A DNA stretch of 64,000 nt from Acidobacteria bacterium OLB17 (GTDB lineage: Bacteria; Acidobacteriota; Blastocatellia; Pyrinomonadales; Pyrinomonadaceae), in assembly GCA_001567505.1 (NCBI GenBank), contig LLEU01000027.1:1-64000 (forward strand), written 5' to 3'. The notes below the pieces were generated by a model. That model made no database searches. It saw nothing but the letters and a program-made list of their open reading frames with translations, and was not told the DNA's origin. Positions within the stretch are counted from its first letter, which is position 1. Every line of letters begins with the position of its first letter. The position numbers and the translations under genes were made by a program. Shown here piece by piece: positions 1 to 64,000 of this stretch.

Positions 1-185
1 GCTGAAGCAGGTGGTCAATCGCCCTTCGGGAAAACGGTCGGGCAAGCCTGACCGCACTACATCATGCAGAGCCGAAAAGGGGCCTGTCGCGTGTTGCACA
101 CGCTTCGGTCGAGGTTGGGCGCTCGTTGACCACGTGCTGAAGCACGTGGCTAAACTCCCTTCGGGAAAAAGCCGTTCCAGCAGCT
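1..185. repeat. REP-like palindromic repeat, two degenerate copies
   Basis: Two related stretches start at positions 1 and about 136. Each has GCTGAAGC, then a GGTGG or CGTGG half-palindrome, then a CCCTTCGGGAAAA motif. The second copy contains a perfect hairpin at 130-149, with stem CCACGTGC and loop TGAA. Open reading frames exist here on both strands but look like by-products of the repeat, with no recognisable protein. Such CCAC...GTGG hairpins resemble REP elements dispersed in intergenic DNA. The first copy is cut by the window edge. Confidence 0.6.
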
Positions 186-243
186 TGCGGCCGACAGCCA
201 AAGACCATTCGGCTAAGGCCGGGAGCATTCTTTGCACAGATGT

Positions 244-263
244 CCACTAGCTCAAGCTAGTGG
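244..263. repeat. Short perfect palindrome, REP-like
   Basis: A 9-bp perfect inverted repeat (CCACTAGCT / AGCTAGTGG) with a 2-nt spacer. It shares the CCAC...GTGG ends and the AGCT..AAGCT core layout with the hairpin at 130-149, so it is probably another member of the same repeat family. No T-run follows it, so it is not a good terminator. Confidence 0.55.
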
Positions 264-299
264 CAATTCAAAAATGCCCGACCGAATAACCAAGTGGCA

Positions 300-420
300 A
301 CATCCTGAATACGGCTTTGCCGACAGCTGCCTCGGCCTGCGTCATCTTCTTGACCTGCGGCCCTCGCCATCGTAATAATAGGTGTCGATCACATCGCCCG
401 TTCGCGTCCTTGACCTCAGC
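300..420 (-). pseudogene. Possible Rhs/YD-repeat protein fragment
   Basis: Read on the minus strand, about 345-415 encodes a stretch like DVIDTYYYDGEGRR. This resembles the Tyr-Asp repeat of Rhs proteins (a DxNG...YYYDxxGR pattern), and the next residues KKMT are recovered after a one-base shift. There is no start, no long frame and no neighbouring Rhs core. The likely reading is a decayed piece of an Rhs or YD-repeat gene left by recombination. The match is short and made by eye, so it is tentative. Confidence 0.3.
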
Positions 421-425
421 TTCCC

Positions 426-566
426 GATGAAGAGGACGATCTCGATTTCCCGAAGCGGTTCGCTGAACTGAAGGCCGAACTCGAAAGCCAGATGGCCGAG
501 GAAGCCGCGCTGAATGAACGTATAAAGAAGGATCTCGCGAGCATTAAGATCGAGTCAAACAAATGA
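426..566 (+). pseudogene. Remnant of type I restriction methylase (HsdM) C-terminus
   Basis: An open stretch of 46 codons without its own start encodes an acidic, coiled-coil-like tail: DEEDDLDF, then [11 protein letters not shown], then [10 protein letters not shown]. This resembles the extreme C-terminus of HsdM, the N6-adenine methyltransferase subunit of type I restriction-modification systems, where such a helix packs against HsdS. Nothing upstream encodes the catalytic domain, so only the 3' end survives. Its stop overlaps the start of the next fragment by ATGA, which suggests that both come from one ancestral operon. Confidence 0.5.
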
Positions 567-670
567 GCAGGGAACTAAGAACTCAGCCACAGACTGTATT
601 CGAGCAGATCAACCGGGCGGATGATATCGGCAATGAATTTTGGACGGTGACATTCAATAAGAATAAATGA
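563..670 (+). pseudogene. Truncated DinD-like (DNA-damage-inducible protein D) N-terminus
   Basis: A 35-codon frame starts inside the HsdM remnant through an ATGA overlap. Its residues 12-27 (VFEQINRADDIGNEFW) match the N-terminal pattern of DinD, in which an IFEQI...GxEyW segment opens the BRO-N-like domain. The match stops where DinD would continue with AR-L, and a stop codon follows after six unrelated residues, so the gene is broken. DinD genes are often found inside type I restriction loci, which fits the fragment before it. The assignment rests on about 16 residues. Confidence 0.45.
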
Positions 671-775
671 GAAAGCTAGCTGGGCTTCTGAGAGACGTCC
701 GAAAAACCTGCATCGAGACAAGGAGGCGTGATACTGTTCGGAAGAAATACATCTTCCGTGATAACTTCATAAGAT

Positions 776-1732
776 ATGGCCAAGGCTGATTACCTGATTT
801 CCTTGATAAAGACGCATTACGAAGGCGATGCTGAGCGGTTTACTACGGTCGCACTTCAAACTGCTGCATATGAAGCGAAACTCGGTCATGTTTTTGTCGC
901 AGAAGAGATTAGAAACCTTGTCGATAAAGCGAAAGCAAATAAATTCCGAACCAAAACATTCTCGTCCGATCTGGAAGGACTGATCATTGAGTCAGAGGCC
1001 GATTTGCGTCGCTCCGATCTGATCGTTTCCGAGACGACGCAATCGAAAATTGACCGCGTTATTTCTGAATTTATTCAACGCGATAAGTTGCGCCGTCATA
1101 ATCTTCAAAACCGACGAAAGATTTTGCTCTCAGGCCCGCCTGGAACGGGCAAGACGATGACCGCCTCAGTGATCGCGCACGAACTCGGCCTTCCCCTCTA
1201 CACAGTACTAATGGATAAGTTGGTAACAAAGTTCATGGGGGAAACTAGCGCGAAACTACGCCAGATTTTTGGCCTGATTCAACAACAGGTGGGTGTTTAT
1301 TTGTTCGATGAGTTTGATGCTATCGGTGGTGAGCGGAGCCGAGAAAATGATGTTGGCGAAATGCGACGTGTTTTGAACTCATTCCTTCAGTTTATTGAGC
1401 GTGACAATTCCGAGAGCCTCACAATCGCTATTACAAACAACAGAAGGTTACTGGATACAGCATTATTCCGCCGTTTTGATGATGTCATTACTTACGACCT
1501 GCCCAACGAGGAGGAGAAATTAGAATTATTGCAGAATCGACTTGGCCCTTACGCGAAGGACTTGAACCTCAAAAGACTACTCCCACAAATAAATGGACTA
1601 AGCCACGCCGAAATTGCTCTTGCGTGCCTTGATGCGATAAAAACAACCGTATTAGACGATAAGAAGAAAATTACTAATGCCCTAATTTCAAAGGCGATTG
1701 AGGAACGTAATCTCGCCTACCACTCCCACTGA
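776..1732 (+). CDS. AAA+ ATPase, IetA-like (defence-associated)
   Basis: A 318-residue AAA+ ATPase. Residues 1-100 form a helical N-terminal domain, followed by the ATPase core: Walker A GPPGTGKT at about 120-127, Walker B VYLFDEFD at about 174-181, sensor-1 Asn in ITNN near 220, and an arginine-finger-like FRRFD near 231-235. All are intact. Its stop overlaps the next gene's start (TGATG), so the two are translationally coupled. An AAA ATPase followed by a subtilisin-like protease is the architecture of the IetAS antiphage system, which I infer by arrangement and motifs. The gene is clearly more AT-rich than the downstream chromosome, consistent with recent transfer. No convincing Shine-Dalgarno sequence precedes the ATG. 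Confidence 0.8.
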   Translation: MAKADYLISLIKTHYEGDAERFTTVALQTAAYEAKLGHVFVAEEIRNLVDKAKANKFRTKTFSSDLEGLIIESEADLRRSDLIVSETTQSKIDRVISEFIQRDKLRRHNLQNRRKILLSGPPGTGKTMTASVIAHELGLPLYTVLMDKLVTKFMGETSAKLRQIFGLIQQQVGVYLFDEFDAIGGERSRENDVGEMRRVLNSFLQFIERDNSESLTIAITNNRRLLDTALFRRFDDVITYDLPNEEEKLELLQNRLGPYAKDLNLKRLLPQINGLSHAEIALACLDAIKTTVLDDKKKITNALISKAIEERNLAYHSH

Positions 1733-4217
1733 TGCCGAAATATAAGCACATCCTGCTTGCTGACAATAAAATCAGCGAACCATTTACTCAACCACGTGGC
1801 GGCGGTGGTGCGCCGCACCTTTTAGACCGCGATCGGAACTCCCATAGTCAGCGACTTATTCAGAAGTTCGAAGAAATATGGACCGAAAACGAACGAAATA
1901 ATCAGGCTCGTACCGCGCAAGGAATGGCGACCCGAGATGGAACCTATCTTGAGGTCGTAGGGGCCGCGGGCTTCGACCTGGTTACAAAAAGTCTTGAAGA
2001 CAGAAGAGCTGGAGTCCGCTTGCTAAATATAAGACAAGAAGGTGAGGCAGAACAAAGGCAGATTAAGGCCACTGTATATATACCCAAGGGGAAAGAAGGG
2101 TATTTTGTTAGGAAGATTCAAGCCTACCAGAGCGAGAACACCAGAAGTGGTAATCCTAGGCACGCTCGGCTAGTTTCTAGTATCGAGGATGTCAGATTGA
2201 CCTTACTAGAAGGTCTATGGACCGATCCCTCACACCTTATTCCCACGGATGAGGCAAAATGGTGCGAAGCTTGGCTGCGGGTCGAAACTGAAGGCAACAA
2301 AGAACAAGAGCAGATTGAACGATTCACGTGCACAGCGGATCGTTTACAGATCGAACGCAAAAATAATTATGTACTGTTCCCGGAACGAGCAGTGCTATTA
2401 ATAAACGCCAGTCGTGAGCAGTTGATCAACTTAATGCTCTCCTCGGATTTGATCGCTGAGTTCAGGAAAGGCCAAGAGGCCGCGGGTTTCTGGATGAATG
2501 AAACCGCGATAACCCAGAAACAATGGGTCGACGATTTATTAAGTAGACTAGAGGTCGAAGCGGAGCCAAAAATAAAGATATGCTTACTTGATACAGGGGT
2601 AAACAACGGGCACAGGTTGTTAAGCCCCTTATTAGCCGACGCCGATATGCTAACCGTTGATCCGGCGTGGGGAACCGACGACCATTATCCCAATCCGGGT
2701 CATGGAACCTTGCTGGCAGGCTTAGCAGCATACGGCAGTTTAGAAGATGTGCTTGCTAAAACTGGCTCAGTATCGCCCCACCGATTGTGTTCCGTGAAAA
2801 TCCTACCGCGACCAGAACAAGAGCCTACGCCAAAGGAGTTATGGGGTGACGTTACTGCTCAAGCTATCTCCAGAGCCGAGATCCAAAATCCCGGACACCG
2901 ATTGATTTATTGTTCAAGTGTGACTGCTCCAGAGGATATCGATAAAGGGCGACCTTCATCTTGGTCGGGAGCGGTTGACAACCTATCTTACGGAGACGGC
3001 CAAGATCAGAGGCTCGTTCTTATCTCCGCTGGCAATATGGCTCAAGACTTCTTTCCCAACTATCCCGATGCGAACTTTACGTCTTCTGTTCACAATCCGG
3101 CCCAATCCTGGAATGCTCTGACAGTTGGAGCTTATACTGAGAAAATCAGGGTTGAGGATTCTTCTTTTCGTAAACATGTCCCCTTAGCAGGCGCGAATCA
3201 GCTCTCACCGCACAGCACAACGTCACGACTTTGGGAAAGGAAATGGCCGGTCAAGCCGGATGTTGTATTCGAAGGAGGCAATTGGTTAATTGGCCCGGAT
3301 GGTCAACTGATTAATCATGACGACTTAGAACTGCTATCAACTTCGAAGATTTTCAGGTTCACTCGTTTGATACTGCGAATGCGACAAGCGGAGCCGTTGC
3401 TCAGGCTGCATGGTTCGCCGGGAGTGTTTTCAGAAACTATCCTGACTTGTGGCCCGAAACGGTTCGAGCTTTGATTGTTCACTCGGCAACATGGGAGCCA
3501 GAAATGCGGACTCAGTGCTAAATAAACGGAGGGTCAGGAGCAGAGTATCGAAACTTACTGAGGACCTTTGGATATGGTAAACCAGATCTCGATAAAGCCG
3601 TCTACAGTTTAGAAAATTCTCTTACCTATATCGCCCAGGAAACTATTCAGCCCTTTGTTCTCCGAAATGGTGCCCCCGCGACAAATGAAGTCCACATTTT
3701 TACTCTACCTTGGCCAGCGCACCAGCTTATCGAGCTTGCGGATACTTTGGTGACCATGAAGGTCACCCTTTCGTATTTTATTGAGCCAGGCGCGGGGGAG
3801 GTAGGCTGGAAAGACAAGTACCGATATCAATCTTATGGGCTGCGTTTCGAAGTCAATAAGAGTGGAGAATCCAAGGAAGAATTTCGAAAGCGTATCAATA
3901 AGGCGGCCCGGGAAGATGGAGAAGAGTCATCCGGGAACTCAGGATTTCCGTGGATAATTGGCAAAGAGAATATTAATCGGTCGACCGGCTCTATCCATTC
4001 CGATTATTGGGAGGGTACTGCGGCTGATCTCGCTACCTCCAATACCTTCGCGGTCTATCCCATCATTGGATGGTGGCGGGAACGCAAACATCTAGGTAAA
4101 GTTGAATCGCAAGCCCGATACGCATTGGTAATCTCTCTAGAAACCCCAGAAGAAAATGTGGAGTTGTATTCTGCTGTACAGGCAATGATAGGCACGCAAA
4201 TTCCGATAATAACTTGA
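1732..4217 (+). pseudogene. Subtilisin-like (S8) protease, IetS-like, frameshifted and with an internal stop
   Basis: The full frame would be about 828 residues. The first part (1732 to about 3340) carries the catalytic Asp in ICLLDTGVN and His in GHGTLLAGLA of a subtilase. A one-base loss near 3340 then shifts the frame. The next frame continues with the catalytic Ser region (NATSGAVAQAAWFAG) and the family-typical PDLWPETVRALIVHSA. A TAA at 3519-3521 interrupts it, and the same frame continues to 4217 with GYGKPDLDKAVYS and a C-terminal domain. The protease would partner the upstream ATPase in phage defence. As read here, the frameshift removes the Ser. Since this assembly has many suspicious indels, the shift may be an error, but the nonsense codon is a second, independent lesion. 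Confidence 0.75.
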
Positions 4218-4307
4218 AACCGATCACCGAAAACCAGATCGAGGAGTACGCCCTTGAGGAGCTGGGTGATGGGGCGAGGTAAGTGGTTGATATTGTTAGG
4301 GTTAGAA

Positions 4308-4383
<76 letters not shown>

Positions 4384-4384
4384 T

Positions 4385-4990
4385 AAATTGTGTGTTTAGA
4401 ACGGCTTAACGGGGAAGCGTCAAGCAAAATTGGTTCTAAACTGAGGGCGTAAGCGATCGCGGCTGTCTGCATTGTCCACGGTCCAAAGGCCAAGGCGGCA
4501 TGTCGATCTGCCTCGCGTGAATCCGACGGCCAGAAATTTCGACCCACGGGCCGTTTCGCGTCCAAGGCCCGAAAACGCACCAGAAGTGACGTAACGGCGC
4601 CTAACCTAAGTTCTACACACGGCCTAATGGCGATTACGTCCGGAACCTACCTCGTCAAGCGGCGAGGGCTTTTTCTCCCGTGCGCCCGATGATCCCGAGG
4701 CCAGGACAAGATACTTACAAAGAGCGCGAGTCGCAAAACCCGAATTGGCAATATTACAAAAGCGGGCGAGAAAAATCCACCCGGCAGGGCAGTCCTGCAG
4801 TAGCGGACGCGAAAACGGCAAATTCCGTGCGTTTAACATCGTAAAAAAGTGTTGACCACGGCCTTTCGAAACGGATAGAATGTAGATGGCCCAATTTTCG
4901 GGCCCTTCCCGATATTGATCCGGCCGAGCTTTCCTTAACAAAGCTCACAGGCACTTTCCGGCCGACGATCTAATAGAATCAAGAACTTTC
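4385..4990. other. Intergenic stretch without a convincing gene
   Basis: About 600 bases between tRNA-Thr and the next gene. Minus-strand frames exist but show no recognisable protein, good start or ribosome site, and they overlap each other. I saw no RNase P, 6S or tmRNA signature. The right-hand part carries the promoter listed separately, and a long 5' leader of about 120 nt would precede the GTG start at 5012. Confidence 0.5.
4852..4881 (+). promoter_or_regulatory. Sigma-70-type promoter for the 5012 gene
   Basis: A -35 box TTGACC (4852-4857) and a -10 box TAGAAT (4876-4881) are separated by 18 bases. Each is one or two mismatches from consensus. Transcription would start near 4888 and run into the GTG start at 5012. 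Confidence 0.5.
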
Positions 4991-5011
4991 CTAACTTCGA
5001 GGAGAAAAAGT

Positions 5012-5977
5012 GTGAGATCAGTAAATTCATTTGCTCGCGGCTTCGTAATTTTGTGCGCCGTCGCTGTTCTATTCGTAGGTTCGGCGGCCGCGCAGGGTGA
5101 ACCGGGCATCATCGTTCAGAAGAAGTCCGCGATGGCGGTCGTCGGGCCGAACGGCCTTTATTGCGGAGGCTACATTCAGAAGTCGCCGATCGCGACCGGC
5201 AACAAGATCATCGGCGGCAGCGAAGAAGCCGAACGCTACAACTTTAGTGAGAACAACTTTGTTTACATCAATATGGGTGCAAGCAAGGGTGTGAATGTCG
5301 GCAACGTTTTCAGCGTCGTGCGTCCGCGCGGACAAGTCGAAAGCCGTTGGACGAATAAAGACGTAGGCTTTTACGTCGAAGAGGTCGGGGCACTTCAGGT
5401 GGTCGCCGTCAAGAGTGACTACTCGGTCGCACGCATCAAGTTCTCGTGCTCGAGCTTCTTGCTTGGCGATCTCGTCCAGCTTCGCGAAGATCGGAATGCT
5501 CCGCTGGTAAACAATACGGCGAAGTTCGATCAGTGGGCAGACCCATCGGGCAAGGCGAACGGCCGCATCCTGATGGGACGCGACAACAGCGAAACCCTTT
5601 CGCAGAACAGCATTGCGTATGTTGACCTCGGCTCGGAAGAAAATGTCCGCGTCGGCGACAAGCTTACGGTCTATCGCCCGCTCGGCAAGGGCAATCTGAT
5701 GAAGACGCCCGAGAAGGAATCGGTAAGCGCTCGCGACGAAGGTTTCCACAGCAACACCTATCGCGGCGGGAAATTCTCGAATCAAGCATCGCGGAAATCA
5801 GGCTCTGAGGCCGACGGCGAAATGGTGACGACATACGATGCAAAACGGGGCCGTCCAGCGATCCGCAAGATCGTCGGCGAGGCCGTCGTCATCAACGTAA
5901 AAGAACGCAGTGCCACGGTCGTGATCACGCAGAATACGCAGGAGATCCACACCGGCGACTGGGTCGAGATCCAGTAA
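5012..5977 (+). CDS. Secreted protein of unknown function with repeated beta-type modules
   Basis: A 321-residue protein with a signal peptide (about 1-27, cleavage after SAAAQ). The GTG start is chosen because GAGGAG lies 7 bases upstream. Two related modules, at about 80-110 (NFVYINMGASKGVNVGN) and 205-230 (SIAYVDLGSEENVRVGD), have the pattern xxYVxxGxxxGVxVGDxxxVxRP. A third ends the protein (ITQNTQEIHTGDWVEIQ). This resembles the C-terminal domain seen in FlgT-like and other periplasmic proteins, where short beta sheets display hydroxyl-rich loops. No enzyme motif is present. It stands alone between a promoter and a strong bidirectional terminator, so it is probably monocistronic. Confidence 0.75.
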   Translation: MRSVNSFARGFVILCAVAVLFVGSAAAQGEPGIIVQKKSAMAVVGPNGLYCGGYIQKSPIATGNKIIGGSEEAERYNFSENNFVYINMGASKGVNVGNVFSVVRPRGQVESRWTNKDVGFYVEEVGALQVVAVKSDYSVARIKFSCSSFLLGDLVQLREDRNAPLVNNTAKFDQWADPSGKANGRILMGRDNSETLSQNSIAYVDLGSEENVRVGDKLTVYRPLGKGNLMKTPEKESVSARDEGFHSNTYRGGKFSNQASRKSGSEADGEMVTTYDAKRGRPAIRKIVGEAVVINVKERSATVVITQNTQEIHTGDWVEIQ

Positions 5978-6004
5978 AAAGGCATCACGAATCAGGCGAT
6001 AGAA

Positions 6005-6040
6005 AAAAAGGCGGTCCGGAGCGATCCGGGCGGCCTTTTT
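6005..6040. terminator. Bidirectional rho-independent terminator
   Basis: An A-run, a stem of about 16 bp with one mismatch, a GCGA loop, and a T-run on the far side. It sits between the convergent 5012 gene and pgsA and can serve both strands. Confidence 0.8.
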
Positions 6041-6125
6041 GTTGTTGCGGACGAGTTCTTCCGGACTGCACGAGCCGGCCCGGTCGCTACCGCTCCCGGT
6101 TCTGACTGACGGCGGAGGCGTTGGG

Positions 6126-6809
6126 TTACGAGTTCGTTTCCGGCGTGGAGCGTACGCGTAGGAAGTAGCGGAAATAATCGATCATCGACCAGATGGAGAG
6201 AATTACCGATACCCAGATGCCGAGGCGGCCGACGAGGTAGCCGAAAACCTTCCAATCGTTCGATGTGACGCTGAGCGTCAATAGGTCGCTGAACGCGGTG
6301 CGGACCTCGGCAACTTCCCAAAAAGCCGCCGGATAATCAAGGCCGAAATTCGAGACCGGAACCGTTCCGTTCGCCGCCGCAACGAGCAGGGCGACGATCG
6401 CCACACACTGCGCCCACATCTTTATCTTCCCGAGCATTTGAGCCTGAATGACGATGCCTTCGGTGACGGCGATCGAACGCAGGCCGGTAATGATGAATTC
6501 GCGGCCAATGATGATCACGACCGCCCACGACGGTGCAAGGTGTTTTTCGACGAGGACGATCAGAGCGGCGGAGACAAGAAGTTTGTCGGCGATCGGATCG
6601 AGGAATTTGCCGAGGTCGGAGACCTGGCCGCGGCGCCGTGCGATCTGACCGTCAACGATGTCCGTAAGCGACGCCGCAATAAAGAGAACGATGGCAAAGG
6701 CGTAGCCGCTGATGCCGAACGCGGCCTCCGCAACGGGAGTAAGAAGCACCACTACGATCAGCGGCACGATCAATATCCTTGCGATCGTCAGCCAATTTGG
6801 TAGATTCAC
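6126..6809 (-). CDS. pgsA: CDP-diacylglycerol--glycerol-3-phosphate 3-phosphatidyltransferase
   Basis: Catalyses formation of phosphatidylglycerol phosphate, the committed step to phosphatidylglycerol and cardiolipin, in the inner membrane. The CDP-alcohol phosphatidyltransferase signature is complete: D53-G54-x2-A57-R58-x8-G67-x3-D71-x3-D75. The opening MNLPNWLTIARILIVP is typical of PgsA. There are several hydrophobic segments (about 5-30, 33-50, 80-110, 130-150, 200-220). At 227 residues it is slightly longer than E. coli PgsA because of an insertion at about 150-185. It is transcribed alone on the minus strand, divergent from the gene at 6973. Confidence 0.92.
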   Translation of the reverse strand: MNLPNWLTIARILIVPLIVVVLLTPVAEAAFGISGYAFAIVLFIAASLTDIVDGQIARRRGQVSDLGKFLDPIADKLLVSAALIVLVEKHLAPSWAVVIIIGREFIITGLRSIAVTEGIVIQAQMLGKIKMWAQCVAIVALLVAAANGTVPVSNFGLDYPAAFWEVAEVRTAFSDLLTLSVTSNDWKVFGYLVGRLGIWVSVILSIWSMIDYFRYFLRVRSTPETNS

Positions 6810-6972
6810 TTCTTTGCGTCCCGGCCTCCGGCGGTCATGCCTATCATCTTAAGTGCCACACTTGCAAACTTCAAGACGCCGATTAGAGGAGTTCATTCTT
6901 TTGTAACCGTCCGCCGCTGATGCGATAATCAAAGTCAAGTCACAACCTGGAAGAGGAGTTTGAATTACCTAT

Positions 6973-7260
6973 ATGGCAATTGACCTTAAAGACCGCGGCG
7001 ATGCCCTTGAGAACGAGTATTTCCGAAAGCAAGAGGCCGAACTGCTCGCAAAAATGAAGGCGAAGCTCGAAGCCGAGAAAGCAGCCGAAGGCGCGTTAAA
7101 ATGCCCGAAATGCGACGGGACGCTTTTCGAGAAGGATTTCGAGAATATCGTTATCGATGTTTGCGACAAATGCTCAGGCGTTTGGTTCGACGCACACGAA
7201 TTCGTGAACGTCGCGATGAAGGAAGAGCGATCCGGCTGGTTCGGCAAACTCTTCGAATAA
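6973..7260 (+). CDS. Small zinc-ribbon protein, zf-TFIIB family
   Basis: 95 residues. The first 40 are charged and helical. The rest is a zinc ribbon with C44-x2-C47 and C64-x2-C67, ending in the family-typical CSGVWFDAHEF. Proteins of this type are small and cytosolic; their role is not established. It begins a run of closely spaced plus-strand genes (9 bases to the next). A GAGGAG lies about 14 bases before the ATG, rather far for a normal ribosome site. Confidence 0.8.
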   Translation: MAIDLKDRGDALENEYFRKQEAELLAKMKAKLEAEKAAEGALKCPKCDGTLFEKDFENIVIDVCDKCSGVWFDAHEFVNVAMKEERSGWFGKLFE

Positions 7261-7269
7261 AGGCGTACG

Positions 7270-8145
7270 ATGAGATTGCGTAGAATATCCACGCTTCTTG
7301 CGTTGGCCGTCGTGTTTTCCGCATCGCTTGCGGCCGCACGGACGAGCGTCCACGCGCAGGAGGCGTTGCCCGTTTCCGAATACAAGCTCGCGAGCAAGTT
7401 GATGGCTCGCGAAATGCCGTATCGCGTCATGCTTCCAGCTGAATATGAGCGGGCAAAGGCCGAGCGTTTCCCGGTCATTTATATGCTTCACGGCCTCTAT
7501 GGGCATTACACCAACTGGACGGACAAGACGAAGATCGCGGCCTACGCGGCGAAATATCGCTTCATCATCGTGATGCCGGAGGGAGCCGACGGCTGGTACG
7601 TGGACAGCGCGGCCGCCCCGAACGAAAATTACGAAAGCTATATCGTCAAGGAACTCATCCCGGAGGTCGATAAGAAGTTTCGCACCGAGGCCGGCCGCAG
7701 CGGGCGTTTCGTTGCGGGACTTTCGATGGGCGGTTACGGCGCACTGAAATTCGCGCTCAAATATCCGACGATGTTCGCGATGGCCGGTTCGTTCAGCGGC
7801 GCTTTTGGGACCTCGGAGTTCACGGCGAAGGCCGGAGGCGAGATCGGCAAGAAGGTCGATGCCGTTTTTGGGCCGCTCGGAAGCGAAACAAGGCGTTCGA
7901 ACGACGTTTTCACTTTGCTTGATTCGGTCGCCGAACCGAACAGCCTCCCATTCGTGTACCTTTCCTGCGGTACCGAGGACCCGTTGTTCGCAAGCAACCG
8001 AAAGGTGGATGAACTCCTCTTGAAAAAGAAGATCCCGCACGAATATCGCGAGCATCCGGGCGGCCACGATTGGGCGTTCTGGGACGATCAGGCCCGCGAA
8101 TTCCTTGCGGCCGCAGACAGGTTCCTTGCGGCGCGGAAAAATTGA
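7270..8145 (+). CDS. Secreted esterase, putative esterase (D-like) family
   Basis: A 291-residue alpha/beta hydrolase with a signal peptide (about 1-30, ending VHAQ). The nucleophile elbow G-L-S152-M-G-G is intact. A likely catalytic Asp lies in CGTEDPLF and a His in GGHDWAFWD near residue 265. The opening pattern YRVMLPAEYE...FPVIYMLHG matches the family that includes S-formylglutathione hydrolase FrmB, mycolyltransferases and feruloyl esterases. Export argues against a formaldehyde detoxification role and for hydrolysis of an ester or polysaccharide substituent outside the cytosol. The substrate cannot be read from sequence. It is three bases upstream of the IMPase gene, so probably cotranscribed. 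Confidence 0.85.
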   Translation: MRLRRISTLLALAVVFSASLAAARTSVHAQEALPVSEYKLASKLMAREMPYRVMLPAEYERAKAERFPVIYMLHGLYGHYTNWTDKTKIAAYAAKYRFIIVMPEGADGWYVDSAAAPNENYESYIVKELIPEVDKKFRTEAGRSGRFVAGLSMGGYGALKFALKYPTMFAMAGSFSGAFGTSEFTAKAGGEIGKKVDAVFGPLGSETRRSNDVFTLLDSVAEPNSLPFVYLSCGTEDPLFASNRKVDELLLKKKIPHEYREHPGGHDWAFWDDQAREFLAAADRFLAARKN

Positions 8146-8148
8146 CCT

Positions 8149-8913
8149 ATGCTGAATTTTGCGTGTGAAACGGCTCGTCAGGCCGGCCGTGTTCTGCTTG
8201 AGAAATTCGGCCGGAAGATAAAGATCTCGAAGAAAGGCGACATTGACCTTGTCACAGAGGCCGACCTTGCCAGCGAAGCTCTCATCCTCGAACGTATCCG
8301 TTCGCACTTTCCGAAACACGCGATCCTTGCGGAAGAGAGCGGTGCGGCCGCTGCCGCAGGCGGCGACCTTTCGTGGAAATGGATCATCGACCCTTTGGAC
8401 GGCACGACGAACTTTGCGCACAACTATCCGTGCTTCTGCGTGACGATCGCGCTCGAACACGACGGCAAGATCGTCGTCGGCGTGACCTACGACCCGACAC
8501 GCGATGAACTTTTCGCGGCCGAGGCCGGCGGCGGTGCAAGTTTGAACGGCAAGCCGATCCGCGTCTCCGAAATTGATAAGCTCGGTGATTCGCTGCTCGT
8601 TACCGGCTTTCCGTACGACATCCGCGACCGAAAAGAGCCCGCGCGTCACCTGCACGAACTTCTAATGCTCTCGCGCGGCGTCCGTCGTGATGGCTCGGCG
8701 GCTATCGACCTTGCATATGTTGCGTGCGGCCGTTTTGAAGGCTTTTGGGAAGAAGGCTTGAACCCGTGGGATGTTGCGGCCGGAACGCTTCTCGTGACCG
8801 AGGCCGGCGGGCAGGTCTCGTATTTTGACGGCTCGCCGCTCGACATTTATCGCCCGCCGCTTGCGGCGAGCAACGGCCTGATCCACGATCAGATGATCGC
8901 CGTGCTCAAATAG
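8149..8913 (+). CDS. Inositol monophosphatase family protein
   Basis: 254 residues, near the normal family length. Metal-binding motifs are complete: E62/E63 in AEES, D81-P-L-D84-G-T-T in WIIDPLDGTTNF, and the C-terminal Asp in NPWDVAAG. These bind Mg2+ for hydrolysis of a phosphate monoester. Members dephosphorylate myo-inositol-1-phosphate, fructose-1,6-bisphosphate, histidinol phosphate or PAP, and sequence alone does not choose among them. The position between an esterase and accD gives no pathway clue. Confidence 0.88.
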   Translation: MLNFACETARQAGRVLLEKFGRKIKISKKGDIDLVTEADLASEALILERIRSHFPKHAILAEESGAAAAAGGDLSWKWIIDPLDGTTNFAHNYPCFCVTIALEHDGKIVVGVTYDPTRDELFAAEAGGGASLNGKPIRVSEIDKLGDSLLVTGFPYDIRDRKEPARHLHELLMLSRGVRRDGSAAIDLAYVACGRFEGFWEEGLNPWDVAAGTLLVTEAGGQVSYFDGSPLDIYRPPLAASNGLIHDQMIAVLK

Positions 8914-8960
8914 CGTGTTTTCTGTCGGTCGGGCCGCTATGTTAGGCTGAATTTTCATTT

Positions 8961-9827
8961 ATGGCATGGTTTCGTAGAGAAAAGCCGAAGATCCAGAACG
9001 GCGATTCTGAAGAAGAACGCACCGTCAATACCGAGGGCATTTTCGTAAAGTGCCCGGAATGCGACAGCGCTCTCTATAAGCGCGAGCTTACCGAGTCGCA
9101 CGAGGTATGCACGCATTGCGATCATCACTTCCGCTATTCGGCGCTCGATCGGCTCGCGTTGGTCTTTGACGACGCGAAATTCGAGACGCTCGACGAGAAC
9201 GTGACCTCGGGCGACCCGCTCGGCTTTTTTGATTCAAAGCCTTACCCCGACCGCATCGAACAGGCGAAGGCCGCGTCGGGCCTCGCCGAAGCAGTTGTTT
9301 CGGCAAAGGGCAGGATCGGCGGCCATCCGGTCTATGCCGGCGCGATGGATATGTCCTTCATCGGCGGCTCGATGGGTTCGGCCGTCGGCGAGAAACTGAC
9401 GCGCCTGATCGAGTACGCGCTTCGCGACCGTGCGGGCGTGATAATTTTCTCGGCCTCGGGCGGAGCTCGAATGCAGGAAGGAACTTTGAGCCTTATGCAG
9501 ATGGGCAAGATCTCGGCCGCACTCGCGATGCTGCACGAAGCGGGCCTGCCGTTCATCTCCGTTTTGACAGACCCGACGACCGGCGGCGTGACCGCGAGTT
9601 TTGCGATGCTCGGTGACCTGAACATTGCGGAACCGAAAGCCCTTATCGGCTTTGCGGGGCCGCGTGTGATCGAGCAGACGATCCGACAAAAGCTTCCGAA
9701 AGGTTTTCAACGCAGCGAATTCCTGCTCGAACACGGCATGATCGACATCGTCGTCGATCGCCGCGAAATGCGGGATACGATCGTGCGTGCTCTTGATTTT
9801 ATGATGCCCGGAAAGGACGGCAACTGA
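8961..9827 (+). CDS. accD: Acetyl-CoA carboxylase, carboxyltransferase beta subunit
   Basis: Transfers the carboxyl group from carboxybiotin to acetyl-CoA to give malonyl-CoA, with AccA. A four-Cys zinc ribbon (C31, C34, C50, C53) is followed by the carboxyltransferase fold with GGARMQEG and the oxyanion segment TDPTTGGVTASFAMLGD. At 288 residues it is complete. The pairing of accD with folC only two genes downstream is a common bacterial arrangement; here a DinB-like gene is inserted between them. accC lies separately at 50.5 kb, and neither accA nor accB is in the window. Confidence 0.95.
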   Translation: MAWFRREKPKIQNGDSEEERTVNTEGIFVKCPECDSALYKRELTESHEVCTHCDHHFRYSALDRLALVFDDAKFETLDENVTSGDPLGFFDSKPYPDRIEQAKAASGLAEAVVSAKGRIGGHPVYAGAMDMSFIGGSMGSAVGEKLTRLIEYALRDRAGVIIFSASGGARMQEGTLSLMQMGKISAALAMLHEAGLPFISVLTDPTTGGVTASFAMLGDLNIAEPKALIGFAGPRVIEQTIRQKLPKGFQRSEFLLEHGMIDIVVDRREMRDTIVRALDFMMPGKDGN

Positions 9828-9829
9828 AT

Positions 9830-10279
9830 ATGGGACTGAACGAGACGTTGGTGAAGATCTACGATCGCGATCTTGCGAAGCTGCGTGAAGAGATCGAGAG
9901 TTACCCGAGCGAGGCCGCCGTTTGGGCGAAATACGGCGAGCTGCCGAACTCAGGCGGTACGCTGTGCCTGCATCTTTGCGGCAACCTTCGCCATTTTATC
10001 GGCGCGATACTTGGCGGGACGGGTTACGTTCGCGATCGCGATGCGGAATTCGCCTTGCGCGACGTTCCGCGAAACGAGCTGTATGCGGCGATCGACGAAA
10101 CACGCGATGTTGTCACGCGTACGCTTACCGCGCTTTCCGATGATGACCTTTCACGTACCTTTCCGCTCGAAGCTCTCGGCTATCCGATGACGACCGAATT
10201 CTTTTTGGTGCATTTGGCGGCACACCTCAGTTACCATATGGGGCAAATAAATTATCATCGGCGGGGCCAATCGGCGTAA
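9830..10279 (+). CDS. DinB-like four-helix metal-binding protein (DUF1572 type)
   Basis: 149 residues with the helical DinB/YfiT-like pattern. Histidines sit in LCLHLCGNLRHFIG (about 47-58) and in the C-terminal LVHLAAHLSYHMGQINYHRR, where the family binds a divalent metal. Related bacillithiol or mycothiol S-transferases use this fold, but most single-domain members are uncharacterised. It starts two bases after accD and lies 13 bases before folC, so it belongs to the same transcript. Confidence 0.8.
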   Translation: MGLNETLVKIYDRDLAKLREEIESYPSEAAVWAKYGELPNSGGTLCLHLCGNLRHFIGAILGGTGYVRDRDAEFALRDVPRNELYAAIDETRDVVTRTLTALSDDDLSRTFPLEALGYPMTTEFFLVHLAAHLSYHMGQINYHRRGQSA

Positions 10280-10292
10280 GGCCCGCAGCGAG

Positions 10293-11590
10293 ATGAATTT
10301 CGAGCGATCCGCAAACTACCTGCTTTCGCTGGGCAATGAAGTTTCCGCGATGAAGCTCAGGCTTGCGAGCATGCAAAAGCTGCTTGCTGAGCTGGGCGAT
10401 CCGCAGGTGAAATTCTTCAAATTACAGGTCGCCGGGACGAACGGCAAGGGATCGGTGTGTGCGTTCCTCGATGCTGTTCTGCGTGCGGCGAAGCTACGCG
10501 TCGGGCTTTATACGTCGCCGCACCTTTCGTCGATGGCCGAGCGGATCAAGATCGACGGTGAGAAGATCGACGAACGCGAATTCGCGGCGTTAGCGACGCG
10601 CGTGCGTGCGGCGAGTGAAAGGCTTGTCGAGCGTGGGGAACTTGGCGCAGTGCCGACCTTCTTCGAGCAGATGACCGCGATCGCGATGCTTGCTTTCAAG
10701 AAGGCGAAGGTCGACATCGCGATCCTTGAGACCGGCCTCGGCGGAAGACTCGACGCAACGACGGCCGCCGAAGCGGAGATCGCGGCGATCACGCGGATCG
10801 ATCGCGATCATGAGAAGTATCTTGGGAATTCGCTGCGCTCGATCGCCGCAGAAAAGGCCGCGATCATTCGCAAGAACACGCAGTTCGCGGTGCTCGGCGA
10901 ACAGCCGGCGAGCATCGGACGCAATTGGCGAAACGGTGCAGGGAAGTCGGCGTGCCGTTTTGCGAAGCGGGCAGGATCGAGGTTCAATCATTACACGACA
11001 CGGTCGAATTCAAAGGTGAACGAGCCGTCTATCGAGTTAAGAAACTCGGGCTTTCGGGCCTTCATCAGGTCGAGAATGCAAAGGCCGCGATCGCTCTTGC
11101 CGAGCATCTCTCAGAGAAGTTCAAGATAACCCGAAAAAATATCGAGAGCGGCCTTAGGAACGCCGTAAATCCCGGCAGGCTCGAACGCATAGGCCGCTTT
11201 CTGCTTGACGGAGCTCACAACGTCGGCGGAATGAAGGCTCTTGCTCGCTATCTTCGCGAGAATATCGACGCGCCGATCACGCTTGTCTTCGCTGTGATGG
11301 GCGATAAGAATGCTCGGGCGATGATGCGCGAGGCCTTCCCGCTTGCCCGCTCGATAGTGCTTACGCAGGCCGCGAATTCACGTTCGATGCCGTATCAGCA
11401 AATGCTGAGCTCGATGCCGGCCGAGATCTCCGCCGAACGGACCTTCGTGACCGACAACGTCGCATCGGCCATTCAGGCGGCCGAGACGGTCGATATCGAT
11501 GCGGTCATCGTCGTTGCCGGATCGCTTTATCTTGTCGGCGAGGCCCGCGAGCTTATTCGGCAACGCCGCGGCGGTTTGAAAATAAGGTAA
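10293..11590 (+). CDS. folC: Folylpolyglutamate synthase / dihydrofolate synthase, frameshifted in this sequence
   Basis: Adds glutamate to dihydropteroate or folates. The N-terminal Mur-ligase ATPase has the P-loop AGTNGKGS (47-54), followed by the family's GRLDATTA. The C-terminal part has LLDGAHNVGG. The frame breaks between about 10905 and 10925: the upstream frame reads GEQPA, and the C-terminal frame resumes with LAKRCREVGVPF. One lost base explains it, and both halves align as one enzyme of about 432 residues. Because folC is normally essential, a sequencing error is more likely than a real lesion. Confidence 0.88.
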
Positions 11591-11611
11591 ATCTATCTAA
11601 AATCGAAGTTT

Positions 11612-12355
11612 ATGCATCAATTAGTGCTTATCCGACACGGCGAAAGCGAGTGGAACAAGGAAAATCGCTTCACCGGCTGGAAGGACGTCGATCTTTCCGA
11701 AAAAGGCCGCCAAGAGGCCGCCTCCGCCGGCAAACTGCTCAAAGCAGAAGGCTTTACGTTCGATGCCGCATATACATCGGTCCTAAAACGCGCGATCCGC
11801 ACGCTCTGGATCGTTCTCGACGAAATGGATCTGATGTGGATCCCGGTCGAGAAATCGTGGCTTCTGAACGAACGCCATTACGGCGCGCTTCAGGGCCTGA
11901 ACAAGGCCGAGACCGCCGCAAAGTACGGCGACGAGCAGGTTCTTATCTGGCGCCGAAGCTACGATGTCCCGCCGGGCGAGCTTGACCCTTCGGACGAACG
12001 CTATCTCGGGAATGACCCGCGTTATGCGGCGATAAAGGACAGGTTCCCGCGCACCGAGTGCCTAAAGGATACTGTCGCGCGCGTCGTGCCGTTCTTCGAG
12101 AACGAGATCGCACCGAAGATCCGCGAAGGCAAACGCCTCATAATCGCTGCACACGGCAACAGCCTGCGTGCGCTCGTTAAGTTTCTCGACAATGTCTCCG
12201 ATGACGAGATCGTCAACTTGAACATCCCGACCGGCATCCCGCTCGTTTACGACCTCGACGAGAACCTTAAGCCCGTCGGCAGCCGCTACCTTGGCGATCC
12301 CGAAGCGATCAAGGCCGCACAAGACGCCGTCGCAAAGCAGGGAAAAGCGAAATGA
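11612..12355 (+). CDS. gpmA: 2,3-bisphosphoglycerate-dependent phosphoglycerate mutase
   Basis: Interconverts 3- and 2-phosphoglycerate in glycolysis. The histidine-phosphatase motif [10 protein letters not shown] gives the phosphohistidine H9. [12 protein letters not shown] and the second His in [13 protein letters not shown] are also typical. At 247 residues it is the normal length for the dPGM class. It is 21 bases after folC and likely cotranscribed. Confidence 0.95.
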
Positions 12356-12431
12356 TGCATTCGTTCGCCGAGTCCGATCGACTGATCGACGCCGTTCCCT
12401 GCCTAGATAGTCTCGGGCGTGGTGAACGAAT

Positions 12432-13271
12432 ATGAGCAGTGCGTTCAAGGGGCTCAAATACATTCTGACGCTCGGCTCCGACCCGCAGAATTTTCTCGGG
12501 ACGCGGTGGATACCGTTCGCGCTTGGGCGGCTGCCCGAGAAGAAGCGGCGTAAGTGGGCACTGCGTACGCTTTCGCTCAGCCCGCATTATTTTTTCGACA
12601 ACGATCGAGGCGAGAAGGCCCTTGATGAGAATCTCGAAGAGCGATTTAGCGAGGCACTCAGATCGCGCAAGCACATCTTCGAGCTGCTTCTAAAAGACAG
12701 GTTGAACGAGAACGACGTCGTCCTCGATTACGGCTGCGGGCCCGGCTTTCTCGCGGCGAACGCGGCTCCGTTCGTTAAGAAGCTTTTCGCCTGCGATATC
12801 TCGGCGGGCGTCCTCGCATGCGCGCGGATCATCAACTCAGCACCGAACTTGACCTACGTCCGCGCTGATGACGAAGGAATGGCAACCATTGCGGACGGCA
12901 GCATTGACGCGGTTTACAGCTTTGCCGTGATCCAGCATTTGACGGACGAGACGTTCGAACGCGTGCTTGCGAACTGCAGTCGCAAGCTGCGTCCGGGCGG
13001 CCGTTTGATCTTGCATATTCAGCTCTCGGACGACATTTGGCGATCCGAGGAAGAGTGGAAGTCTGACACTTCGGTCAAAGGAAAGCTGAAATTCCGCTAC
13101 GGGCTGCATTGCTTCGGCAGAAGCGCCGAACGGCATCGCGAACTTGTCGAAAAGCACAACTTTACGAATGTTTCTATCGAGCCGCTCTCTGACGAGGCTG
13201 CCGCCGAATTGAACGGTACCAAGGCAGAGGCAATGCTCATTGCGAGCCGCTCGCAGACGGAGGCGAAATAA
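12432..13271 (+). CDS. Class I SAM-dependent methyltransferase
   Basis: 279 residues. Motif I is VLDYGCGPGF (97-106), followed by an acidic residue at the end of strand 2 (FACDIS). LRPGGRLILHI near 185-195 is the usual strand-5 region. A long N-terminal extension of about 85 residues precedes the Rossmann fold. The opening GLKYILTLGSDPQNFLGTRW is unlike the ubiquinone (UbiE) or tRNA classes, so the substrate is unknown. The gene lies 10 bases before the transporter start at 13282. Confidence 0.82.
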   Translation: MSSAFKGLKYILTLGSDPQNFLGTRWIPFALGRLPEKKRRKWALRTLSLSPHYFFDNDRGEKALDENLEERFSEALRSRKHIFELLLKDRLNENDVVLDYGCGPGFLAANAAPFVKKLFACDISAGVLACARIINSAPNLTYVRADDEGMATIADGSIDAVYSFAVIQHLTDETFERVLANCSRKLRPGGRLILHIQLSDDIWRSEEEWKSDTSVKGKLKFRYGLHCFGRSAERHRELVEKHNFTNVSIEPLSDEAAAELNGTKAEAMLIASRSQTEAK

Positions 13272-13281
13272 GCGAACGCAA

Positions 13282-14226
13282 ATGGATACACGGTTGAAAA
13301 AAGCGATCTTTGTGGTGCTCGTCATAGCGTGTCTTACGCCGTGGGGTTCGCCGCCGATCGCTCTCGCCCTCGGCATCGCTCTCGCGCTCACGATAGGAAC
13401 GCCGTTCCCGGAGCTGAGCGGCAAGCCGACAAAGTATCTCCTGCAGGCGTCCGTGGTACTGCTCGGTTTTGGAATGAACCTCTCGGCCGTGTTGAAGGCC
13501 GGGCGCGACGGCATCCTCTTTACGATAGCGACGATCTTCGGGACGCTTTTCCTCGGGTGGCTGCTTGGCCGTTTTCTTTCGATCAACGAAAAGACCTCGG
13601 CGCTTGTGTCCTCCGGCACGGCGATCTGCGGCGGAAGCGCGATCGCTGCGGTCGGCCCGTCGATAAAGGCCGACACAGAGCAGATGTCGGTCGCTCTTGC
13701 GACAGTGTTCGTCCTGAATTCTGTCGCCCTTTTCGTCTTTCCGGTCGTCGGCCATCTTCTCGGGCTTTCGCAGACGCAGTTCGGCGTCTGGTCGGCGATC
13801 GCGATCCACGATACGAGCTCCGTGGTCGGTGCGGCCGGAACTTACGGAACAGAAGCTCTAGCGATAGCGACGACCGTCAAACTCGCACGGGCACTTTGGA
13901 TCGCGCCGATCGCACTTATTTTTGCGTACATTTATCGCGACAGATCGGGCGACTCCAAGATGAAGCTCGCTGTCCCGTGGTTCATTTTCCTTTTTCTGCT
14001 CGCGACCGTCGTCCGCACGTATGCGCCCGCGACGATCGAGCCGAGTATCTTTGACGCCTTCGTAAATCTCGCCAAAGCGGGAATGACGCTCACGCTCTTC
14101 CTCATCGGTGCGAGCCTTTCACGCAAGACGCTGAAGGCCGTCGGCGTGCGGCCGCTCGTTCAGGGCATCTTGCTTTGGATCGCCATCTCGCTCGTCGGGC
14201 TTTGGTCGGTGTTGAGCCTTCTCTAG
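13282..14226 (+). CDS. YeiH-family (UPF0324) membrane transporter, putative sulfate exporter family
   Basis: About 314 residues with roughly 10 hydrophobic segments. The ATG at 13282 ([10 protein letters not shown]) is chosen over an upstream in-frame start because the earlier one lies inside the methyltransferase gene. Conserved signatures of the family are visible: [29 protein letters not shown] and the [16 protein letters not shown] segment. Members are annotated as putative sulfate exporters, but direct transport data are sparse. It ends 55 bases before uvrA. Confidence 0.86.
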
Positions 14227-14281
14227 TGCGACCTGATATAATACTCGTTTCGGCAGATGGCAAGATCGCCGCTTGTAAGGG

Positions 14282-17142
14282 ATGAGTATCAAGCAGATCA
14301 GCGTTCGGGGAGCACGCCAGCATAATCTTAGGAATATCGATGTCGATATTCCGCGCGATAAATTCGTTGTGATCACGGGCCTTTCGGGCTCGGGAAAATC
14401 CTCGCTCGCATTCGATACGATCTATGCGGAAGGGCAGCGGCGCTACGTCGAATCGCTTTCCGCATACGCGCGCCAGTTCCTCGATCAGCTCGAAAAACCC
14501 GATGTTGATTCCGTCGAAGGCCTAAGCCCTGCGATCTCGATCGAGCAAAAGACCGTTTCGCGTTCGCCGCGTTCGACCGTCGGGACTGTTACCGAGATCT
14601 ACGACTTCCTGCGTCTGCTTTTTTCGTCGATCGGCCAGCCGCACTGCTTCGAATGCGGTGCGCCGATCACGCGGCAGTCCGTGGAGCAGATCGTCGGGGG
14701 GTATACTCGGCCTTCCTGAGGGCGAGCGAGTGATGATACTTGCGCCGATCGTCCGCGGCCGGAAAGGCGAGTTCAAGAAGGAGCTTTGAGAAGCTGCATC
14801 GCGACGGCTTCCTGCGTGCTCGGATCGACGGCGAGATGCGGCAGCTCGACGAGGAGATCAAGCTCGACAAACGCAAGAACCACACGATCGAGGTCGTTGT
14901 TGATCGGCTCTTGATGAAGGACGGCATACGCGAACGTTTGACCGAATCAGTGCGAACGGCCCTGAAATTAACGGACGGCGCAGTGCTTGTTTCGATCATC
15001 GACGGCGAGGAGAATCTTTACAGCGAGCGGATGGCGTGTGCGAATTGCGGTATCTCGATCGCACAGCTCGAACCGCGTTCGTTCTCGTTCAACTCCGCAT
15101 ACGGCGCATGCAAACGCTGCCAGGGCATCGGTACGGTGATGGAGGTCGATGCCTCGAAGATCGTGCCGGACGGTAACCTTCCGGCCGCGAAGATCGACTT
15201 TCTCGGCGGCGTTGACAGGGCAGGTGCGAACTTCCTTCGTGCGGCCCTGCTTGCTGTCATCGAGAAATTCACGACGGGCGATCCGGTCGCGCCGACGAAA
15301 AAGAAACGAGCTTCAAGGTCGTCGGCAAACAGCCTTTCGGATACGAACTACAACGACCTTCCGGCCGAGATCCGCGATGCGTTTATGAACGGCACGCGAC
15401 GGCGGCTAACGTTCCAATACGGCGAGAATAAGTTCGAGCGCGAGTGGCGCGGTGCGATCCGCACGATCCGCGAGAGGATCGACGAACCGCCTTCGGAGAA
15501 AGTGCGGGCCGCCCTTGAGGAGCTTGTTGCGCCGATGCCTTGTCCCGTGTGCAAGGGTGCGAGGCTTGCGCCCGAAAGCCTCGCCGTCAAGGTGAACGGC
15601 CTCGGCATTGCGGACTATACGGAGCTTCCGATCGCCGAATCTCTCGAAAAGTTCGAGGCGATCAGGCTCTCCGAACGCGACGAAAAGATCGCCGGCCTTG
15701 TGCTGAAGGAGATCCGCGACCGGCTGAGTTTCTTGAACGCGGTCGGCCTCGGCTACCTCACATTGGGACGCGCGTCCTCGACGCTTTCAGGCGGCGAAGG
15801 ACAGCGGATCAGGCTTGCGACGCAGATCGGTTCGCAGCTCCGCGGTGTGCTGTACGTCCTGGACGAGCCTTCTATCGGCCTGCACCCCCGCGACAATCGC
15901 AGGCTGCTCGAAACACTGCAGCGGCTTCGTGACCTCGGCAACACCGTGCTCGTCGTCGAGCACGACGAAGAGACGATAATGCACGCCGACCATGTCGTCG
16001 ATCTTGGGCCGCTTGCGGGCACGAACGGCGGCCGGATCGTAGCCGAAGGAACTCCAAAGCAGATCGAGAATACTCCCGGATCGCTCACCGGCAGCTACCT
16101 GAACGGCAAGTTGAAGATCGAGGTGCCGGATGTTCGCCGACTTCCGACCGGTGGAAGCCTAAAGGTCAAAGGTGCTCGTGCCTTCAACCTAAAGAACATC
16201 GAGGCGGAATTTCCTCTCGGGCTGTTGACGGTCGTGACCGGCGTGTCGGGTTCGGGAAAGTCAACGCTCGTCGAAGAGATACTTTTTCCCGCACTCTACC
16301 GTCACGTCTATAACTCGAACGTCGAGCCGCTCGAACACGATTCGATCGAAGGCCTTGAACTGATCGACAAGGTGATCGAGATCGACCAATCGCCGATCGG
16401 ACGCACGCCGCGCTCGAATCCAGCGACCTACACCGGCCTCTTTTCGCCGATCCGCGACCTTTACGCGATGCTGCCGGAATCGCGAACTCGCGGCTACAAG
16501 GCCGGGCGTTTCTCATTCAACGTCAAAGGCGGAAGGTGCGAGGCGTGCGAGGGCGACGGGATGAAGCGGATCGAGATGAATTTTCTCCCGGACGTTTACG
16601 TAACGTGTGATGTCTGCCGCGGAAAGCGTTATAACCGCGAGACCTTGATGGTCAAATACAAGGGACTTTCGATCTCGGACCTCCTCGATACTACGATCGA
16701 GGACGCTTTGCCGCTGCTCGAAAATATCCCGGCGATCCGGCAAAAACTCGAGACGCTGATAGATGTCGGCCTCGGCTATATCAAGATCGGGCAGTCTTCG
16801 ACCACGCTTTCGGGCGGCGAGGCACAGCGGATAAAACTCGCAAAGGAACTCTCGAAACGCGCTACGGGGAAGACCGTCTATATCCTCGACGAACCGACGA
16901 CGGGCCTGCATTTTGCGGACGTCCACAAACTTCTCGACGTGCTGCAAAAACTTGTCGATACGGGAAACACCGTGATCGTGATCGAACACAACCTCGACGT
17001 AATAAAATCTGCGGACTACGTGATAGACCTCGGGCCGGAAGGCGGTTCGGGCGGCGGCAGGATAGTGGCGAGCGGAAGGCCTGAGGAGATCGTCCGCGTA
17101 AGGAAGAGCTACACGGGCCAGGCTCTAAAAAGCGTTCTCTAA
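14282..17142 (+). CDS. uvrA: Excinuclease ABC subunit A, two frameshifts in this sequence
   Basis: Damage-recognition ATPase of nucleotide excision repair. It has two ABC modules, with Walker [10 protein letters not shown] near residue 35 and GVSGSGKST in the second half. Zinc-finger cysteines occur in CANCG...CKRCQG and CEACEGDG...CDVCRG, and both signature motifs LSGGE are present. Two single-base insertions break the frame: one in a G run at about 14696-14701, and one in TTT at 14785-14787. Between them the third frame reads [19 protein letters not shown], exactly the expected UvrA text. Removing both bases gives one intact protein of about 950 residues. This is almost certainly sequencing error. 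The stop overlaps the convergent microcompartment gene by four bases. Confidence 0.93.
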
Positions 17143-17410
17143 AGAAGGTCGATGCGATCGACGACGCGACGATCGCCGAGTCGATCGCAGCCCCGGGCTT
17201 GCCGGTCGAGGCGGTCGAGGCGGACCAGCCCTCCTGAGCGATCACGACGATATCCCCTACGCCCGAATTCACGGAATCGAGTGCGATGCACGTGTATTCC
17301 ATATCGTCGCCTTCCGGCGTGATCTGTCGGCACAACATCGCGCGCGTTCCTTCATAACGCTGATTCTTTTGCGTGGCGACGATATTCCCAATTACGCGTG
17401 CAAGGAGCAT
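17139..17410 (-). CDS. EutN/CcmL-type microcompartment vertex protein (third copy), frameshifted near its end
   Basis: About 90 residues. It opens with [17 protein letters not shown], has the [16 protein letters not shown]-like core seen as [13 protein letters not shown], and reaches GAAIDSAIV. Such proteins form pentamers that cap the vertices of a bacterial microcompartment. Near 17170 one base is missing, so the frame runs on into antisense uvrA. In the shifted frame the sequence gives VVDRIDLL and a stop at 17139-17141, the expected end by comparison with its paralogue GVIDEIDFKA. It is the last gene of the operon, 12 bases after the next copy. Confidence 0.85.
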
Positions 17411-17422
17411 TTCGTGACGGAG

Positions 17423-17698
17423 CTAGGCGGTGAAGACGTGTTCGTCGGAATCGATTATTCCGACGATGGTGCAGTCGGTCGGCGTTTCGTCGCGTTTGAA
17501 GGGAAATGACGCTTCCTTTCCGCGACACCAAAAGACGAGTTCGCCGATGCCGGCACCGGCCGCGTCAAGAGCGACCATCGGCTTGCCCTTCGGCTTGAGT
17601 TCGGCATCAAGCGTCTGCACGATCAGGAATTTGCGGCCGTCGAGAGCTTTGTTCTTGACGGTCGAAACAACATTTCCGATGACGCGTGCGAGCTGCAT
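17423..17698 (-). CDS. EutN/CcmL-type microcompartment vertex protein (second copy)
   Basis: 91 residues starting MQLARVIGNVVSTVKN. The start at 17698 is chosen by homology with the two neighbours and by an AAAGGAA ahead of it. The core LIVQTLD...VALDAAGAGIGELVFWCRG is typical of BMC pentamers, and the protein ends TIVGIIDSDEHVFTA. It contains extra Lys and Phe (GKEASFPFKRDE) before the last strand, so the three copies are not identical and may build mixed or alternative vertices. It is 20 bases after the first copy. Confidence 0.9.
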   Translation of the reverse strand: MQLARVIGNVVSTVKNKALDGRKFLIVQTLDAELKPKGKPMVALDAAGAGIGELVFWCRGKEASFPFKRDETPTDCTIVGIIDSDEHVFTA

Positions 17699-17718
17699 TC
17701 CAATTCCTTTCGGGACGG

Positions 17719-17988
17719 CTATGCCTTGAAATCGATCTCGTCGATGACGCCGATGATCGCCGAATCGACAGGGCAATCCTTGTTCCCCTCAGCCATTCGT
17801 GCCGACGAACCACCGACGACAATGACCTTTTCGTGAAATCCCGCTCCGACCGTATCGACCGAGACGAGGTAGCCGCTCAGATCCGAGCCGTCGAGATCGA
17901 TCGGCTTTACGATCAGGAGCTTTTTGCCCTGAAGCCGTTCGTCCTTTTGGGTCGAAACGACGGTTCCTAAGATTCTTGCAATGATCAT
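17719..17988 (-). CDS. EutN/CcmL-type microcompartment vertex protein (first copy)
   Basis: 89 residues when started at MIIARILGTVVSTQKD (17988), which aligns with the paralogues; an upstream in-frame ATG would add eight non-conserved residues. The core KLLIVKPIDLDG...VSVDTVGAGFHEKVIVVGG and the end IIGVIDEIDFKA are textbook EutN/CcmL. It lies about 120 bases after the hexamer gene. Confidence 0.92.
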   Translation of the reverse strand: MIIARILGTVVSTQKDERLQGKKLLIVKPIDLDGSDLSGYLVSVDTVGAGFHEKVIVVGGSSARMAEGNKDCPVDSAIIGVIDEIDFKA

Positions 17989-18107
17989 TGATCGGGTAAA
18001 GGCCGACGCCAATGCCGGACGGCCGAAGTGGAATGATCCGATGCGCGCGCGAAAGATCAGTCCGTTAGCAGTCCGCCGGATCGGCCCGGCCTTGTGTTAG
18101 GGAAGGT

Positions 18108-18386
18108 TCACTTACGGACGACCGGCAGCGTTTCATCGACGCTTGAGTGCGGACGCGGGATCACGTGGACGCTTACGAGTTCGCCGACGCGCCGTGCTGC
18201 GGCCGCTCCTGCATCCGTGGCAGCCTTTACCGCGGCAACATCACCGCGAACGATCGCCGTGACAAAGCCCGCACCGATCTTCTCATAGCTGACAAGCTGA
18301 ACATTCGCAGCCTTGACCATTGCGTCTGCCGCCTCGATCATCGCCACAAGCCCTTTGGTCTCAACCATTCCTAATGCTTCTTGCAT
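18108..18386 (-). CDS. BMC-domain hexameric shell protein (PduA/EutM/CcmK type)
   Basis: 92 residues, a single BMC domain. It opens with [24 protein letters not shown] and has the pore loop KIGAG (36-40; related proteins have KIGSG). The C-terminal strand VHVIPRPH is followed by a short tail. Hexamers of such proteins tile the facets of microcompartments, and the central pore passes small metabolites. Having only one hexamer gene and no tandem-BMC trimer makes this a minimal shell set. It lies 36 bases after the SPFH gene. Confidence 0.94.
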
Positions 18387-18422
18387 TCGTTATTCACTCC
18401 TGAGATCTATCGAAAAAAAATT

Positions 18423-19184
18423 CTATTCCAAGTTTACTGCGCTTGCCGGAGAGCCTCCAATGACAAAAGTATGTTTGCCCTTTTCGGCGATCTTCGTTAT
18501 TGCTTCTAGATACTGTATGAAACGGATATTCTCGTCGCCTTTCATCATATCCGAGGCGTTCTTCAAAGCACGAGCGGCCGCAACGGCCGTGCGTGCATTC
18601 TCAAGATCTGACTTTGCACGTATCGAAGCCTCAAGCTGCTTCGAGAACAGATCCTGGATAGCTTTCGGGAAGGTGAGGTCGCGGATCAGCAGGCGGACGA
18701 TCTCGATACCTACTTCTTTGAGTTCGGCGACGATGTCAGTTGGGATCTCCGGGATCAGCTCGGTTCTCTTTTCGTTTACCTCCTGACTCTCGATGGCCGA
18801 GATCACCTTCCGCAAATGAACCTGCGTGAGGTTATGGACGAGTTGGTCGGCCTCGGCAAAAATGTTGTACGACCGCATAAAAACGTCGAACGACCGGACG
18901 AAAGCGTCCGGGTCAACGACCTTGTATTCGACAAAGTACGAGAACCGAAATGCGATATTGTCTTTGGTAAGCACCTCCTGATTCGTCACATTAGCGAAGC
19001 GGTTCACCAATGGGATGACCACTAAATTAAGGTGTTTATTGTAGTCAAAACGATCGTATATTCCCGGCTCTAATTTTTCCTCGAACCGGTTCTTTCGATA
19101 CAGAAGGCCGACCTGATTCGGAAGAACCCACAGGCGAACCCTCCAAAAACTCCTACGTCGTAGAAACTGATCAGATTGATACAT
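18423..19184 (-). CDS. SPFH/band-7 domain protein inside the microcompartment operon
   Basis: 253 residues. The N-terminus (VRLWVLPNQVGLLYRKNRFEE) and residues 60-190 match the SPFH/prohibitin-homology fold: VLTKDNIAFRFSYFVEYKVVDP, then LRKVISAIESQEVNEKR, then VGIEIVRLLIRDLTFP. A helical, alanine-rich coiled-coil segment (about 185-235) follows. No clear transmembrane helix is present, unlike stomatin or slipin, so membrane contact would have to be peripheral. Flanked on both sides by microcompartment genes on the same strand, it is likely to act with them, perhaps as an oligomeric scaffold. That role is inference; SPFH genes are not a usual shell or cargo component. Confidence 0.85.
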   Translation of the reverse strand: MYQSDQFLRRRSFWRVRLWVLPNQVGLLYRKNRFEEKLEPGIYDRFDYNKHLNLVVIPLVNRFANVTNQEVLTKDNIAFRFSYFVEYKVVDPDAFVRSFDVFMRSYNIFAEADQLVHNLTQVHLRKVISAIESQEVNEKRTELIPEIPTDIVAELKEVGIEIVRLLIRDLTFPKAIQDLFSKQLEASIRAKSDLENARTAVAAARALKNASDMMKGDENIRFIQYLEAITKIAEKGKHTFVIGGSPASAVNLE

Positions 19185-19476
19185 CTCTAATTAGGGCCGC
19201 CGGAGGAGACCGGTGGAATCCGATGTCGGGGAGAATCGGCCATGAAACGTCAAATGACGCATCAATATGCCGGTTCTGCAGGCCGACAGCAGACCGCTTT
19301 CGCGAGCCGGTCTCCTAGGGCGGCGTTGCCATGCGATTTTCAGTCGCTTTGCTAACCAACAGCAATTGAGGAGTCGAACCTCTTCGGGCTGCTCCGCAAT
19401 ACCCTGTAAAAATGCGAGCCCGAATGACTTACAGGTGGCGGTTAATGAAGAATATACAATCAAGACAAAGATTTTA
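19185..19476 (-). other. Intergenic region within the microcompartment operon, possible structured RNA
   Basis: No gene is visible. A 9-bp inverted repeat (GGAGACCGG at 19205-19213, CCGGTCTCC at 19307-19315) encloses about 93 bases that contain further complementary pieces. A tRNA-like T-arm (GAGG-TTCGACT-CCTC) and an anticodon-arm-like hairpin (GCGA/TCGC) appear on the minus strand, but in the wrong order for a tRNA. The leader of the SPFH gene may therefore be structured. I could not match it to a known riboswitch. Confidence 0.35.
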
Positions 19477-20277
19477 CTACCCAAGGTTGGCCGCTTGGCT
19501 CAAAAGCTCGATCAATTCCTCACGTGAAAGCGAGACCTTCGGCAGTGCTGTTTCATTTGTGGTACGTACCACGATCTGTGAATCGCACGTGATCCCGGCG
19601 TTGTGAAGGTAGCCGCAGGCCTGGCAGCGGGCGTTCTCCTTGAGGTAACCTGCCTTTTCCCTGATATTTATGAGCTTTTCGATGGCGTCGGGCGGAAGAT
19701 CGTTCGCGCCGCCGAGTGCCCGTGCAAGGATGGCGATCTTCGCCGTATGCTCGAGCGTTTCAAGGCGGTCGAATGCCTGCCACAGGTCGGCTCCGTAAGC
19801 GACGGCGCCGTGATTTGCCATCAAAAGAGCGTTGTGGTCGGTGACAAAAGGCCGCATCGCCTCCGTAAGTTCGCTCGTTGAGGGCGTGCCGTATTCGGTC
19901 AGAGGAACGCAGCCAAGGGTCAGGATGACTTCCGAGAGTATCGGTTCGTCGATCGCGAGGCCTGCAACGGCGAACGCGGTCCCGTGCGGCGGATGCGCGT
20001 GACAGACGGCCTTAACGTCCGGGCGCATCTTGTAGATCAGGAGGTGCATGGCAAGCTCGCTCGATGCGCGCTTGTCCGAAAGCGGCTTGCCGTCCATGTC
20101 GGTCAGAGCAAGCGAATCTTCCGTCATACGGCCCTTGCAGGTCATCGTCGGGGTCGCAAGGACTGTGTTGTCGTCAAGGCGGCAGCTTACGTTGCCGTCC
20201 GAGGAAACAACGTAACTGCGGTCGTAAAGGAGCTTTCCGATCTCGACAATGAGCTTGCGGGCAGATGTCTCGTCCAT
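19477..20277 (-). CDS. Class II aldolase (fuculose-phosphate aldolase-like) with candidate encapsulation tail
   Basis: 266 residues. The zinc-dependent class II aldolase/adducin fold shows the catalytic E74 and zinc ligands H93-x-H95 and H156 (in MANHGAVAYG). The family cleaves L-fuculose-1-phosphate, L-rhamnulose-1-phosphate or related sugar phosphates to DHAP and an aldehyde. After the fold comes an extension with C218-x2-C221 and C231, then a linker, and at 249-266 an amphipathic helix (SREELIELLSQAANL). This layout is typical of encapsulation peptides that target enzymes into microcompartments. It is the first gene of the BMC operon. The sugar is not determinable here; fucose or rhamnose is the precedent from planctomycete-type BMCs. 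Confidence 0.88.
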   Translation of the reverse strand: MDETSARKLIVEIGKLLYDRSYVVSSDGNVSCRLDDNTVLATPTMTCKGRMTEDSLALTDMDGKPLSDKRASSELAMHLLIYKMRPDVKAVCHAHPPHGTAFAVAGLAIDEPILSEVILTLGCVPLTEYGTPSTSELTEAMRPFVTDHNALLMANHGAVAYGADLWQAFDRLETLEHTAKIAILARALGGANDLPPDAIEKLINIREKAGYLKENARCQACGYLHNAGITCDSQIVVRTTNETALPKVSLSREELIELLSQAANLG

Positions 20278-20284
20278 ATGTAAA

Positions 20285-20529
20285 AGTTGGGAAGTTACGA
20301 AGTTACGAAGTTTCGAAGTTACGAAGTTGGGAAGTTACGAAGTTACGAAATTTCGAAGTTGGGAAGTTACGAAGTTACGAAGTTACGAAGAAATGTGCAA
20401 CTTCGCAACTTCGAAACTTCGCAACTTAGTAAACACCGCAACTTCGCAAACTCCGCAACTTCGCAACTTCGCAAACTCCGCAACTTCGCAACTTCGTAAA
20501 CTCCGCAACTTAGTAAACTTCGCAACTTA
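20285..20529. repeat. Inverted array of 8-nt repeats
   Basis: The left arm (20285 to about 20390) is a tandem array of GAAGTTAC with variants GAAGTTTC and GAAGTTGG. The right arm (about 20397-20529) is a tandem array of GCAACTTC, with 9-nt variants such as GCAAACTCC. The arms are near reverse complements around a centre at 20391-20396 and could form an imperfect hairpin of about 100 bp. The array fills the entire space between the stop of the upstream minus-strand gene and the aldolase start, so any transcript of the operon from upstream includes it. Confidence 0.92.
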
Positions 20530-20886
20530 TTTCCCTTGCTCGTGCGTCCTGTGAACGTGGACGCGTCGTTGGCGAGTTTCGCCCGTGGAACCAAATGTCA
20601 TTTCATCGACCGGAGCTGCTCTGACGCCCGGTATCGGCGGCAGATCGGGCGATTCGATCCGGGGCAGCGGATCCGAGAAGGAATTCTCTTCGAGCTGGCG
20701 GCGCAGGTATTGATTTTCCCGCTCGAGGCGTTCCATACGGAACTTCATCGACCGGCAGCGTCCGCGTCCGCGGCCGTGTTCAAAACGCGGTGCGGAAAGA
20801 TCGACAAAGAAGCTTGCCACAAAGATACCGACCGAAAACGCCGCGACGAACGGCACAAAACGCTTAACAAAACTCATTACGTCCAT
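20527..20886 (-). CDS. Small membrane-anchored protein with coiled coil, unknown function
   Basis: 119 residues. One N-terminal transmembrane helix (about 10-28, FVPFVAAFSVGIFVASFF), then a basic stretch, a short coiled coil (MERLERENQYLRRQLEE at about 51-67) and a proline-rich tail ending in a His/Arg-rich segment. No known family was recognised. It is on the same strand as the BMC operon, separated only by the repeat array, but nothing else ties it to the compartment. Confidence 0.6.
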   Translation of the reverse strand: MDVMSFVKRFVPFVAAFSVGIFVASFFVDLSAPRFEHGRGRGRCRSMKFRMERLERENQYLRRQLEENSFSDPLPRIESPDLPPIPGVRAAPVDEMTFGSTGETRQRRVHVHRTHEQGK

Positions 20887-21055
20887 TTCTCAAACCTCAG
20901 AGATCGGTCGCCCGAAAGCAGTCGAATTATTTGCTAATTTTCATTCTACGCCTACTTTCTCGGTTTCGGCAAATTTTTCGACGGCGCTCCGGCCCTCCCG
21001 TTTGCGGCACCTGCCGCGATGCCGTAAACTTTCCCATTCGGAACGAAATTCCAGG

Positions 21056-21664
21056 ATGATCGCTCACCTTTCAGGAAAGCTTTTGGAGAAGAACGCAACG
21101 AGCGTGATCGTTGATGTCGCGGGCGTCGGCTACGAAGTGCATATCCCTTTATCGACGTTCTACGAACTCGGCGAACCTGGCTCGGATGTCGTGCTTCGCA
21201 TCTACACGCACGTCCGCGAGGATGCGATACAACTTTTCGGATTCAACACGCCGCGTGAACGCGATCTTTATCTAAAGGTGATCTCGGTGCAGGGCATCGG
21301 GCCGAAGCTGGGCATTACGGTGCTTTCAGGGATCGGCGTGGATGAGCTTGTAAGGGCCGTTAAAGGTAACGACATCGGTCGGTTGACCTCGATACCCGGG
21401 ATCGGGCGAAAAACGGCCGAGAGGCTCGTTATCGACCTTCGCGACAAGGTCGGTGAATTGACGCCCGACGCGGACGACGCAAAAGCGGCAGAAAAAGGTG
21501 TTGCCGCGGGCGATGATAATTATGATGACGCGCTTTCTGCTTTGACGAACCTCGGCTACCAACGTTCGGTCGCCGAGAAGGCACTTTCTACGGCGCGTGC
21601 CGAGATACCGGACTCGACCGTCCAAAAGCTCCTGCGCAGGGCTCTTCAGCTACTTGCAAAATAA
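21056..21664 (+). CDS. ruvA: Holliday junction branch migration protein RuvA
   Basis: Tetrameric DNA-binding subunit that loads RuvB on Holliday junctions. It starts MIAHLSGKLLEKN, so an upstream in-frame ATG at 21002 is rejected as adding 18 non-conserved residues. The OB-fold (1-64), two helix-hairpin-helix motifs (VQGIGPKLGITVLSGIG and IPGIGRKTAERLVIDL) and the C-terminal RuvB-binding domain (DDALSALTNLGYQ) are all present. The 202 residues match the family. Confidence 0.96.
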   Translation: MIAHLSGKLLEKNATSVIVDVAGVGYEVHIPLSTFYELGEPGSDVVLRIYTHVREDAIQLFGFNTPRERDLYLKVISVQGIGPKLGITVLSGIGVDELVRAVKGNDIGRLTSIPGIGRKTAERLVIDLRDKVGELTPDADDAKAAEKGVAAGDDNYDDALSALTNLGYQRSVAEKALSTARAEIPDSTVQKLLRRALQLLAK

Positions 21665-22463
21665 GCCTGACAAAAACGAGGCCGCCGAAGAGACGGCCAT
21701 CAGCGGCATTGCCGCGAGGTTTCGCTCGGACCTCGCCTCGCTCGATAGACGCGTGCTCTTTGCTCTCGTATATGCGGCGGCGGGACTTACCGCGATCAAT
21801 TTCCTGAAAGAGCCGAGCGTACTCGAATGGCTGACGCGCGGCACGCCGCTTTCGGAGATCGGGCGCGAGGCCGTCGATCCGCGGCACACGAATCTTGCGA
21901 ATCTTTCGTGGTGGGTATTCGTTTCGGTCACGTTCTACTCTGTCGTGCCGGCTTTGTGGGTGCGGTTCGTGCAGAAAAGGCCGCTACGCGAGATCGGCCT
22001 TGCGCTGAACCTTGAACCGGGCTTTTTGAAGCTGCTCGCATTCTGCCTCGCGGTGATGCTGCCGGTTACGTATCTGATGTCGCTAACGGCCGGCTTCGCC
22101 GCGAAATATCCGTTCCTGAAGGTCTTTGACGGCACGCCATACCTTTCGGCGGCGCTGCTTATTTGGGAGCTGATCTACTTTGCGCAGTTCTTCGGGCTGG
22201 AATTCTTCTTTAGAGGTTTTCTCGTACACAGCCTCAAGCCGACGCTCGGCGCATACTCGATCCTCGCGATGACCGTGCCTTACACGATGATCCATTTCCA
22301 AAAGCCGATGCCCGAAGCGTTCGCAGCGATCTTCGCCGGCCTTTTTCTCGGCTGGATCTCGTATCGCAACGGCACGATCTGGCTCGGCCTCGTGCTTCAC
22401 TGCTCGGTCGCGTTCTCGATGGACATCTTCTCGCTCTACAATGCCGGGCTGATCTTTAGATAA
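21654..22463 (+). CDS. CPBP-family intramembrane metalloprotease
   Basis: About 269 residues from a TTG at 21654 that overlaps the end of ruvA by 11 bases. An ATG at 21597 would overlap by 68 bases, and the start remains uncertain. The protein is polytopic, with segments at about 35-50, 85-110, 130-155, 165-185, 210-225 and 230-255. The Abi/CPBP motifs are recognisable: GLEFFFRG (Glu and Arg of motif 1), MIHF (motif 2 His) and LVLHCSVAF (motif 4). The family includes eukaryotic CAAX protease homologues and bacteriocin-immunity proteins; many members are uncharacterised. Its place between ruvA and ruvB is unusual. Confidence 0.82.
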   Translation: MQNKPDKNEAAEETAISGIAARFRSDLASLDRRVLFALVYAAAGLTAINFLKEPSVLEWLTRGTPLSEIGREAVDPRHTNLANLSWWVFVSVTFYSVVPALWVRFVQKRPLREIGLALNLEPGFLKLLAFCLAVMLPVTYLMSLTAGFAAKYPFLKVFDGTPYLSAALLIWELIYFAQFFGLEFFFRGFLVHSLKPTLGAYSILAMTVPYTMIHFQKPMPEAFAAIFAGLFLGWISYRNGTIWLGLVLHCSVAFSMDIFSLYNAGLIFR

Positions 22464-22496
22464 GGCTTGGCCCGTTGCGCTAGAATACAACCTGCA

Positions 22497-23534
22497 ATGG
22501 CGAACACGGCGGCGATCGATATCAGGAACGACGAGCTTTCGGCAGACGAGAGCCGATTCGAGGTGACGCTGCGGCCTGTTCGGCTGAGCGATTACATCGG
22601 GCAGTCAAAGGCGAAAGAGAACCTTCGCGTCTTTATGAAGGCCGCGTTGAGACGCCGCGAGGCGCTCGACCATATTCTTCTTACAGGGCCGCCGGGACTC
22701 GGAAAGACCACGCTTTCGCACATCGTCGCTAACGAAATGGGAGCCGCGCTCAAGGCAACCTCCGGCCCCGTGATCGAAAAGGCAGGCGACCTTGCGGCCA
22801 TCTTGACGGGCCTCGAAGAAGGCGACGTTCTCTTTATCGACGAGATCCATCGCCTTAACCCGGCGATCGAGGAGATCTTGTATCCCGCGATGGAGGATTA
22901 CAGTCTCGACATTATGATCGGGCAAGGGCCGGCGGCTCGTTCGATCAAGCTTGACCTTCCGAAATTCACGCTCGTCGGTGCGACCACGCGTCCGGGATCG
23001 ATCACGCCGCCCTTGCGCGGCCGATTCGGCATAATCTTTAATCTCGATTTCTACGGCGTCGAAGATCTCGACAAGATCGTCCGCCGTTCGGCCGACATCC
23101 TCGATGTCAAGATCGACGCAAAAGGTTCCGAGGAGATCGCACGTCGCGGCCGCGGGACGCCGAGGATCGTGAATCGCCTTCTGCGTCGCGTCCGCGATTT
23201 CGCAGAGGTCGAACACGAAGGCGTCGTGACCGAGGCGGTCGCAAACTATGCGCTGGATCGAATGGAAGTTGACAGCTTCGGGCTTGATGAGATGGACGCG
23301 AAGCTGCTTCGCACGATCATTGAGAAATTCGACGGCGGGCCGGTCGGGTTGAGCACGCTTTCGGCCGCGATCCACGAGGAGAAAGACTCGATCGAAGAGG
23401 TCATCGAGCCGTACCTTTTGCAGATCGGCTTTCTGAACCGCACACAGCGTGGCCGAGTGGCGACGCGTCGCGCATTCGAGCATTTCGGGATCAGCTTCAG
23501 GCCATCCGAGACGGACTCGCCCACGCTCTTTTAG
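22497..23534 (+). CDS. ruvB: Holliday junction branch migration helicase RuvB
   Basis: AAA+ motor of the RuvAB complex. The start MANTAAID at 22497 is preferred over a TTG at 22467. Walker A GPPGLGKT (about 64-71), Walker [10 protein letters not shown], sensor 1 GATTRPG and the C-terminal winged helix ([14 protein letters not shown]) are intact. The 345 residues match the family. A possible -10 box TAGAAT lies about 10 bases upstream, so it may have its own promoter besides read-through from ruvA. Confidence 0.96.
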
Positions 23535-23584
23535 CAGAGAAGTGATTTTTAGATAATTCCGCCCGGGAAGGAAGGGGAGAAAAG

Positions 23585-23617
23585 GCAGGCAGGGACGAGG
23601 GTCGTCCCTGCCTGCCG
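23585..23617. terminator. Perfect 15-bp hairpin, bidirectional terminator
   Basis: Stem GGCAGGCAGGGACGA pairs perfectly with its complement across a 3-nt GGG loop. It sits between convergent ruvB and gyrA. The T-tract is weak on both sides (GTTATTGTTTA on the plus strand), but the stem is strong. Confidence 0.75.
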
Positions 23618-23624
23618 TTATTGT

Positions 23625-26162
23625 TTACTCGTCCTCAGCCGCAAGGAGCGAGACGGAAGTTACGCGGTCGTCCTCGCCGGTCTTGATGAGCGTAACGCCC
23701 TGTGCGGAACGTCCCGTTTCGCGAATGTGCTCGACGCCGAGGCGTATGAGTTTTGCCTGCTGCGTGATGATCATAATTTCGCTGTTCTCATCGACAGGGA
23801 AGGCCGCGACGACCTTTCCGGTCCGGTCGGTCGTCTTCATATTGATCACGCCGACGCCGCCGCGTTTGGTTAGGCGATAGCTGTCAACCTGCGTCTGCTT
23901 GCCGAAGCCGTTCTCGGAAACGGTGAGGATCTTCTCGGTTCCTTCTGCTGAGACCGCGCAGACCGAGACGACATAGTCGCCTTTGCGAAGGTTTACGCCT
24001 TTTACGCCGCGTGTAGCACGGCCGGTCGGCCGGACGTCCGATTCATTGAACCGAACGGCCATTCCGTCGTGCGTCGCAACGAAGATCTGGCACGTGCCGT
24101 CAGTGCGGATGACCTCGAGAAGTTCATCGCCGGGATCGATGTTGATCGCGTTGATGCCCTGGGCACGGATATTCTGATAGTCGGAAAGTGCGGTCTTTTT
24201 GATGACGCCGTTCTTGGTGACCATCGTTAGGAAGACCTTCTCGTTGAAATCTCGGACGGCCATCGTCGCGACGAGTTTCTTTTCCGAAGAAAGCTGAACG
24301 AGGTTCACGACGGCCTTGCCGCGAGCGGCCGCAGCGGCCTCGGGGATCTCGTGAACCTTGATCTTGAAGACCTGGCCGTCGTCGGTGAAGATCATCAACG
24401 CATCGTGCGTCGAAGCGGTGAAGAGATGCTCGACAAAGTCTTCGTTCTTCGCCGTTGCGCCGAGCCTGCCTTTGCCGCCGCGTCCCTGCCGAGAATAGGT
24501 CGAAACGGGCGTCCGCTTTATGTAGCCTGCGTTCGTGACGGTGATCGCGACCTCTTCGTCGGCGATCAGGTCCTCGATGCGAAGTTCGACGCCGGCATCG
24601 ATGATCACGGTGCGGCGTTCGTCGCCATAAATGCGCTTTATTTCAGAGAGTTCGTCGACCACGACCTGACGGAGGACACTGTCGTTCGCGAGGATATTCT
24701 CGAGCTCGGCCATATACTTGATGATCTCGGCGTACTCATCGAGGATCTTCTGGCGTTCGAGGGCCGAGAGGCGTCGGAGCTGAAGGTCGAGGATCGCCTG
24801 TGCCTGTATCTCGGAGAATTCGAGGCTTGCGATGACCTTGCGAAGGTCTTTCAAGAACGCGTCCTCGGTCTTGTCGCCGGTGATGCCGCGCCATTTCTTC
24901 ACTTCGTCGAGAGTCGAGAAATTGGCGGTCAGCCACGCTCTTGCCTCATCGACCGATCGGGCATTCCGAATGAGCGGAATTATGTAATCGAGGGCGTCGA
25001 TCGCCTTGTTGAGGCCCTCCAAAATATGTGCACGAGCCTGTGCCTTTCGCAGGTCGAACTCGGTGCGTCGGCGAACTACCTCACGGCGAAAATCGACGAA
25101 CGCCTCGAGCATCTGCTTGAGATTCAGAAGCTTCGGCTGGCCGTCGAGGATCGCGATATTGATGATGCCGAACGATGACTGCATCGGCGTCAGTTTGTAG
25201 AGCTTATTTAGGATGACCTGCGGGATCGCATCGCGTTTTAGTTCGATGACGATGCGCATTCCTTCGCGGTTGGATTCGTCGCGGATCTCGGAGATGCCGT
25301 CGAGGCGCTTCTCTTGGACGAGTTCGGCGATCTTCTCGATAAGCCGAGCTTTATTGACCTGATACGGGATCTCCGTTACGACCACAGCATTGCGCACACG
25401 TTCGCCGCGTCCGATCTCATCGACGACGGCCTTTGCACGCATCTGTATGACGCCGCGGCCCGTTCGGTAGGCGCTCTCGATGCCTTCGCGGCCATAGATA
25501 AAGCCTGCGGTCGGAAAATCGGGGCCAGGGACCATCTTGAGGAGAGCATCTATCGAGATCTGTGGATCTTTTACGAGTTCGATCGTCGCAGTTAGGATCT
25601 CGGTTAGGTTATGCGGCGGGATCTTCGTCGCCATTCCGACGGCGATGCCCTCGGAACCGTTCACAAGGAGATTCGGGATACGCGTCGGCAGGACCGTCGG
25701 CTCGCTGAGGCGGCCGTCGTAGTTCGGCTGGAACGTAACGGTCTCTTTCTCGATGTCGGCAAGGACCTCGTCCGAGATCTTCGCGAGGCGGACCTCCGTA
25801 TAACGCATTGCGGCCGGATTGTCGCCATCGACGGAACCGAAATTGCCCTGTCCCTGGATCAGCGGATAACGCAGCGAGAAGTCCTGCGCCATGCGGACGA
25901 TCGTGTCGTAGATAGCCGAATCGCCGTGCGGGTGATATTTACCCATCACGTCGCCGACCGGCCCGGCGGACTTTCGGAACGCTTTATTTGAGGTATTTCC
26001 GGCCTCGTACATTCCGTAAAGGACGCGGCGATGTACGGGCTTCAGGCCGTCGCGAGCATCGGGAAGTGCACGGCCGATGATGACGCTCATTGCGTAGTCG
26101 AGATACGACCGACGCATTTCGTCTTCGATGTTTATTTGGTCTCGTTCGAGTAATGAATCCAT
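23625..26162 (-). CDS. gyrA: DNA gyrase subunit A
   Basis: 845-residue DNA-cleaving subunit of gyrase. The catalytic tyrosine is Y121 in AAMRYTE. The quinolone-resistance region reads [13 protein letters not shown] with S82 and D86, the wild-type drug-sensitive residues. The C-terminal six-bladed DNA-wrapping domain is present. Its GyrA-box reads QGRGGKG instead of the common QRRGGKG, one substitution that keeps the positive end. The start is confirmed by [27 protein letters not shown]-type homology. gyrB is not in this window. Confidence 0.97.
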
Positions 26163-26619
26163 TTTTTGTACAAATATTCCGAAGCAAGCTTGAAGAACAG
26201 GCTATTTACGGGTCTTTTTTAAGGAGACGAGGCGCTAAAAAAAGTGTTTACAAATCTCCATTCGATAGGTAATACTATTTTACAGGCTGCAGGGCCTCTC
26301 TCGCAACCCTGCAGGCCATCCTGAAAGTTCATATTTGCCCAGTAAATACAAGGTTTTTGGCGGCCTCTGAAGGCGTATTACCCGGCACACGACCCCTTGA
26401 AGTTAGGATCTCGAACTTGCCATATCAGATATGAACGGTCCCGGAAAAAAATGGAAGACGCGTGTGAACCGTCATTTATTTGAATAGGCTCGCTGTGCCG
26501 CAACTCGTGCGGCATCGCACCCACAGATCGGCCGGCAGCATCGCCGGACGAGATCATAAATGCGGGCTGCAGAACACCCTGCAAAGTCAAACCCTGATCC
26601 TCGACAGCCAAAAAAGCTA
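26163..26619. other. Intergenic region between divergent gyrA and PilZ gene
   Basis: About 450 bases without a credible gene. An 8-bp hairpin with a 12-nt loop (CTGCAGGG at 26287-26294, CCCTGCAG at 26307-26314) lies 125 bases upstream of gyrA. Related CTGCA-containing pieces recur near 26568-26582. The AT-rich stretch at 26210-26275 is a plausible place for the gyrA promoter, but I could not define boxes with confidence. Confidence 0.4.
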
Positions 26620-27371
26620 ATGTCAACCGCCTACGTTAAAGAAAATCGGAGAATCCAAAGGATCGCGCTTCCGCTGCCGGTCCGTGTCGAGGTAAAGATC
26701 GACGCAAATGTCTCTTGGAATGAGATCACGCGGCTTCAGGACGTGTCTGCCTTCGGTGCAGGTTTCATGCTCAAGCGGCCGACAAAACGCGGCCGTCTGA
26801 TAATGCTGACGATCCCGATCCTCGGCAGCTTAGAGTATTCGATTTTACCGAGCCGCAATACAAGATCTGGGGAATTGTCCGTCGCTGCATCGACGCAAGC
26901 TCGGATCCTGAGAATCCGCAATACGCCTGCGGTGTTGCTTTCATCGGCAAAACTCCGCCGGACGACTATATTGCCAATCCGTCCCGCCTATACGACATTA
27001 CACATCGTGAGGACGAAGGACTCTGGCATATCGGCGAAATGGATCTTGATGCGGACGACAGCGACTTGCCGAAAGATCTGCGAAAACAGACCCGCTTCCC
27101 GATCCCGGAACCGCTCGTCATAGAGCTGCTTGACGAATCCGGCGAGGTGATAAAGAGCGAGTCCACAGTGACCGAGAATATCAGCTACGGCGGAGCGGCC
27201 ATCTTTACACAATGGGATCTCGAACCGGGCACTTTCGTGCGTGTCGTAAGCCTGCGTCATGACCTGAAGATCATCTCGGTCGTCCGCGGCCGAAGGCTTG
27301 GTTCGGACGGAATTCCGCGTCTTCATCTTGAGTTCATCGATCGATTCTTTCCTCTTGAAGGGATCGATTAG
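26620..27371 (+). CDS. PilZ-domain protein with two domains, frameshifted in this sequence
   Basis: Inferred length about 250 residues. The first domain opens with NRRIQRIALPLPVRVEV and continues to KRGRLIMLTIP, where one lost base near 26817-26822 shifts the frame. The rest (RQLRVFDFTEPQYKIWG ... GVAFIGKTPP) follows in the next frame and leads into a second domain with RKQTRFPIPEPLVIEL and ENISYGGAAIFT. PilZ domains are cyclic-di-GMP sensors, but the RxxxR...DxSxxG motif is poorly kept, so ligand binding is doubtful. It is a close paralogue of the next gene, sharing the FIGKTPP(D/E) segment. Confidence 0.75.
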
Positions 27372-27484
27372 CTGGTAGAAAAGGGCTGTGAAATGCCCGA
27401 TATTTTGAAAATCCAAAAGGACAAAAAATTCGAACGGCCGGGTTCCCACACACAGACAAGCAAGACCGTCGTCTCCCGACTAAA

Positions 27485-28288
27485 ATGAGCAGTAAAGACT
27501 TCGAACACGTTCCTCCACCCGGACAACCCGAAATGCGAGCATCGGCTCGCCAGGAGATCGACCTAAAGGCCATCGTGCAAGTAACCGGTGATAATGAGCC
27601 CTGGAAGGAGATCACTCCTGTTACGAGCATCTCGCGAAACGGAGCCGGATTTACCCTCACGCAGCCGTGTGTTGTTGGGCGCCTGATCCAACTTACGATG
27701 CCGCTCGCCGACGAACTTCGCGCCTACGACAAAGGCGAGAAGGTCTATCAGGTCGTCGGCGTCGTTCAGTTCTGCAATCGCGGATCTGTCGAAGGCTCGG
27801 ACGTCTATCATATCGGCGTTGGTTTCATAGGCAAGACCCCGCCGGAAAGCCATCTCGCGGATCCCGCACAGGGCTATCGCATCATCGGTATGCATCCGAA
27901 CGGCCTCTGGCGTGTTATTGAATCCGCGACGGAATTCACGCCCCGCAAAAGCTCGCGTTTCTGGATGAGCATTCCGATGACGGTTTCCCGCCTGAAGGGA
28001 AAATTGGAAAAGACGGCCCAGAAAGAGGATTGTTTGACGCAGAATATCAGCACGGCCGGTGTATCCGTACTTTGTTCGCTGCCGGTCAAGCCCGGCGAGC
28101 GGGTGAAGGTCGCGAGCGAGGAATTTCGCTTCTATTCGGTCGCGATCGTCCGAAACCGAAAAGAACGCAAGAATCAGCTTCCGACGCTGCATCTCGAATT
28201 CGTCGATCAACGATTTCCTACTGAAAAGATGTTCCTTGCGGATAATCGGCTTGAAGCCGAGGCCTCGGGCGTAAGCGTGGTTTCTTGA
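27485..28288 (+). CDS. PilZ-like double-domain protein
   Basis: 267 residues with two PilZ-like beta-barrels: the first at about 20-120 (SARQEIDLKAIVQV...TSISRNGAGFTL), the second at about 155-245 (RKSSRFWMSIPMTVSRLKG...NISTAGVSVLCSLPV). The N-S-GAG and N-STAG segments occupy the place of the c-di-GMP DxSxxG motif, with Asp replaced by Ser or Asn, so binding may be altered. The neighbouring paralogue has the same two-domain order, pointing to a tandem duplication. A 9-bp hairpin follows the stop. Confidence 0.78.
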   Translation: MSSKDFEHVPPPGQPEMRASARQEIDLKAIVQVTGDNEPWKEITPVTSISRNGAGFTLTQPCVVGRLIQLTMPLADELRAYDKGEKVYQVVGVVQFCNRGSVEGSDVYHIGVGFIGKTPPESHLADPAQGYRIIGMHPNGLWRVIESATEFTPRKSSRFWMSIPMTVSRLKGKLEKTAQKEDCLTQNISTAGVSVLCSLPVKPGERVKVASEEFRFYSVAIVRNRKERKNQLPTLHLEFVDQRFPTEKMFLADNRLEAEASGVSVVS

Positions 28289-28318
28289 AGATGCACCGCT
28301 TCTGCGGCTAATCTATAA

Positions 28319-28349
28319 GGGCCGAGGGTCGTCAGATCCTCGGCCCGTT
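28319..28349 (+). terminator. Hairpin after the PilZ pair, possible weak terminator
   Basis: A perfect 9-bp stem (GGGCCGAGG / CCTCGGCCC) with a 10-nt loop, followed by GTTTCC. The short T-run makes it a weak terminator. It lies directly before the plsC-like start at 28357 and could affect that gene's translation. Confidence 0.45.
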
Positions 28350-28356
28350 TCCATTT

Positions 28357-28986
28357 GTGCCGCCCGAACTTCGATATCCATCTCCGGCCGTCGCAAGATC
28401 GCTCAAGGGCTTTGCCCGGGCGGTCAGCAAGGTGCTTTGGCGAATTGAATACGTCGGCCTCGACAACATCCCGGCCGAAGGCGACACAGGCTACGTCGTG
28501 GCTGCGAACCACCAAACCTACGTCGATCCCGTGTGGATCGCGGCTCCGATCCGACAAAAAACGCAATTTATGGCCTTTGACGGCGCCTTTGGCTGGTTCT
28601 TCATCGGCAGGTTGATCAAATACCTCGGTGCCTTTCCCGTATCTCAGAATCCTAAGAGCTTTTCGTCGGCATTTCGTACGGCCTTGCGGGCGTTGAATGA
28701 CGGGGCGGTGCTTGTGATATTCCCCGAAGGTTCGCGGCAGATCGAGGATGGCGAGCTTCTCGAAATGAAAGAGGGAGCAATGCGTATCGCGATCGCGCAA
28801 CGGTCGCCCGTGCTGCCGGTCACGATCGTAGGCGGAAATCGAATATGGCCGAGAGGCTGGGCCTTGCCCAAGGTGTTCAGGCGCCTTCGCGTCATCTATC
28901 ACGAACCTTTCGTGCCGGAAACGGACGATGCCGTCGCTGAGACCGAAAGGTTGCGCAACGCTATACTTTCAGGCCAAATTCACTGA
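28357..28986 (+). CDS. 1-acyl-sn-glycerol-3-phosphate acyltransferase family protein
   Basis: 209 residues. The PlsC signature is complete: H52-x4-D57 in NHQTYVD, a GAFPVS-type block, and FPEGSR with catalytic-site Glu and Arg, then LPVTIVGGNRIWP. It would acylate lysophosphatidic acid or a related lysolipid at the inner membrane face. No strong transmembrane helix is visible, as in many short family members. The start is GTG. Its 3' end overlaps the convergent kinase gene by seven bases. Confidence 0.85.
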   Translation: MPPELRYPSPAVARSLKGFARAVSKVLWRIEYVGLDNIPAEGDTGYVVAANHQTYVDPVWIAAPIRQKTQFMAFDGAFGWFFIGRLIKYLGAFPVSQNPKSFSSAFRTALRALNDGAVLVIFPEGSRQIEDGELLEMKEGAMRIAIAQRSPVLPVTIVGGNRIWPRGWALPKVFRRLRVIYHEPFVPETDDAVAETERLRNAILSGQIH

Positions 28987-30647
28987 GGTGCTGGTGGTTG
29001 GTTAGGCTCTTTCGCCCGCTGGCGGTTCCGGCGAAGTTCCAGCTGTTTTGCCTTCCACGCCTCACGAAGCTGTCTCTCCTGTTGAGGCGTCAATCCGGAC
29101 GGAGATCCGTTAGAGAAAGGAAATTCCGGTGCATTTGGCTTGTACCGCCGTGTGTTCGGACGCTTCGGCGGGTTTACCTTTGTCGTCGTAACGCTTCCGT
29201 CAGGGTTTCGTTTCGTAATGATGATCTCGCTCGGATCATCGAGGTCGTCCATCGTGATGTCGCCGTCTTCGCTCTTTATCGTGACCTTGCCCGCCTTCCT
29301 GTCGGGCGAAGGATCGTTCTGCGGCTTCGGATCGGCCGGCGTACGCGGTTTCTCGACCGGGCCGGTGCGCTCCTCGGTTACGGCCGGAGCTTCCTGCGGC
29401 TGAACTTCGGCATGGACGGCGGCGTTCGCATTCGCATCCGGAACGGCGGCGTTCGTGTTCGCCGTTACGCTCGGGAGATCGCCCGCAGGTTCCGTCGGAC
29501 CCGATCCGAACAACGTAGGATTCGCCACATACGCCCCGCCAAGCGCAAGCGCCGAGCCGCCAAGCAGCACGGCAGCGGCGGCAACCGCGAAACGTTTCTT
29601 GCTTTTTGGCCGCGGAGCTTCGGAATTCGCGGTCAGCCCGCCGGGCCGCAGGGCCGTTTCGAATGAATCGGCAGACTCAAGGACCTCGGTCCTTGCACCG
29701 GTAGCGAGCGGTACTGGCCTCGTAGCTTCCGGCATCAACCGCGTCGCCTGAAGATGGACGTCACGGGTCGGCTCGGGAGAGTTCGTCGCACCTGCCGCGG
29801 CAACGGCAAGATGTGCGTAATTCTCATAACTTCGGAGCATTTCCCGCATCTCGTCAGCCGATGCGGGCCGCTCGGCCGCATCCAGTGCGAGCGAGCTGTG
29901 AAGTACGCCGGCAACTCCCGCCGGTATCTCGGGCCGAATCGCATTTGCGAGTTTTAGCGGGTCGGGCTTGCGGGTAAGCACCGCCATAGCACGCGTCAAA
30001 GCGTCTTCGGGCGGCACTCCCGTCATCAGGTGATAGAGCGTTGCCGCAAGCGAATACAGGTCGCTGCGCGGGTCGGTCCCCGTGCCTTGGATCTGTTCGA
30101 GCGAAGCGTAATTTCGCGAGTACCCAAAAATGCTTTTTGCCGCCGTCTGATGTCCGGCGTCGGTCGGATTTCCTTTCGCAAGGCCGAAATCCAGGAGCAC
30201 GATCTTGCCTTTCGGCGTGAGTTTCAGGTTCTGCGGCTTAATGTCGCGGTGCACGACCGGTATCACCTGCGAATGGAGGAAATCTAGAGCGTCAAGAAGT
30301 TGGTCGGCCCAATCAAGCACCTGTTCGAACGGGAATGGTTTCTTGTCCCGCTCGATAATGGTCGAAAGGTCCTCGCCGGCGACGTATTCCATCACAAGGA
30401 ACTGGCTGTTATTTTCCTCGAAATGGTCGCTTACGCTCGGAAGGGCATTGTGCTTCAGGCTGTTCAGCAGACGAGCTTCGCGTTCGATCGCTTTGCGAAA
30501 GTTATCGTCCATATAGAGCGTTTCCTTGATCGCGACCTTGCTCGAAAAACGCTCATCGGTCGCAATATAGACCGCTCCCATTCCGCCCTGCCCGATCTGG
30601 CGGTCAATTCGGTATCTCTGCTGTAAAACTTTGCCTGCTTCGATCAT
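28980..30647 (-). CDS. Transmembrane serine/threonine protein kinase (PknB/Stk type)
   Basis: About 555 residues. The N-terminal Hanks-type kinase domain has a glycine-rich loop (IGQGGMGAVY), Lys at about 41 (VAIK), the catalytic loop VVHRDIKPQN and DFG in LLDFGLAKG. A linker of about 80 residues precedes one transmembrane helix (about 353-377). The C-terminal, presumably periplasmic, tail is proline- and charge-rich (PPKRPNTRRYKPNAPEFP) with no PASTA repeats, so its sensing mode is unknown. The ATG at 30647 is preferred over a TTG nine bases upstream because AAAGGCG precedes it at suitable distance. Confidence 0.9.
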   Translation of the reverse strand: MIEAGKVLQQRYRIDRQIGQGGMGAVYIATDERFSSKVAIKETLYMDDNFRKAIEREARLLNSLKHNALPSVSDHFEENNSQFLVMEYVAGEDLSTIIERDKKPFPFEQVLDWADQLLDALDFLHSQVIPVVHRDIKPQNLKLTPKGKIVLLDFGLAKGNPTDAGHQTAAKSIFGYSRNYASLEQIQGTGTDPRSDLYSLAATLYHLMTGVPPEDALTRAMAVLTRKPDPLKLANAIRPEIPAGVAGVLHSSLALDAAERPASADEMREMLRSYENYAHLAVAAAGATNSPEPTRDVHLQATRLMPEATRPVPLATGARTEVLESADSFETALRPGGLTANSEAPRPKSKKRFAVAAAAVLLGGSALALGGAYVANPTLFGSGPTEPAGDLPSVTANTNAAVPDANANAAVHAEVQPQEAPAVTEERTGPVEKPRTPADPKPQNDPSPDRKAGKVTIKSEDGDITMDDLDDPSEIIITKRNPDGSVTTTKVNPPKRPNTRRYKPNAPEFPFSNGSPSGLTPQQERQLREAWKAKQLELRRNRQRAKEPNQPPAPQ

Positions 30648-30742
30648 TCGTAACAACGCCTTTGCAATAGGAGATGATACTACACTTCGCGGGTTTGGCG
30701 CCCATTATGAAGATTCTACGAAAATGAGCCGAAAGTGTTTAA

Positions 30743-30782
30743 CAAAAATGCTCTCTCCGAGGGCCTTCCCGTCGAAGAGAGC
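30743..30782 (-). terminator. Rho-independent terminator for the 30808 gene
   Basis: On the minus strand a GCTCTCT...AGAGAGC stem with extra inner pairing is followed by ATTTTTGTT. It lies 26 bases after the stop of the secreted protein gene. Confidence 0.7.
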
Positions 30783-30807
30783 AGCGGCTTGATGTGTGTC
30801 GTTGAAA

Positions 30808-31296
30808 CTACTTGTATCTTTCCGAACCGATGGCAGGCAGGCCGTAAACTGCGGCAAGGGAATTGAACTCGGCCCTGAGCCTTGCCCAATTGCCCTCGGT
30901 GACGGGCCCGAGGCGGAGTGATCTGACGTTCTTGTTAATATCTGTCGCGATATTCAGGCAGCGGCGAACCTCGGCGCGATTCTCGCCCCAGGAATCGCGT
31001 CGGTCGAACTCGCGGCGGAGCTCGTCGGTGGCCGATTCCAGGTCGCGAGCGCGCTTGTTCAGCCAATCCTCGCGATCGGTCCCGTCCAGTCGGCTGCGGT
31101 CGAGCGAGCGGTCGTATTCGCCGACAAAGCGGTCAAGCTGAGTCTCGACACGCTTGATCACGCGATCGACCTCCGCCTTCGTTACCACGCGGACACGGCT
31201 TCTGCGGCGGCCCTGCGCCGCGGCCGGATCGGCCATGCAAACTAGCAGAAGGAAGGCCGAGATGCCGATAAATGCTTTTAAGTATGGTGTTTTCAT
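30808..31296 (-). CDS. Secreted helical protein, unknown function
   Basis: 162 residues from ATG 31296, chosen because GGAGG lies seven bases upstream and the signal peptide MKTPYLKAFIGISAFLLLVC begins there. Cleavage is expected after DPAAAQ. The mature part is highly charged and helical (KAEVDRVIKRVETQLDRF, DELRREFDRR) and contains a single Cys in VRRCLNIATD. No known family was recognised. It is probably periplasmic. Confidence 0.7.
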   Translation of the reverse strand: MKTPYLKAFIGISAFLLLVCMADPAAAQGRRRSRVRVVTKAEVDRVIKRVETQLDRFVGEYDRSLDRSRLDGTDREDWLNKRARDLESATDELRREFDRRDSWGENRAEVRRCLNIATDINKNVRSLRLGPVTEGNWARLRAEFNSLAAVYGLPAIGSERYK

Positions 31297-31393
31297 AATT
31301 GCGAACCTCCGGATGAATTTTGCCAACGAGAGACTGCCGTTGGTAGAGGTTAGACGGATGCTACGTGGATTGGCCGAGAAAATCCTGACTAGA

Positions 31394-32294
31394 TCACGTA
31401 CCGTTCCTGCGGCCTTCGCCGAAGAACCAGTCCTCGGTCATATCGCACCAGATCGCGAGGCCCCGCCATTCGCCGAAGTTTTTGTAATGCTTCTCGATCT
31501 TCTTATCGCTGCATTTTCGGCCCGCGTTGTGTTTCTTGTAGAAACCGCCGCGCACCCAGGAATCCAGGGCTAGGCAGTCGTAACGTCCCAAAAGCTTGAG
31601 AAGATTGTCGGCCGCGTAATCGCCGATACCCTTGACATTCTTGATCGCTTTCTTAAGTTCAGGGGTTGAAAGATCGCTCGCGAGCCAACCTTCCGGATCG
31701 AGCTCGCCGCTCGTTACTCGTTCGGCCAATTCCACAAAATACGGTGCCCGATAACCGGCACGGACCTTCTCGCGGTAGAAAGTCTCGTCCGCTTCCGCCA
31801 TGGCCGCCGCGGTCGGAAAGGCCTTCTGGCCGGTCTTTGTACGCTCGCCAAGCTCATCTACAAGGTTCGTTGTCATTATGCGGGTCAATGCCCACGAACA
31901 GTTCGTCGTGCAGAGCGTCTTGACGAGATCCTCGAAGACGGTCGGGCCGCGAAGAAGGCGTCCGGCCTCTGCTTTCGCGACCCAGCGAACCGCGTCGCAG
32001 CGTTCTATCGCTTCGTAGAACTCGGCGAAGTCCTCGTCCAGTCGAAAAAACGTGGCGAACATCGCGAATTATGCCGTCGCGTTCGACGTCGTCGGACGGC
32101 GTTGAGATGCTGAGTTTTCCTTTGGTTCCGCGGACGGTTACGGCGATCGGCCGGCCGCGTTTTCCACGCCGAAGGACGAGATCCAATTCGTTCCCGTTCC
32201 GAACGAACGGTGCCAGATCGTACCATCCGTGACTGAGGAGCGTGTGCTCGAAAGAGAAATTCGTCGGCGTTTGTAGGGTAAAAGTGGTCGGCAT
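31394..32294 (-). CDS. HhH-GPD DNA glycosylase (AlkA/OGG-like), frameshifted in this sequence
   Basis: Base-excision repair enzyme of about 300 residues. An OGG/AlkA-type N-terminal beta domain (TNFSFEHTLLSHGWYDL) precedes the helical core, with the helix-hairpin-helix VKGIGDYAADNLLKLLG and catalytic Asp in LALDSWVRGG. The Lys used by bifunctional OGG1 for strand cleavage is replaced by Tyr, so it should be a monofunctional glycosylase, closer to AlkA in mechanism. An extra base in an A6 run (plus-strand 32045-32050) breaks the frame right after GIIRDVRHVF; FRLDEDFAEFY continues in the next frame. Confidence 0.83.
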
Positions 32295-32535
32295 CCGGTG
32301 ATTATTTCAATACTTCGCAAAAAAGACGAATTTCGGGCGAAATTTGTTCGGCTAAATACACTCGGCCGCCGTCTATTCTGGTAGAAAAATACTCGGTATT
32401 TTGCGGAAAAAAAAAGTATTGGCAAAATGGCAGGAAAAGTGTAGATTAAAACGTGTAAAACAATCTTTAACGGCAATGAATCCCCGCACGTTGCGACGTA
32501 AAGTTCTCGATACAAGTAGTTTAGGAGGAAATGTT

Positions 32536-34778
32536 ATGGTTGGCAGGTTATTCAGCGCCGCCTCGCGTCTTTTGTTGACTGTATGTGTGGCCGTATTTTG
32601 CGTGGCCGCGGCCTTTGCGCAAACTGATCCTGATCCGAATTCGCCCACACCGATATTGCTGACCTCACCCGATTCGACCCGGGCGTTAACGACGTTCCCG
32701 ACAGCACGCGGCCGGGCCGCGAAAGCGCGCATCATCGGTGACCAGGCCTTCAACACAGGGTCGAAGGTCGCCCTCTATTTTACGAACGTTTCGCTGATGC
32801 CGGGTGAAGGCGCGAATGCGTTCCGCGTTTATGCGAGCGATGGCGAAGGACATTTCTACCGATATCCGGTCGTTGGCCTTGACCGCGTTGCGGGCTACCC
32901 GGACGTTTATCGAGCTACGGTCATTTTGACCGACAATATGAAATTCTGGGATGCGCCGCGTCCCGGCGACTTGAACGTGTATCTTGCATGGCGAGGACTT
33001 GCGAGCAATGTTGTGAAGCTTGGTGTCGGCGCGACCGGCGGCCTGAAGGACCTCCCGGGGACGTTCCGACGCCGCTTGCGACCGCAAGAGCGATCGCCGC
33101 TGAACAGGCAAAGCAGGAGAGCACGGACTTCTATGGCGGCGTCGGCTATCGCTGGTCCAGCGACCGCATGAGGTTCCTCGAGCAGGCGACATTCGGCCCG
33201 ACGCAGGCTCTCGATGCAAGAGTGCGAAGGATCGGCCTCCGCACATGGCTCGCCGAGCAGTTCGAGACGGATTACACGGACATCCCGTATCCCGACATTC
33301 CGCTTATGCCGTCCAACCAGCCGACTACTTGCGACGGCGGCGCCGACGACGTTCCGATCACCTGCCGACGCGATCGATACACGATGTATCCCGTGCAGAT
33401 CTGGTTCTTTCAGAACGCACTCTACGGCCAAGCCCAGCTCCGCCACCGCGTTAACTGGGCGCTGAATCAGCTTTGGGTCATTTCGGGTACCGACACACAG
33501 CAGTCGAGCCATATGATCGCGTATCAAGAAGCGATCAACCAGAACATCTTCGGCAACTGGCGCCAATTGATGTACGACATGACGCTGAATCCCGGAATGG
33601 GAAATTATCTCGATATGATCCGTTCGACGCGGACGAATCCGAACGAGAATTACCCGCGAGAGATAATGCAGCTCTTTAACATCGGGTTGTTCATGCTCAA
33701 TCAGGACGGCACGCTCCAGCTCGACGGACAGGGGAATCCGATCCCGACCTACGATCAGACGACGGTGACGAACCTGACCAAGGTATTCACGGGCTGGCGT
33801 GATTGCCGAACGACGGACTTTCAGGCGTCGTGCCCGAATGCCGTTCCCGGCAGCCCGGACTACAAGGACAAGATGTCCTTGAACACGTCGAACCACGACC
33901 TGACAGCGAAGACGCTGCTCACGTATCCCGGATCGTCGGCAACACAGAACATTGCGGCCTGCACGACCTGCACGTCGCAGCAAGGGACCTACGACTACGC
34001 GTATGCGTCGCTTAATCAGGCCCTTGACAATATCTACGACCATCCGAACGTGGCGCCGTTCGTATCGAAATACTTGATCCAGCAGCTCGTTACGGGCGAC
34101 CCAAGCCCGGCGTATGTCGGCCGCATTTCGGCGGTCTTCAATGCGAATCGCACGAGCCCGACGCAGATGCGTGAAGTGGTGAGAGCGATCCTGCTCGACC
34201 CGGAAGCACGCGGTGATGTAAAGACAGACCCGAACTACGGCAAGCTTCGCGAACCGGTTCAGCTTACGACGAACCTTTACCGGCAGCTTGGCGTCACGGC
34301 GGCGAACGGCTCAGGCCAGAGCGATGGGAACATCAGCCGCTATCCGCGAAATATGGCGCAGAACGCGTTCTATTCGCCGACGGTGTTCAACTTTTACCCG
34401 CCGAATTACGTCATCCCGGGAACTTCGCTTCTTGGGCCGGAGTTCGCCATCTTCACGACGGGAACTTCGATCGCACGAGCGAATTTCGCGAACTCCGCCG
34501 TTTACAGCCAGATCAACGTTTCGCAGCCGGACACTCCGAACGGCACGAAGCTTTATCTCGACGACCTGACGGCACTTGCGGCGGCGGACTCGACCGGCAA
34601 TCGCCTTCTCGACGAAGTGAACACGCGCTTTATGCACGGGACGATGTCGCCGGAGATGCGTTCTTCGATCTTGACGGCGGTAACGGCGATCACGTTCTCG
34701 CAGGCGAACGCAAGAGCGAGGGCACAAGCGGCCGTTTACCTTGTCGTAACATCATCACAGTATCAAGTTCAGAGGTAG
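32536..34778 (+). CDS. Secreted DUF1800 protein, frameshifted in this sequence
   Basis: About 747 residues. AGGAGG at 32523-32528 fixes the start at 32536, which gives a signal peptide ending AAAFAQ. The first 170 residues form a beta-rich domain (KARIIGDQAFNTGSKVALYF). A one-base loss between 33050 and 33060 shifts into the frame with the DUF1800 hallmark MRFLEQATFGPTQ, later YPREIMQLFNIG and DNIYDHPNVAPFVSKYLIQQLV. DUF1800 proteins are exported and usually encoded with DUF1501; their biochemical role is not established. The next gene follows after 13 bases. Confidence 0.85.
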
Positions 34779-34791
34779 CGAGGTGGAAAAA

Positions 34792-36267
34792 ATGAAACAG
34801 GACAGACGTGAATTTTTGAAGAGATCAGGCTGTGCCTTAGGCATGACCGCCTTGGCGACCCAGATGAGGCACTTCGGCCTAATGAGCGCGATGGCGCAGG
34901 AATCGGACAGATCCGACGTTGTGCCGAGCGATTATCGGGCGCTCGTGTGCGTGTTCCTTGCCGGCGGCAACGACGGCAACAACACCATCATCCCGAATCA
35001 TAACGACGGCACGATCAGCAACTACAGTGCGTATTCGAGTGCGAGAAGCGCACAGGGACTTGCGCTCTCGCAGGCATCGCTCCTGCCGATAACCGTGCCG
35101 AGAATGGGCGGCCTGACCTACGGCCTGCATCCGAGTTTCGGGACGGTCTCGGGCGGGATCAACAACGGCCTCCACGAATTGTGGGCGCAGGGCAAGATGT
35201 GCGCCGTGACGAACGTCGGAACCCTTGTCGCTCCGATGACGCGTGCACAGTATCAAAATCATTCGGTACAGAGGCCGTACCAGCTTTTCTCGCATTCGGA
35301 CCAGGTCGGGCAGTATCAGGGCGGAAGGTCAGATACAGAAAGCTTTACAGGCTGGGGCGGCCGTATTGCCGATATCCGGACGAGTCTCGACAATCCTTCC
35401 GGGTTGATCCCGATGATCACTTCGATCTCGGGAGCGCAGCTCTTTACCGCAGGACAAACCACGCTGCCGCTTGCGATCGCAAATGCGGGAACGAGCCTTG
35501 CGAACGTACTGAATCCGCAGGGGTTCAGTTCGAGTACGTCGTCACAGGCCCGGCTTGCTGCCTTCAACGCTCTTCGCGGAATTGACCTTTCCTCGCAGGT
35601 CGTTGCGGCCGCAAGTCATATAACCGACGAGGCGATGCTCGCCAACGCGGCACTCCAAACCTCGCAGGAAGTGACGGTCGCGTTCCCGACATCAAGTCTC
35701 GGCCTGCAGTTAAAGCAGGTTGCCCGGTTGATCAAGAAGAGGACCGACCTATCGGTAACACGGCAGGTCTTCTTTGTCCAGATAGGCGGGTTTGACACGC
35801 ACAACGGACAGATCACGGCACAGGCGACCCGTCTTGCGGATGTTAGTCAGTCGATGCGTGCATTCTACGAAGAGATGGTCGTGCAGGGAATTGCGGACAA
35901 GGTCACGCAATTCACGATGGCGGATTTTTCGCGTACGTTCAACCCGGCAAGCTCGGGCGGAAATGTCGGAAGCGATCACGCCTGGGCGAACTATCACCTC
36001 GTTGTCGGCGGCGGGATCACATCCGCGGACTTCTTCGGCATGAACACGACCAACGGCACGCCTTTCCCGACGCTCACGTTGAACGGCCCGGACGACGCAG
36101 ACAGCGGCACGAATGCCCGCGGCCGATGGATCCCGACGACATCAGTTGAGCAATACGCGGCGACGCTTGCAAAATGGTTCGGCGTGCCCTCTGCAAATAT
36201 GGCGAACGTCTTTCCGCTTATCGGGAACTTTACGACAACAGACCTCGGCTTTATGGGGCCGGCCTAG
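34792..36267 (+). CDS. DUF1501 protein, exported by a Tat-like signal
   Basis: About 491 residues. The N-terminus has RREFLKRSG followed by a hydrophobic stretch, a twin-arginine signal pattern. The DUF1501 core includes ALVCVFLAGGNDGNNTI near residue 50 and the C-terminal GSDHAWANYHLVVGGGI, reminiscent of the alkaline-phosphatase-like superfamily to which DUF1501 is related. It forms the usual pair with DUF1800. ATG 34792 is preferred over GTG 34783 because GAGG lies eight bases ahead of the ATG. Confidence 0.88.
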   Translation: MKQDRREFLKRSGCALGMTALATQMRHFGLMSAMAQESDRSDVVPSDYRALVCVFLAGGNDGNNTIIPNHNDGTISNYSAYSSARSAQGLALSQASLLPITVPRMGGLTYGLHPSFGTVSGGINNGLHELWAQGKMCAVTNVGTLVAPMTRAQYQNHSVQRPYQLFSHSDQVGQYQGGRSDTESFTGWGGRIADIRTSLDNPSGLIPMITSISGAQLFTAGQTTLPLAIANAGTSLANVLNPQGFSSSTSSQARLAAFNALRGIDLSSQVVAAASHITDEAMLANAALQTSQEVTVAFPTSSLGLQLKQVARLIKKRTDLSVTRQVFFVQIGGFDTHNGQITAQATRLADVSQSMRAFYEEMVVQGIADKVTQFTMADFSRTFNPASSGGNVGSDHAWANYHLVVGGGITSADFFGMNTTNGTPFPTLTLNGPDDADSGTNARGRWIPTTSVEQYAATLAKWFGVPSANMANVFPLIGNFTTTDLGFMGPA

Positions 36268-36304
36268 TCGAACACTTGGAACGCGGCCCCGCAGCCGCGG
36301 AATT

Positions 36305-36349
36305 AAAAAAAAACGGCAGAGTTGCAAGAATGGTGCAGCTCTGCGTTTT
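36305..36349. terminator. Bidirectional rho-independent terminator
   Basis: An 11-bp stem (GCAGAGTTGCA paired with TGCAGCTCTGC, one wobble) is flanked by a 9-base A run on the left and GTTTTG on the right. On the minus strand it ends in a nine-T run, an excellent terminator for the NHL gene; on the plus strand it serves the DUF1501 gene. Confidence 0.8.
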
Positions 36350-36367
36350 GGTCGTATGTCGAGGTTG

Positions 36368-37733
36368 CTATTTCTGCGCGGCCTCGTACTTCACGATGAA
36401 AGGCCTTGTCGCAGTCCACAATGCCCCGTTTCTGTCGACCGCAAGGCCGAATGTCTGCGGAGCCGTGAAAGAACCTATAAAGGCTCCTTCCGTGTCGAAG
36501 ATGACGATCTTGAATGCGTTTGCCGCATAGACGCGCCCTTTTCCGGAATTGTCGATCGCAATGTCCGCAAGGATCCCGACGGCTGTCTCTTTTGCTCCGG
36601 CGGAATCGAATCGAAATAGGAACTTCCCATCGGGTGAGAACTTGAGCAGGTTTCGGCCCATTGAGTCGGCCGCGTAAATGTTGCCGATCCCGTCAACCGC
36701 AAAACGCCGCAGATCTTTGACCTCGAAGTTTATCTGCTTCAGCAGGTCGCCCGTCTTTGAGATCACCTTGCCGTTCTCATCTAGCTTCGCGACCTCGTTG
36801 CGATCGGTTAGTGCGTAGATCGAACCGCTAGAGTTTGCCGCAAGATCCTGAAAATTCGAGTTGCGAACGGTGCGGATCGGAGTGTCCGTCCTTCCGTCGA
36901 AGATGTGCAGCGAGGTCGAACGCAGTAGATAGATGAAATCGTCCCGGCCGGCCGCAAGTTTAAGGACCGGCAATTCGCCTTCGAGTGCGAACTGCGTAAG
37001 GAATTTCCCGTCCGGATCGAATTTCTGCAATGCCTTGCCCGTGTAATCGATCGAATAAACATTGCCGCGGCTATCGAGGGCAACGGTACGATTGTCCTTG
37101 AACTTGCCGGCGCCAATGCCTTCGCCGCCAAATCGAAGGGCCTCGGTCAGCAGGCCGTCCGGGCCTTTTTTCCGCACCTTGAGACGTGCCTGCGATACGA
37201 ACGACGTCGCGGATCGACTTTGAGACGCGGTCGGTCGCGAACCAGATGATGATGCCTGCCGTGATCGCGAAGATCGCAAATACTCCGATCAGACGCGCGA
37301 ACAACCGTCCGATGCTGAAACCGCTGTTTACGTTTTGGCGGACCGTGACTTGGTACGGCGCCGCCGGGCGGCTTTCGGCAGTAAAGAATGGGCTGGCGGT
37401 CGTCACGGACGAGGTTTGCGTGAAAACAACAGGCTTTCCCGCATCGAGCATTTCGACCGCGTCTTTAGCTTCCTTCAGCCCGACGCCGAACGTCTCTCGA
37501 AAAAGCTTGATCGCCTCGATCTTGTTGCCGCTGCGGGCGAGTTCCTTGATCCGTTTCAGGTTCCGCGCTTGTTCGAGCAGCCCGCCCGGAAACGGTTCGG
37601 AATGTTCTTCTTGATGGACTGACGGCGAAAGCAAAATGCGGTTACCGCAGAATTCACAAACGTCGATCTGCTGACTTGCATCAGTGATCTCCAGGGGCGC
37701 GTTGCATGTGGGACATTTTAGGGAAATTGGCAT
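36368..37733 (-). CDS. Zinc-ribbon / L7-L12-like / TM / NHL-propeller protein, frameshifted in this sequence
   Basis: Inferred length about 454 residues. Order of parts: zinc ribbon (C8-x2-C11 and C27-x2-C30), a segment like the ribosomal L7/L12 C-terminal domain (KLFRETFGVGLKEAKDAVEML, about 75-95), one transmembrane helix (about 148-168), then NHL/six-bladed beta-propeller repeats (VALDSRGNVYSIDY, FAVDGIGNIYAADSMG, IAIDNSGKGRVYAAN). An extra base in a T6 run at 37166-37171 splits the frame between GAEK and KGPDGLL; with five bases it reads through. The propeller would face the periplasm and the ribbon the cytosol. Function is unknown. Confidence 0.75.
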
Positions 37734-37827
37734 CTTTTACTACAGTATGTTCTTCAATGGTATCATGCGGCAGGGGCGAGTTCCGAAACGGCCCAGATTT
37801 TCTTGCCGGCGTTCCTTGTTACCAATT

Positions 37828-38325
37828 ATGGACGAGCGAGATGAGCATTTTTTGCGCCGTGCGGCCGAGCTTGCCCGGGAAGCAGAGGCCCGCGGCGAGG
37901 TTCCGATCGGTGCCGTTATCGTTTCGGCAGAAGGCGAGATCCTAGCCGAAGCTTCGAACGAGACGATCGCACGGCACGACCCGACGGCGCATGCCGAGAT
38001 ACTCGCGATCCGCCGAGCTGGCGAAAATATCGGCAACTATCGCCTAACGGGGACGACCGTGTATTCAACGATCGAGCCGTGTGCGATGTGCGCCGGAGCC
38101 TTGGTAAATGCCCGCGTAAAAAGGCTCGTCTATGGAGCTCCGGATGAAAGATTCGGCTCGGTACGCAGTAAATTCGAGCTTTGTGACAGCCCGGTGCTGA
38201 ATCACAGGATCGAGATCGTCGCCGGCGTTCTCGAGGACGAATGTCGCCGCCTGATGCAGGATTTCTTCCGCGCGCGGCGAGACGTGCGGAAGGCACCGTG
38301 GAGACTTGATTATTTTCGGCTCTGA
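37828..38325 (+). CDS. tadA: tRNA-specific adenosine deaminase
   Basis: Deaminates A34 to inosine in tRNA-Arg(ACG). The zinc-dependent deaminase motif is complete: H55-A-E57 and P84-C85-x2-C88. At 165 residues from ATG 37828 (MDERDEHFLRRA) it is the usual length; upstream in-frame starts add a non-conserved stretch. The C-terminal FFRARR region typical of TadA is present. A tRNA-Ser gene follows 25 bases later. Confidence 0.92.
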   Translation: MDERDEHFLRRAAELAREAEARGEVPIGAVIVSAEGEILAEASNETIARHDPTAHAEILAIRRAGENIGNYRLTGTTVYSTIEPCAMCAGALVNARVKRLVYGAPDERFGSVRSKFELCDSPVLNHRIEIVAGVLEDECRRLMQDFFRARRDVRKAPWRLDYFRL

Positions 38326-38349
38326 AACGTATTATAAATGATTCGCGCT

Positions 38350-38439
<90 letters not shown>

Positions 38440-38516
38440 TTTTCTTTTAGTTAGCTCGGCCAAAATCAAAAGACCAAGAAGCTTGTTTCACATTCCTTAA
38501 GGAGGGATAAGACGAT

Positions 38517-39302
38517 ATGCCTTTGTCGAAAAAATTGACGGCTGAATTTCTGGGCACGCTCTGGCTAGTGCTTGGCGGTTGCGGAAGCGCGGTGATAGCC
38601 GCCGCTTATCCGAACCTTGGGATCGGATTCGCCGGCGTCGCACTCGCCTTCGGCCTGACGGTCCTGACCGGAGCTTACGCGCTCGGACACATCTCCGGAG
38701 CACATTTTAATCCGGCCGTTTCGGTAGGCCTTTGGGCAGGACGTCGGTTTCCGGCAAAAGACTTGATCCCGTATATCATCGCTCAGCTTTTGGGTGCGAT
38801 CGCGGCCGCCGGGATCCTTTACATAATCGCCAACGGCAAGGCCGGATTCGGTTTTGCGGGCGGCTTTGCCTCGAACGGCTTTGGTGACCACTCGCCCGCA
38901 AAATACACGGCGATGGCGTGTTTTGTGGCCGAGGTCGTGATGACGTTCTTCTTTGTCATTGTGATCCTCGGTTCGACGCACGGAAAGGCACCGCGTGGCT
39001 TTGCTCCGATCGCTATCGGGCTTTGTTTGACGCTGATCCATCTGATCACGATCCCGATCACGAATACGTCCGTGAATCCCGCTCGTTCTACGGGCCCGGC
39101 CCTTTTCGTCGGGCTTTATTACGACCCGTGGGCCTTGAAGCAGCTTTGGATGTTCTGGCTTGCGCCGATACTCGGGGCCTTGCTCGCAGGGTTCGTATTC
39201 AACTGGCTGATGGAAGAGAAGATCGCCGCTCACAAAGGCACTGATGATGCGATCACCGGCGACGAGATCGGTGAGATCGGCGAGGCCGTCACCGGCGATT
39301 GA
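38517..39302 (+). CDS. aqpZ: Aquaporin Z-like MIP channel
   Basis: 261 residues with six membrane helices and the two NPA half-helices, N65-P-A and N187-P-A-R190. The Arg after the second NPA, the His in the selectivity-filter region (helix 5, [10 protein letters not shown]) and the Phe near residue 45 fit a water-selective aquaporin rather than a glycerol facilitator. The C-terminal tail of about 35 residues is acidic and Gly-rich, longer than in E. coli AqpZ. A good AAGGAGG site lies ten bases upstream. It is flanked by two tRNA-Ser genes. Confidence 0.9.
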
Positions 39303-39328
39303 TTGACAACTGAAATTCTTTACGGCTT

Positions 39329-39419
39329 GGAAAGGTGCAGGAGTGGTTGAACTGGCAGCACTGGAAATGCTGTGTACCTCAAAAGGGTACCGTGGGTTCG
39401 AATCCCACCCTTTCCGCCA
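39329..39419 (+). tRNA. tRNA-Ser (anticodon GGA)
   Basis: Acceptor GGAAAGG/CCTTTCC, anticodon arm AGCACTGGAAATGCT with GGA, long variable arm, T-arm identical to the tRNA-Ser 1 kb upstream, discriminator G and encoded CCA. The shared T-arm and variable-arm sequence suggest that the two serine tRNAs arose by duplication. Confidence 0.95.
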
Positions 39420-39519
39420 TCAGATCTAAGGAAGGCGGCGCGCGGGCTTCGTGAATCTTCGAATGCCGCATCGCCGCCTTTATTCTTTGCTCATTTTTCG
39501 CTATCCTATCAATTGGCTT

Positions 39520-39616
39520 CAGGCTCCGCACAAGGTTTGAGTTGTGAACCCCGCTAGGCCGGGAACGGAGCAACGGTAGCGATTTCAGCTTGTGTTGCGG
39601 TAAAGTCTGGAGCCAT
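39520..39616 (+). ncRNA. ffs: Signal recognition particle RNA, 4.5S type
   Basis: A hairpin-shaped RNA of about 95 nt closed by GGCTCC (39522-39527) and GGAGCC (39609-39614). Its apical part has the conserved Ffh-binding signature GGGAACGGAGCAACGGTAG around a short loop (AGGCC). It binds Ffh for cotranslational targeting. Its position just upstream of dnaX is a common bacterial arrangement. A terminator hairpin follows at 39652. Confidence 0.88.
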
Positions 39617-39651
39617 TTGAGTGTTCATTTTCGTTTTGTTCTCCTTTGGGT

Positions 39652-39681
39652 GGCCTGTCCATTTCGGACGGGCCATTTTAT
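39652..39681 (+). terminator. Terminator of the SRP RNA
   Basis: A 9-bp stem (GGCCTGTCC / GGACGGGCC, one wobble) with a 5-nt loop followed by ATTTTATT. It separates the SRP RNA from dnaX. Confidence 0.75.
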
Positions 39682-39752
39682 TGCCTCGGCGGGGCGTTAT
39701 TGAATCTTGCGATTGCGCCCCGAAAGGGAAACGAATTACAATCTAATTCTCA

Positions 39753-41552
39753 ATGTCTTATCAGGTTATCGCTCGAAAATGGCGGCCGCAGAGCTTCGAT
39801 GAAGTTACGGGCCAGGAGGTCGTTACGCACAGCCTGCGTAACGCGATCGAGCATGACCGCCTGCATCACGCGTACCTTTTTTCGGGTGCGAGAGGCGTCG
39901 GAAAGACGACTACGGCGCGCCTTCTCGCAAAGGCTCTAAATTGTCACCGTTCGGAAACGAAGACCGTGACGCCCTGCCGGATCGACGACGAGAACGCCTG
40001 TCCGTCCTGCATCGAGATCGCCGAAAGCCGCTCGCTCGACGTGCTTGAGATCGACGCCGCTTCTCACACCGGCATCGAGAACGTCCGGCAGACGATCATC
40101 GACGGCCTTAATACTAATCCCGCGCGCGACCGCTATAAGGTCTTCATCATCGACGAGGTCCATCAGCTTTCAAAACCGGCGTTCAACGCACTTCTGAAGA
40201 CGCTTGAGGAGCCGCCGCCGAACGTCGTTTTCATAATGGCGACGACCGAGCTGCACAAGGTGCCGGTAACGATAACGTCCCGCTGCCAGGAGTTCCAATT
40301 CCGGACGATCGCCAACTCGAAGGTCTTCGACCGGCTGAAACTCATCGCAGATGCCGACAAGATCGACGTTACTGACGACGCCCTTCGTGAGATCGCACGT
40401 TCGGGAATGGGCTCGATGCGCGATGCACAGAGCAATTTCGACCAGGTGATCAGTTTTTCGGGCGAACAGATCGATGCGGCGGCCGTGGCACGAGCACTCG
40501 GGTCGGTCGGCGCCGACGTGCTCGAAAATGTCGTCGTCGCGGTCGCAAATTCGGACGCAAAGTCGATACTCGAAACCGTTGACGACCTCGTTTCACGCGG
40601 ACACGACCTTCGGAATTTCGCAAGCGACCTTCTCGGACTTTTCCGCGACCTGATGGTGCAGAAGGTCGCCGGTACAGCAACAGAAAAGCTCATAGATTCC
40701 GCAGCTTTTCCGGCTGAAAAGCTCGCGCAGTTCGCGGCACCGTTCTCGGAGAGCGATCTTTTGCGGTTCTTTCATTCGCTGTGCGAAACGGAGGCAAGCC
40801 TGCGTGAGGCAGCACAGCCGCGTTATGTTCTCGAGGTCGGCCTCGTAAAGCTTGTCGAAATGAAGAAGCTTGCGCCGATCGAGGACATCCTGAAAATGCT
40901 CGGCGATCCGGGCAAGACGGTCGCGGCGGCCGCCGGCGAGGAAAAAAAAACTCTAAAATCTGACCCGCGGCCTCCTGAGGTTCGTTCGGAACCGGAAGTG
41001 TCAGCCGCACCGGAGGCGATCGAACCCGAAGAAGACGCGCCGATATTCGAAGACACGGACTTTCCGGAGCCGCCTTCGGATGACATCGGCCTTTCGGATG
41101 CGGTTTTGCCGGCCTCGGCAGCGGAGTTCGTGAATTTTGCTCCCGCATCGCACGGCGAGCTTACTTTTTCGTCGATACCGGCTGATCTGCTTCAGCATTT
41201 CGCCGACGCGAAGCTCGATGACGCTTACGACGAGGCGTTGCGGCTTTGCGGTGACGACCTGCTTCCGATCAAGACCGCCGGGCAGCTTGCCGACAGCCTC
41301 TCGCCTCACAAGCGAAGGGCGAATATTGGGGCACATTCTGCCGGAGGCGGGACGGCAGCGATGCCCGCGGTCGATCTTTCGGACATTATGCCGAAGGATC
41401 TCGGTGAAGAAGGCCCGGTGGAATTGCCGGTCCTCGGTGCCGACCCGACCGCAGAAGAGCTGGCGGCGTTCGCGAACGCGCTGCCCAGCGTGCGGCTCAT
41501 TAAACACGTTTTCCGTGCCGAGGTCGTTGAGGTCCGCAGGCACGGCTCGTGA
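39753..41552 (+). CDS. dnaX: DNA polymerase III subunit tau (and probably gamma)
   Basis: 599-residue clamp-loader subunit. Residues 1-220 form the AAA+ core, with Walker A GARGVGKT (45-52), zinc-binding cysteines (CHRSE...PCRID...CPSC), DEVHQLSK Walker B and the SRC sensor-2-like motif (TSRCQEF). The collar domain follows, then an acidic Pro/Glu-rich linker (about 395-450) and a divergent tau C-terminal domain. A run of nine A at codon 397-399 opens short alternate frames that stop within five codons, as expected for production of a shorter gamma form. The gene lies downstream of SRP RNA. Confidence 0.94.
   Translation: MSYQVIARKWRPQSFDEVTGQEVVTHSLRNAIEHDRLHHAYLFSGARGVGKTTTARLLAKALNCHRSETKTVTPCRIDDENACPSCIEIAESRSLDVLEIDAASHTGIENVRQTIIDGLNTNPARDRYKVFIIDEVHQLSKPAFNALLKTLEEPPPNVVFIMATTELHKVPVTITSRCQEFQFRTIANSKVFDRLKLIADADKIDVTDDALREIARSGMGSMRDAQSNFDQVISFSGEQIDAAAVARALGSVGADVLENVVVAVANSDAKSILETVDDLVSRGHDLRNFASDLLGLFRDLMVQKVAGTATEKLIDSAAFPAEKLAQFAAPFSESDLLRFFHSLCETEASLREAAQPRYVLEVGLVKLVEMKKLAPIEDILKMLGDPGKTVAAAAGEEKKTLKSDPRPPEVRSEPEVSAAPEAIEPEEDAPIFEDTDFPEPPSDDIGLSDAVLPASAAEFVNFAPASHGELTFSSIPADLLQHFADAKLDDAYDEALRLCGDDLLPIKTAGQLADSLSPHKRRANIGAHSAGGGTAAMPAVDLSDIMPKDLGEEGPVELPVLGADPTAEELAAFANALPSVRLIKHVFRAEVVEVRRHGS
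40942..40963 (+). promoter_or_regulatory. A9 slippery site in dnaX
   Basis: Nine consecutive A (40942-40950) are read in frame as the end of GAA, then AAA AAA, then A of ACT. A shift of -1 gives four more codons (AAC TCT AAA ATC) and TGA at 40961-40963; a shift of +1 gives CTC then TAA. Both make a protein of about 400-403 residues ending just after the clamp-loader core, the size expected for gamma. Thermus dnaX uses an A9 site for transcriptional slippage. Confidence 0.6.
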
Positions 41553-41597
41553 GGGAACATTCGCCCCCGAATTTCGTATCAATTTCGGCCAAGCAGG

Positions 41598-42521
41598 ATG
41601 AGTAGAACGACAAGAGATCGAGCGTTTGTGTTGCGGCGAATTTCGCTTACGATCTTCGCGTTGTTCGCCGCGTTTGCCATCACGGTTGTGGGGCAAAATG
41701 CTGGCGATACGTCCGATCCGACAACGCTCCAACCTACCGGCTTTGTCAATGATTACGTCGGCGTCATCGATCCCGCGACCAAGGCCGAACTCGAGAAGAA
41801 ACTCACCGACCTGAAGGCGACGACCGATCCGCAGGTCGAGATCGCCGTTGCGGTCATAAAGACGACCGGCGGCCGTGATATTTTTGACTACTCGATAATG
41901 CTGGCGCGCACGTGGAAGATCGGCACAAAGGCTGATGACAATCCGAGCGCACTGCTTGTGGTCGCCATCGACGACCGAAAATATTTCACGCAGATAAGCC
42001 GCGATCTCGAGGATGAACTGCCTGACGGCCTCGTCGGCAGCCTTCAGCGGCGGTATCTTGTCCCCGAATTCAAGGTCGGCAACTATTCAAAAGGGATCAA
42101 TGATACGATCGACGCATACATTGCAAGGATCCGCGATAAAGGCAACGTCGCCGGCCGCCCGGAAGCATCGCCTGCGGCGGGGAGTCGTGACGATTCGATG
42201 CCAGCCGAAGGGTATTGCGCCATCGCCTGCGTTGTCGGCCTGCTTCTATTGATCCTTTTTGTTGGATACTTGCTGTCGAGATTCACAGGCGGCGGACGCG
42301 GACGCGTGGAGGTGGAGGTGGAGGCGGCAGTGATCTTCTCGAGAGTGCGGCGCCGTGGGTGATCGGCGGGATAATTAACACCATTGTGGACTCCGCTTCG
42401 TCAGGCAGCAGCGATTGGGGGAAGCAGCGATTGGGGCAGCAGCGGCGGCTCCGATGGCGGTTGGGGCGGATTCGGCGGAGGCGGTGATTTTGGCGGAGGC
42501 GGCGCAGGCGGCGACTGGTAA
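41598..42521 (+). CDS. TPM-domain membrane protein (YgcG family), two frameshifts in this sequence
   Basis: Inferred length about 306 residues: N-terminal signal or anchor helix (about 13-33), TPM domain (about 45-180, with FVNDYVGVIDPATKAELE and IAVAVIKTTGGRDIFDYS), a transmembrane helix (about 212-232), then a Gly/Ser/Trp-rich tail typical of YgcG. One base is missing near 42303-42307, and one extra G lies in the run at 42417-42421; correcting both gives SDWGSSDWGSSGG ... FGGGGAGGDW and a stop at 42521. TPM proteins are periplasmic, with suggested roles in envelope or photosystem repair. It belongs to a cluster ending in lemA, a frequent partner. Confidence 0.8.
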
Positions 42522-42527
42522 CCTTTT

Positions 42528-43247
42528 ATGAAGCACCATTTTGACGCGTTCATTGACGATCTTAGGGCGAGCCACGGGAGCAATCTCGTGTCCGTGATCC
42601 TTTATGGTTCCGCGGCCGCCGGGGATTTTGTTCCGAAGCGTTCGGATTACAACATTCTCGTCGCGCTGAACAGCATCGGCCCGGACGACCTTCGCAAGGC
42701 TCACGCCTGTGTCCGCGAATGGGCGAAACTCGGCAATCCGATACCGGTTTATTTCACCGTCTCGGAATTGAGGAACGGCGCGGATGTTTTTCCGATCGAA
42801 TACGATCAGATGCGGCAGGCACGCCGCGTCCTGTTCGGCCCGGACCTTTTGGGCGAGATCGAGATCTCGGAGAAATTCCTGCGGCTGCAGGCGGAATTCG
42901 AGCTTCGCAGCAAGCTTTTGCAGCTTCGCCGGCGGTACATTCCGGCCTCGTCGTCGGTCGAACGCCTTATGGAACTTATGGCGGACAGCCTTTCGAGTTT
43001 TGCCGCACTTTTCCGCGCCGTCCTCAAGGTTTACGGCGTCGAACCGCCGGCGACAAAACGCGAGGTCGTCGCGATGACCGCACAGACGATCGGGATCGAC
43101 GGTACGCCGTTTGAAAAGATCCTGAATATTCGCAAAGATAACCTTGCGGTCGAATTGGATGAGACGGGGGCGAACGCCCTTTTTGGCGAGTACCTCATCG
43201 AGATCGAGAAGGTGATCGATGCGGTCGATAGATCGAAGAAGAGCTAG
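42528..43247 (+). CDS. Nucleotidyltransferase-fold protein
   Basis: 239 residues. The N-terminus has the pol-beta-type nucleotidyltransferase pattern YGSAAAGDF followed by SDYNILV. The usual second metal-binding Asp (DxD) is replaced, giving D-Y-N, so catalytic activity may be reduced or lost. A helical C-terminal half (about 120-235) resembles the HEPN-like or substrate-binding extensions seen in MNT-type proteins. It is embedded between TPM and lemA genes with 6- and 21-base gaps. Substrate unknown. Confidence 0.75.
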   Translation: MKHHFDAFIDDLRASHGSNLVSVILYGSAAAGDFVPKRSDYNILVALNSIGPDDLRKAHACVREWAKLGNPIPVYFTVSELRNGADVFPIEYDQMRQARRVLFGPDLLGEIEISEKFLRLQAEFELRSKLLQLRRRYIPASSSVERLMELMADSLSSFAALFRAVLKVYGVEPPATKREVVAMTAQTIGIDGTPFEKILNIRKDNLAVELDETGANALFGEYLIEIEKVIDAVDRSKKS

Positions 43248-43268
43248 TTCTTTAGGGAGAAGAATGTT

Positions 43269-43889
43269 ATGAAGCGAGTACTTTTATTGATCGCGGTCCT
43301 AACGGCGGGATTCCTGCTTTCCGGCTGCAGCTACAACGAATTGACGGCAAAGCAGCAGGTCGTCCGCGGAAAGTGGAGCGACATTGACGTCGCACTTCAG
43401 CGGCGAGCTGAGTTGATCCCGAATATGATCGACACGGCCAAGATGGTCGGCGTCAACGAGCAGGAGGTCTTCGGACAGATCTCGGAAGCGCGCTCGAGGC
43501 TTTTGAATGCGACGAGTGCCGTGCCGGCGGGCGGTGATTCCACTCCGGAGCAGAAGCAGGCCGTCATCGACGCTGCGAACAGCTTCGGCGGCACGATCGG
43601 CCGCCTTCTGAGCCTTTCCGAACAGTATCCGCAGCTGCGTTCGAGCGAGGCGTTCATGAAGGTGCAGGACGAACTTGCCGGAACGGAAAATCGCATCGCG
43701 ACCACGCGGCAGGATTACAACAAGGCCGTTACTGATTACAACACTACGCGGAATTCATTCCCGGCGGTGCTGACGGCCGGGCTGTTGGGCTTCAAGGAAG
43801 AGCCGTTCTTCCAGGCGGATGATAGTGCGCGGACGGCGCCGAGGGTAGGCGACCCGAATTCGATGCGAAAGCCGCAGCCCTCGCAGTAA
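43269..43889 (+). CDS. lemA: LemA family lipoprotein
   Basis: 206 residues. The signal peptide ends in a lipobox LSGC (cysteine at about 20), so it should be lipid-anchored. The LemA core is clear: YNELTAKQQVVRGKWSDIDVALQRRAELIPNMIDTAK, recognisable from KWSDIDVALQRRAELIPN. It is long, helical and extracytoplasmic. LemA genes commonly pair with TPM/YgcG genes, as here. Function in the envelope is not well defined. AGGGAGAAG lies eight bases before the start. Confidence 0.88.
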   Translation: MKRVLLLIAVLTAGFLLSGCSYNELTAKQQVVRGKWSDIDVALQRRAELIPNMIDTAKMVGVNEQEVFGQISEARSRLLNATSAVPAGGDSTPEQKQAVIDAANSFGGTIGRLLSLSEQYPQLRSSEAFMKVQDELAGTENRIATTRQDYNKAVTDYNTTRNSFPAVLTAGLLGFKEEPFFQADDSARTAPRVGDPNSMRKPQPSQ

Positions 43890-43892
43890 GGC

Positions 43893-44168
43893 TCAAAAGC
43901 CTCTCGAATTACACATCGAGCAGTGGTCACAAGGCTTGTCAGGTTCGAACTGGCAGGCCTTTTCCTTCATCGAGGCGAATATGCTGTCAGCGATGGCCTC
44001 GGCGACGGAGAATTTGTCCGTGCTCGGATGCGGCGTCTCGGTGGCCATGAGAGTGGGTGCGTCGGCCGCTTTGCCCTCAAGTTTGTCGAGGCGGTGATTC
44101 ATCTTCTCAAGTGCCGCGAAAATAGCGGCAAGCTCGCGTTGACGTTCCTTCTGTGAGAGTTCGGACAT
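43893..44168 (-). CDS. Small protein with C-terminal cysteine cluster, unknown function
   Basis: 91 residues from ATG 44168 (MSELSQKERQREL). A short coiled coil (about 5-37) is followed by a linker and a C-terminal motif C-DHC-SMC (CDHCSMCNSRGF), which may bind a metal. No known family. It lies immediately upstream of lemA's convergent end and 11 bases downstream of pdxJ on the same strand, so it is probably the last gene of the glycosyltransferase-pdxJ transcript. Confidence 0.6.
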   Translation of the reverse strand: MSELSQKERQRELAAIFAALEKMNHRLDKLEGKAADAPTLMATETPHPSTDKFSVAEAIADSIFASMKEKACQFEPDKPCDHCSMCNSRGF

Positions 44169-44179
44169 AATTCTACATT

Positions 44180-44926
44180 CTATCTGCCGATCGCGGCGAG
44201 CATCTCGCGAACGGCCTCCTCGAGCCCGCAAAAAACGGCACGCGAGATGATATTGTGCCCGATGTTGAATTCCGCGATCTCGGGCATCGCGGCGAGCGGC
44301 CCGACGTTCCTCGTCGTTAGGCCGTGGCCCGCGGCGACGATCAGGCCCTTGTTCTGGGCGTGTATGGCGGCGTTATGGAGCCTTTCGATCTCAGCAGCGG
44401 CCTTCGTGCGGCCCTCGCCGTGGGCGGCAAGTGCACCGAGCGTCAATTCGGCATATTCGGCCGTACAAAGCTCGATCTGGCCTGCGCCGGCCTCCTTTGC
44501 GGCCGTGATCTGATCCTCGATCGGGTCGATAAAGATGCTCACGTGAATGCCCGCATTCGTAAGGTCTCTTGCCGCCCGAGCGACCGTGTCAAAATTGCCG
44601 ACAACATCGAGGCCGCCTTCGGTCGTGATCTCGGAGGGCGTTTCGGGAACGAGCGAGACGGCGTCCGGCATCGTCCTTTTGGCGATGGCGGCCATTTCGT
44701 CGGTCGCGGCCATCTCGACGTTCAGATAGGTGGTAACTATCTTCCGGAGTACGTCGAGGTCGGCGTCTTGTATGTGTCGGCGGTCGCTGCGAAGGTGGAC
44801 GGTGATCCCGTCGGCACCGGCTTTCTCGCAAAGGACGGCAGCCGCCGCGATGCTCGGCTCGATCGTCTTTCGAGCTTCGCGAACGGTCGCGACGTGGTCG
44901 ATGTTTACGTTTAGGCGTGCGGTCAT
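44180..44926 (-). CDS. pdxJ: Pyridoxine 5'-phosphate synthase
   Basis: Condenses 1-deoxyxylulose-5-phosphate with 3-amino-1-hydroxyacetone-1-phosphate to give pyridoxine phosphate. It is a TIM barrel with LNVNIDHVATVREAR at the start (His and Arg of the active site), HLRSDRRHIQDADL, and VPETPSEITTEGGLD. The C-terminal AGHGLTTRNVGPL and FNIGHNIISRA bind phosphate. 248 residues, normal length. Its ATG overlaps the stop of the upstream glycosyltransferase gene (ATGA), so they are coupled. Confidence 0.94.
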   Translation of the reverse strand: MTARLNVNIDHVATVREARKTIEPSIAAAAVLCEKAGADGITVHLRSDRRHIQDADLDVLRKIVTTYLNVEMAATDEMAAIAKRTMPDAVSLVPETPSEITTEGGLDVVGNFDTVARAARDLTNAGIHVSIFIDPIEDQITAAKEAGAGQIELCTAEYAELTLGALAAHGEGRTKAAAEIERLHNAAIHAQNKGLIVAAGHGLTTRNVGPLAAMPEIAEFNIGHNIISRAVFCGLEEAVREMLAAIGR

Positions 44927-45663
44927 TTTAGATCGTAAAGACCATTTTTCGCGTTTCGGCGAATGAGTGCAAGTTCGGAGAACATACGGCGCGTGTCGCG
45001 GAGGACGCTCACCTTCGAGCCCGCGACATCGTTCCAACGAACGGGGATCTCCGCAAGCCGAAGGCCGTGGTATCTCGCAACAAAAAGGAACTCGACGTCA
45101 AAGCCGAAGCGATCCACCGTCATCACGTCGAGCAGCGGCCGGAACTTCTTCATATTAAAGGCCTTAAAGCCGCACTGCGTATCGGCGAACTCAAGGCCGG
45201 ACATCATCCGGATCACGAAATTCATCACCTTGCCGCCCTGTTCGCGTCTCCACGGCTGGTGTGTGCCGATGAGGCTGCGGTCGAGTGCGCGTGAGCCGAA
45301 GGTCAGGTCCATTTCGCCATTCCGGATCGGCAGAACAAGTTTCTCGGCCTCTTCGATCGGCGTCGATAGGTCGGCATCGCTAAAGAGCGCGATATCTGCC
45401 GCAGCAGCGAGCAAACCGGTCTTTACCGCGAATCCCTTGCCGCGATTCTGCTCGTTCCGGATCACCTGTGCTTGAATATCGGGAAATTCCGCCGAGGCTT
45501 TTCGGGCAACATCCGCCGTGTCGTCGGTCGATCCGTCGTCAACGACGATCAGTTCGGCATCGACGCCATTATCACGAATATATCCGAGGATCTTGGCAAG
45601 GCTGGGCACGATCCGCGTACTTTCGTTAAAGGCAGGTACAACAATGGAAAGCTCTTTCGTCAT
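44923..45663 (-). CDS. Family 2 glycosyltransferase, dolichyl-phosphate mannosyltransferase-like
   Basis: 246 residues. The GT-A fold has IVVPAFNEST, VVDDGSTDDT and the metal-binding FSDADLSTPI. The segment ADTQCGFKAFNMKKF and GFDVEFLFVARYHGLRLAEIPVRW are typical of DPM1/polyprenyl-phosphate glycosyltransferases. No C-terminal membrane helices are present, so it acts from the cytosolic face and probably charges a polyprenyl phosphate with a sugar. The start at 45663 (MTKELSIVVP) is fixed by homology; longer frames upstream are not conserved. Confidence 0.88.
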   Translation of the reverse strand: MTKELSIVVPAFNESTRIVPSLAKILGYIRDNGVDAELIVVDDGSTDDTADVARKASAEFPDIQAQVIRNEQNRGKGFAVKTGLLAAAADIALFSDADLSTPIEEAEKLVLPIRNGEMDLTFGSRALDRSLIGTHQPWRREQGGKVMNFVIRMMSGLEFADTQCGFKAFNMKKFRPLLDVMTVDRFGFDVEFLFVARYHGLRLAEIPVRWNDVAGSKVSVLRDTRRMFSELALIRRNAKNGLYDLK

Positions 45664-45786
45664 CGAAGAAAAAGTAATGTTACGCGTTTCGCCGGGACAA
45701 GTAAATCGCAGTTTGCCGCAACGAAGTTCGGCTGCCGTGCGTATGTTATAATTCAAGGGTGATCTATGGCCCTTTGGGCGGGTTAA

Positions 45787-47418
45787 ATGCTGAAGAATTT
45801 TCCAATAATCGCGATCGTCGTCATTGTGGTCGGAGCCGTCGTCGGCGGCGTTTTCGGCCATCGCTCGGATGCTGCCGCCGAGGTCGGCGGGGTGACGAAC
45901 GAGATGATCCTCAAGCAGCTTCGCGAGGCGGACAAGGTCGTCGTAGATAACTACGCGGGCAAGGTCGCTCTCGAAGACCTGACCGAAGGTTCGATACAGG
46001 GAATGCTTTGGACGCTCGACCCGCACTCGTCCTTCTTCAATCGACGCGAACTGAAGAAACTTGACGAGGAGCAGGCATCCCAGTTCTACGGCATCGGCGT
46101 TTCGATCTTCCAGCATCGCGACGGCGTTTATGTGCAGTCGGTCGTTCCGGGCACGCCCGCCGAGAAAGCGGGCCTGCGTTACGGCGATCGATTTCTCACG
46201 GTCGAAGGCAAGGATGCGACCGAATGGTCGGCTTCAGAAGTTTCGAAAAATGTTCGGGGCGAACGGGGCACGCCCGTTAAGCTGACCGTTGGCCGTGTAG
46301 GCGTCAAGGATCCGGTCGCGTTCGAGATCATACGCGGCGGCGTTCCGCTCCCGTCGATACGGAATTACTTTATGCTGCCGAACGGCACGGGCTATATTGC
46401 CCTGACCGGCGGTTTTCAGCAGACAACGAGCGACGAACTTACCGAAGCGATCAACGACCTAAAGAAGCAGGGAATGAAGAACCTCATTCTCGATCTCCGC
46501 AATAATCCTGGCGGCATTTTGGAACAGGCGGTCGAGGTCGCGAGCAAGTTCATACCGGGCGGGCAAACCATCGTCTCCGTAAAGACCGGACGTTTCGGCC
46601 AGAATCGCGACCTTCCGGCAGTCGGCGGCGAGGTCGAGACCATGCCGCTTGTCGTGATGATCAACGGCGGCTCGGCGTCCGCATCGGAGATCGTTGCGGG
46701 TGCGATCCAGGATTACGATCGCGGCGTGATCGTCGGAAGCGACAGCTTCGGCAAGGGCCTCGTGCAGCGAATATTCCGCCTGCCTTACGGAACCGGCCTT
46801 ACGCTTACGACGGCGCGATATTACACGCCATTCGGACGCTCGTTACAGCGGGATTATTCGAACGGCTCGATCTACGATTACTACACGCATCTTGCTGATA
46901 CGGAAGACAACGGGAATTCCGCACCGAAGCCCGCCGGCGTGCCCGTAAAGACGGCGAACGGACGCGTGCTGTATGGCGGCCGCGGCATCGAGCCTGATGT
47001 TCGTGTTGATACGATCAAGGACCCACAGAAGAAGGCGAGGGTAAATGAAGAGGCATTCTTCTTCGTTCGGCAGCTTGTCGCCGGACAGATCCCGGGATTC
47101 GAGACGTACAAGAACGACAAGCAGAGCTTTGTGAACGTCGTGCGGCCGGGCGATTTTGCTGTTTCTGACAAACTTTTTGATGCGTTCGTGAAGTTCACGC
47201 TTGCCGACAAGGAGAGCCAGCTTTCCACGGCCTCGTTGGACGAGGTGGCCGCGTATGCACGAGCTCGCATCCGCGAGGAACTTGCTACCGCGAACTATTC
47301 TTCTGAGGCCGGTTTTCAGGTGCTTATGGAGAATGATCCGCAGGTCGCAAAGGCGATCGAATCAATGCCGGAGGCAAGTAAGCTGGTTGATTCGGCCGGC
47401 CTTTTCGGCAAGAGGTAG
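45787..47418 (+). CDS. C-terminal processing peptidase (S41 family)
   Basis: 543 residues. An N-terminal membrane anchor (about 5-24) is followed by a helical segment, a PDZ domain (about 97-175; YGIGVSIFQ and GTPAEKAGLRYGDRF) and the S41 core. The catalytic Ser298 in GGSASASEI and Lys323 in FGKGLVQ have the spacing of the Tsp/CtpA Ser-Lys dyad. The C-terminal 120 residues continue as a helical extension. It cleaves C-terminal tails of periplasmic proteins; which ones cannot be told here. It is monocistronic in appearance. Confidence 0.92.
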   Translation: MLKNFPIIAIVVIVVGAVVGGVFGHRSDAAAEVGGVTNEMILKQLREADKVVVDNYAGKVALEDLTEGSIQGMLWTLDPHSSFFNRRELKKLDEEQASQFYGIGVSIFQHRDGVYVQSVVPGTPAEKAGLRYGDRFLTVEGKDATEWSASEVSKNVRGERGTPVKLTVGRVGVKDPVAFEIIRGGVPLPSIRNYFMLPNGTGYIALTGGFQQTTSDELTEAINDLKKQGMKNLILDLRNNPGGILEQAVEVASKFIPGGQTIVSVKTGRFGQNRDLPAVGGEVETMPLVVMINGGSASASEIVAGAIQDYDRGVIVGSDSFGKGLVQRIFRLPYGTGLTLTTARYYTPFGRSLQRDYSNGSIYDYYTHLADTEDNGNSAPKPAGVPVKTANGRVLYGGRGIEPDVRVDTIKDPQKKARVNEEAFFFVRQLVAGQIPGFETYKNDKQSFVNVVRPGDFAVSDKLFDAFVKFTLADKESQLSTASLDEVAAYARARIREELATANYSSEAGFQVLMENDPQVAKAIESMPEASKLVDSAGLFGKR

Positions 47419-47441
47419 CGACAGTTTTTAACCGACCGGTT

Positions 47442-47470
47442 CGTGGAGTAAAATAGAGTTTTACTCCACG
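47442..47470. promoter_or_regulatory. Perfect 12-bp palindrome between ctp and pfkA
   Basis: CGTGGAGTAAAA (47442-47453) and its exact complement (47459-47470) flank a TAGAG loop. It sits 15 bases before the pfkA start, with AAAATAGAGTTTT at the centre. It may be a terminator for the S41 gene (T-run CTTTTGATTTTTT follows) or an operator or translation-control hairpin for pfkA. Confidence 0.55.
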
Positions 47471-47485
47471 GACTTTTGATTTTTT

Positions 47486-48601
47486 ATGTATAAACAGATC
47501 GGCATCCTGACCGGCGGCGGCGACGCACCCGGACTGAACGCGGCAATTCGTGCCGTTGTTCGTACGGCGTCGGGAAAATTCGGGATGCAATGCATTGGGA
47601 TCGAGGACAGTTTTGAAGGGATATTGGGCGAGACGCACACGGTCAAGCTTTCGCCAAAGAACGTAAGCGGCCTGCTGTCGCAGGGCGGCACGGTCCTCGG
47701 TACACGAAACCGCGGATCGTTCGTCAAGATGGTGGACGGAAAGCCAGTGTTTACCGAATTGCCGGTTTCCGAGGCTCTCGCGAATCTCGACATTCTCGGC
47801 ATCGAGGCCCTTGTTGCGATCGGCGGCGAAGGCACGCTCGCGATCGCCGAGCAATTTCACAAACGCGGGTTTCCCGTGATCGGCGTCCCGAAAACGATCG
47901 ACAACGACCTTGCGGCCACCGAGTTCACGTTCGGATTTATGACCGCGATCGACATCGCGACCGAGGCTCTCGACCGCCTTCATACGACGGCCGCCTCGCA
48001 CGATCGCGTGATGGTCCTTGAGGTAATGGGCCGCAACACGGGCTGGATCGCCCTGCACGCAGGACTCGCAGGCAGTGCCGACATCATCCTGATCCCGGAG
48101 ATCCCATTCTCGTTCGAGGCGATCCGCCGAAAAGTGCTCGAAAGAGAGGCGGCAGGTTCGCGTTTTACGAACATTGTGGTCGCCGAAGGCGCGCTCGAGG
48201 TCGGGAAAAGCGAAACTTATTCCGACAGGGCCGAGCTTCGCCTCGGCGGCATCGGTGAGATCGTCCGACGGCGTGTCGAGGAGATGGTCGGGAAAGAGTC
48301 CCGCTGCGTCGTCCTCGGCCACCTTCAGCGTGGCGGCAGCCCGAACGCATTCGACCGAATGCTGGGGACGAATTTCGGTGCGTGTGCGGCGCGTGCACTC
48401 GCAAACGGCGAGACCGGACGAATGGTCGCGCTTCAGGCGGGAACGGTCATCACCGTACCGCTCGACGAGGCGATCGCCAATATCAAGACCGTGCCGACGG
48501 ACGGCCAACTTGTGCGTACGGCACGCGATGTCGGCATCTCGTTTGCGGCCCCGCATGAGGCCGAACTCAGCGAGAAGATGTTTGTCGAAGGGGCGCATTA
48601 G
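47486..48601 (+). CDS. pfkA: 6-phosphofructokinase
   Basis: Phosphorylates fructose-6-phosphate in glycolysis. The 371-residue protein has LTGGGDAPGLNAAIRAVV, the phosphate-donor site GGEGT (113-117), PKTIDND (135-141, catalytic D139) and MGRNTGWIAL. The residue pair at the donor site is Gly (G116) with Lys (K136). In this family Gly at the first position favours ATP, whereas Asp favours pyrophosphate, so ATP is the likely donor. That inference is moderate. greA follows 11 bases later. Confidence 0.92.
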   Translation: MYKQIGILTGGGDAPGLNAAIRAVVRTASGKFGMQCIGIEDSFEGILGETHTVKLSPKNVSGLLSQGGTVLGTRNRGSFVKMVDGKPVFTELPVSEALANLDILGIEALVAIGGEGTLAIAEQFHKRGFPVIGVPKTIDNDLAATEFTFGFMTAIDIATEALDRLHTTAASHDRVMVLEVMGRNTGWIALHAGLAGSADIILIPEIPFSFEAIRRKVLEREAAGSRFTNIVVAEGALEVGKSETYSDRAELRLGGIGEIVRRRVEEMVGKESRCVVLGHLQRGGSPNAFDRMLGTNFGACAARALANGETGRMVALQAGTVITVPLDEAIANIKTVPTDGQLVRTARDVGISFAAPHEAELSEKMFVEGAH

Positions 48602-48612
48602 ACGAGAAAGAG

Positions 48613-49080
48613 ATGGAAGAGATCAAGAAAAAACTTCAGGCCGAGCTCGACGAGCTCGAACAAGAACTTCACTTTAAACTCCCGAAAGAGATACAGAAGG
48701 CACGCGAATTCGGCGACCTTCGCGAGAATGCCGAATATAAGGCCGCAATGGAGCGGCAATCGATCGTGCAGGCGCGCATCGCGCAGATCAGGCAGCGAAT
48801 GAGTGAGGTCGAGTCGATCGACCTTTCGAAGATCCCGCAGGACCGCGTCGCGTACGGTTCGCTGGTCGTGCTTTTCGATCTCGACAAGGAGGAAAAGATC
48901 AGCTACAAACTCGTCACTAGCGAAGAGAGCGACCCGGACAACGGCTGCATCTCGACCCTGTCGCCGATAGGCCAAGCCCTAATGGGCCGTGAGGAAGGCG
49001 ACGAGGTGAAGGTGAAGACGCCTACGGGCTGGAGAAATTTTGAGATCAGCCGGCTTACGACGATCCACGACGCCGAATAA
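48613..49080 (+). CDS. greA: Transcription elongation factor GreA
   Basis: 155 residues. The N-terminal coiled coil has KAREFGDLRENAEYKAAMERQ, whose acidic tip residues stimulate transcript cleavage in the RNA polymerase secondary channel. The C-terminal FKBP-like domain reads ISTLSPIGQALMGREEGDEVKVKTP, visible from SPIGQALMGREEGDEV. Length and motifs match GreA. The start is near the pfkA stop, so cotranscription is likely. Confidence 0.94.
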   Translation: MEEIKKKLQAELDELEQELHFKLPKEIQKAREFGDLRENAEYKAAMERQSIVQARIAQIRQRMSEVESIDLSKIPQDRVAYGSLVVLFDLDKEEKISYKLVTSEESDPDNGCISTLSPIGQALMGREEGDEVKVKTPTGWRNFEISRLTTIHDAE

Positions 49081-49124
49081 AATAGATGCCACAGACGACG
49101 AACCGTTCGGAGGATCCGACCTAG

Positions 49125-49754
49125 ATGCTGGGCTCAAACATTGGCCGCGGCGCAAAGAAGATCATTGGCGCGATGGTTCGCGCACTTTCTGCGCGCGGCA
49201 TCAATCCGAACTACCTGACGACGCTCGGCGTAACGATCAACATCGGCTGCGGCGTCCTTTTCGGGCTCGGACAGTTCTTCTGGGCGGGCGTCGTGCTTGT
49301 AGTTGCGAACCTGTTCGATATGTTGGACGGGAACGTCGCCCGAAACTCCGGACGCGTGACGAAGTTCGGCTCGTTCCTCGATTCCTCGCTTGACCGCCTC
49401 TCGGACATGGTCGCCTTTATGGGCATAATGATGTTCTACGCGGGCAATTCGCCGCAGCATTCGCTGCTCAACGTCTTTCTTGCCGGCGTCGGGATGATGG
49501 CGTCCGTAATGGTCAGTTACACGACCGCACGCAGCGAAGGCCTCGGCGTAAAGGCGAACGTTGGTTTCCTGCAGCGGCCCGAGCGCGTCGTTCTGCTTGC
49601 CATCGGGGCACTTTCGACGTGGGATTGGAACTCAACGAGTTTCTTTGCGAACCGTATGCCGCCCGTGCTCTGGATCCTTGCGGTCGGCTCTGTCTGGACA
49701 CTCGTCCACCGGATGTATTTCGTATGGAAGGAGTTTCGGCGGCTGGACGCGTAG
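49125..49754 (+). CDS. CDP-alcohol phosphatidyltransferase family protein
   Basis: 209 residues. The signature D68-G-x2-A-R73-x8-G82-x3-D86-x3-D90 is complete, so it transfers a phosphatidyl group from a CDP-lipid to an alcohol acceptor. Several membrane segments (about 30-60, 92-110, 115-135, 150-170, 180-195). It differs from the PgsA at 6.1 kb: the short N-terminus and the RGINPNYLTTLGVTINI start resemble phosphatidylinositol-phosphate or archaetidylinositol-phosphate synthases. The acceptor is unproven. The next gene starts at the base after its stop. Confidence 0.85.
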   Translation: MLGSNIGRGAKKIIGAMVRALSARGINPNYLTTLGVTINIGCGVLFGLGQFFWAGVVLVVANLFDMLDGNVARNSGRVTKFGSFLDSSLDRLSDMVAFMGIMMFYAGNSPQHSLLNVFLAGVGMMASVMVSYTTARSEGLGVKANVGFLQRPERVVLLAIGALSTWDWNSTSFFANRMPPVLWILAVGSVWTLVHRMYFVWKEFRRLDA

Positions 49755-50183
49755 ATGCTCGATTGGATATCTGAAAAATGGCATTCGCTCACGTGGGAGA
49801 GCATCCTGATCAGTGTCGGGCTGTTCCTTTTTACGTTCACGATCAGCATCGTGGCGATCGGTCTCGTTCTCGTGAAGATCCCGGCGCATTATTTCTGCTC
49901 GCATTACGAACAGGATTTTCTTCCGAACAGTCCGTGGCTTGTGCGTTGGAGTGCCGTTATCCTGAAGAATCTGCTCGGGGTCTTTCTCATCCTCCTAGGC
50001 ATCGTACTTTCGCTGCCGGGAATTCCCGGCCAGGGTATCCTGACGATCCTTCTTGGGCTTATAATGCTTGACATCCCGGGAAAGCGTCCGCTTGAGGCCC
50101 GCATCATCAGGCGTCCGAAGGTGCTGGCTGCGGCGAATGAGCTTCGGGCACGCTGGGGCAAGCCGCCGCTCGAAGTGGACTAG
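49755..50183 (+). CDS. Small membrane protein, PGPGW-like
   Basis: 142 residues with two main hydrophobic segments (about 18-42 and 68-98). The second contains LSLPGIPGQGILTILLGL and is followed by KRPLEARIIRRP, the pattern of small putative transmembrane PGPGW-type proteins. It begins immediately after the CDP-alcohol transferase stop, so translation is coupled, which suggests a role in the same lipid step. Its biochemical activity is unknown. Confidence 0.7.
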   Translation: MLDWISEKWHSLTWESILISVGLFLFTFTISIVAIGLVLVKIPAHYFCSHYEQDFLPNSPWLVRWSAVILKNLLGVFLILLGIVLSLPGIPGQGILTILLGLIMLDIPGKRPLEARIIRRPKVLAAANELRARWGKPPLEVD

Positions 50184-50197
50184 GGAAACGAAAAGCG

Positions 50198-50482
50198 ATG
50201 GGCATTTTTGACCGTCTATTCAAGGCCCACAAAGAGGTGGACACACGCCGCGAACGCCTGCTTGCGACCGGAAGGATCACGGACGGAGAGATCCTCGAAC
50301 TTAGAAAGGACGCAAATTCCGAGATCGTTGCCGTTTACCGCTACGTCCTTAACGGTGTAGAGTTCGAGTCCGCGGAAGTGCTTACTGAAGGGCAGCTTCG
50401 CGACAGCATCCGATACGCTCCGGGGTCGAGCGTCGCGATCCGGTATGACCCGAAAAATCAGGTCAACTCAATAATCGAATGA
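50198..50482 (+). CDS. Small DUF3592-like protein
   Basis: 94 residues. The pattern TGRITDGEILELRKD, YRYVLNGVEFES and SVAIRYDPKNQVNSII is that of the DUF3592-type beta domain, here without the usual flanking membrane helices. Probably cytosolic. Its stop overlaps the accC start (ATGATG), so it is translationally linked to biotin carboxylase. No function can be assigned. Confidence 0.7.
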   Translation: MGIFDRLFKAHKEVDTRRERLLATGRITDGEILELRKDANSEIVAVYRYVLNGVEFESAEVLTEGQLRDSIRYAPGSSVAIRYDPKNQVNSIIE

Positions 50483-51993
50483 TGTTCAAAAAAATTCTGA
50501 TCGCAAATCGAGGCGAGATCGCCTGCCGCGTGATCCGAGCGTGCCGCGAACTCGGGATCCGCACCGTTGCCGTGTATTCGGATGCGGACAAAGCGGCGCT
50601 CCACGTCCGCATGGCTGATGAAGCGCATCACATCGGGCCGGCACCATCTGCCGAAAGCTATCTTCGGAGCGAAAAGATCCTTGCGGCGGCGAAGGCAAGC
50701 GGAGCCGACGCGATCCATCCGGGCTACGGTTTTCTCTCTGAGAACGCGGGGTTTGTTCGAGAAGCGACGGTCGCGGGCATTACCTTCATCGGGCCGCCGC
50801 CTGAGGCGATGGAGGCGATGGGCGGCAAGATCTCCGCTCGCAAGATCGCGATCGAAGCCGGTGTTCCGGTCGTTCCCGGAACGACCGCGCCGCTCGCGTC
50901 TTTCGAAGAAGCACGCGAGACCGCGGCCTCATTCGGCTATCCCGTAATGCTGAAAGCGTCTGCGGGCGGCGGCGGCAAAGGTATGCGGCTCGTCACGGAA
51001 GAGGGCGAACTACGTTCCGCACTCGAGACCGCACGTTCCGAAGCGGCCGCAAGCTTTGGCGATGATTCCGTCTATATCGAGAAGGCGATCGTGCGTCCGC
51101 GCCACATCGAGATACAGATCTTTTCCGACACGCACGGCAACCACGTGCATCTCGGCGAACGCGAGTGTTCGATCCAGCGGCGGCATCAAAAGGTGATCGA
51201 GGAAGCTCCATCGCCCATCAACTCTGCGGAACTTCGCGAAAAGATGGGCGAATGCGCCGTAAAGGTCGCAAAGGCGGTGAATTATGTCGGTGCGGGAACC
51301 GTCGAGTTCCTCGTCTCGGACGTCGATCGGTCATTCTATTTTCTCGAGATGAACACGCGTCTGCAGGTCGAGCATCCGGTCACGGAACTCGTCACCGGCA
51401 TCGATCTCGTGCGCGAACAGATCTTTGTGGCGGCGGGCCGAGAACTCTCGTTCACGCAGGAGACGGTCGCCCTACGCGGGCACGCGATCGAGTGCCGCGT
51501 CTATGCGGAAGATCCGGAGGCAGGATTTCTTCCTTCGCCGGACAAGATCACACGCCTTCGCCTGCCGCAAGGCCCGGGCGTCCGCGACGACGGCGGCATT
51601 TACGAGGGAGCCGAAGTTTCGATCTACTACGACCCGATGATCTCGAAGTTCGCCGTGTACGGCCGCGACCGCACCGAAGCGATCGAGCGTATGCGGCGGG
51701 CGTTGCTTGAATACGAAGTCGACGGCATCAAGACGACGCTGCCTTTCTTTCGGGAAGTGATGCACGATGAGGCGTTCGTTCGCGGCGAACTCGATACCGG
51801 ATTCATTAACGGCTTTATGGAACGCCGAAGGGAATTCGCACCGGGCCGCGATGCGCTCGATGCCGCGATCATTGCCGCCGCCCTGCATTATCAAAACAGT
51901 AATTCCACCGCGAAGGCCGTGACCGAACAAAGGCCGCAGAGCCGTTGGGGCATGGCCGGGCGAGCGGCGGCGGTGAAGGGAATTTGGGAATAG
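50479..51993 (+). CDS. accC: Biotin carboxylase (acetyl/propionyl-CoA carboxylase alpha-type)
   Basis: 504 residues. It carboxylates biotin on a carrier protein using ATP and bicarbonate. The N-terminal domain FKKILIANRGEIACRVIRAC, the ATP-grasp glycine loop KASAGGGGKGMRLV, the catalytic EMNTRLQVEHPVTE and the C-terminal domain (HAIECRVYAEDP) are complete. About 50 residues after the conserved region form a tail. It has no biotinyl domain, so a separate BCCP is needed. Whether it serves acetyl-CoA or another acyl-CoA carboxylase is not decided by sequence. Confidence 0.92.
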   Translation: MMFKKILIANRGEIACRVIRACRELGIRTVAVYSDADKAALHVRMADEAHHIGPAPSAESYLRSEKILAAAKASGADAIHPGYGFLSENAGFVREATVAGITFIGPPPEAMEAMGGKISARKIAIEAGVPVVPGTTAPLASFEEARETAASFGYPVMLKASAGGGGKGMRLVTEEGELRSALETARSEAAASFGDDSVYIEKAIVRPRHIEIQIFSDTHGNHVHLGERECSIQRRHQKVIEEAPSPINSAELREKMGECAVKVAKAVNYVGAGTVEFLVSDVDRSFYFLEMNTRLQVEHPVTELVTGIDLVREQIFVAAGRELSFTQETVALRGHAIECRVYAEDPEAGFLPSPDKITRLRLPQGPGVRDDGGIYEGAEVSIYYDPMISKFAVYGRDRTEAIERMRRALLEYEVDGIKTTLPFFREVMHDEAFVRGELDTGFINGFMERRREFAPGRDALDAAIIAAALHYQNSNSTAKAVTEQRPQSRWGMAGRAAAVKGIWE

Positions 51994-52007
51994 AGAACAG
52001 GCAAATA

Positions 52008-52217
52008 ATGGAAGAACTACTAAGACAGTTGATGGGAAAGAAGGTCGATGTCGCGTGTCAGACGAACGTGAATTTTCGCGGCGACATCGTGGATGTAAAG
52101 GACGGCGTCGTATATCTGCGCGGCGAGGACGACCGCGTCGCTTACGTGTCGATCGACAAGATAGCGGCGATCTACGAGATCAAGGATCCCGCGATCCGGC
52201 CGGGCTTCATTATCTAG
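52008..52217 (+). CDS. Small MM_0924-like protein
   Basis: 69 residues from ATG 52008 (MEELLRQLMGKKVDV); an upstream in-frame start overlaps accC and is rejected. The compact beta-rich pattern FRGDIVDVKDGVVYLRGEDDRVAYVSIDKIAAIYE, seen in GKKVDV, VKDGVVYLRGEDDR and SIDKIAAIYEI, resembles the MM_0924 family of Sm-like small proteins. Role unknown. It is 14 bases after accC and followed by a terminator, so it is the end of that operon. Confidence 0.75.
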   Translation: MEELLRQLMGKKVDVACQTNVNFRGDIVDVKDGVVYLRGEDDRVAYVSIDKIAAIYEIKDPAIRPGFII

Positions 52218-52247
52218 CTTCGGCTAGAGCAAACACCAAGAACGAGA

Positions 52248-52290
52248 AAGGCCTGCGACGCTCTTTTGCGGCGTCACAGGCCTTGTTTTA
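52248..52290 (+). terminator. Rho-independent terminator of the accC operon
   Basis: AAGGCCTG/CAGGCCTT plus an inner GACGC/GCGTC stem, with one bulge on each side, followed by GTTTTA. It lies between convergent operons and may act weakly on the minus strand as well. Confidence 0.8.
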
Positions 52291-52307
52291 TCGTGTCGTC
52301 CGACCTC

Positions 52308-53009
52308 TTAGTGAATATCGGCGGCGGAAGTTGCTTCCACCGGCAGGCGGCGGAAACCGACAATGCGCTTCTCCCAATATCCTTTGAACGGCGAGTACGT
52401 GATGCCCTTGCTCGACGAAGCGTGGAAGAATCCGTTCTCGTCGGCAACGATGCCCATATGGCCGAGTCCGTTAAGGAAGACGAGCGTGCCGAACTTGAAG
52501 CGGTCGTCGCCGTAAACTGGTTCTGATTGTGCCCAAAGCGAACGTGCGCTCACACGTGTGAAATGTATGCCGGCATCGTTAAAGACGCTCCAAACAAAAC
52601 CCGAGCAATCGTAGGTGTTCGGGCCGGTCGAGCCGTAACGATACGGAATGCCCCAGCGATCCATAACGCCCTGATAGATCAGTTCGCTGACGCTTGCGCT
52701 GTATGCCGTGCGTCCGGCCGAGAGGGCCGAAGTGTAGTTGTTTACTGCGCGTGTCGAGGCTGTTTTCTTGACGAGAGGTGCCGAATTTTGGGGTTTTACC
52801 AGGATGATCGGGTTCGTGAGCGTAGGACGCGAAGAAGTCGGTCTTTGGATCGGTGCTGCAGCCGGCCCTGAGGGCGGAAGGTTGGTCGGTTGACTCGACG
52901 TCGTTTTTCGTACGACGCGGTCCCTGCCTTGTGCTGCGGCCGATGCTGTCGAAATGCCGGCGGTCACAGCCGCACACATCGATAGCAAGAATAACTTCTT
53001 AAAATTCAT
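52308..53009 (-). CDS. Secreted NlpC/P60 cysteine peptidase
   Basis: 233 residues. The signal peptide ends at ASAAAQ (about 27). A low-complexity Pro/Ser/Thr linker (28-95) leads to an NlpC/P60 domain with the catalytic triad C135 (YDCSGF), H184 (GLGHMGIV) and H196 (FFHASS). These enzymes cleave cell-wall peptides, typically the gamma-D-Glu-DAP bond. It has no LysM or SH3 binding domain. It stands alone on the minus strand. Confidence 0.9.
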   Translation of the reverse strand: MNFKKLFLLSMCAAVTAGISTASAAAQGRDRVVRKTTSSQPTNLPPSGPAAAPIQRPTSSRPTLTNPIILVKPQNSAPLVKKTASTRAVNNYTSALSAGRTAYSASVSELIYQGVMDRWGIPYRYGSTGPNTYDCSGFVWSVFNDAGIHFTRVSARSLWAQSEPVYGDDRFKFGTLVFLNGLGHMGIVADENGFFHASSSKGITYSPFKGYWEKRIVGFRRLPVEATSAADIH

Positions 53010-53415
53010 CTACGATCTTTCCTCTCAGTTTTTGTGTTTATTTGCAGAAGACCGTGGGAAGCGAGGATGGCGAGGATCAACTCACCTATTTAAAGGAAAC
53101 CGCTAAAGCGGGGCCTTTTCCCAAGATTTTCTTTTTCTTATTGCGGCGTTTCGGTCACTGCTGGGAATTCTTGTATTTAGCCGCAGAGATATTATCGCGT
53201 ATCGAAAAGGGCGATGGCAAGCCGAAAAACACGTTTTTGCATCGGCGGGCGAGACGCCGCCGCCAACTCTGCCTTCTGCCGAGCACGCTCGAACCGCCTT
53301 CAATTGTCCGTGGATGAAAAAAGATACGGCGAATTCGTATCGGTTTCCAAGAAAAACGAAGCGCATGGCCCGAGATTTTCGAGCCACGCGCTTTCTGTTC
53401 AAGATACGTTCTTTC
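53010..53415. other. Intergenic region, no gene seen
   Basis: About 400 bases between erpA and the NlpC/P60 gene, both on the minus strand. Small frames exist on both strands but none has a plausible start site, composition or family. It holds the erpA terminator (53352-53394) and presumably the NlpC/P60 promoter near 53050-53100, where the sequence is AT-rich. Confidence 0.5.
53352..53394 (-). terminator. Terminator of erpA
   Basis: On the minus strand, AAAGCGCGTGGC pairs with GCCATGCGCTT across a short loop, and CGTTTTTC follows. It lies about 20 bases after the erpA stop. Confidence 0.65.
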
Positions 53416-53772
53416 TTACGCCGAGAATGACGTTCCGCAGCCGCAGCCGCCGGACGCATTCGGGTTCTCGAACGTGAAGCCCGAACCCATCATATTGGTC
53501 GTATAGTCGATCGTGATGCCGTTCAGGTACTGAGCCGAGAACATATCGACAAAGAACTTGATGCCCTGATTCTCTACGAGAAAATCGCCCTGACGCGATT
53601 CTTCTTCGACGTTCAGGCTGTACTGAAAGCCCGAACAGCCGCCCGGGACAACGCGTACACGAAGTCCTGCGGTCTCCGGCAGATCCTCTTCGGCGGCAAT
53701 GAATTTCTTGATCTCATCGGCGGCGTTCGCCGTTACGTTCAACTCGAGGCTCGGTGCTGCAACTGCTGACAT
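53416..53772 (-). CDS. erpA: A-type iron-sulfur cluster insertion protein
   Basis: 118 residues of the HesB/IscA family. The three cluster-binding cysteines are present: C46 in PGGCSGFQ and C110, C112 in GGCGCGTSF. It carries Fe-S clusters from scaffolds to apo-enzymes. Its context, with no isc or suf genes nearby, fits a stand-alone ErpA/IscA role; the exact subfamily is not proven. The extra N-terminal 11 residues are not conserved. Confidence 0.88.
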   Translation of the reverse strand: MSAVAAPSLELNVTANAADEIKKFIAAEEDLPETAGLRVRVVPGGCSGFQYSLNVEEESRQGDFLVENQGIKFFVDMFSAQYLNGITIDYTTNMMGSGFTFENPNASGGCGCGTSFSA

Positions 53773-53987
53773 TGTTTAATAATTTCTCCCTTATGCAAAT
53801 TCAGGTACGCCCCGACGGACGAATCCTTACGACAAAGTAAATATTACAGGATATGCGACAAAAAACGCAAGGTCTGCCGCACCGCAGAGACGACTCTGCG
53901 GGCACGAACTCCCGAACACTAAAAAAAGAATGGCGGCCCGAAATTCGAGCCGCCAAAGGCTGCCAAGCGGCAGCTCAGATCCCTAGA

Positions 53988-56900
53988 TCACGGAACGAAA
54001 ACACTCGGCAGCGGCGTATCCGACCCGACGCCGAACTGCTGTATGAGCGGCCCTGCGGTCGATCTATTAATGAACCATGTCGCGGCCGACGGCCTGAAAA
54101 CGGCGGCGTCCGCTTTTCCGTCGCCATCATAATCGCCCGGAACGGGAACATCGCCGTTGGTTCCGAACTGGAAAGCGTAGAACGAGAGGTCCTCGCTTCT
54201 TAGGACATACCATTTGCCGTCAGACGGCCGCCAGAAGGCAATGTCGGCCTTGCCGTCGCCCGTATAGTCGCCCGGCGTTGGTTTGTCGCCTGCCTGGCCG
54301 AACTGGACGGCAAATGTCGAACCGTCGCTGCTGCGTCTGATCCACCATTCGCCCTGTGCGGGCCGCCAGATCGCGATGTCGGCCTTATGGTCGCCGTCGT
54401 AATCAGCGATGACAGGTTTATCGCCGTTCGCTCCGAAGCCGACGATCGTCGTGCCGTTGTCGCCGGAATGCTGGATATACCACGTTGCGGCCGCACCGCG
54501 AAATACGGCCGCATCTGCCTTTCCGTCGCCGTCGTAATCGGCAGGCACCGGCGTATCACTGGAAGCGCCGAACGGGAATCCGAAGAAGCTGCCGTCCTCG
54601 CTGCGAAGCACGTACCAGTTGCCGTCCGACGGACGCCAAAATGCAATATCGGCCTTGCCGTCACCGGTAAAGTCGGCGGGCACGAGCTTGTCGGAGGCCG
54701 AACCGAACTGGAAAGCGGGCACGACGCCGTTGCTCGAACGCTGATACCACCACTCGCCCGGCCCCGGCCTGAAGATCGAAATATCCGTCTTTCCGTCTCC
54801 GTCAAAATCTATCGGAGCCGACCGTACGGCCGGTTTGAAGACGGCTTTGACCACCTCGTGGAATGAACGACGCTCTGAGAAGTCGTCATAGTAAGCCCTT
54901 GCTCTGACAAAGCCGGTATCGACGGGCGTCGGGATATTGAGCGTCCAGACGGCCGCTGCCCGTGTGGCGTTCCCGAGCGTCGTGTAGTTAACGCCATCCG
55001 GCGAATGTTCGAACACGACTCGGGTCGCTTGCGGGGCGAACCACCAACGGTACCATTTGATCTGGCTCGAAGTGACCGTCAGATCGTAGATCGGCGGCTG
55101 CAGATAGCTGATCGCCGCGAACTGGCCGCGCGCCTGGCCGCTTATCGAGGTGAAATATCCGCCGATAAGAAGCTTTGAATCATCGCGTATCGCTATGGCG
55201 AAGACCCGTTCGTTGGCTCCTGTGTTTTGGTAACCAGAAAGCACGGCACCATTCGTGCCAAGCATCGCGAGTTTCGCATGAGGTGCGCCGCCCACATTGT
55301 CGAAACCGCCGCCGATATAGATATAGCCCGCTGCGGTGATCGCGATGTTATACACAGCGCCGTCGAGATTCGGATTTGCGAAGCTCGTATCGAGGGTGCC
55401 GTTAGAGTTAAGCCGCGCGATATTGGTCATCGGTGTGCCGTTAACGCCCGTAAATGCGCCGCCAATTATTATCTTTCCATCCTGATCGATCTTGACATCA
55501 ATGAGTTCGCGAACAACGCCGTTCAGCGTCGGGTTGAATCCGGTATCGAGAGTTCCGTTCGCGTTCAGGCGTGCGACGGCTGCTCGCGGCGATCCGCCGA
55601 CATTCTCGAAAGGGCCGCCGATCAAGATCTTGCCGTCCGCCTGAATTGCGATACAGCTTACATAAAAATCAACGTTCGGATCGACGAACGTAGTGTCGAG
55701 CGACCCGGAGGCATTCAGCCGTGCGAATCGCGTGCGCGTGGTTCCGTTGACGGTCGTAAAATTCCCGCCGATCAAGATCTTGCCGTCCTGCTGTATGGCC
55801 ACGGCGCCGATCCAGCCGCCCGTATTGAATGTCGGTGCGAAGGAACCGTCGAGTGTTCCGTTCGAATTTATCCTTGCAAGATAAGGACGTGAAGTTCCGC
55901 CGGCGCCGGTAAATTCGCCGCCGACGATATACTGGCCGTTCGGCTGCACACCGATCGAGCTCACCATACCGCCCGTGAACTGCGGGTCGGCGAACGAAAG
56001 ATCGGTCCCGCCGCTCCATCCGACGCGTGCCATTCCATTTCGTGCCGCACCGCCGACGTTGGTGAATCCACCGCCCAACAGAGCTCTTCCGTCGGGAAGG
56101 GATACGATCGTCTTGAGCAGTCCGCCCACGACCGAGGTATTTGTTTCGCGGTCTAAACGGCCGTCGGGATAAAGACGGGCTATACGGCCGACCGCCGTTC
56201 CGTTGACTGTCGTAAAAACCCCGTTGAAAAGGATCGTGCCGTCCTGGTCGGTCGTGACATCATTGACGATATTGTCAGCGGAGGCCGTAAAGGATGAATC
56301 GCGACTGCCGTTCGGTGCGAGACGTGCGATGCGGGCGTGCGAAACGCCGTTCAGTGTCTGGAATGCTCCGCCTGCCAGGATCTTTCCGTCGCTCTGAATA
56401 TGTACCGCATATACCGGCCCATCAAAAGAGGGTGTAAAGGTGCTGTCGGGCGTGCCGTCGGCGTTGAGACGCGCGAGGCTGTTCCGCACGACGTTGCCGT
56501 CGCCGAAGCGTGTGAAACCGCCCGCAACGACGATCTTTCCGTCGGCCTGTACGACAGATTCGTATGTGGTAGCATTAGCACCGGGAAACCCGGCATTGAC
56601 CGAGAATGTCGTGTCGGTGGTCCCGTCGGCATTTAGTCGGGCGAAGGACCACCTTGAGGCCCCGTTCACATTCGTAAATTGTCCGCAGATCAGTATCTTG
56701 CCGTCGGGCTGGAGCGTGATCCCAAAGACGGCATTATCGATGTTCGGTGTGAAGGTCGCGTCTAGCGTGCCGTCCGCGTTGAAGCGAGCCAAGCGGTTGC
56801 GCGGTTGGCCTCCGACCGTCGTAAAGTGTCCGCCGACGAGTACTTTCCCGTCGGATTGGACGGCGATCGGCCCGGCGCTCGAGATCGACGCCGTGAAGGT

Positions 56901-57263
56901 TCCGTCATTCGTCCCATCGTAGTTCAGGCGAGCGATTCCGCCGGAAGGGCCGCCGCCGATCGAGGCAAAACTCCCGACAACGATCAACTTCGTGCCGTAG
57001 GACGCCATTCCCTGAACGGCTCCGGCCGGGTTTGGGGAGTATGATGTGTCGAGGCTGCCGTCGTGGTTAAGTCGGGCGAGATACGATCTTGAAACTCCGT
57101 TCACCTGGGTGAATTGCTGCCCGGCAAGGTAGATCTGGCCGGAGTAGGTGGTCACGCGATAGACGGCTCCATTCGCATTTCCCTGAAAGCCATCGACGGC
57201 CGTCTGGCCGGATGCGAAAGTTGTCAGCAGGAGAGCTAACAATAGTGCAGCATAGGTCTTCAT
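53988..57263 (-). CDS. Large secreted protein: delta-60 repeats plus FG-GAP/VCBS-like repeats
   Basis: About 1,091 residues. The start at 57263 gives a signal peptide (MKTYAALLLALLLTTFASG) with AGGAT upstream. Residues about 25-750 contain around fourteen delta-60 repeats of the form DGKILVGGxFTxxxGxxRxxxARLNxDGTLD, beta-propeller-like units. A short beta domain follows (about 760-850), then six repeats with the calcium-binding core DYDGDGKADxAxFRP and alternating WYxxxSxxG blocks (about 860-1091). The combination suggests an extracellular or surface protein. No enzyme motif was seen. The repeats are internally very similar, so recombination and assembly collapse are possible. Confidence 0.85.
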   Translation of the reverse strand: MKTYAALLLALLLTTFASGQTAVDGFQGNANGAVYRVTTYSGQIYLAGQQFTQVNGVSRSYLARLNHDGSLDTSYSPNPAGAVQGMASYGTKLIVVGSFASIGGGPSGGIARLNYDGTNDGTFTASISSAGPIAVQSDGKVLVGGHFTTVGGQPRNRLARFNADGTLDATFTPNIDNAVFGITLQPDGKILICGQFTNVNGASRWSFARLNADGTTDTTFSVNAGFPGANATTYESVVQADGKIVVAGGFTRFGDGNVVRNSLARLNADGTPDSTFTPSFDGPVYAVHIQSDGKILAGGAFQTLNGVSHARIARLAPNGSRDSSFTASADNIVNDVTTDQDGTILFNGVFTTVNGTAVGRIARLYPDGRLDRETNTSVVGGLLKTIVSLPDGRALLGGGFTNVGGAARNGMARVGWSGGTDLSFADPQFTGGMVSSIGVQPNGQYIVGGEFTGAGGTSRPYLARINSNGTLDGSFAPTFNTGGWIGAVAIQQDGKILIGGNFTTVNGTTRTRFARLNASGSLDTTFVDPNVDFYVSCIAIQADGKILIGGPFENVGGSPRAAVARLNANGTLDTGFNPTLNGVVRELIDVKIDQDGKIIIGGAFTGVNGTPMTNIARLNSNGTLDTSFANPNLDGAVYNIAITAAGYIYIGGGFDNVGGAPHAKLAMLGTNGAVLSGYQNTGANERVFAIAIRDDSKLLIGGYFTSISGQARGQFAAISYLQPPIYDLTVTSSQIKWYRWWFAPQATRVVFEHSPDGVNYTTLGNATRAAAVWTLNIPTPVDTGFVRARAYYDDFSERRSFHEVVKAVFKPAVRSAPIDFDGDGKTDISIFRPGPGEWWYQRSSNGVVPAFQFGSASDKLVPADFTGDGKADIAFWRPSDGNWYVLRSEDGSFFGFPFGASSDTPVPADYDGDGKADAAVFRGAAATWYIQHSGDNGTTIVGFGANGDKPVIADYDGDHKADIAIWRPAQGEWWIRRSSDGSTFAVQFGQAGDKPTPGDYTGDGKADIAFWRPSDGKWYVLRSEDLSFYAFQFGTNGDVPVPGDYDGDGKADAAVFRPSAATWFINRSTAGPLIQQFGVGSDTPLPSVFVP

Positions 57264-57313
57264 AATACTTGATCCTCTTGGAACTTTGTTGGACGGTAAT
57301 TTCTCGGTCGTCT

Positions 57314-59536
57314 TTAGCGGGGCTGTTTGCATCGCGTTATATCCCACTCCCATGTGACGGTCGAGCCGTCTGTTTCCTGATAGGTCTTGCTGCCGGTAAG
57401 CTGGACGCCGTCCGTCAGAAACATCGTCGGGTATCGGCCGTCGGCCAGGTTCGCGTGCACCCAAGCGGTGCTTTCCGTGATGGTGTCGTGGCCCTTTTCA
57501 AGGTCGCAGGTCGTCTGATCGACGCGCTCGTAATCGTGAACCTTCGACGGGATCGGCGCGGTGCTGAACGAGAAACCAAGCTGGTAGTCGTTGTCGCCGC
57601 CTGAAAATGACAAGCCAAACGAGTTTTGGAATTGTTTCTGGAATGAAATGTCCGTTCCGGAAACGAACTTCGTCGTATAGCTGCCCTCGGTCTTGCCGCA
57701 GCACGGGTCATTCTCACGCCTTCCTTCGAACTCGGTGGTGTAGTTGCCGAAAACGTCAAAGTCCGCGTGCTTTCTTGGGACCTTCGCCGCGATCTCTTCC
57801 GGCGTTCGGGGATTTAGCGTGATCTGTACATCCTCGTGAATGTCGATCGTCTTGACGCCATCGCCGGCGGAATTCATCCCCGGCGTGCGACTCGACTTCA
57901 CGATCTCGGTCTTGCGAAGGTCCCGCGTATAAGAGACCGTGCCGGCCCAATCGCCGGAACACGGCTCCCAATCCTTGACCGGGATGTCAACACGAAAGCT
58001 CTTTAGAGCCATCTTAGCCATCACATCGGGGACGACGCCGATCAGATAGCCGATAATGCCGCCGTTCTTTAGGTCCAGCGAGCCCCAAAGGATCTTCGGG
58101 ATGTCCTTTTGGCCGTCCATCCTCTCGGTCGCGATCGCGACACGCCAGCGATCCTTTTTAGGCACCGGCGTGACGGCGATCTTCCTGAGATCTTGCCTCT
58201 GTTCTTTTCCGGTGGCTTTGATCTTGTTCTGTCCGGCGGTATCGGTAAGCTGTTTAGAAACGTCGCCGCGATCAACCGCATCAATGTAAAGCGGGGCCTT
58301 TTCGGCGCGGTCGAGCGGTTCCCATTTAACGGGAACTTCCTTCAGGACGCCTTCTTCCGGGACTTCCAGATCCGCCCCGGTCGCGATCTTTATTACTTTC
58401 GCAACGCAGTTGATCTGCCCCGAATTCGGGAAATACCGCTTGAAGGTCGCCGTCACGATACGCTCCTGCCCGCGGTCAATAAGCTGGTTGCTTTTGGTGC
58501 GAACGAGCGGCGTATTTGGAATATCGACATCGATCTCGATGAATAGATTCGCGGCGATCAGCTTTAGATAGGACGTGATCGTGTTCGCAAGTTCGACGCC
58601 CTTCGAGAGCTTCTCGAAGTACTTATCCATCTCCGCCTTTCCGGGATGCTTGATCCCGAACATCCCGAGGACCTTCTCGCCCTTTTTCTTATATCCCTGG
58701 GCCTCGGCAGCCGTGTCGATCGTCGGGCACGGAGAATCATCGACGACGCGTGCCGGTTCCGCAAAGAGCAGCGGCATGCCGTTGAAGCTTGCCTTTACGA
58801 AACTCACGCCCGCGATGTTGGCATCCTTCTTTTTCCGGAAGACCGAAAAGCCGCCGCTCATTTCCTCGTAGGCGGAAACGAGGTCGCCGAGATACCTTCG
58901 TTCGATGAGCGACATCTGCAGCATATTCAGGCTCGATCGAGGCGATGTAATGCCTTTTCCTTCGATATCGAGAGCGAAGATCAGCTCGGCGAGGAACCGA
59001 TTCTGTTCGCTTTTTCCCGTCCTTGCGGCCTTGAGGTCGGCGAACATTCCGGCGCCTATGTCGAGGTCCTTAAGTTCGGCGGAATCGCCCTTTATGACCG
59101 TGCCGAATTTCTCAAGGCTCGATGCAAACCCGAGATAACTGGAACGCAGCATTCCCGCGACCTCGTAATCAAAGAACGCGGTCCCGTTCGGATGTTCGGG
59201 CTTGAAAAGGATCTTTTGCTTCTCGTCGATGATGTGAAAACCCGCGACCTGCAAGGCGCCGATCAATGCCGAGAGGGAATTCTCATCGTTGGCGAGGATC
59301 ATTTTCGCCGCCTGCTTTGCGAGGGCCGCATCCGGAGTGCCTCCGAAAATGTAAGCTCTTGGCAGGCCTTTTTTCGCGAAATCGTTCAGCGGGTCGGGCT
59401 CCGCCGTGACCTTCACCTTTGGCGAGGGGGCCGGGCCGCGTACGATCGGCGGCCCGGTTCGACGCTGCGGCTGGGCGATAGCCGCGGACGAAAGCAATAT
59501 GAGCATCAAGAAACACAGAATGCCGGATCTCATCAT
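57314..59536 (-). CDS. Large secreted protein of unknown function
   Basis: 740 residues. The signal peptide is about 1-22 (cleavage near AIAQ) and AGGAGG precedes the start. The mature protein is mixed alpha/beta with no recognised family. Visible features: Cys pairs (DSPCPTID, NDPCCGKTEG, TTCDLEKG), a central region with IEIDVDIPNTPLV, and a C-terminal beta-rich part (GLSFSGGDNDYQLGFSF) suggestive of a porin-like or adhesin fold. It starts 9 bases after the stop of the gene at 59546, so both are cotranscribed. Confidence 0.72.
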   Translation of the reverse strand: MMRSGILCFLMLILLSSAAIAQPQRRTGPPIVRGPAPSPKVKVTAEPDPLNDFAKKGLPRAYIFGGTPDAALAKQAAKMILANDENSLSALIGALQVAGFHIIDEKQKILFKPEHPNGTAFFDYEVAGMLRSSYLGFASSLEKFGTVIKGDSAELKDLDIGAGMFADLKAARTGKSEQNRFLAELIFALDIEGKGITSPRSSLNMLQMSLIERRYLGDLVSAYEEMSGGFSVFRKKKDANIAGVSFVKASFNGMPLLFAEPARVVDDSPCPTIDTAAEAQGYKKKGEKVLGMFGIKHPGKAEMDKYFEKLSKGVELANTITSYLKLIAANLFIEIDVDIPNTPLVRTKSNQLIDRGQERIVTATFKRYFPNSGQINCVAKVIKIATGADLEVPEEGVLKEVPVKWEPLDRAEKAPLYIDAVDRGDVSKQLTDTAGQNKIKATGKEQRQDLRKIAVTPVPKKDRWRVAIATERMDGQKDIPKILWGSLDLKNGGIIGYLIGVVPDVMAKMALKSFRVDIPVKDWEPCSGDWAGTVSYTRDLRKTEIVKSSRTPGMNSAGDGVKTIDIHEDVQITLNPRTPEEIAAKVPRKHADFDVFGNYTTEFEGRRENDPCCGKTEGSYTTKFVSGTDISFQKQFQNSFGLSFSGGDNDYQLGFSFSTAPIPSKVHDYERVDQTTCDLEKGHDTITESTAWVHANLADGRYPTMFLTDGVQLTGSKTYQETDGSTVTWEWDITRCKQPR

Positions 59537-59545
59537 TTCAACCTC

Positions 59546-60817
59546 CTATTTCGCCTTCGCAAGAAGCGCGCCAATGACCTGGTCTATCGCCGCCCTGACG
59601 GCATCGTCAGAAGAGCCTTTGACCTCCGCGGTCGCAGGCGAGGAAGCGACAACCGTCTTGCCGTCGCTCGCGTAGAGGGTCACGATGATATTCGCGGTCG
59701 AAGTTCCGGCCTTTGCCCCATCGGAATTACCGGTGATCTTGCCAAACAGTCCGCCGATCTTCGCTGCACCGGATTCTTTGATCTTCTTGATCTCGACCCC
59801 GATGACGTTCGCGAATCGCCCGCCGGCAAGGTCGGCCGAGGATGTAATTAGGTATCCGCTCAGGCCCGCGGCACTTGCCTTAGAAGAGATGTAGTTACGT
59901 GCGGCCTCCTGGTCGATCTTGTTGGCACTACCGGAGAAGAAGTCGATGGCTATCGTCTTTTGGGCCTTTCCGCCGTCGCCGAAGACGGTCTTGGCGGTCG
60001 TGTCGATATTACGGCGCTTCTTGGTGAGAGCTTCCATAGATTCGACCTCGACCCAAGGATCTTTCGGCACGTCAAAAAGAGCCTGGTCGAGCGTCGCTTT
60101 TGAAAGATCGATCGTCTCGATCTGCGACGTGCCCAAGAGCTTACCGCTCTGGTAGGTCTTGGTGGTGCCGGTGATCATCACGCCCGGATAAGCTATTCGC
60201 TTATAGATCACCTTTGGAATACATCCGCCCTTTGCAGTTGGGCGATCTGTCGGGCAGGTTTCCGCATCAAGCGAGAGCTTTACGAACCAGCCTTCCTGTT
60301 CCATCTTTATCGGCGGCGAAGGGTCGCAGGCGTCGGCGGAAGTCTCCATCGTGGTTGTGAATTTCAGCCAGCGCGCATCAAGGCCGAACATCTTTTGGCG
60401 CTTGCCCGAATCTTCGATCCAATTGTCGATCGTCATCGTACCCTTGACGGTTATCTTTTGATTCCCGCGGCGTGCAAGTTTCGCCGGCGGAAGCGAACTC
60501 CAGTCGTAATAGTCGATATAGAACTGCTTGTTCATTTCGCTCAGGAACACGTCCTGCTTAAGGTCGCACTGTTGGATCGTAATGGGCATTTCCGGCATCA
60601 TGCCGCCCATGCCGCCCATCTGCTGCATCATCTTCTGCGTCTCCGGATCGAGATCCATCTTCATCTCCGTCCGTGTTCGAACGCCTTTGTGGTACGTCGT
60701 TGTGATCATGCCGACGTCGCTGCCGGCCTGTTTTGTCTTTTGTGAAAGCTTCCAGTCGGCGAAGATCGATGTCGAAAGGAGCAATAAGGTTAGAAGCAAG
60801 GTAAATTTCTGTCTCAT
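59546..60817 (-). CDS. Secreted protein of unknown function
   Basis: 423 residues from ATG 60817; an in-frame ATG at 60826 is too close to the GAGGAAG site. A signal peptide (MRQKFTLLLTLLLLSTSIFA) is followed by a beta-rich N-terminal half with Met-rich MMQQMGGMGGMMPEMP, which may bind metal or be a flexible linker, as in DUF4412-like proteins. The C-terminal third (about 265-423) has VYSADGKTVVASSPATAEVKG-type strands, visible as TLYASDGKTVVASSP. It shares a transcript with the 57314 gene. Confidence 0.7.
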   Translation of the reverse strand: MRQKFTLLLTLLLLSTSIFADWKLSQKTKQAGSDVGMITTTYHKGVRTRTEMKMDLDPETQKMMQQMGGMGGMMPEMPITIQQCDLKQDVFLSEMNKQFYIDYYDWSSLPPAKLARRGNQKITVKGTMTIDNWIEDSGKRQKMFGLDARWLKFTTTMETSADACDPSPPIKMEQEGWFVKLSLDAETCPTDRPTAKGGCIPKVIYKRIAYPGVMITGTTKTYQSGKLLGTSQIETIDLSKATLDQALFDVPKDPWVEVESMEALTKKRRNIDTTAKTVFGDGGKAQKTIAIDFFSGSANKIDQEAARNYISSKASAAGLSGYLITSSADLAGGRFANVIGVEIKKIKESGAAKIGGLFGKITGNSDGAKAGTSTANIIVTLYASDGKTVVASSPATAEVKGSSDDAVRAAIDQVIGALLAKAK

Positions 60818-61036
60818 AAAGTTCATCTTCCTCGTTTCGCGGATGTGCGGATCATATCGGCATCGAATCTTGGGCAGCAGGTTTAGGAAAGTCGATGCAC
60901 ACTGTTGCCAACCTAATGTTCGAATTGTGTTCGAAGACCCCATCGAAAATCTTTGGGTTCTTCTGAAAACGTCGTGAAATATCTATGCGATCGGCGGAAA
61001 TAACAATAATTTCCGACTAAAATGGTCCGCATTGGC

Positions 61037-63030
61037 TTAATAATTATGCGGCGGTATCGTCATATTGTTGTTAGTTACCATCGCGAACTTGTTCGATCCG
61101 ATATAGACGAGTTCAACAGCGGAGTCTTTAACGCCGGTGATCGTATCGACGACCGTTATCGTCTGAACAGGGCCGGTGTATAGCTTGTTGTTCGACGCGC
61201 CGTTGGACATCGACGCGGACAACCGGCTGCCGCTGCCTGCGAAGGCGACGGCGGTCCAACTCGTGCCGCTGCCGGTTGGCGTCCACGACGTGCCGCCGTC
61301 ATAGGAGATCGTCAAAACACCAGGATAAGGTGACGAGTTCACGGCGGATGCAGCGATCCGCATACCGTCGGACGACATCGAGACGCTTGCCCAGGACGTG
61401 TTTGCCCCTGATGGGCCGACGGAAGTCTTTTGTGTCCAAGTGGCGCCGGAATCCGAAGATATCCAGAGAAACCCGGGGCTATCAACCGCAGCAAGTTTGG
61501 AACCGTCGGCGGACGATGCTACTGACTGCCATTGATTAAAGGTGGAACTGAGCCGGTCGATCCATGTCGCCCCGGAATCCGAAGATGTCCAGACATGGCC
61601 ATTATGTTCGGCTAGTACTAACTTTGTTCCATCCGATGATGCGGCAATATAACCGACGTGATTTGACATAGACTTCTTTGCGGTCCAGCTCACGCCGCCG
61701 TTTGTTGAGGTCCAGACGCTCTGCGTATCGACCGCGTAAAACTTCGTTCCATCACCGGACACCGCGACCGAATACCAATTGCGGTTCGCATCTGCGAACC
61801 TTTCGGTCCAGGTTCCGCCCCAATCTGCCGATGTGAAAAGATGGCCGCCTTCGACGCTCGCGATCAGTTTTGAGCCGTCCGCCGAGGCCGCGACGCAGGT
61901 GTAATTGCGGGAGTCTAACATTGGGCTTGTCCAGGTTTGCCCGCCGTTCTGCGATAGATATAAAAGTCCATTGAGGTATTCAACGGCGGCGATCCGCTGG
62001 CCATCGGCCGAAGTCGCGATCGAAACGAAATTGGCTGTGTCAGGATAGCGTTCAGAGTATATTGGCGTGTCCACGTCGTCTCCATGTGGGTAGTGGCCCA
62101 ATCGAGGATCGACTGACCCGAATTCATTGCGAGTGTGAAGCCGCCCGTTCCTTTCTCAATTACGCGAACAACGTCGCCGACGGCGGGCGAAGCCGGAAGC
62201 GTAACGGTAGCTGCCGTCGAATTGGTCAGAACGTAGCCGTTGTTGGGATCGAGCTGCAAGCTCGTAGCCGGACTTACATTCCATTTCAGCGTGCCGGGCA
62301 CGTTGATGAGTCCAGACCCGTTCCCGTTAAAAGTGCCGCTGCCGGTTACCGCGATGGGGCCGTTGCTGGAGATGCCGGCAGTACCGACCTGCGCGCCACC
62401 GGAGAGCGTGACGCGATCGTTGAACCTTTTCGTGCCGCCGATGCTGCCCTGATTACTCGTAAGATCGACGGCATTGACCGCATACTGAGCTGTTGTAGCG
62501 TTCGCTGCATTGTCGGCATTTGAGGCGGATGCAACCTTTCCGGTGACCTTCCCGGCTGAGATGCTGGTGATCTGTGTGTCCCCAATGCAGGCTGAGCAAT
62601 TGAGGGCTTTTGCCGAATCAGCGGTAAGAGCTGAAAGTGCCCGCGGCGTGTGTGTGATCGGCTGCCGAGGTGACAAAAGCGTGAAATCTAGGTCGGTGGG
62701 AAGTTTTACGCTGATCTCAAGAAATACGCTCTGCGCCGGGTCGGCAGGAAATAGATCGGGAGGGAATGCCAGATCGACGGTAAATATGCCGTTCGTCACC
62801 GCTACGTTTGAGATCAGGAGCTGATCCGAACAAGTCTCTCCAACATTGGTCGTACACACGCGGAAGAGGAAATCGTACTGTCCGTTGGCCATTGCGCTTC
62901 CGGCGACAAGTTTTCCCTGATAGGTGAAAGGCACGGGCTGCGGAGCCAGGACCTCGGTCTGGGCAGCAGCGAAAGCCGCAAAAAATAAAATAGAAAATAA
63001 AGCAAGACAAATTCTCATATAATTGATCAT
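61037..63030 (-). CDS. Secreted protein with C-terminal BNR/sialidase-like repeats, frameshifted in this sequence
   Basis: Inferred length about 664 residues. A signal peptide (about 5-24, ending FAAFAAAQ) precedes a beta domain with FTYQGKLVAGSAMANGQYDFLF, visible as FTYQGKLVAG, common in surface proteins with an intramolecular chaperone-like tail. A low-complexity Ala/Asn/Thr stretch (about 155-195) follows. After a one-base loss at about 62052-62070 the frame continues with seven or more Asp-box-like repeats of the form GxTWTxxxxxxxNWxxVAxSxDGxKxxA. These form a beta-propeller. The start (63030 or 63018) is uncertain because no good ribosome site is seen. Confidence 0.75.
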
Positions 63031-63074
63031 CAAAAGAACGTTATTGACGTACACGGCAACCTCGGCCGATCGTG

Positions 63075-63275
63075 TCAGCGTTTCGCGGTTGGCCCGATCG
63101 GTGTTCCGAGATCTCCATCTGGCGGCCTTGGGATGAGCGTGACCTTCTCAAGGGCCGCGAGCTCGCGTTCGGCCAGGCACGAGGCGCAGATGCCGCTAAT
63201 TCGGACGTCTGAGTTCGCACGTACAATAACGACTTCGCGTTGCTCGACCTCTATCGAAACTTTCTTTATTTTCAT
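63075..63275 (-). CDS. Small protein with CxxC motif, unknown function
   Basis: 66 residues starting MKIKKVSIEVEQREVVIV, with C-A-S-C at about 31-34 (GICASCLAERELAALEKV). It opens divergently from the CadC-like regulator at 63460. The pattern of a beta strand pair, CxxC and helix resembles small DNA-binding or regulatory proteins in related genomes, but I cannot place it firmly. No ribosome site stands out. It could be coexpressed with the sialidase-like gene on the same strand. Confidence 0.5.
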   Translation of the reverse strand: MKIKKVSIEVEQREVVIVRANSDVRISGICASCLAERELAALEKVTLIPRPPDGDLGTPIGPTAKR

Positions 63276-63459
63276 AGCCGCTTGTATTAAAATCATCCCA
63301 ACGGTGCAGATCGACTTGGACATTCTCCGACGGCCCCACCGGTGGTTTTCGCTGACCGATTCTTCCGCAAAATGCTGATGAACGACAGTAAAACAGTGGC
63401 GGCAGGAAAAGTCCTGAACTTTTTCTCCTGCTTTCCTCCAATCTTTCTCCTGTGCCGAT

Positions 63460-64000
63460 ATGGATAACGGAATCAATAAGTTACGCTCATTCGGCAAGTT
63501 CAGCCTGGATCCCGTCAAATGTGTTTTGTGGCACGATGGTAAGCCGGTCGATCTGCCGCTAAAGCAGGTCGAGCTGTTGGCGGTGTTGACGGAAAATAGC
63601 GGCGAGGTGGTTACGAAAGCCGAACTCCTCGACCGTGTTTGGCAGGATTCTTTTGTTGAGGAGAGCAACCTTTCGCGGCATATCTATTTGCTTCGAAAGA
63701 TGTTCAAGGAACACGGCGAGGAGGAAACCCTGATCAAGACGGTCCCTCGACGGGGCTATCTGTTCACGGGCGAGATCCAGGATCTTCAGAACACTGAGAT
63801 CATCATCGAAAGGCATTCACTGACGAAAGCCGTGGTAGATCTGGACGCGGGTGACGAATTTGATGAACCTGAGCCGGCCAGCATCAAACCGCGCCGGAGG
63901 CTTGCGGCGGTCGCCGGGGCCGGTGTCCTCATAATTATCGCCGCTGTCGTTATCGCATGGTACGTTATCCCTCGGAGGGCCGTTTCCGTTGACAAGGTCA
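63460..64000 (+). CDS. CadC-like transmembrane transcriptional regulator (partial, runs off the window)
   Basis: The first 180 codons are present. Residues about 10-105 form an OmpR/PhoB-type winged helix: FGKFSLDPVKCVLWHDGKPV, then LLAVLTENSGEVVTKAELLDRVW, then RHIYLLRKMFKEH and VPRRGYLF, which is the standard trans_reg_C pattern. A linker with acidic residues follows, and then one transmembrane helix (about 148-170, AGVLIIIAAVVIAWYV). This is the layout of CadC/ToxR-like one-component regulators that bind DNA from the membrane. The sensor domain lies beyond the window. It is divergent from the small CxxC gene. Confidence 0.85.
   Translation, partial: MDNGINKLRSFGKFSLDPVKCVLWHDGKPVDLPLKQVELLAVLTENSGEVVTKAELLDRVWQDSFVEESNLSRHIYLLRKMFKEHGEEETLIKTVPRRGYLFTGEIQDLQNTEIIIERHSLTKAVVDLDAGDEFDEPEPASIKPRRRLAAVAGAGVLIIIAAVVIAWYVIPRRAVSVDKV

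Follow-up and report, generated by a model that had tools for sequence, protein, structure and literature searches.

To our knowledge, no function has been assigned to the IVP/S23 proteins since their discovery in rRNA intervening sequences. The IVP-bearing intervening sequences of 23S rRNA have complementary ends, carry in their loop an open reading frame (ORF) that can decay, and are excised by RNase III (PMC4990558). In those with an S23/IVP ORF, including the ones of Coxiella and Leptospira, the complementary ends give a long stem, the ORF occupies the loop of the gene-bearing forms, ORF-less forms exist, and the element sits in a transcribed unit (PMC4990558). In a cyanobacterial CRISPR operon, an IVP gene has also been found between cmr3 and cmr2 and was listed among possible Cas-associated genes (PMC3936711). 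Three further systems are close to the locus described here, namely the STRR/heptamer repeats of cyanobacteria and the TAACTGA sets of Beggiatoaceae (PMC4679880), which are short tandem intergenic words that are scattered and often lie at gene ends, the REP/BIME/REPIN sequences, which are small interspersed intergenic palindromes, and the bacterial MITEs, ORF-less forms sharing their ends with a gene-bearing relative in the genome.

The locus lies in a window of 64,000 nucleotides, the whole stretch of DNA analysed, from a member of the Pyrinomonadaceae (Acidobacteriota), and consists of an inverted array of octamers in front of a BMC operon. Like the rRNA intervening sequences it has complementary ends forming a long stem, but it is situated between protein genes and not in 23S rRNA (no rRNA match was found in the window with Rfam 15), its stem arms are made of tandem short words, and its loop of 6-8 nt holds no IVP ORF, whereas a relative built of the same word on contig 16 has one. 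The TAACTGA sets consist of direct repeats for which no folding is predicted (PMC4679880), while the arrays considered here are facing arms with a matched word. The octamer unit differs from REP, BIME and REPIN in being 8 nt long and itself non-palindromic, rather than 20-40 nt, and in that other words are used at other loci. Regarding MITEs, what the ORF-less and gene-bearing forms share is a word family and not an identical terminal sequence, there is no known transposase link for the arrays, and the ends are tandem words differing by locus. The features of the array and its setting are as follows.

16862..19184, - strand, rest of the BMC operon: Band_7 protein, BMC shell protein and three EutN/CcmL proteins
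19477..20277, - strand, class II aldolase (PF00596), the first gene past the array, which heads the BMC operon
20285..20390, + strand, left arm: about 12 GAAGTTAC-type octamers with the variants GAAGTTTC, GAAGTTGG and GAAATTTC
20391..20396, no strand, central spacer forming the hairpin loop, about 6-8 nt, too short for an ORF
20397..20529, - strand, right arm: GCAACTTC-type units, about 16 in number, among which 9-nt GCAAACTCC units are interspersed, the last unit holding the stop of the 119-aa gene
20527..20886, - strand, upstream gene of 119 aa without a Pfam match; relatives have a homologous frame in this position

In the same window, uvrA appears on the + strand as two adjacent frames (14282-14719 and 14740-17142, together 14282-17142), through a frameshift or an assembly error.

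The preliminary description had reported facing octamer arrays at 20285-20529, and these are real: according to TRF, GAAGTTAC is repeated 12.5 times at 20291-20390, with 85% matches and without indels, and GCAACTTC 15.9 times at 20397-20528, and the 9-nt units produce higher-order periods of 17 and 25. Each arm alone is a run of tandem direct repeats of one short intergenic word, and the two arms face each other as inverted repeats with a complementarity of 81-91% in several registers. The palindrome is inexact, the variable position being mostly A in the left arm and mostly G in the complement of the right arm. The array occupies the whole gap of about 250 bp between the 119-aa gene and the aldolase gene, again as first described: the start codon of the aldolase gene reaches to 20277, leaving 7 nt to the edge of the array, and the stop codon of the 119-aa gene (20527-20529, - strand) lies inside the last unit, the arrays running into both genes. 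The 119-aa gene and the aldolase-BMC genes are all on the - strand, placing the array in a codirectional gap. The earlier suggestion that a hairpin-forming repeat had grown by slippage fits the degenerate units, the 9-nt units and the higher-order duplications, which differ between the left and the right arm.

Regarding folding, the operon strand of the array gave -139 kcal/mol (z -16.6) and the other strand -102 kcal/mol (z -10.3), with none of 200 shuffles as low in either case; a fold in the mRNA, as had been proposed, is plausible. The fold is strongest on the operon strand because the mismatched variable position pairs there as G.U and on the other strand as A.C. The best arm alignment of the window array contains 11 G.U and 0 A.C pairs, the units not being independent of each other. 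This is not claimed as general RNA-level selection for G.U over A.C, since the bias is strong in the window only (11:0) and weak in all other loci together (21:15), with no such trend in the IVP arms. No terminator-like site (GC-rich stem plus T run) was found at the window array, against 1.6 expected in shuffles, no promoter-like site was found in the array region, and Rfam 15 gave no match at gathering score for the array.

Comparison of orthologous loci showed that the long paired array at the aldolase site is found in the window genome only, being absent from the 29 other orthologous loci read. In most species this site bears a short hairpin that is conserved, CCACAGRTTAAC...GTTAATCTGTGG, immediately ahead of the start codon (orthologous loci L105-L128). 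In the clade of the window genome (G000) with G021, G022, G013, G017 and G002 this hairpin is partly lost or eroded, and octamers of the AACTCTGC/AACTTCGT kind adjoin the aldolase start. In relatives, hairpins of other words are present shortly downstream of the aldolase, in a gap of the same BMC operon (L130 11127, L131 11126, L169 11200).

The distribution of the word was followed through pattern searches and individually fetched loci, on which all genome-wide counts are based, in genomes that are nearly all metagenome assemblies. The exact three-unit pattern occurs in its own genome in the window array only, and elsewhere in seven other genomes of the genus and in 0 of 15 genomes that belong to the same class but not to the genus. 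The degenerate word RAGTTNC in three consecutive units was detected in 17 of 41 genus genomes, at up to about 14 places per genome, compared with a single match for the reversed-pattern control; the window genome has only about four such sites, and no runs were found in G021 and G022, its two closest relatives by aldolase identity. RAGTTNC stands at many unrelated intergenic sites, in many of them as a forward run followed by a reverse run, that is, as facing arms, and arrays also lie inside other operons, for instance between rpsJ and rplC and between tsf and pyrH (these genes, like dnaJ and hspR below, were named by reading the visible coding sequence).

Such sites are not placed at random. 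In a survey of loci from 80 relatives, each locus no longer than 20 kb and with ORF directions called by a small program trained on the codon usage of the window, significant inverted hairpins were present in 70 of 319 codirectional gaps of 60-400 bp (22%), in 6 of 47 convergent and in 9 of 58 divergent ones, and many of them are built of the same kind of words. The window array is a long member of this abundant hairpin class. The search of genome and relatives that had been recommended for the octamers gave a divided answer: with the arrays scattered over unrelated intergenic sites, a reading specific to one operon fails by the refuting condition set in the preliminary description, yet their position, mostly in codirectional gaps, is not random.

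A link of the arrays to IVP genes had not been foreseen by the preliminary description. In the window genome, facing RAGTTNC arms on contig 16 (363-483 and 870-958) enclose an IVP gene (515-907) located between dnaJ and hspR; its product of 130 aa is a four-helix bundle of the family PF05635 (23S_rRNA_IVP), to which the solved structures 2gsc and 2rld are related. Of the window array's 238 8-mers, 77 recur in the arms of this gene, compared with 11 for the second-best IVP locus. IVP genes are present in all 41 genus genomes in 1 to 17 copies each, and exceeded the cut-off in 29 of 60 genomes drawn across the phylum Acidobacteriota.

Many IVP loci, in the genus and phylum-wide, are flanked by inverted degenerate tandem arrays of 6-9 nt, the word varying between loci and matching between the two arms of one locus. 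The words include AATCGTN, GTGACRAGT, GTCTAGGAA, AGTTGGC and GTGGTCA in the genus and GGGCAGAT, GGATAGAG, GGACTAGG and AGTTCAA outside it. Sharing of k-mers between left and right arms was higher within than between loci (p 7e-12 for the genus and 3e-13 for loci beyond it), for IVP loci chosen by score and not randomly; this test came after one by local alignment that had been blurred by duplicate orthologous loci. About half of the genus IVP loci had an arm score not above the random 99% level, many arms being weak or absent. IVP genes were codirectional with both neighbours at 42 of 44 genus loci, compared with 57 of 135 small control ORFs. The vocabulary of the IVP arms showed a weak overall excess in other hairpin gaps (p 0.045), and a subset of them matched strongly. 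That word and IVP protein are inherited together was considered and rejected, arm word and protein similarity being uncorrelated overall across loci (Spearman 0.01); the arms are thus not simply passed on along with the gene. In the open-access literature we found no account of intergenic IVP genes with word-array arms.

The dnaJ-hspR site exists in several states among 30 species. Nine have an IVP gene with RAGTTNC arms, some have a 4-nt gene overlap, and some have ORF-less hairpins of various words, such as GTCTAGGAA in G009 and RAGTT in G010. In one of the nine, G013, the IVP gene (G013:C6:208556-208866) is frameshifted with the left array still in place, and the locus is, as judged from its reading frame, a decaying gene-bearing element. 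RAGTTNC arrays at two or more other sites were seen in 6 of the 9 species with a RAGTTNC IVP at dnaJ-hspR and in 2 of the 21 without (Fisher p 0.003, from counts read by eye and not corrected for relatedness). Regarding array dynamics, orthologous arms vary in length and higher-order pattern, including between close relatives, and one array pair has a 96-bp interior that lies in opposite orientations in G002 and G013 (L066 4067-4162 versus L084 4040-4135; local score 86 inverted, 18 direct), with collinear flanks; this interior holds nested GC-rich hairpins. Inverted interior and arm variation fit slippage combined with exchange or template switching between arms, and the turning of imperfect into perfect palindromes by template switching, which may also act here, is known biology (cited in PMC4060949).

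The explanation we favour, with about an even chance of being correct as a whole, is that the window array belongs, without an ORF of its own, to a class of intergenic hairpins, that it is a transcribed spacer cleavable by RNase III, and that its host is hardly affected by it; we are surer of the class assignment by itself than of the processing step. The arms of the class would be inverted degenerate tandem arrays of a locus-specific word of 6-9 nt, gene-bearing members would carry the gene for the IVP four-helix bundle in the loop, and the same-word gene-bearing relative in the window genome would be the dnaJ-hspR element. The arms would lengthen by slippage between units, and template switching or recombination between them would keep them alike and could flip the interior. 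Lying in a codirectional gap, the array would be transcribed with the operon and give a duplex of roughly 115 bp in the mRNA, most likely cut by RNase III by analogy with the IVP-bearing intervening sequences of 23S rRNA. Cleavage would split the mRNA of the 119-aa gene from that of the aldolase-BMC genes at little cost, whatever benefit the cell or the element may draw from it. The window array has no IVP remnant, and its kinship with the IVP elements rests on the common word and architecture.

Alternatively, the array may be a neutral by-product, a short chance palindrome grown by slippage and quasipalindrome correction in a tolerant gap, neither element-like nor functional, with IVP genes simply found in such places. 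We regard this as a serious possibility, since words vary by locus, arm length varies between close relatives and word and IVP phylogeny show no overall link; hairpins without an ORF in about a fifth of codirectional gaps also mean that IVP genes may merely live there. However, independent slippage does not predict the same word at many unrelated places per genome in 17 of 41 genus genomes, and the codirectionality of IVP genes at 42 of 44 loci likewise argues against it.

A bolder form of the favoured explanation, which we put forward tentatively and hold to be doubtful rather than probable, is that IVP genes and ORF-less arrays together make up a single, so far undescribed class of hairpin elements that invade operons, in which the paired word arms would be recognised, as RNA or DNA, by the IVP protein, which would drive their maintenance or spread, with a separate word evolving in each element lineage, and of which the rRNA intervening sequences would be a special case that landed in rRNA. 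IVP genes in sense orientation in operons, matched inverted word arrays and many gene-less copies could explain odd IVP placements. The pattern of IVP gene and arrays allows a direct test of an IVP role in binding or moving word hairpins, and the word-arm pattern offers a recognition rule for a large intergenic class left blank by annotation.

A leader, attenuator or terminator insulating or regulating the BMC operon is unlikely. The array directly precedes the aldolase start, its sense strand folds strongly, and most relatives keep a short hairpin at the site, all of which would suit such a role, but the relatives lack the long paired array, the same kind of array occurs inside other operons, and the region has no terminator-like or promoter-like site. 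Strong termination is improbable for arrays that lie within operons such as rpsJ-rplC and tsf-pyrH, and a regulator specific to this operon was rejected on the distribution of word and array. Of the earlier proposals, a fold in the mRNA is plausible, whereas an insulator or regulator dedicated to the BMC genes finds no support.

The further proposal of a chromosomal organisation element of the REP/BIME kind is very improbable; the arrangement is interspersed, intergenic and palindromic, but the short non-palindromic unit, the confinement of the word to part of one genus, the use of other words at other loci and the few RAGTTNC sites in the window genome speak against it. An artefact of a metagenome-assembled genome is more improbable still: the array comes from a single assembly and a 245-bp palindrome is hard for short reads, but its units differ among themselves and paired arrays of the same kind are found in genomes of other species from other studies. 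Copying of the repeats by a reverse transcriptase, DGR-like or telomerase-like and with IVP as an Avd-like partner, would agree with the homology of IVP to DGR Avd (PMC10053308) and with tandem words that have fixed variable positions, but is largely refuted and hardly credible, since just 8 of the 41 genomes have a detected RVT_1, and the array-rich G000, G013, G017, G019 and G040 are not among them.

As a minor observation, loci L065, L068 and L086 contain a REP-like word, GCCCGCACGGAGTAAGGGCAC or variants of it, within or next to the octamer arms, sometimes in inverted orientation.
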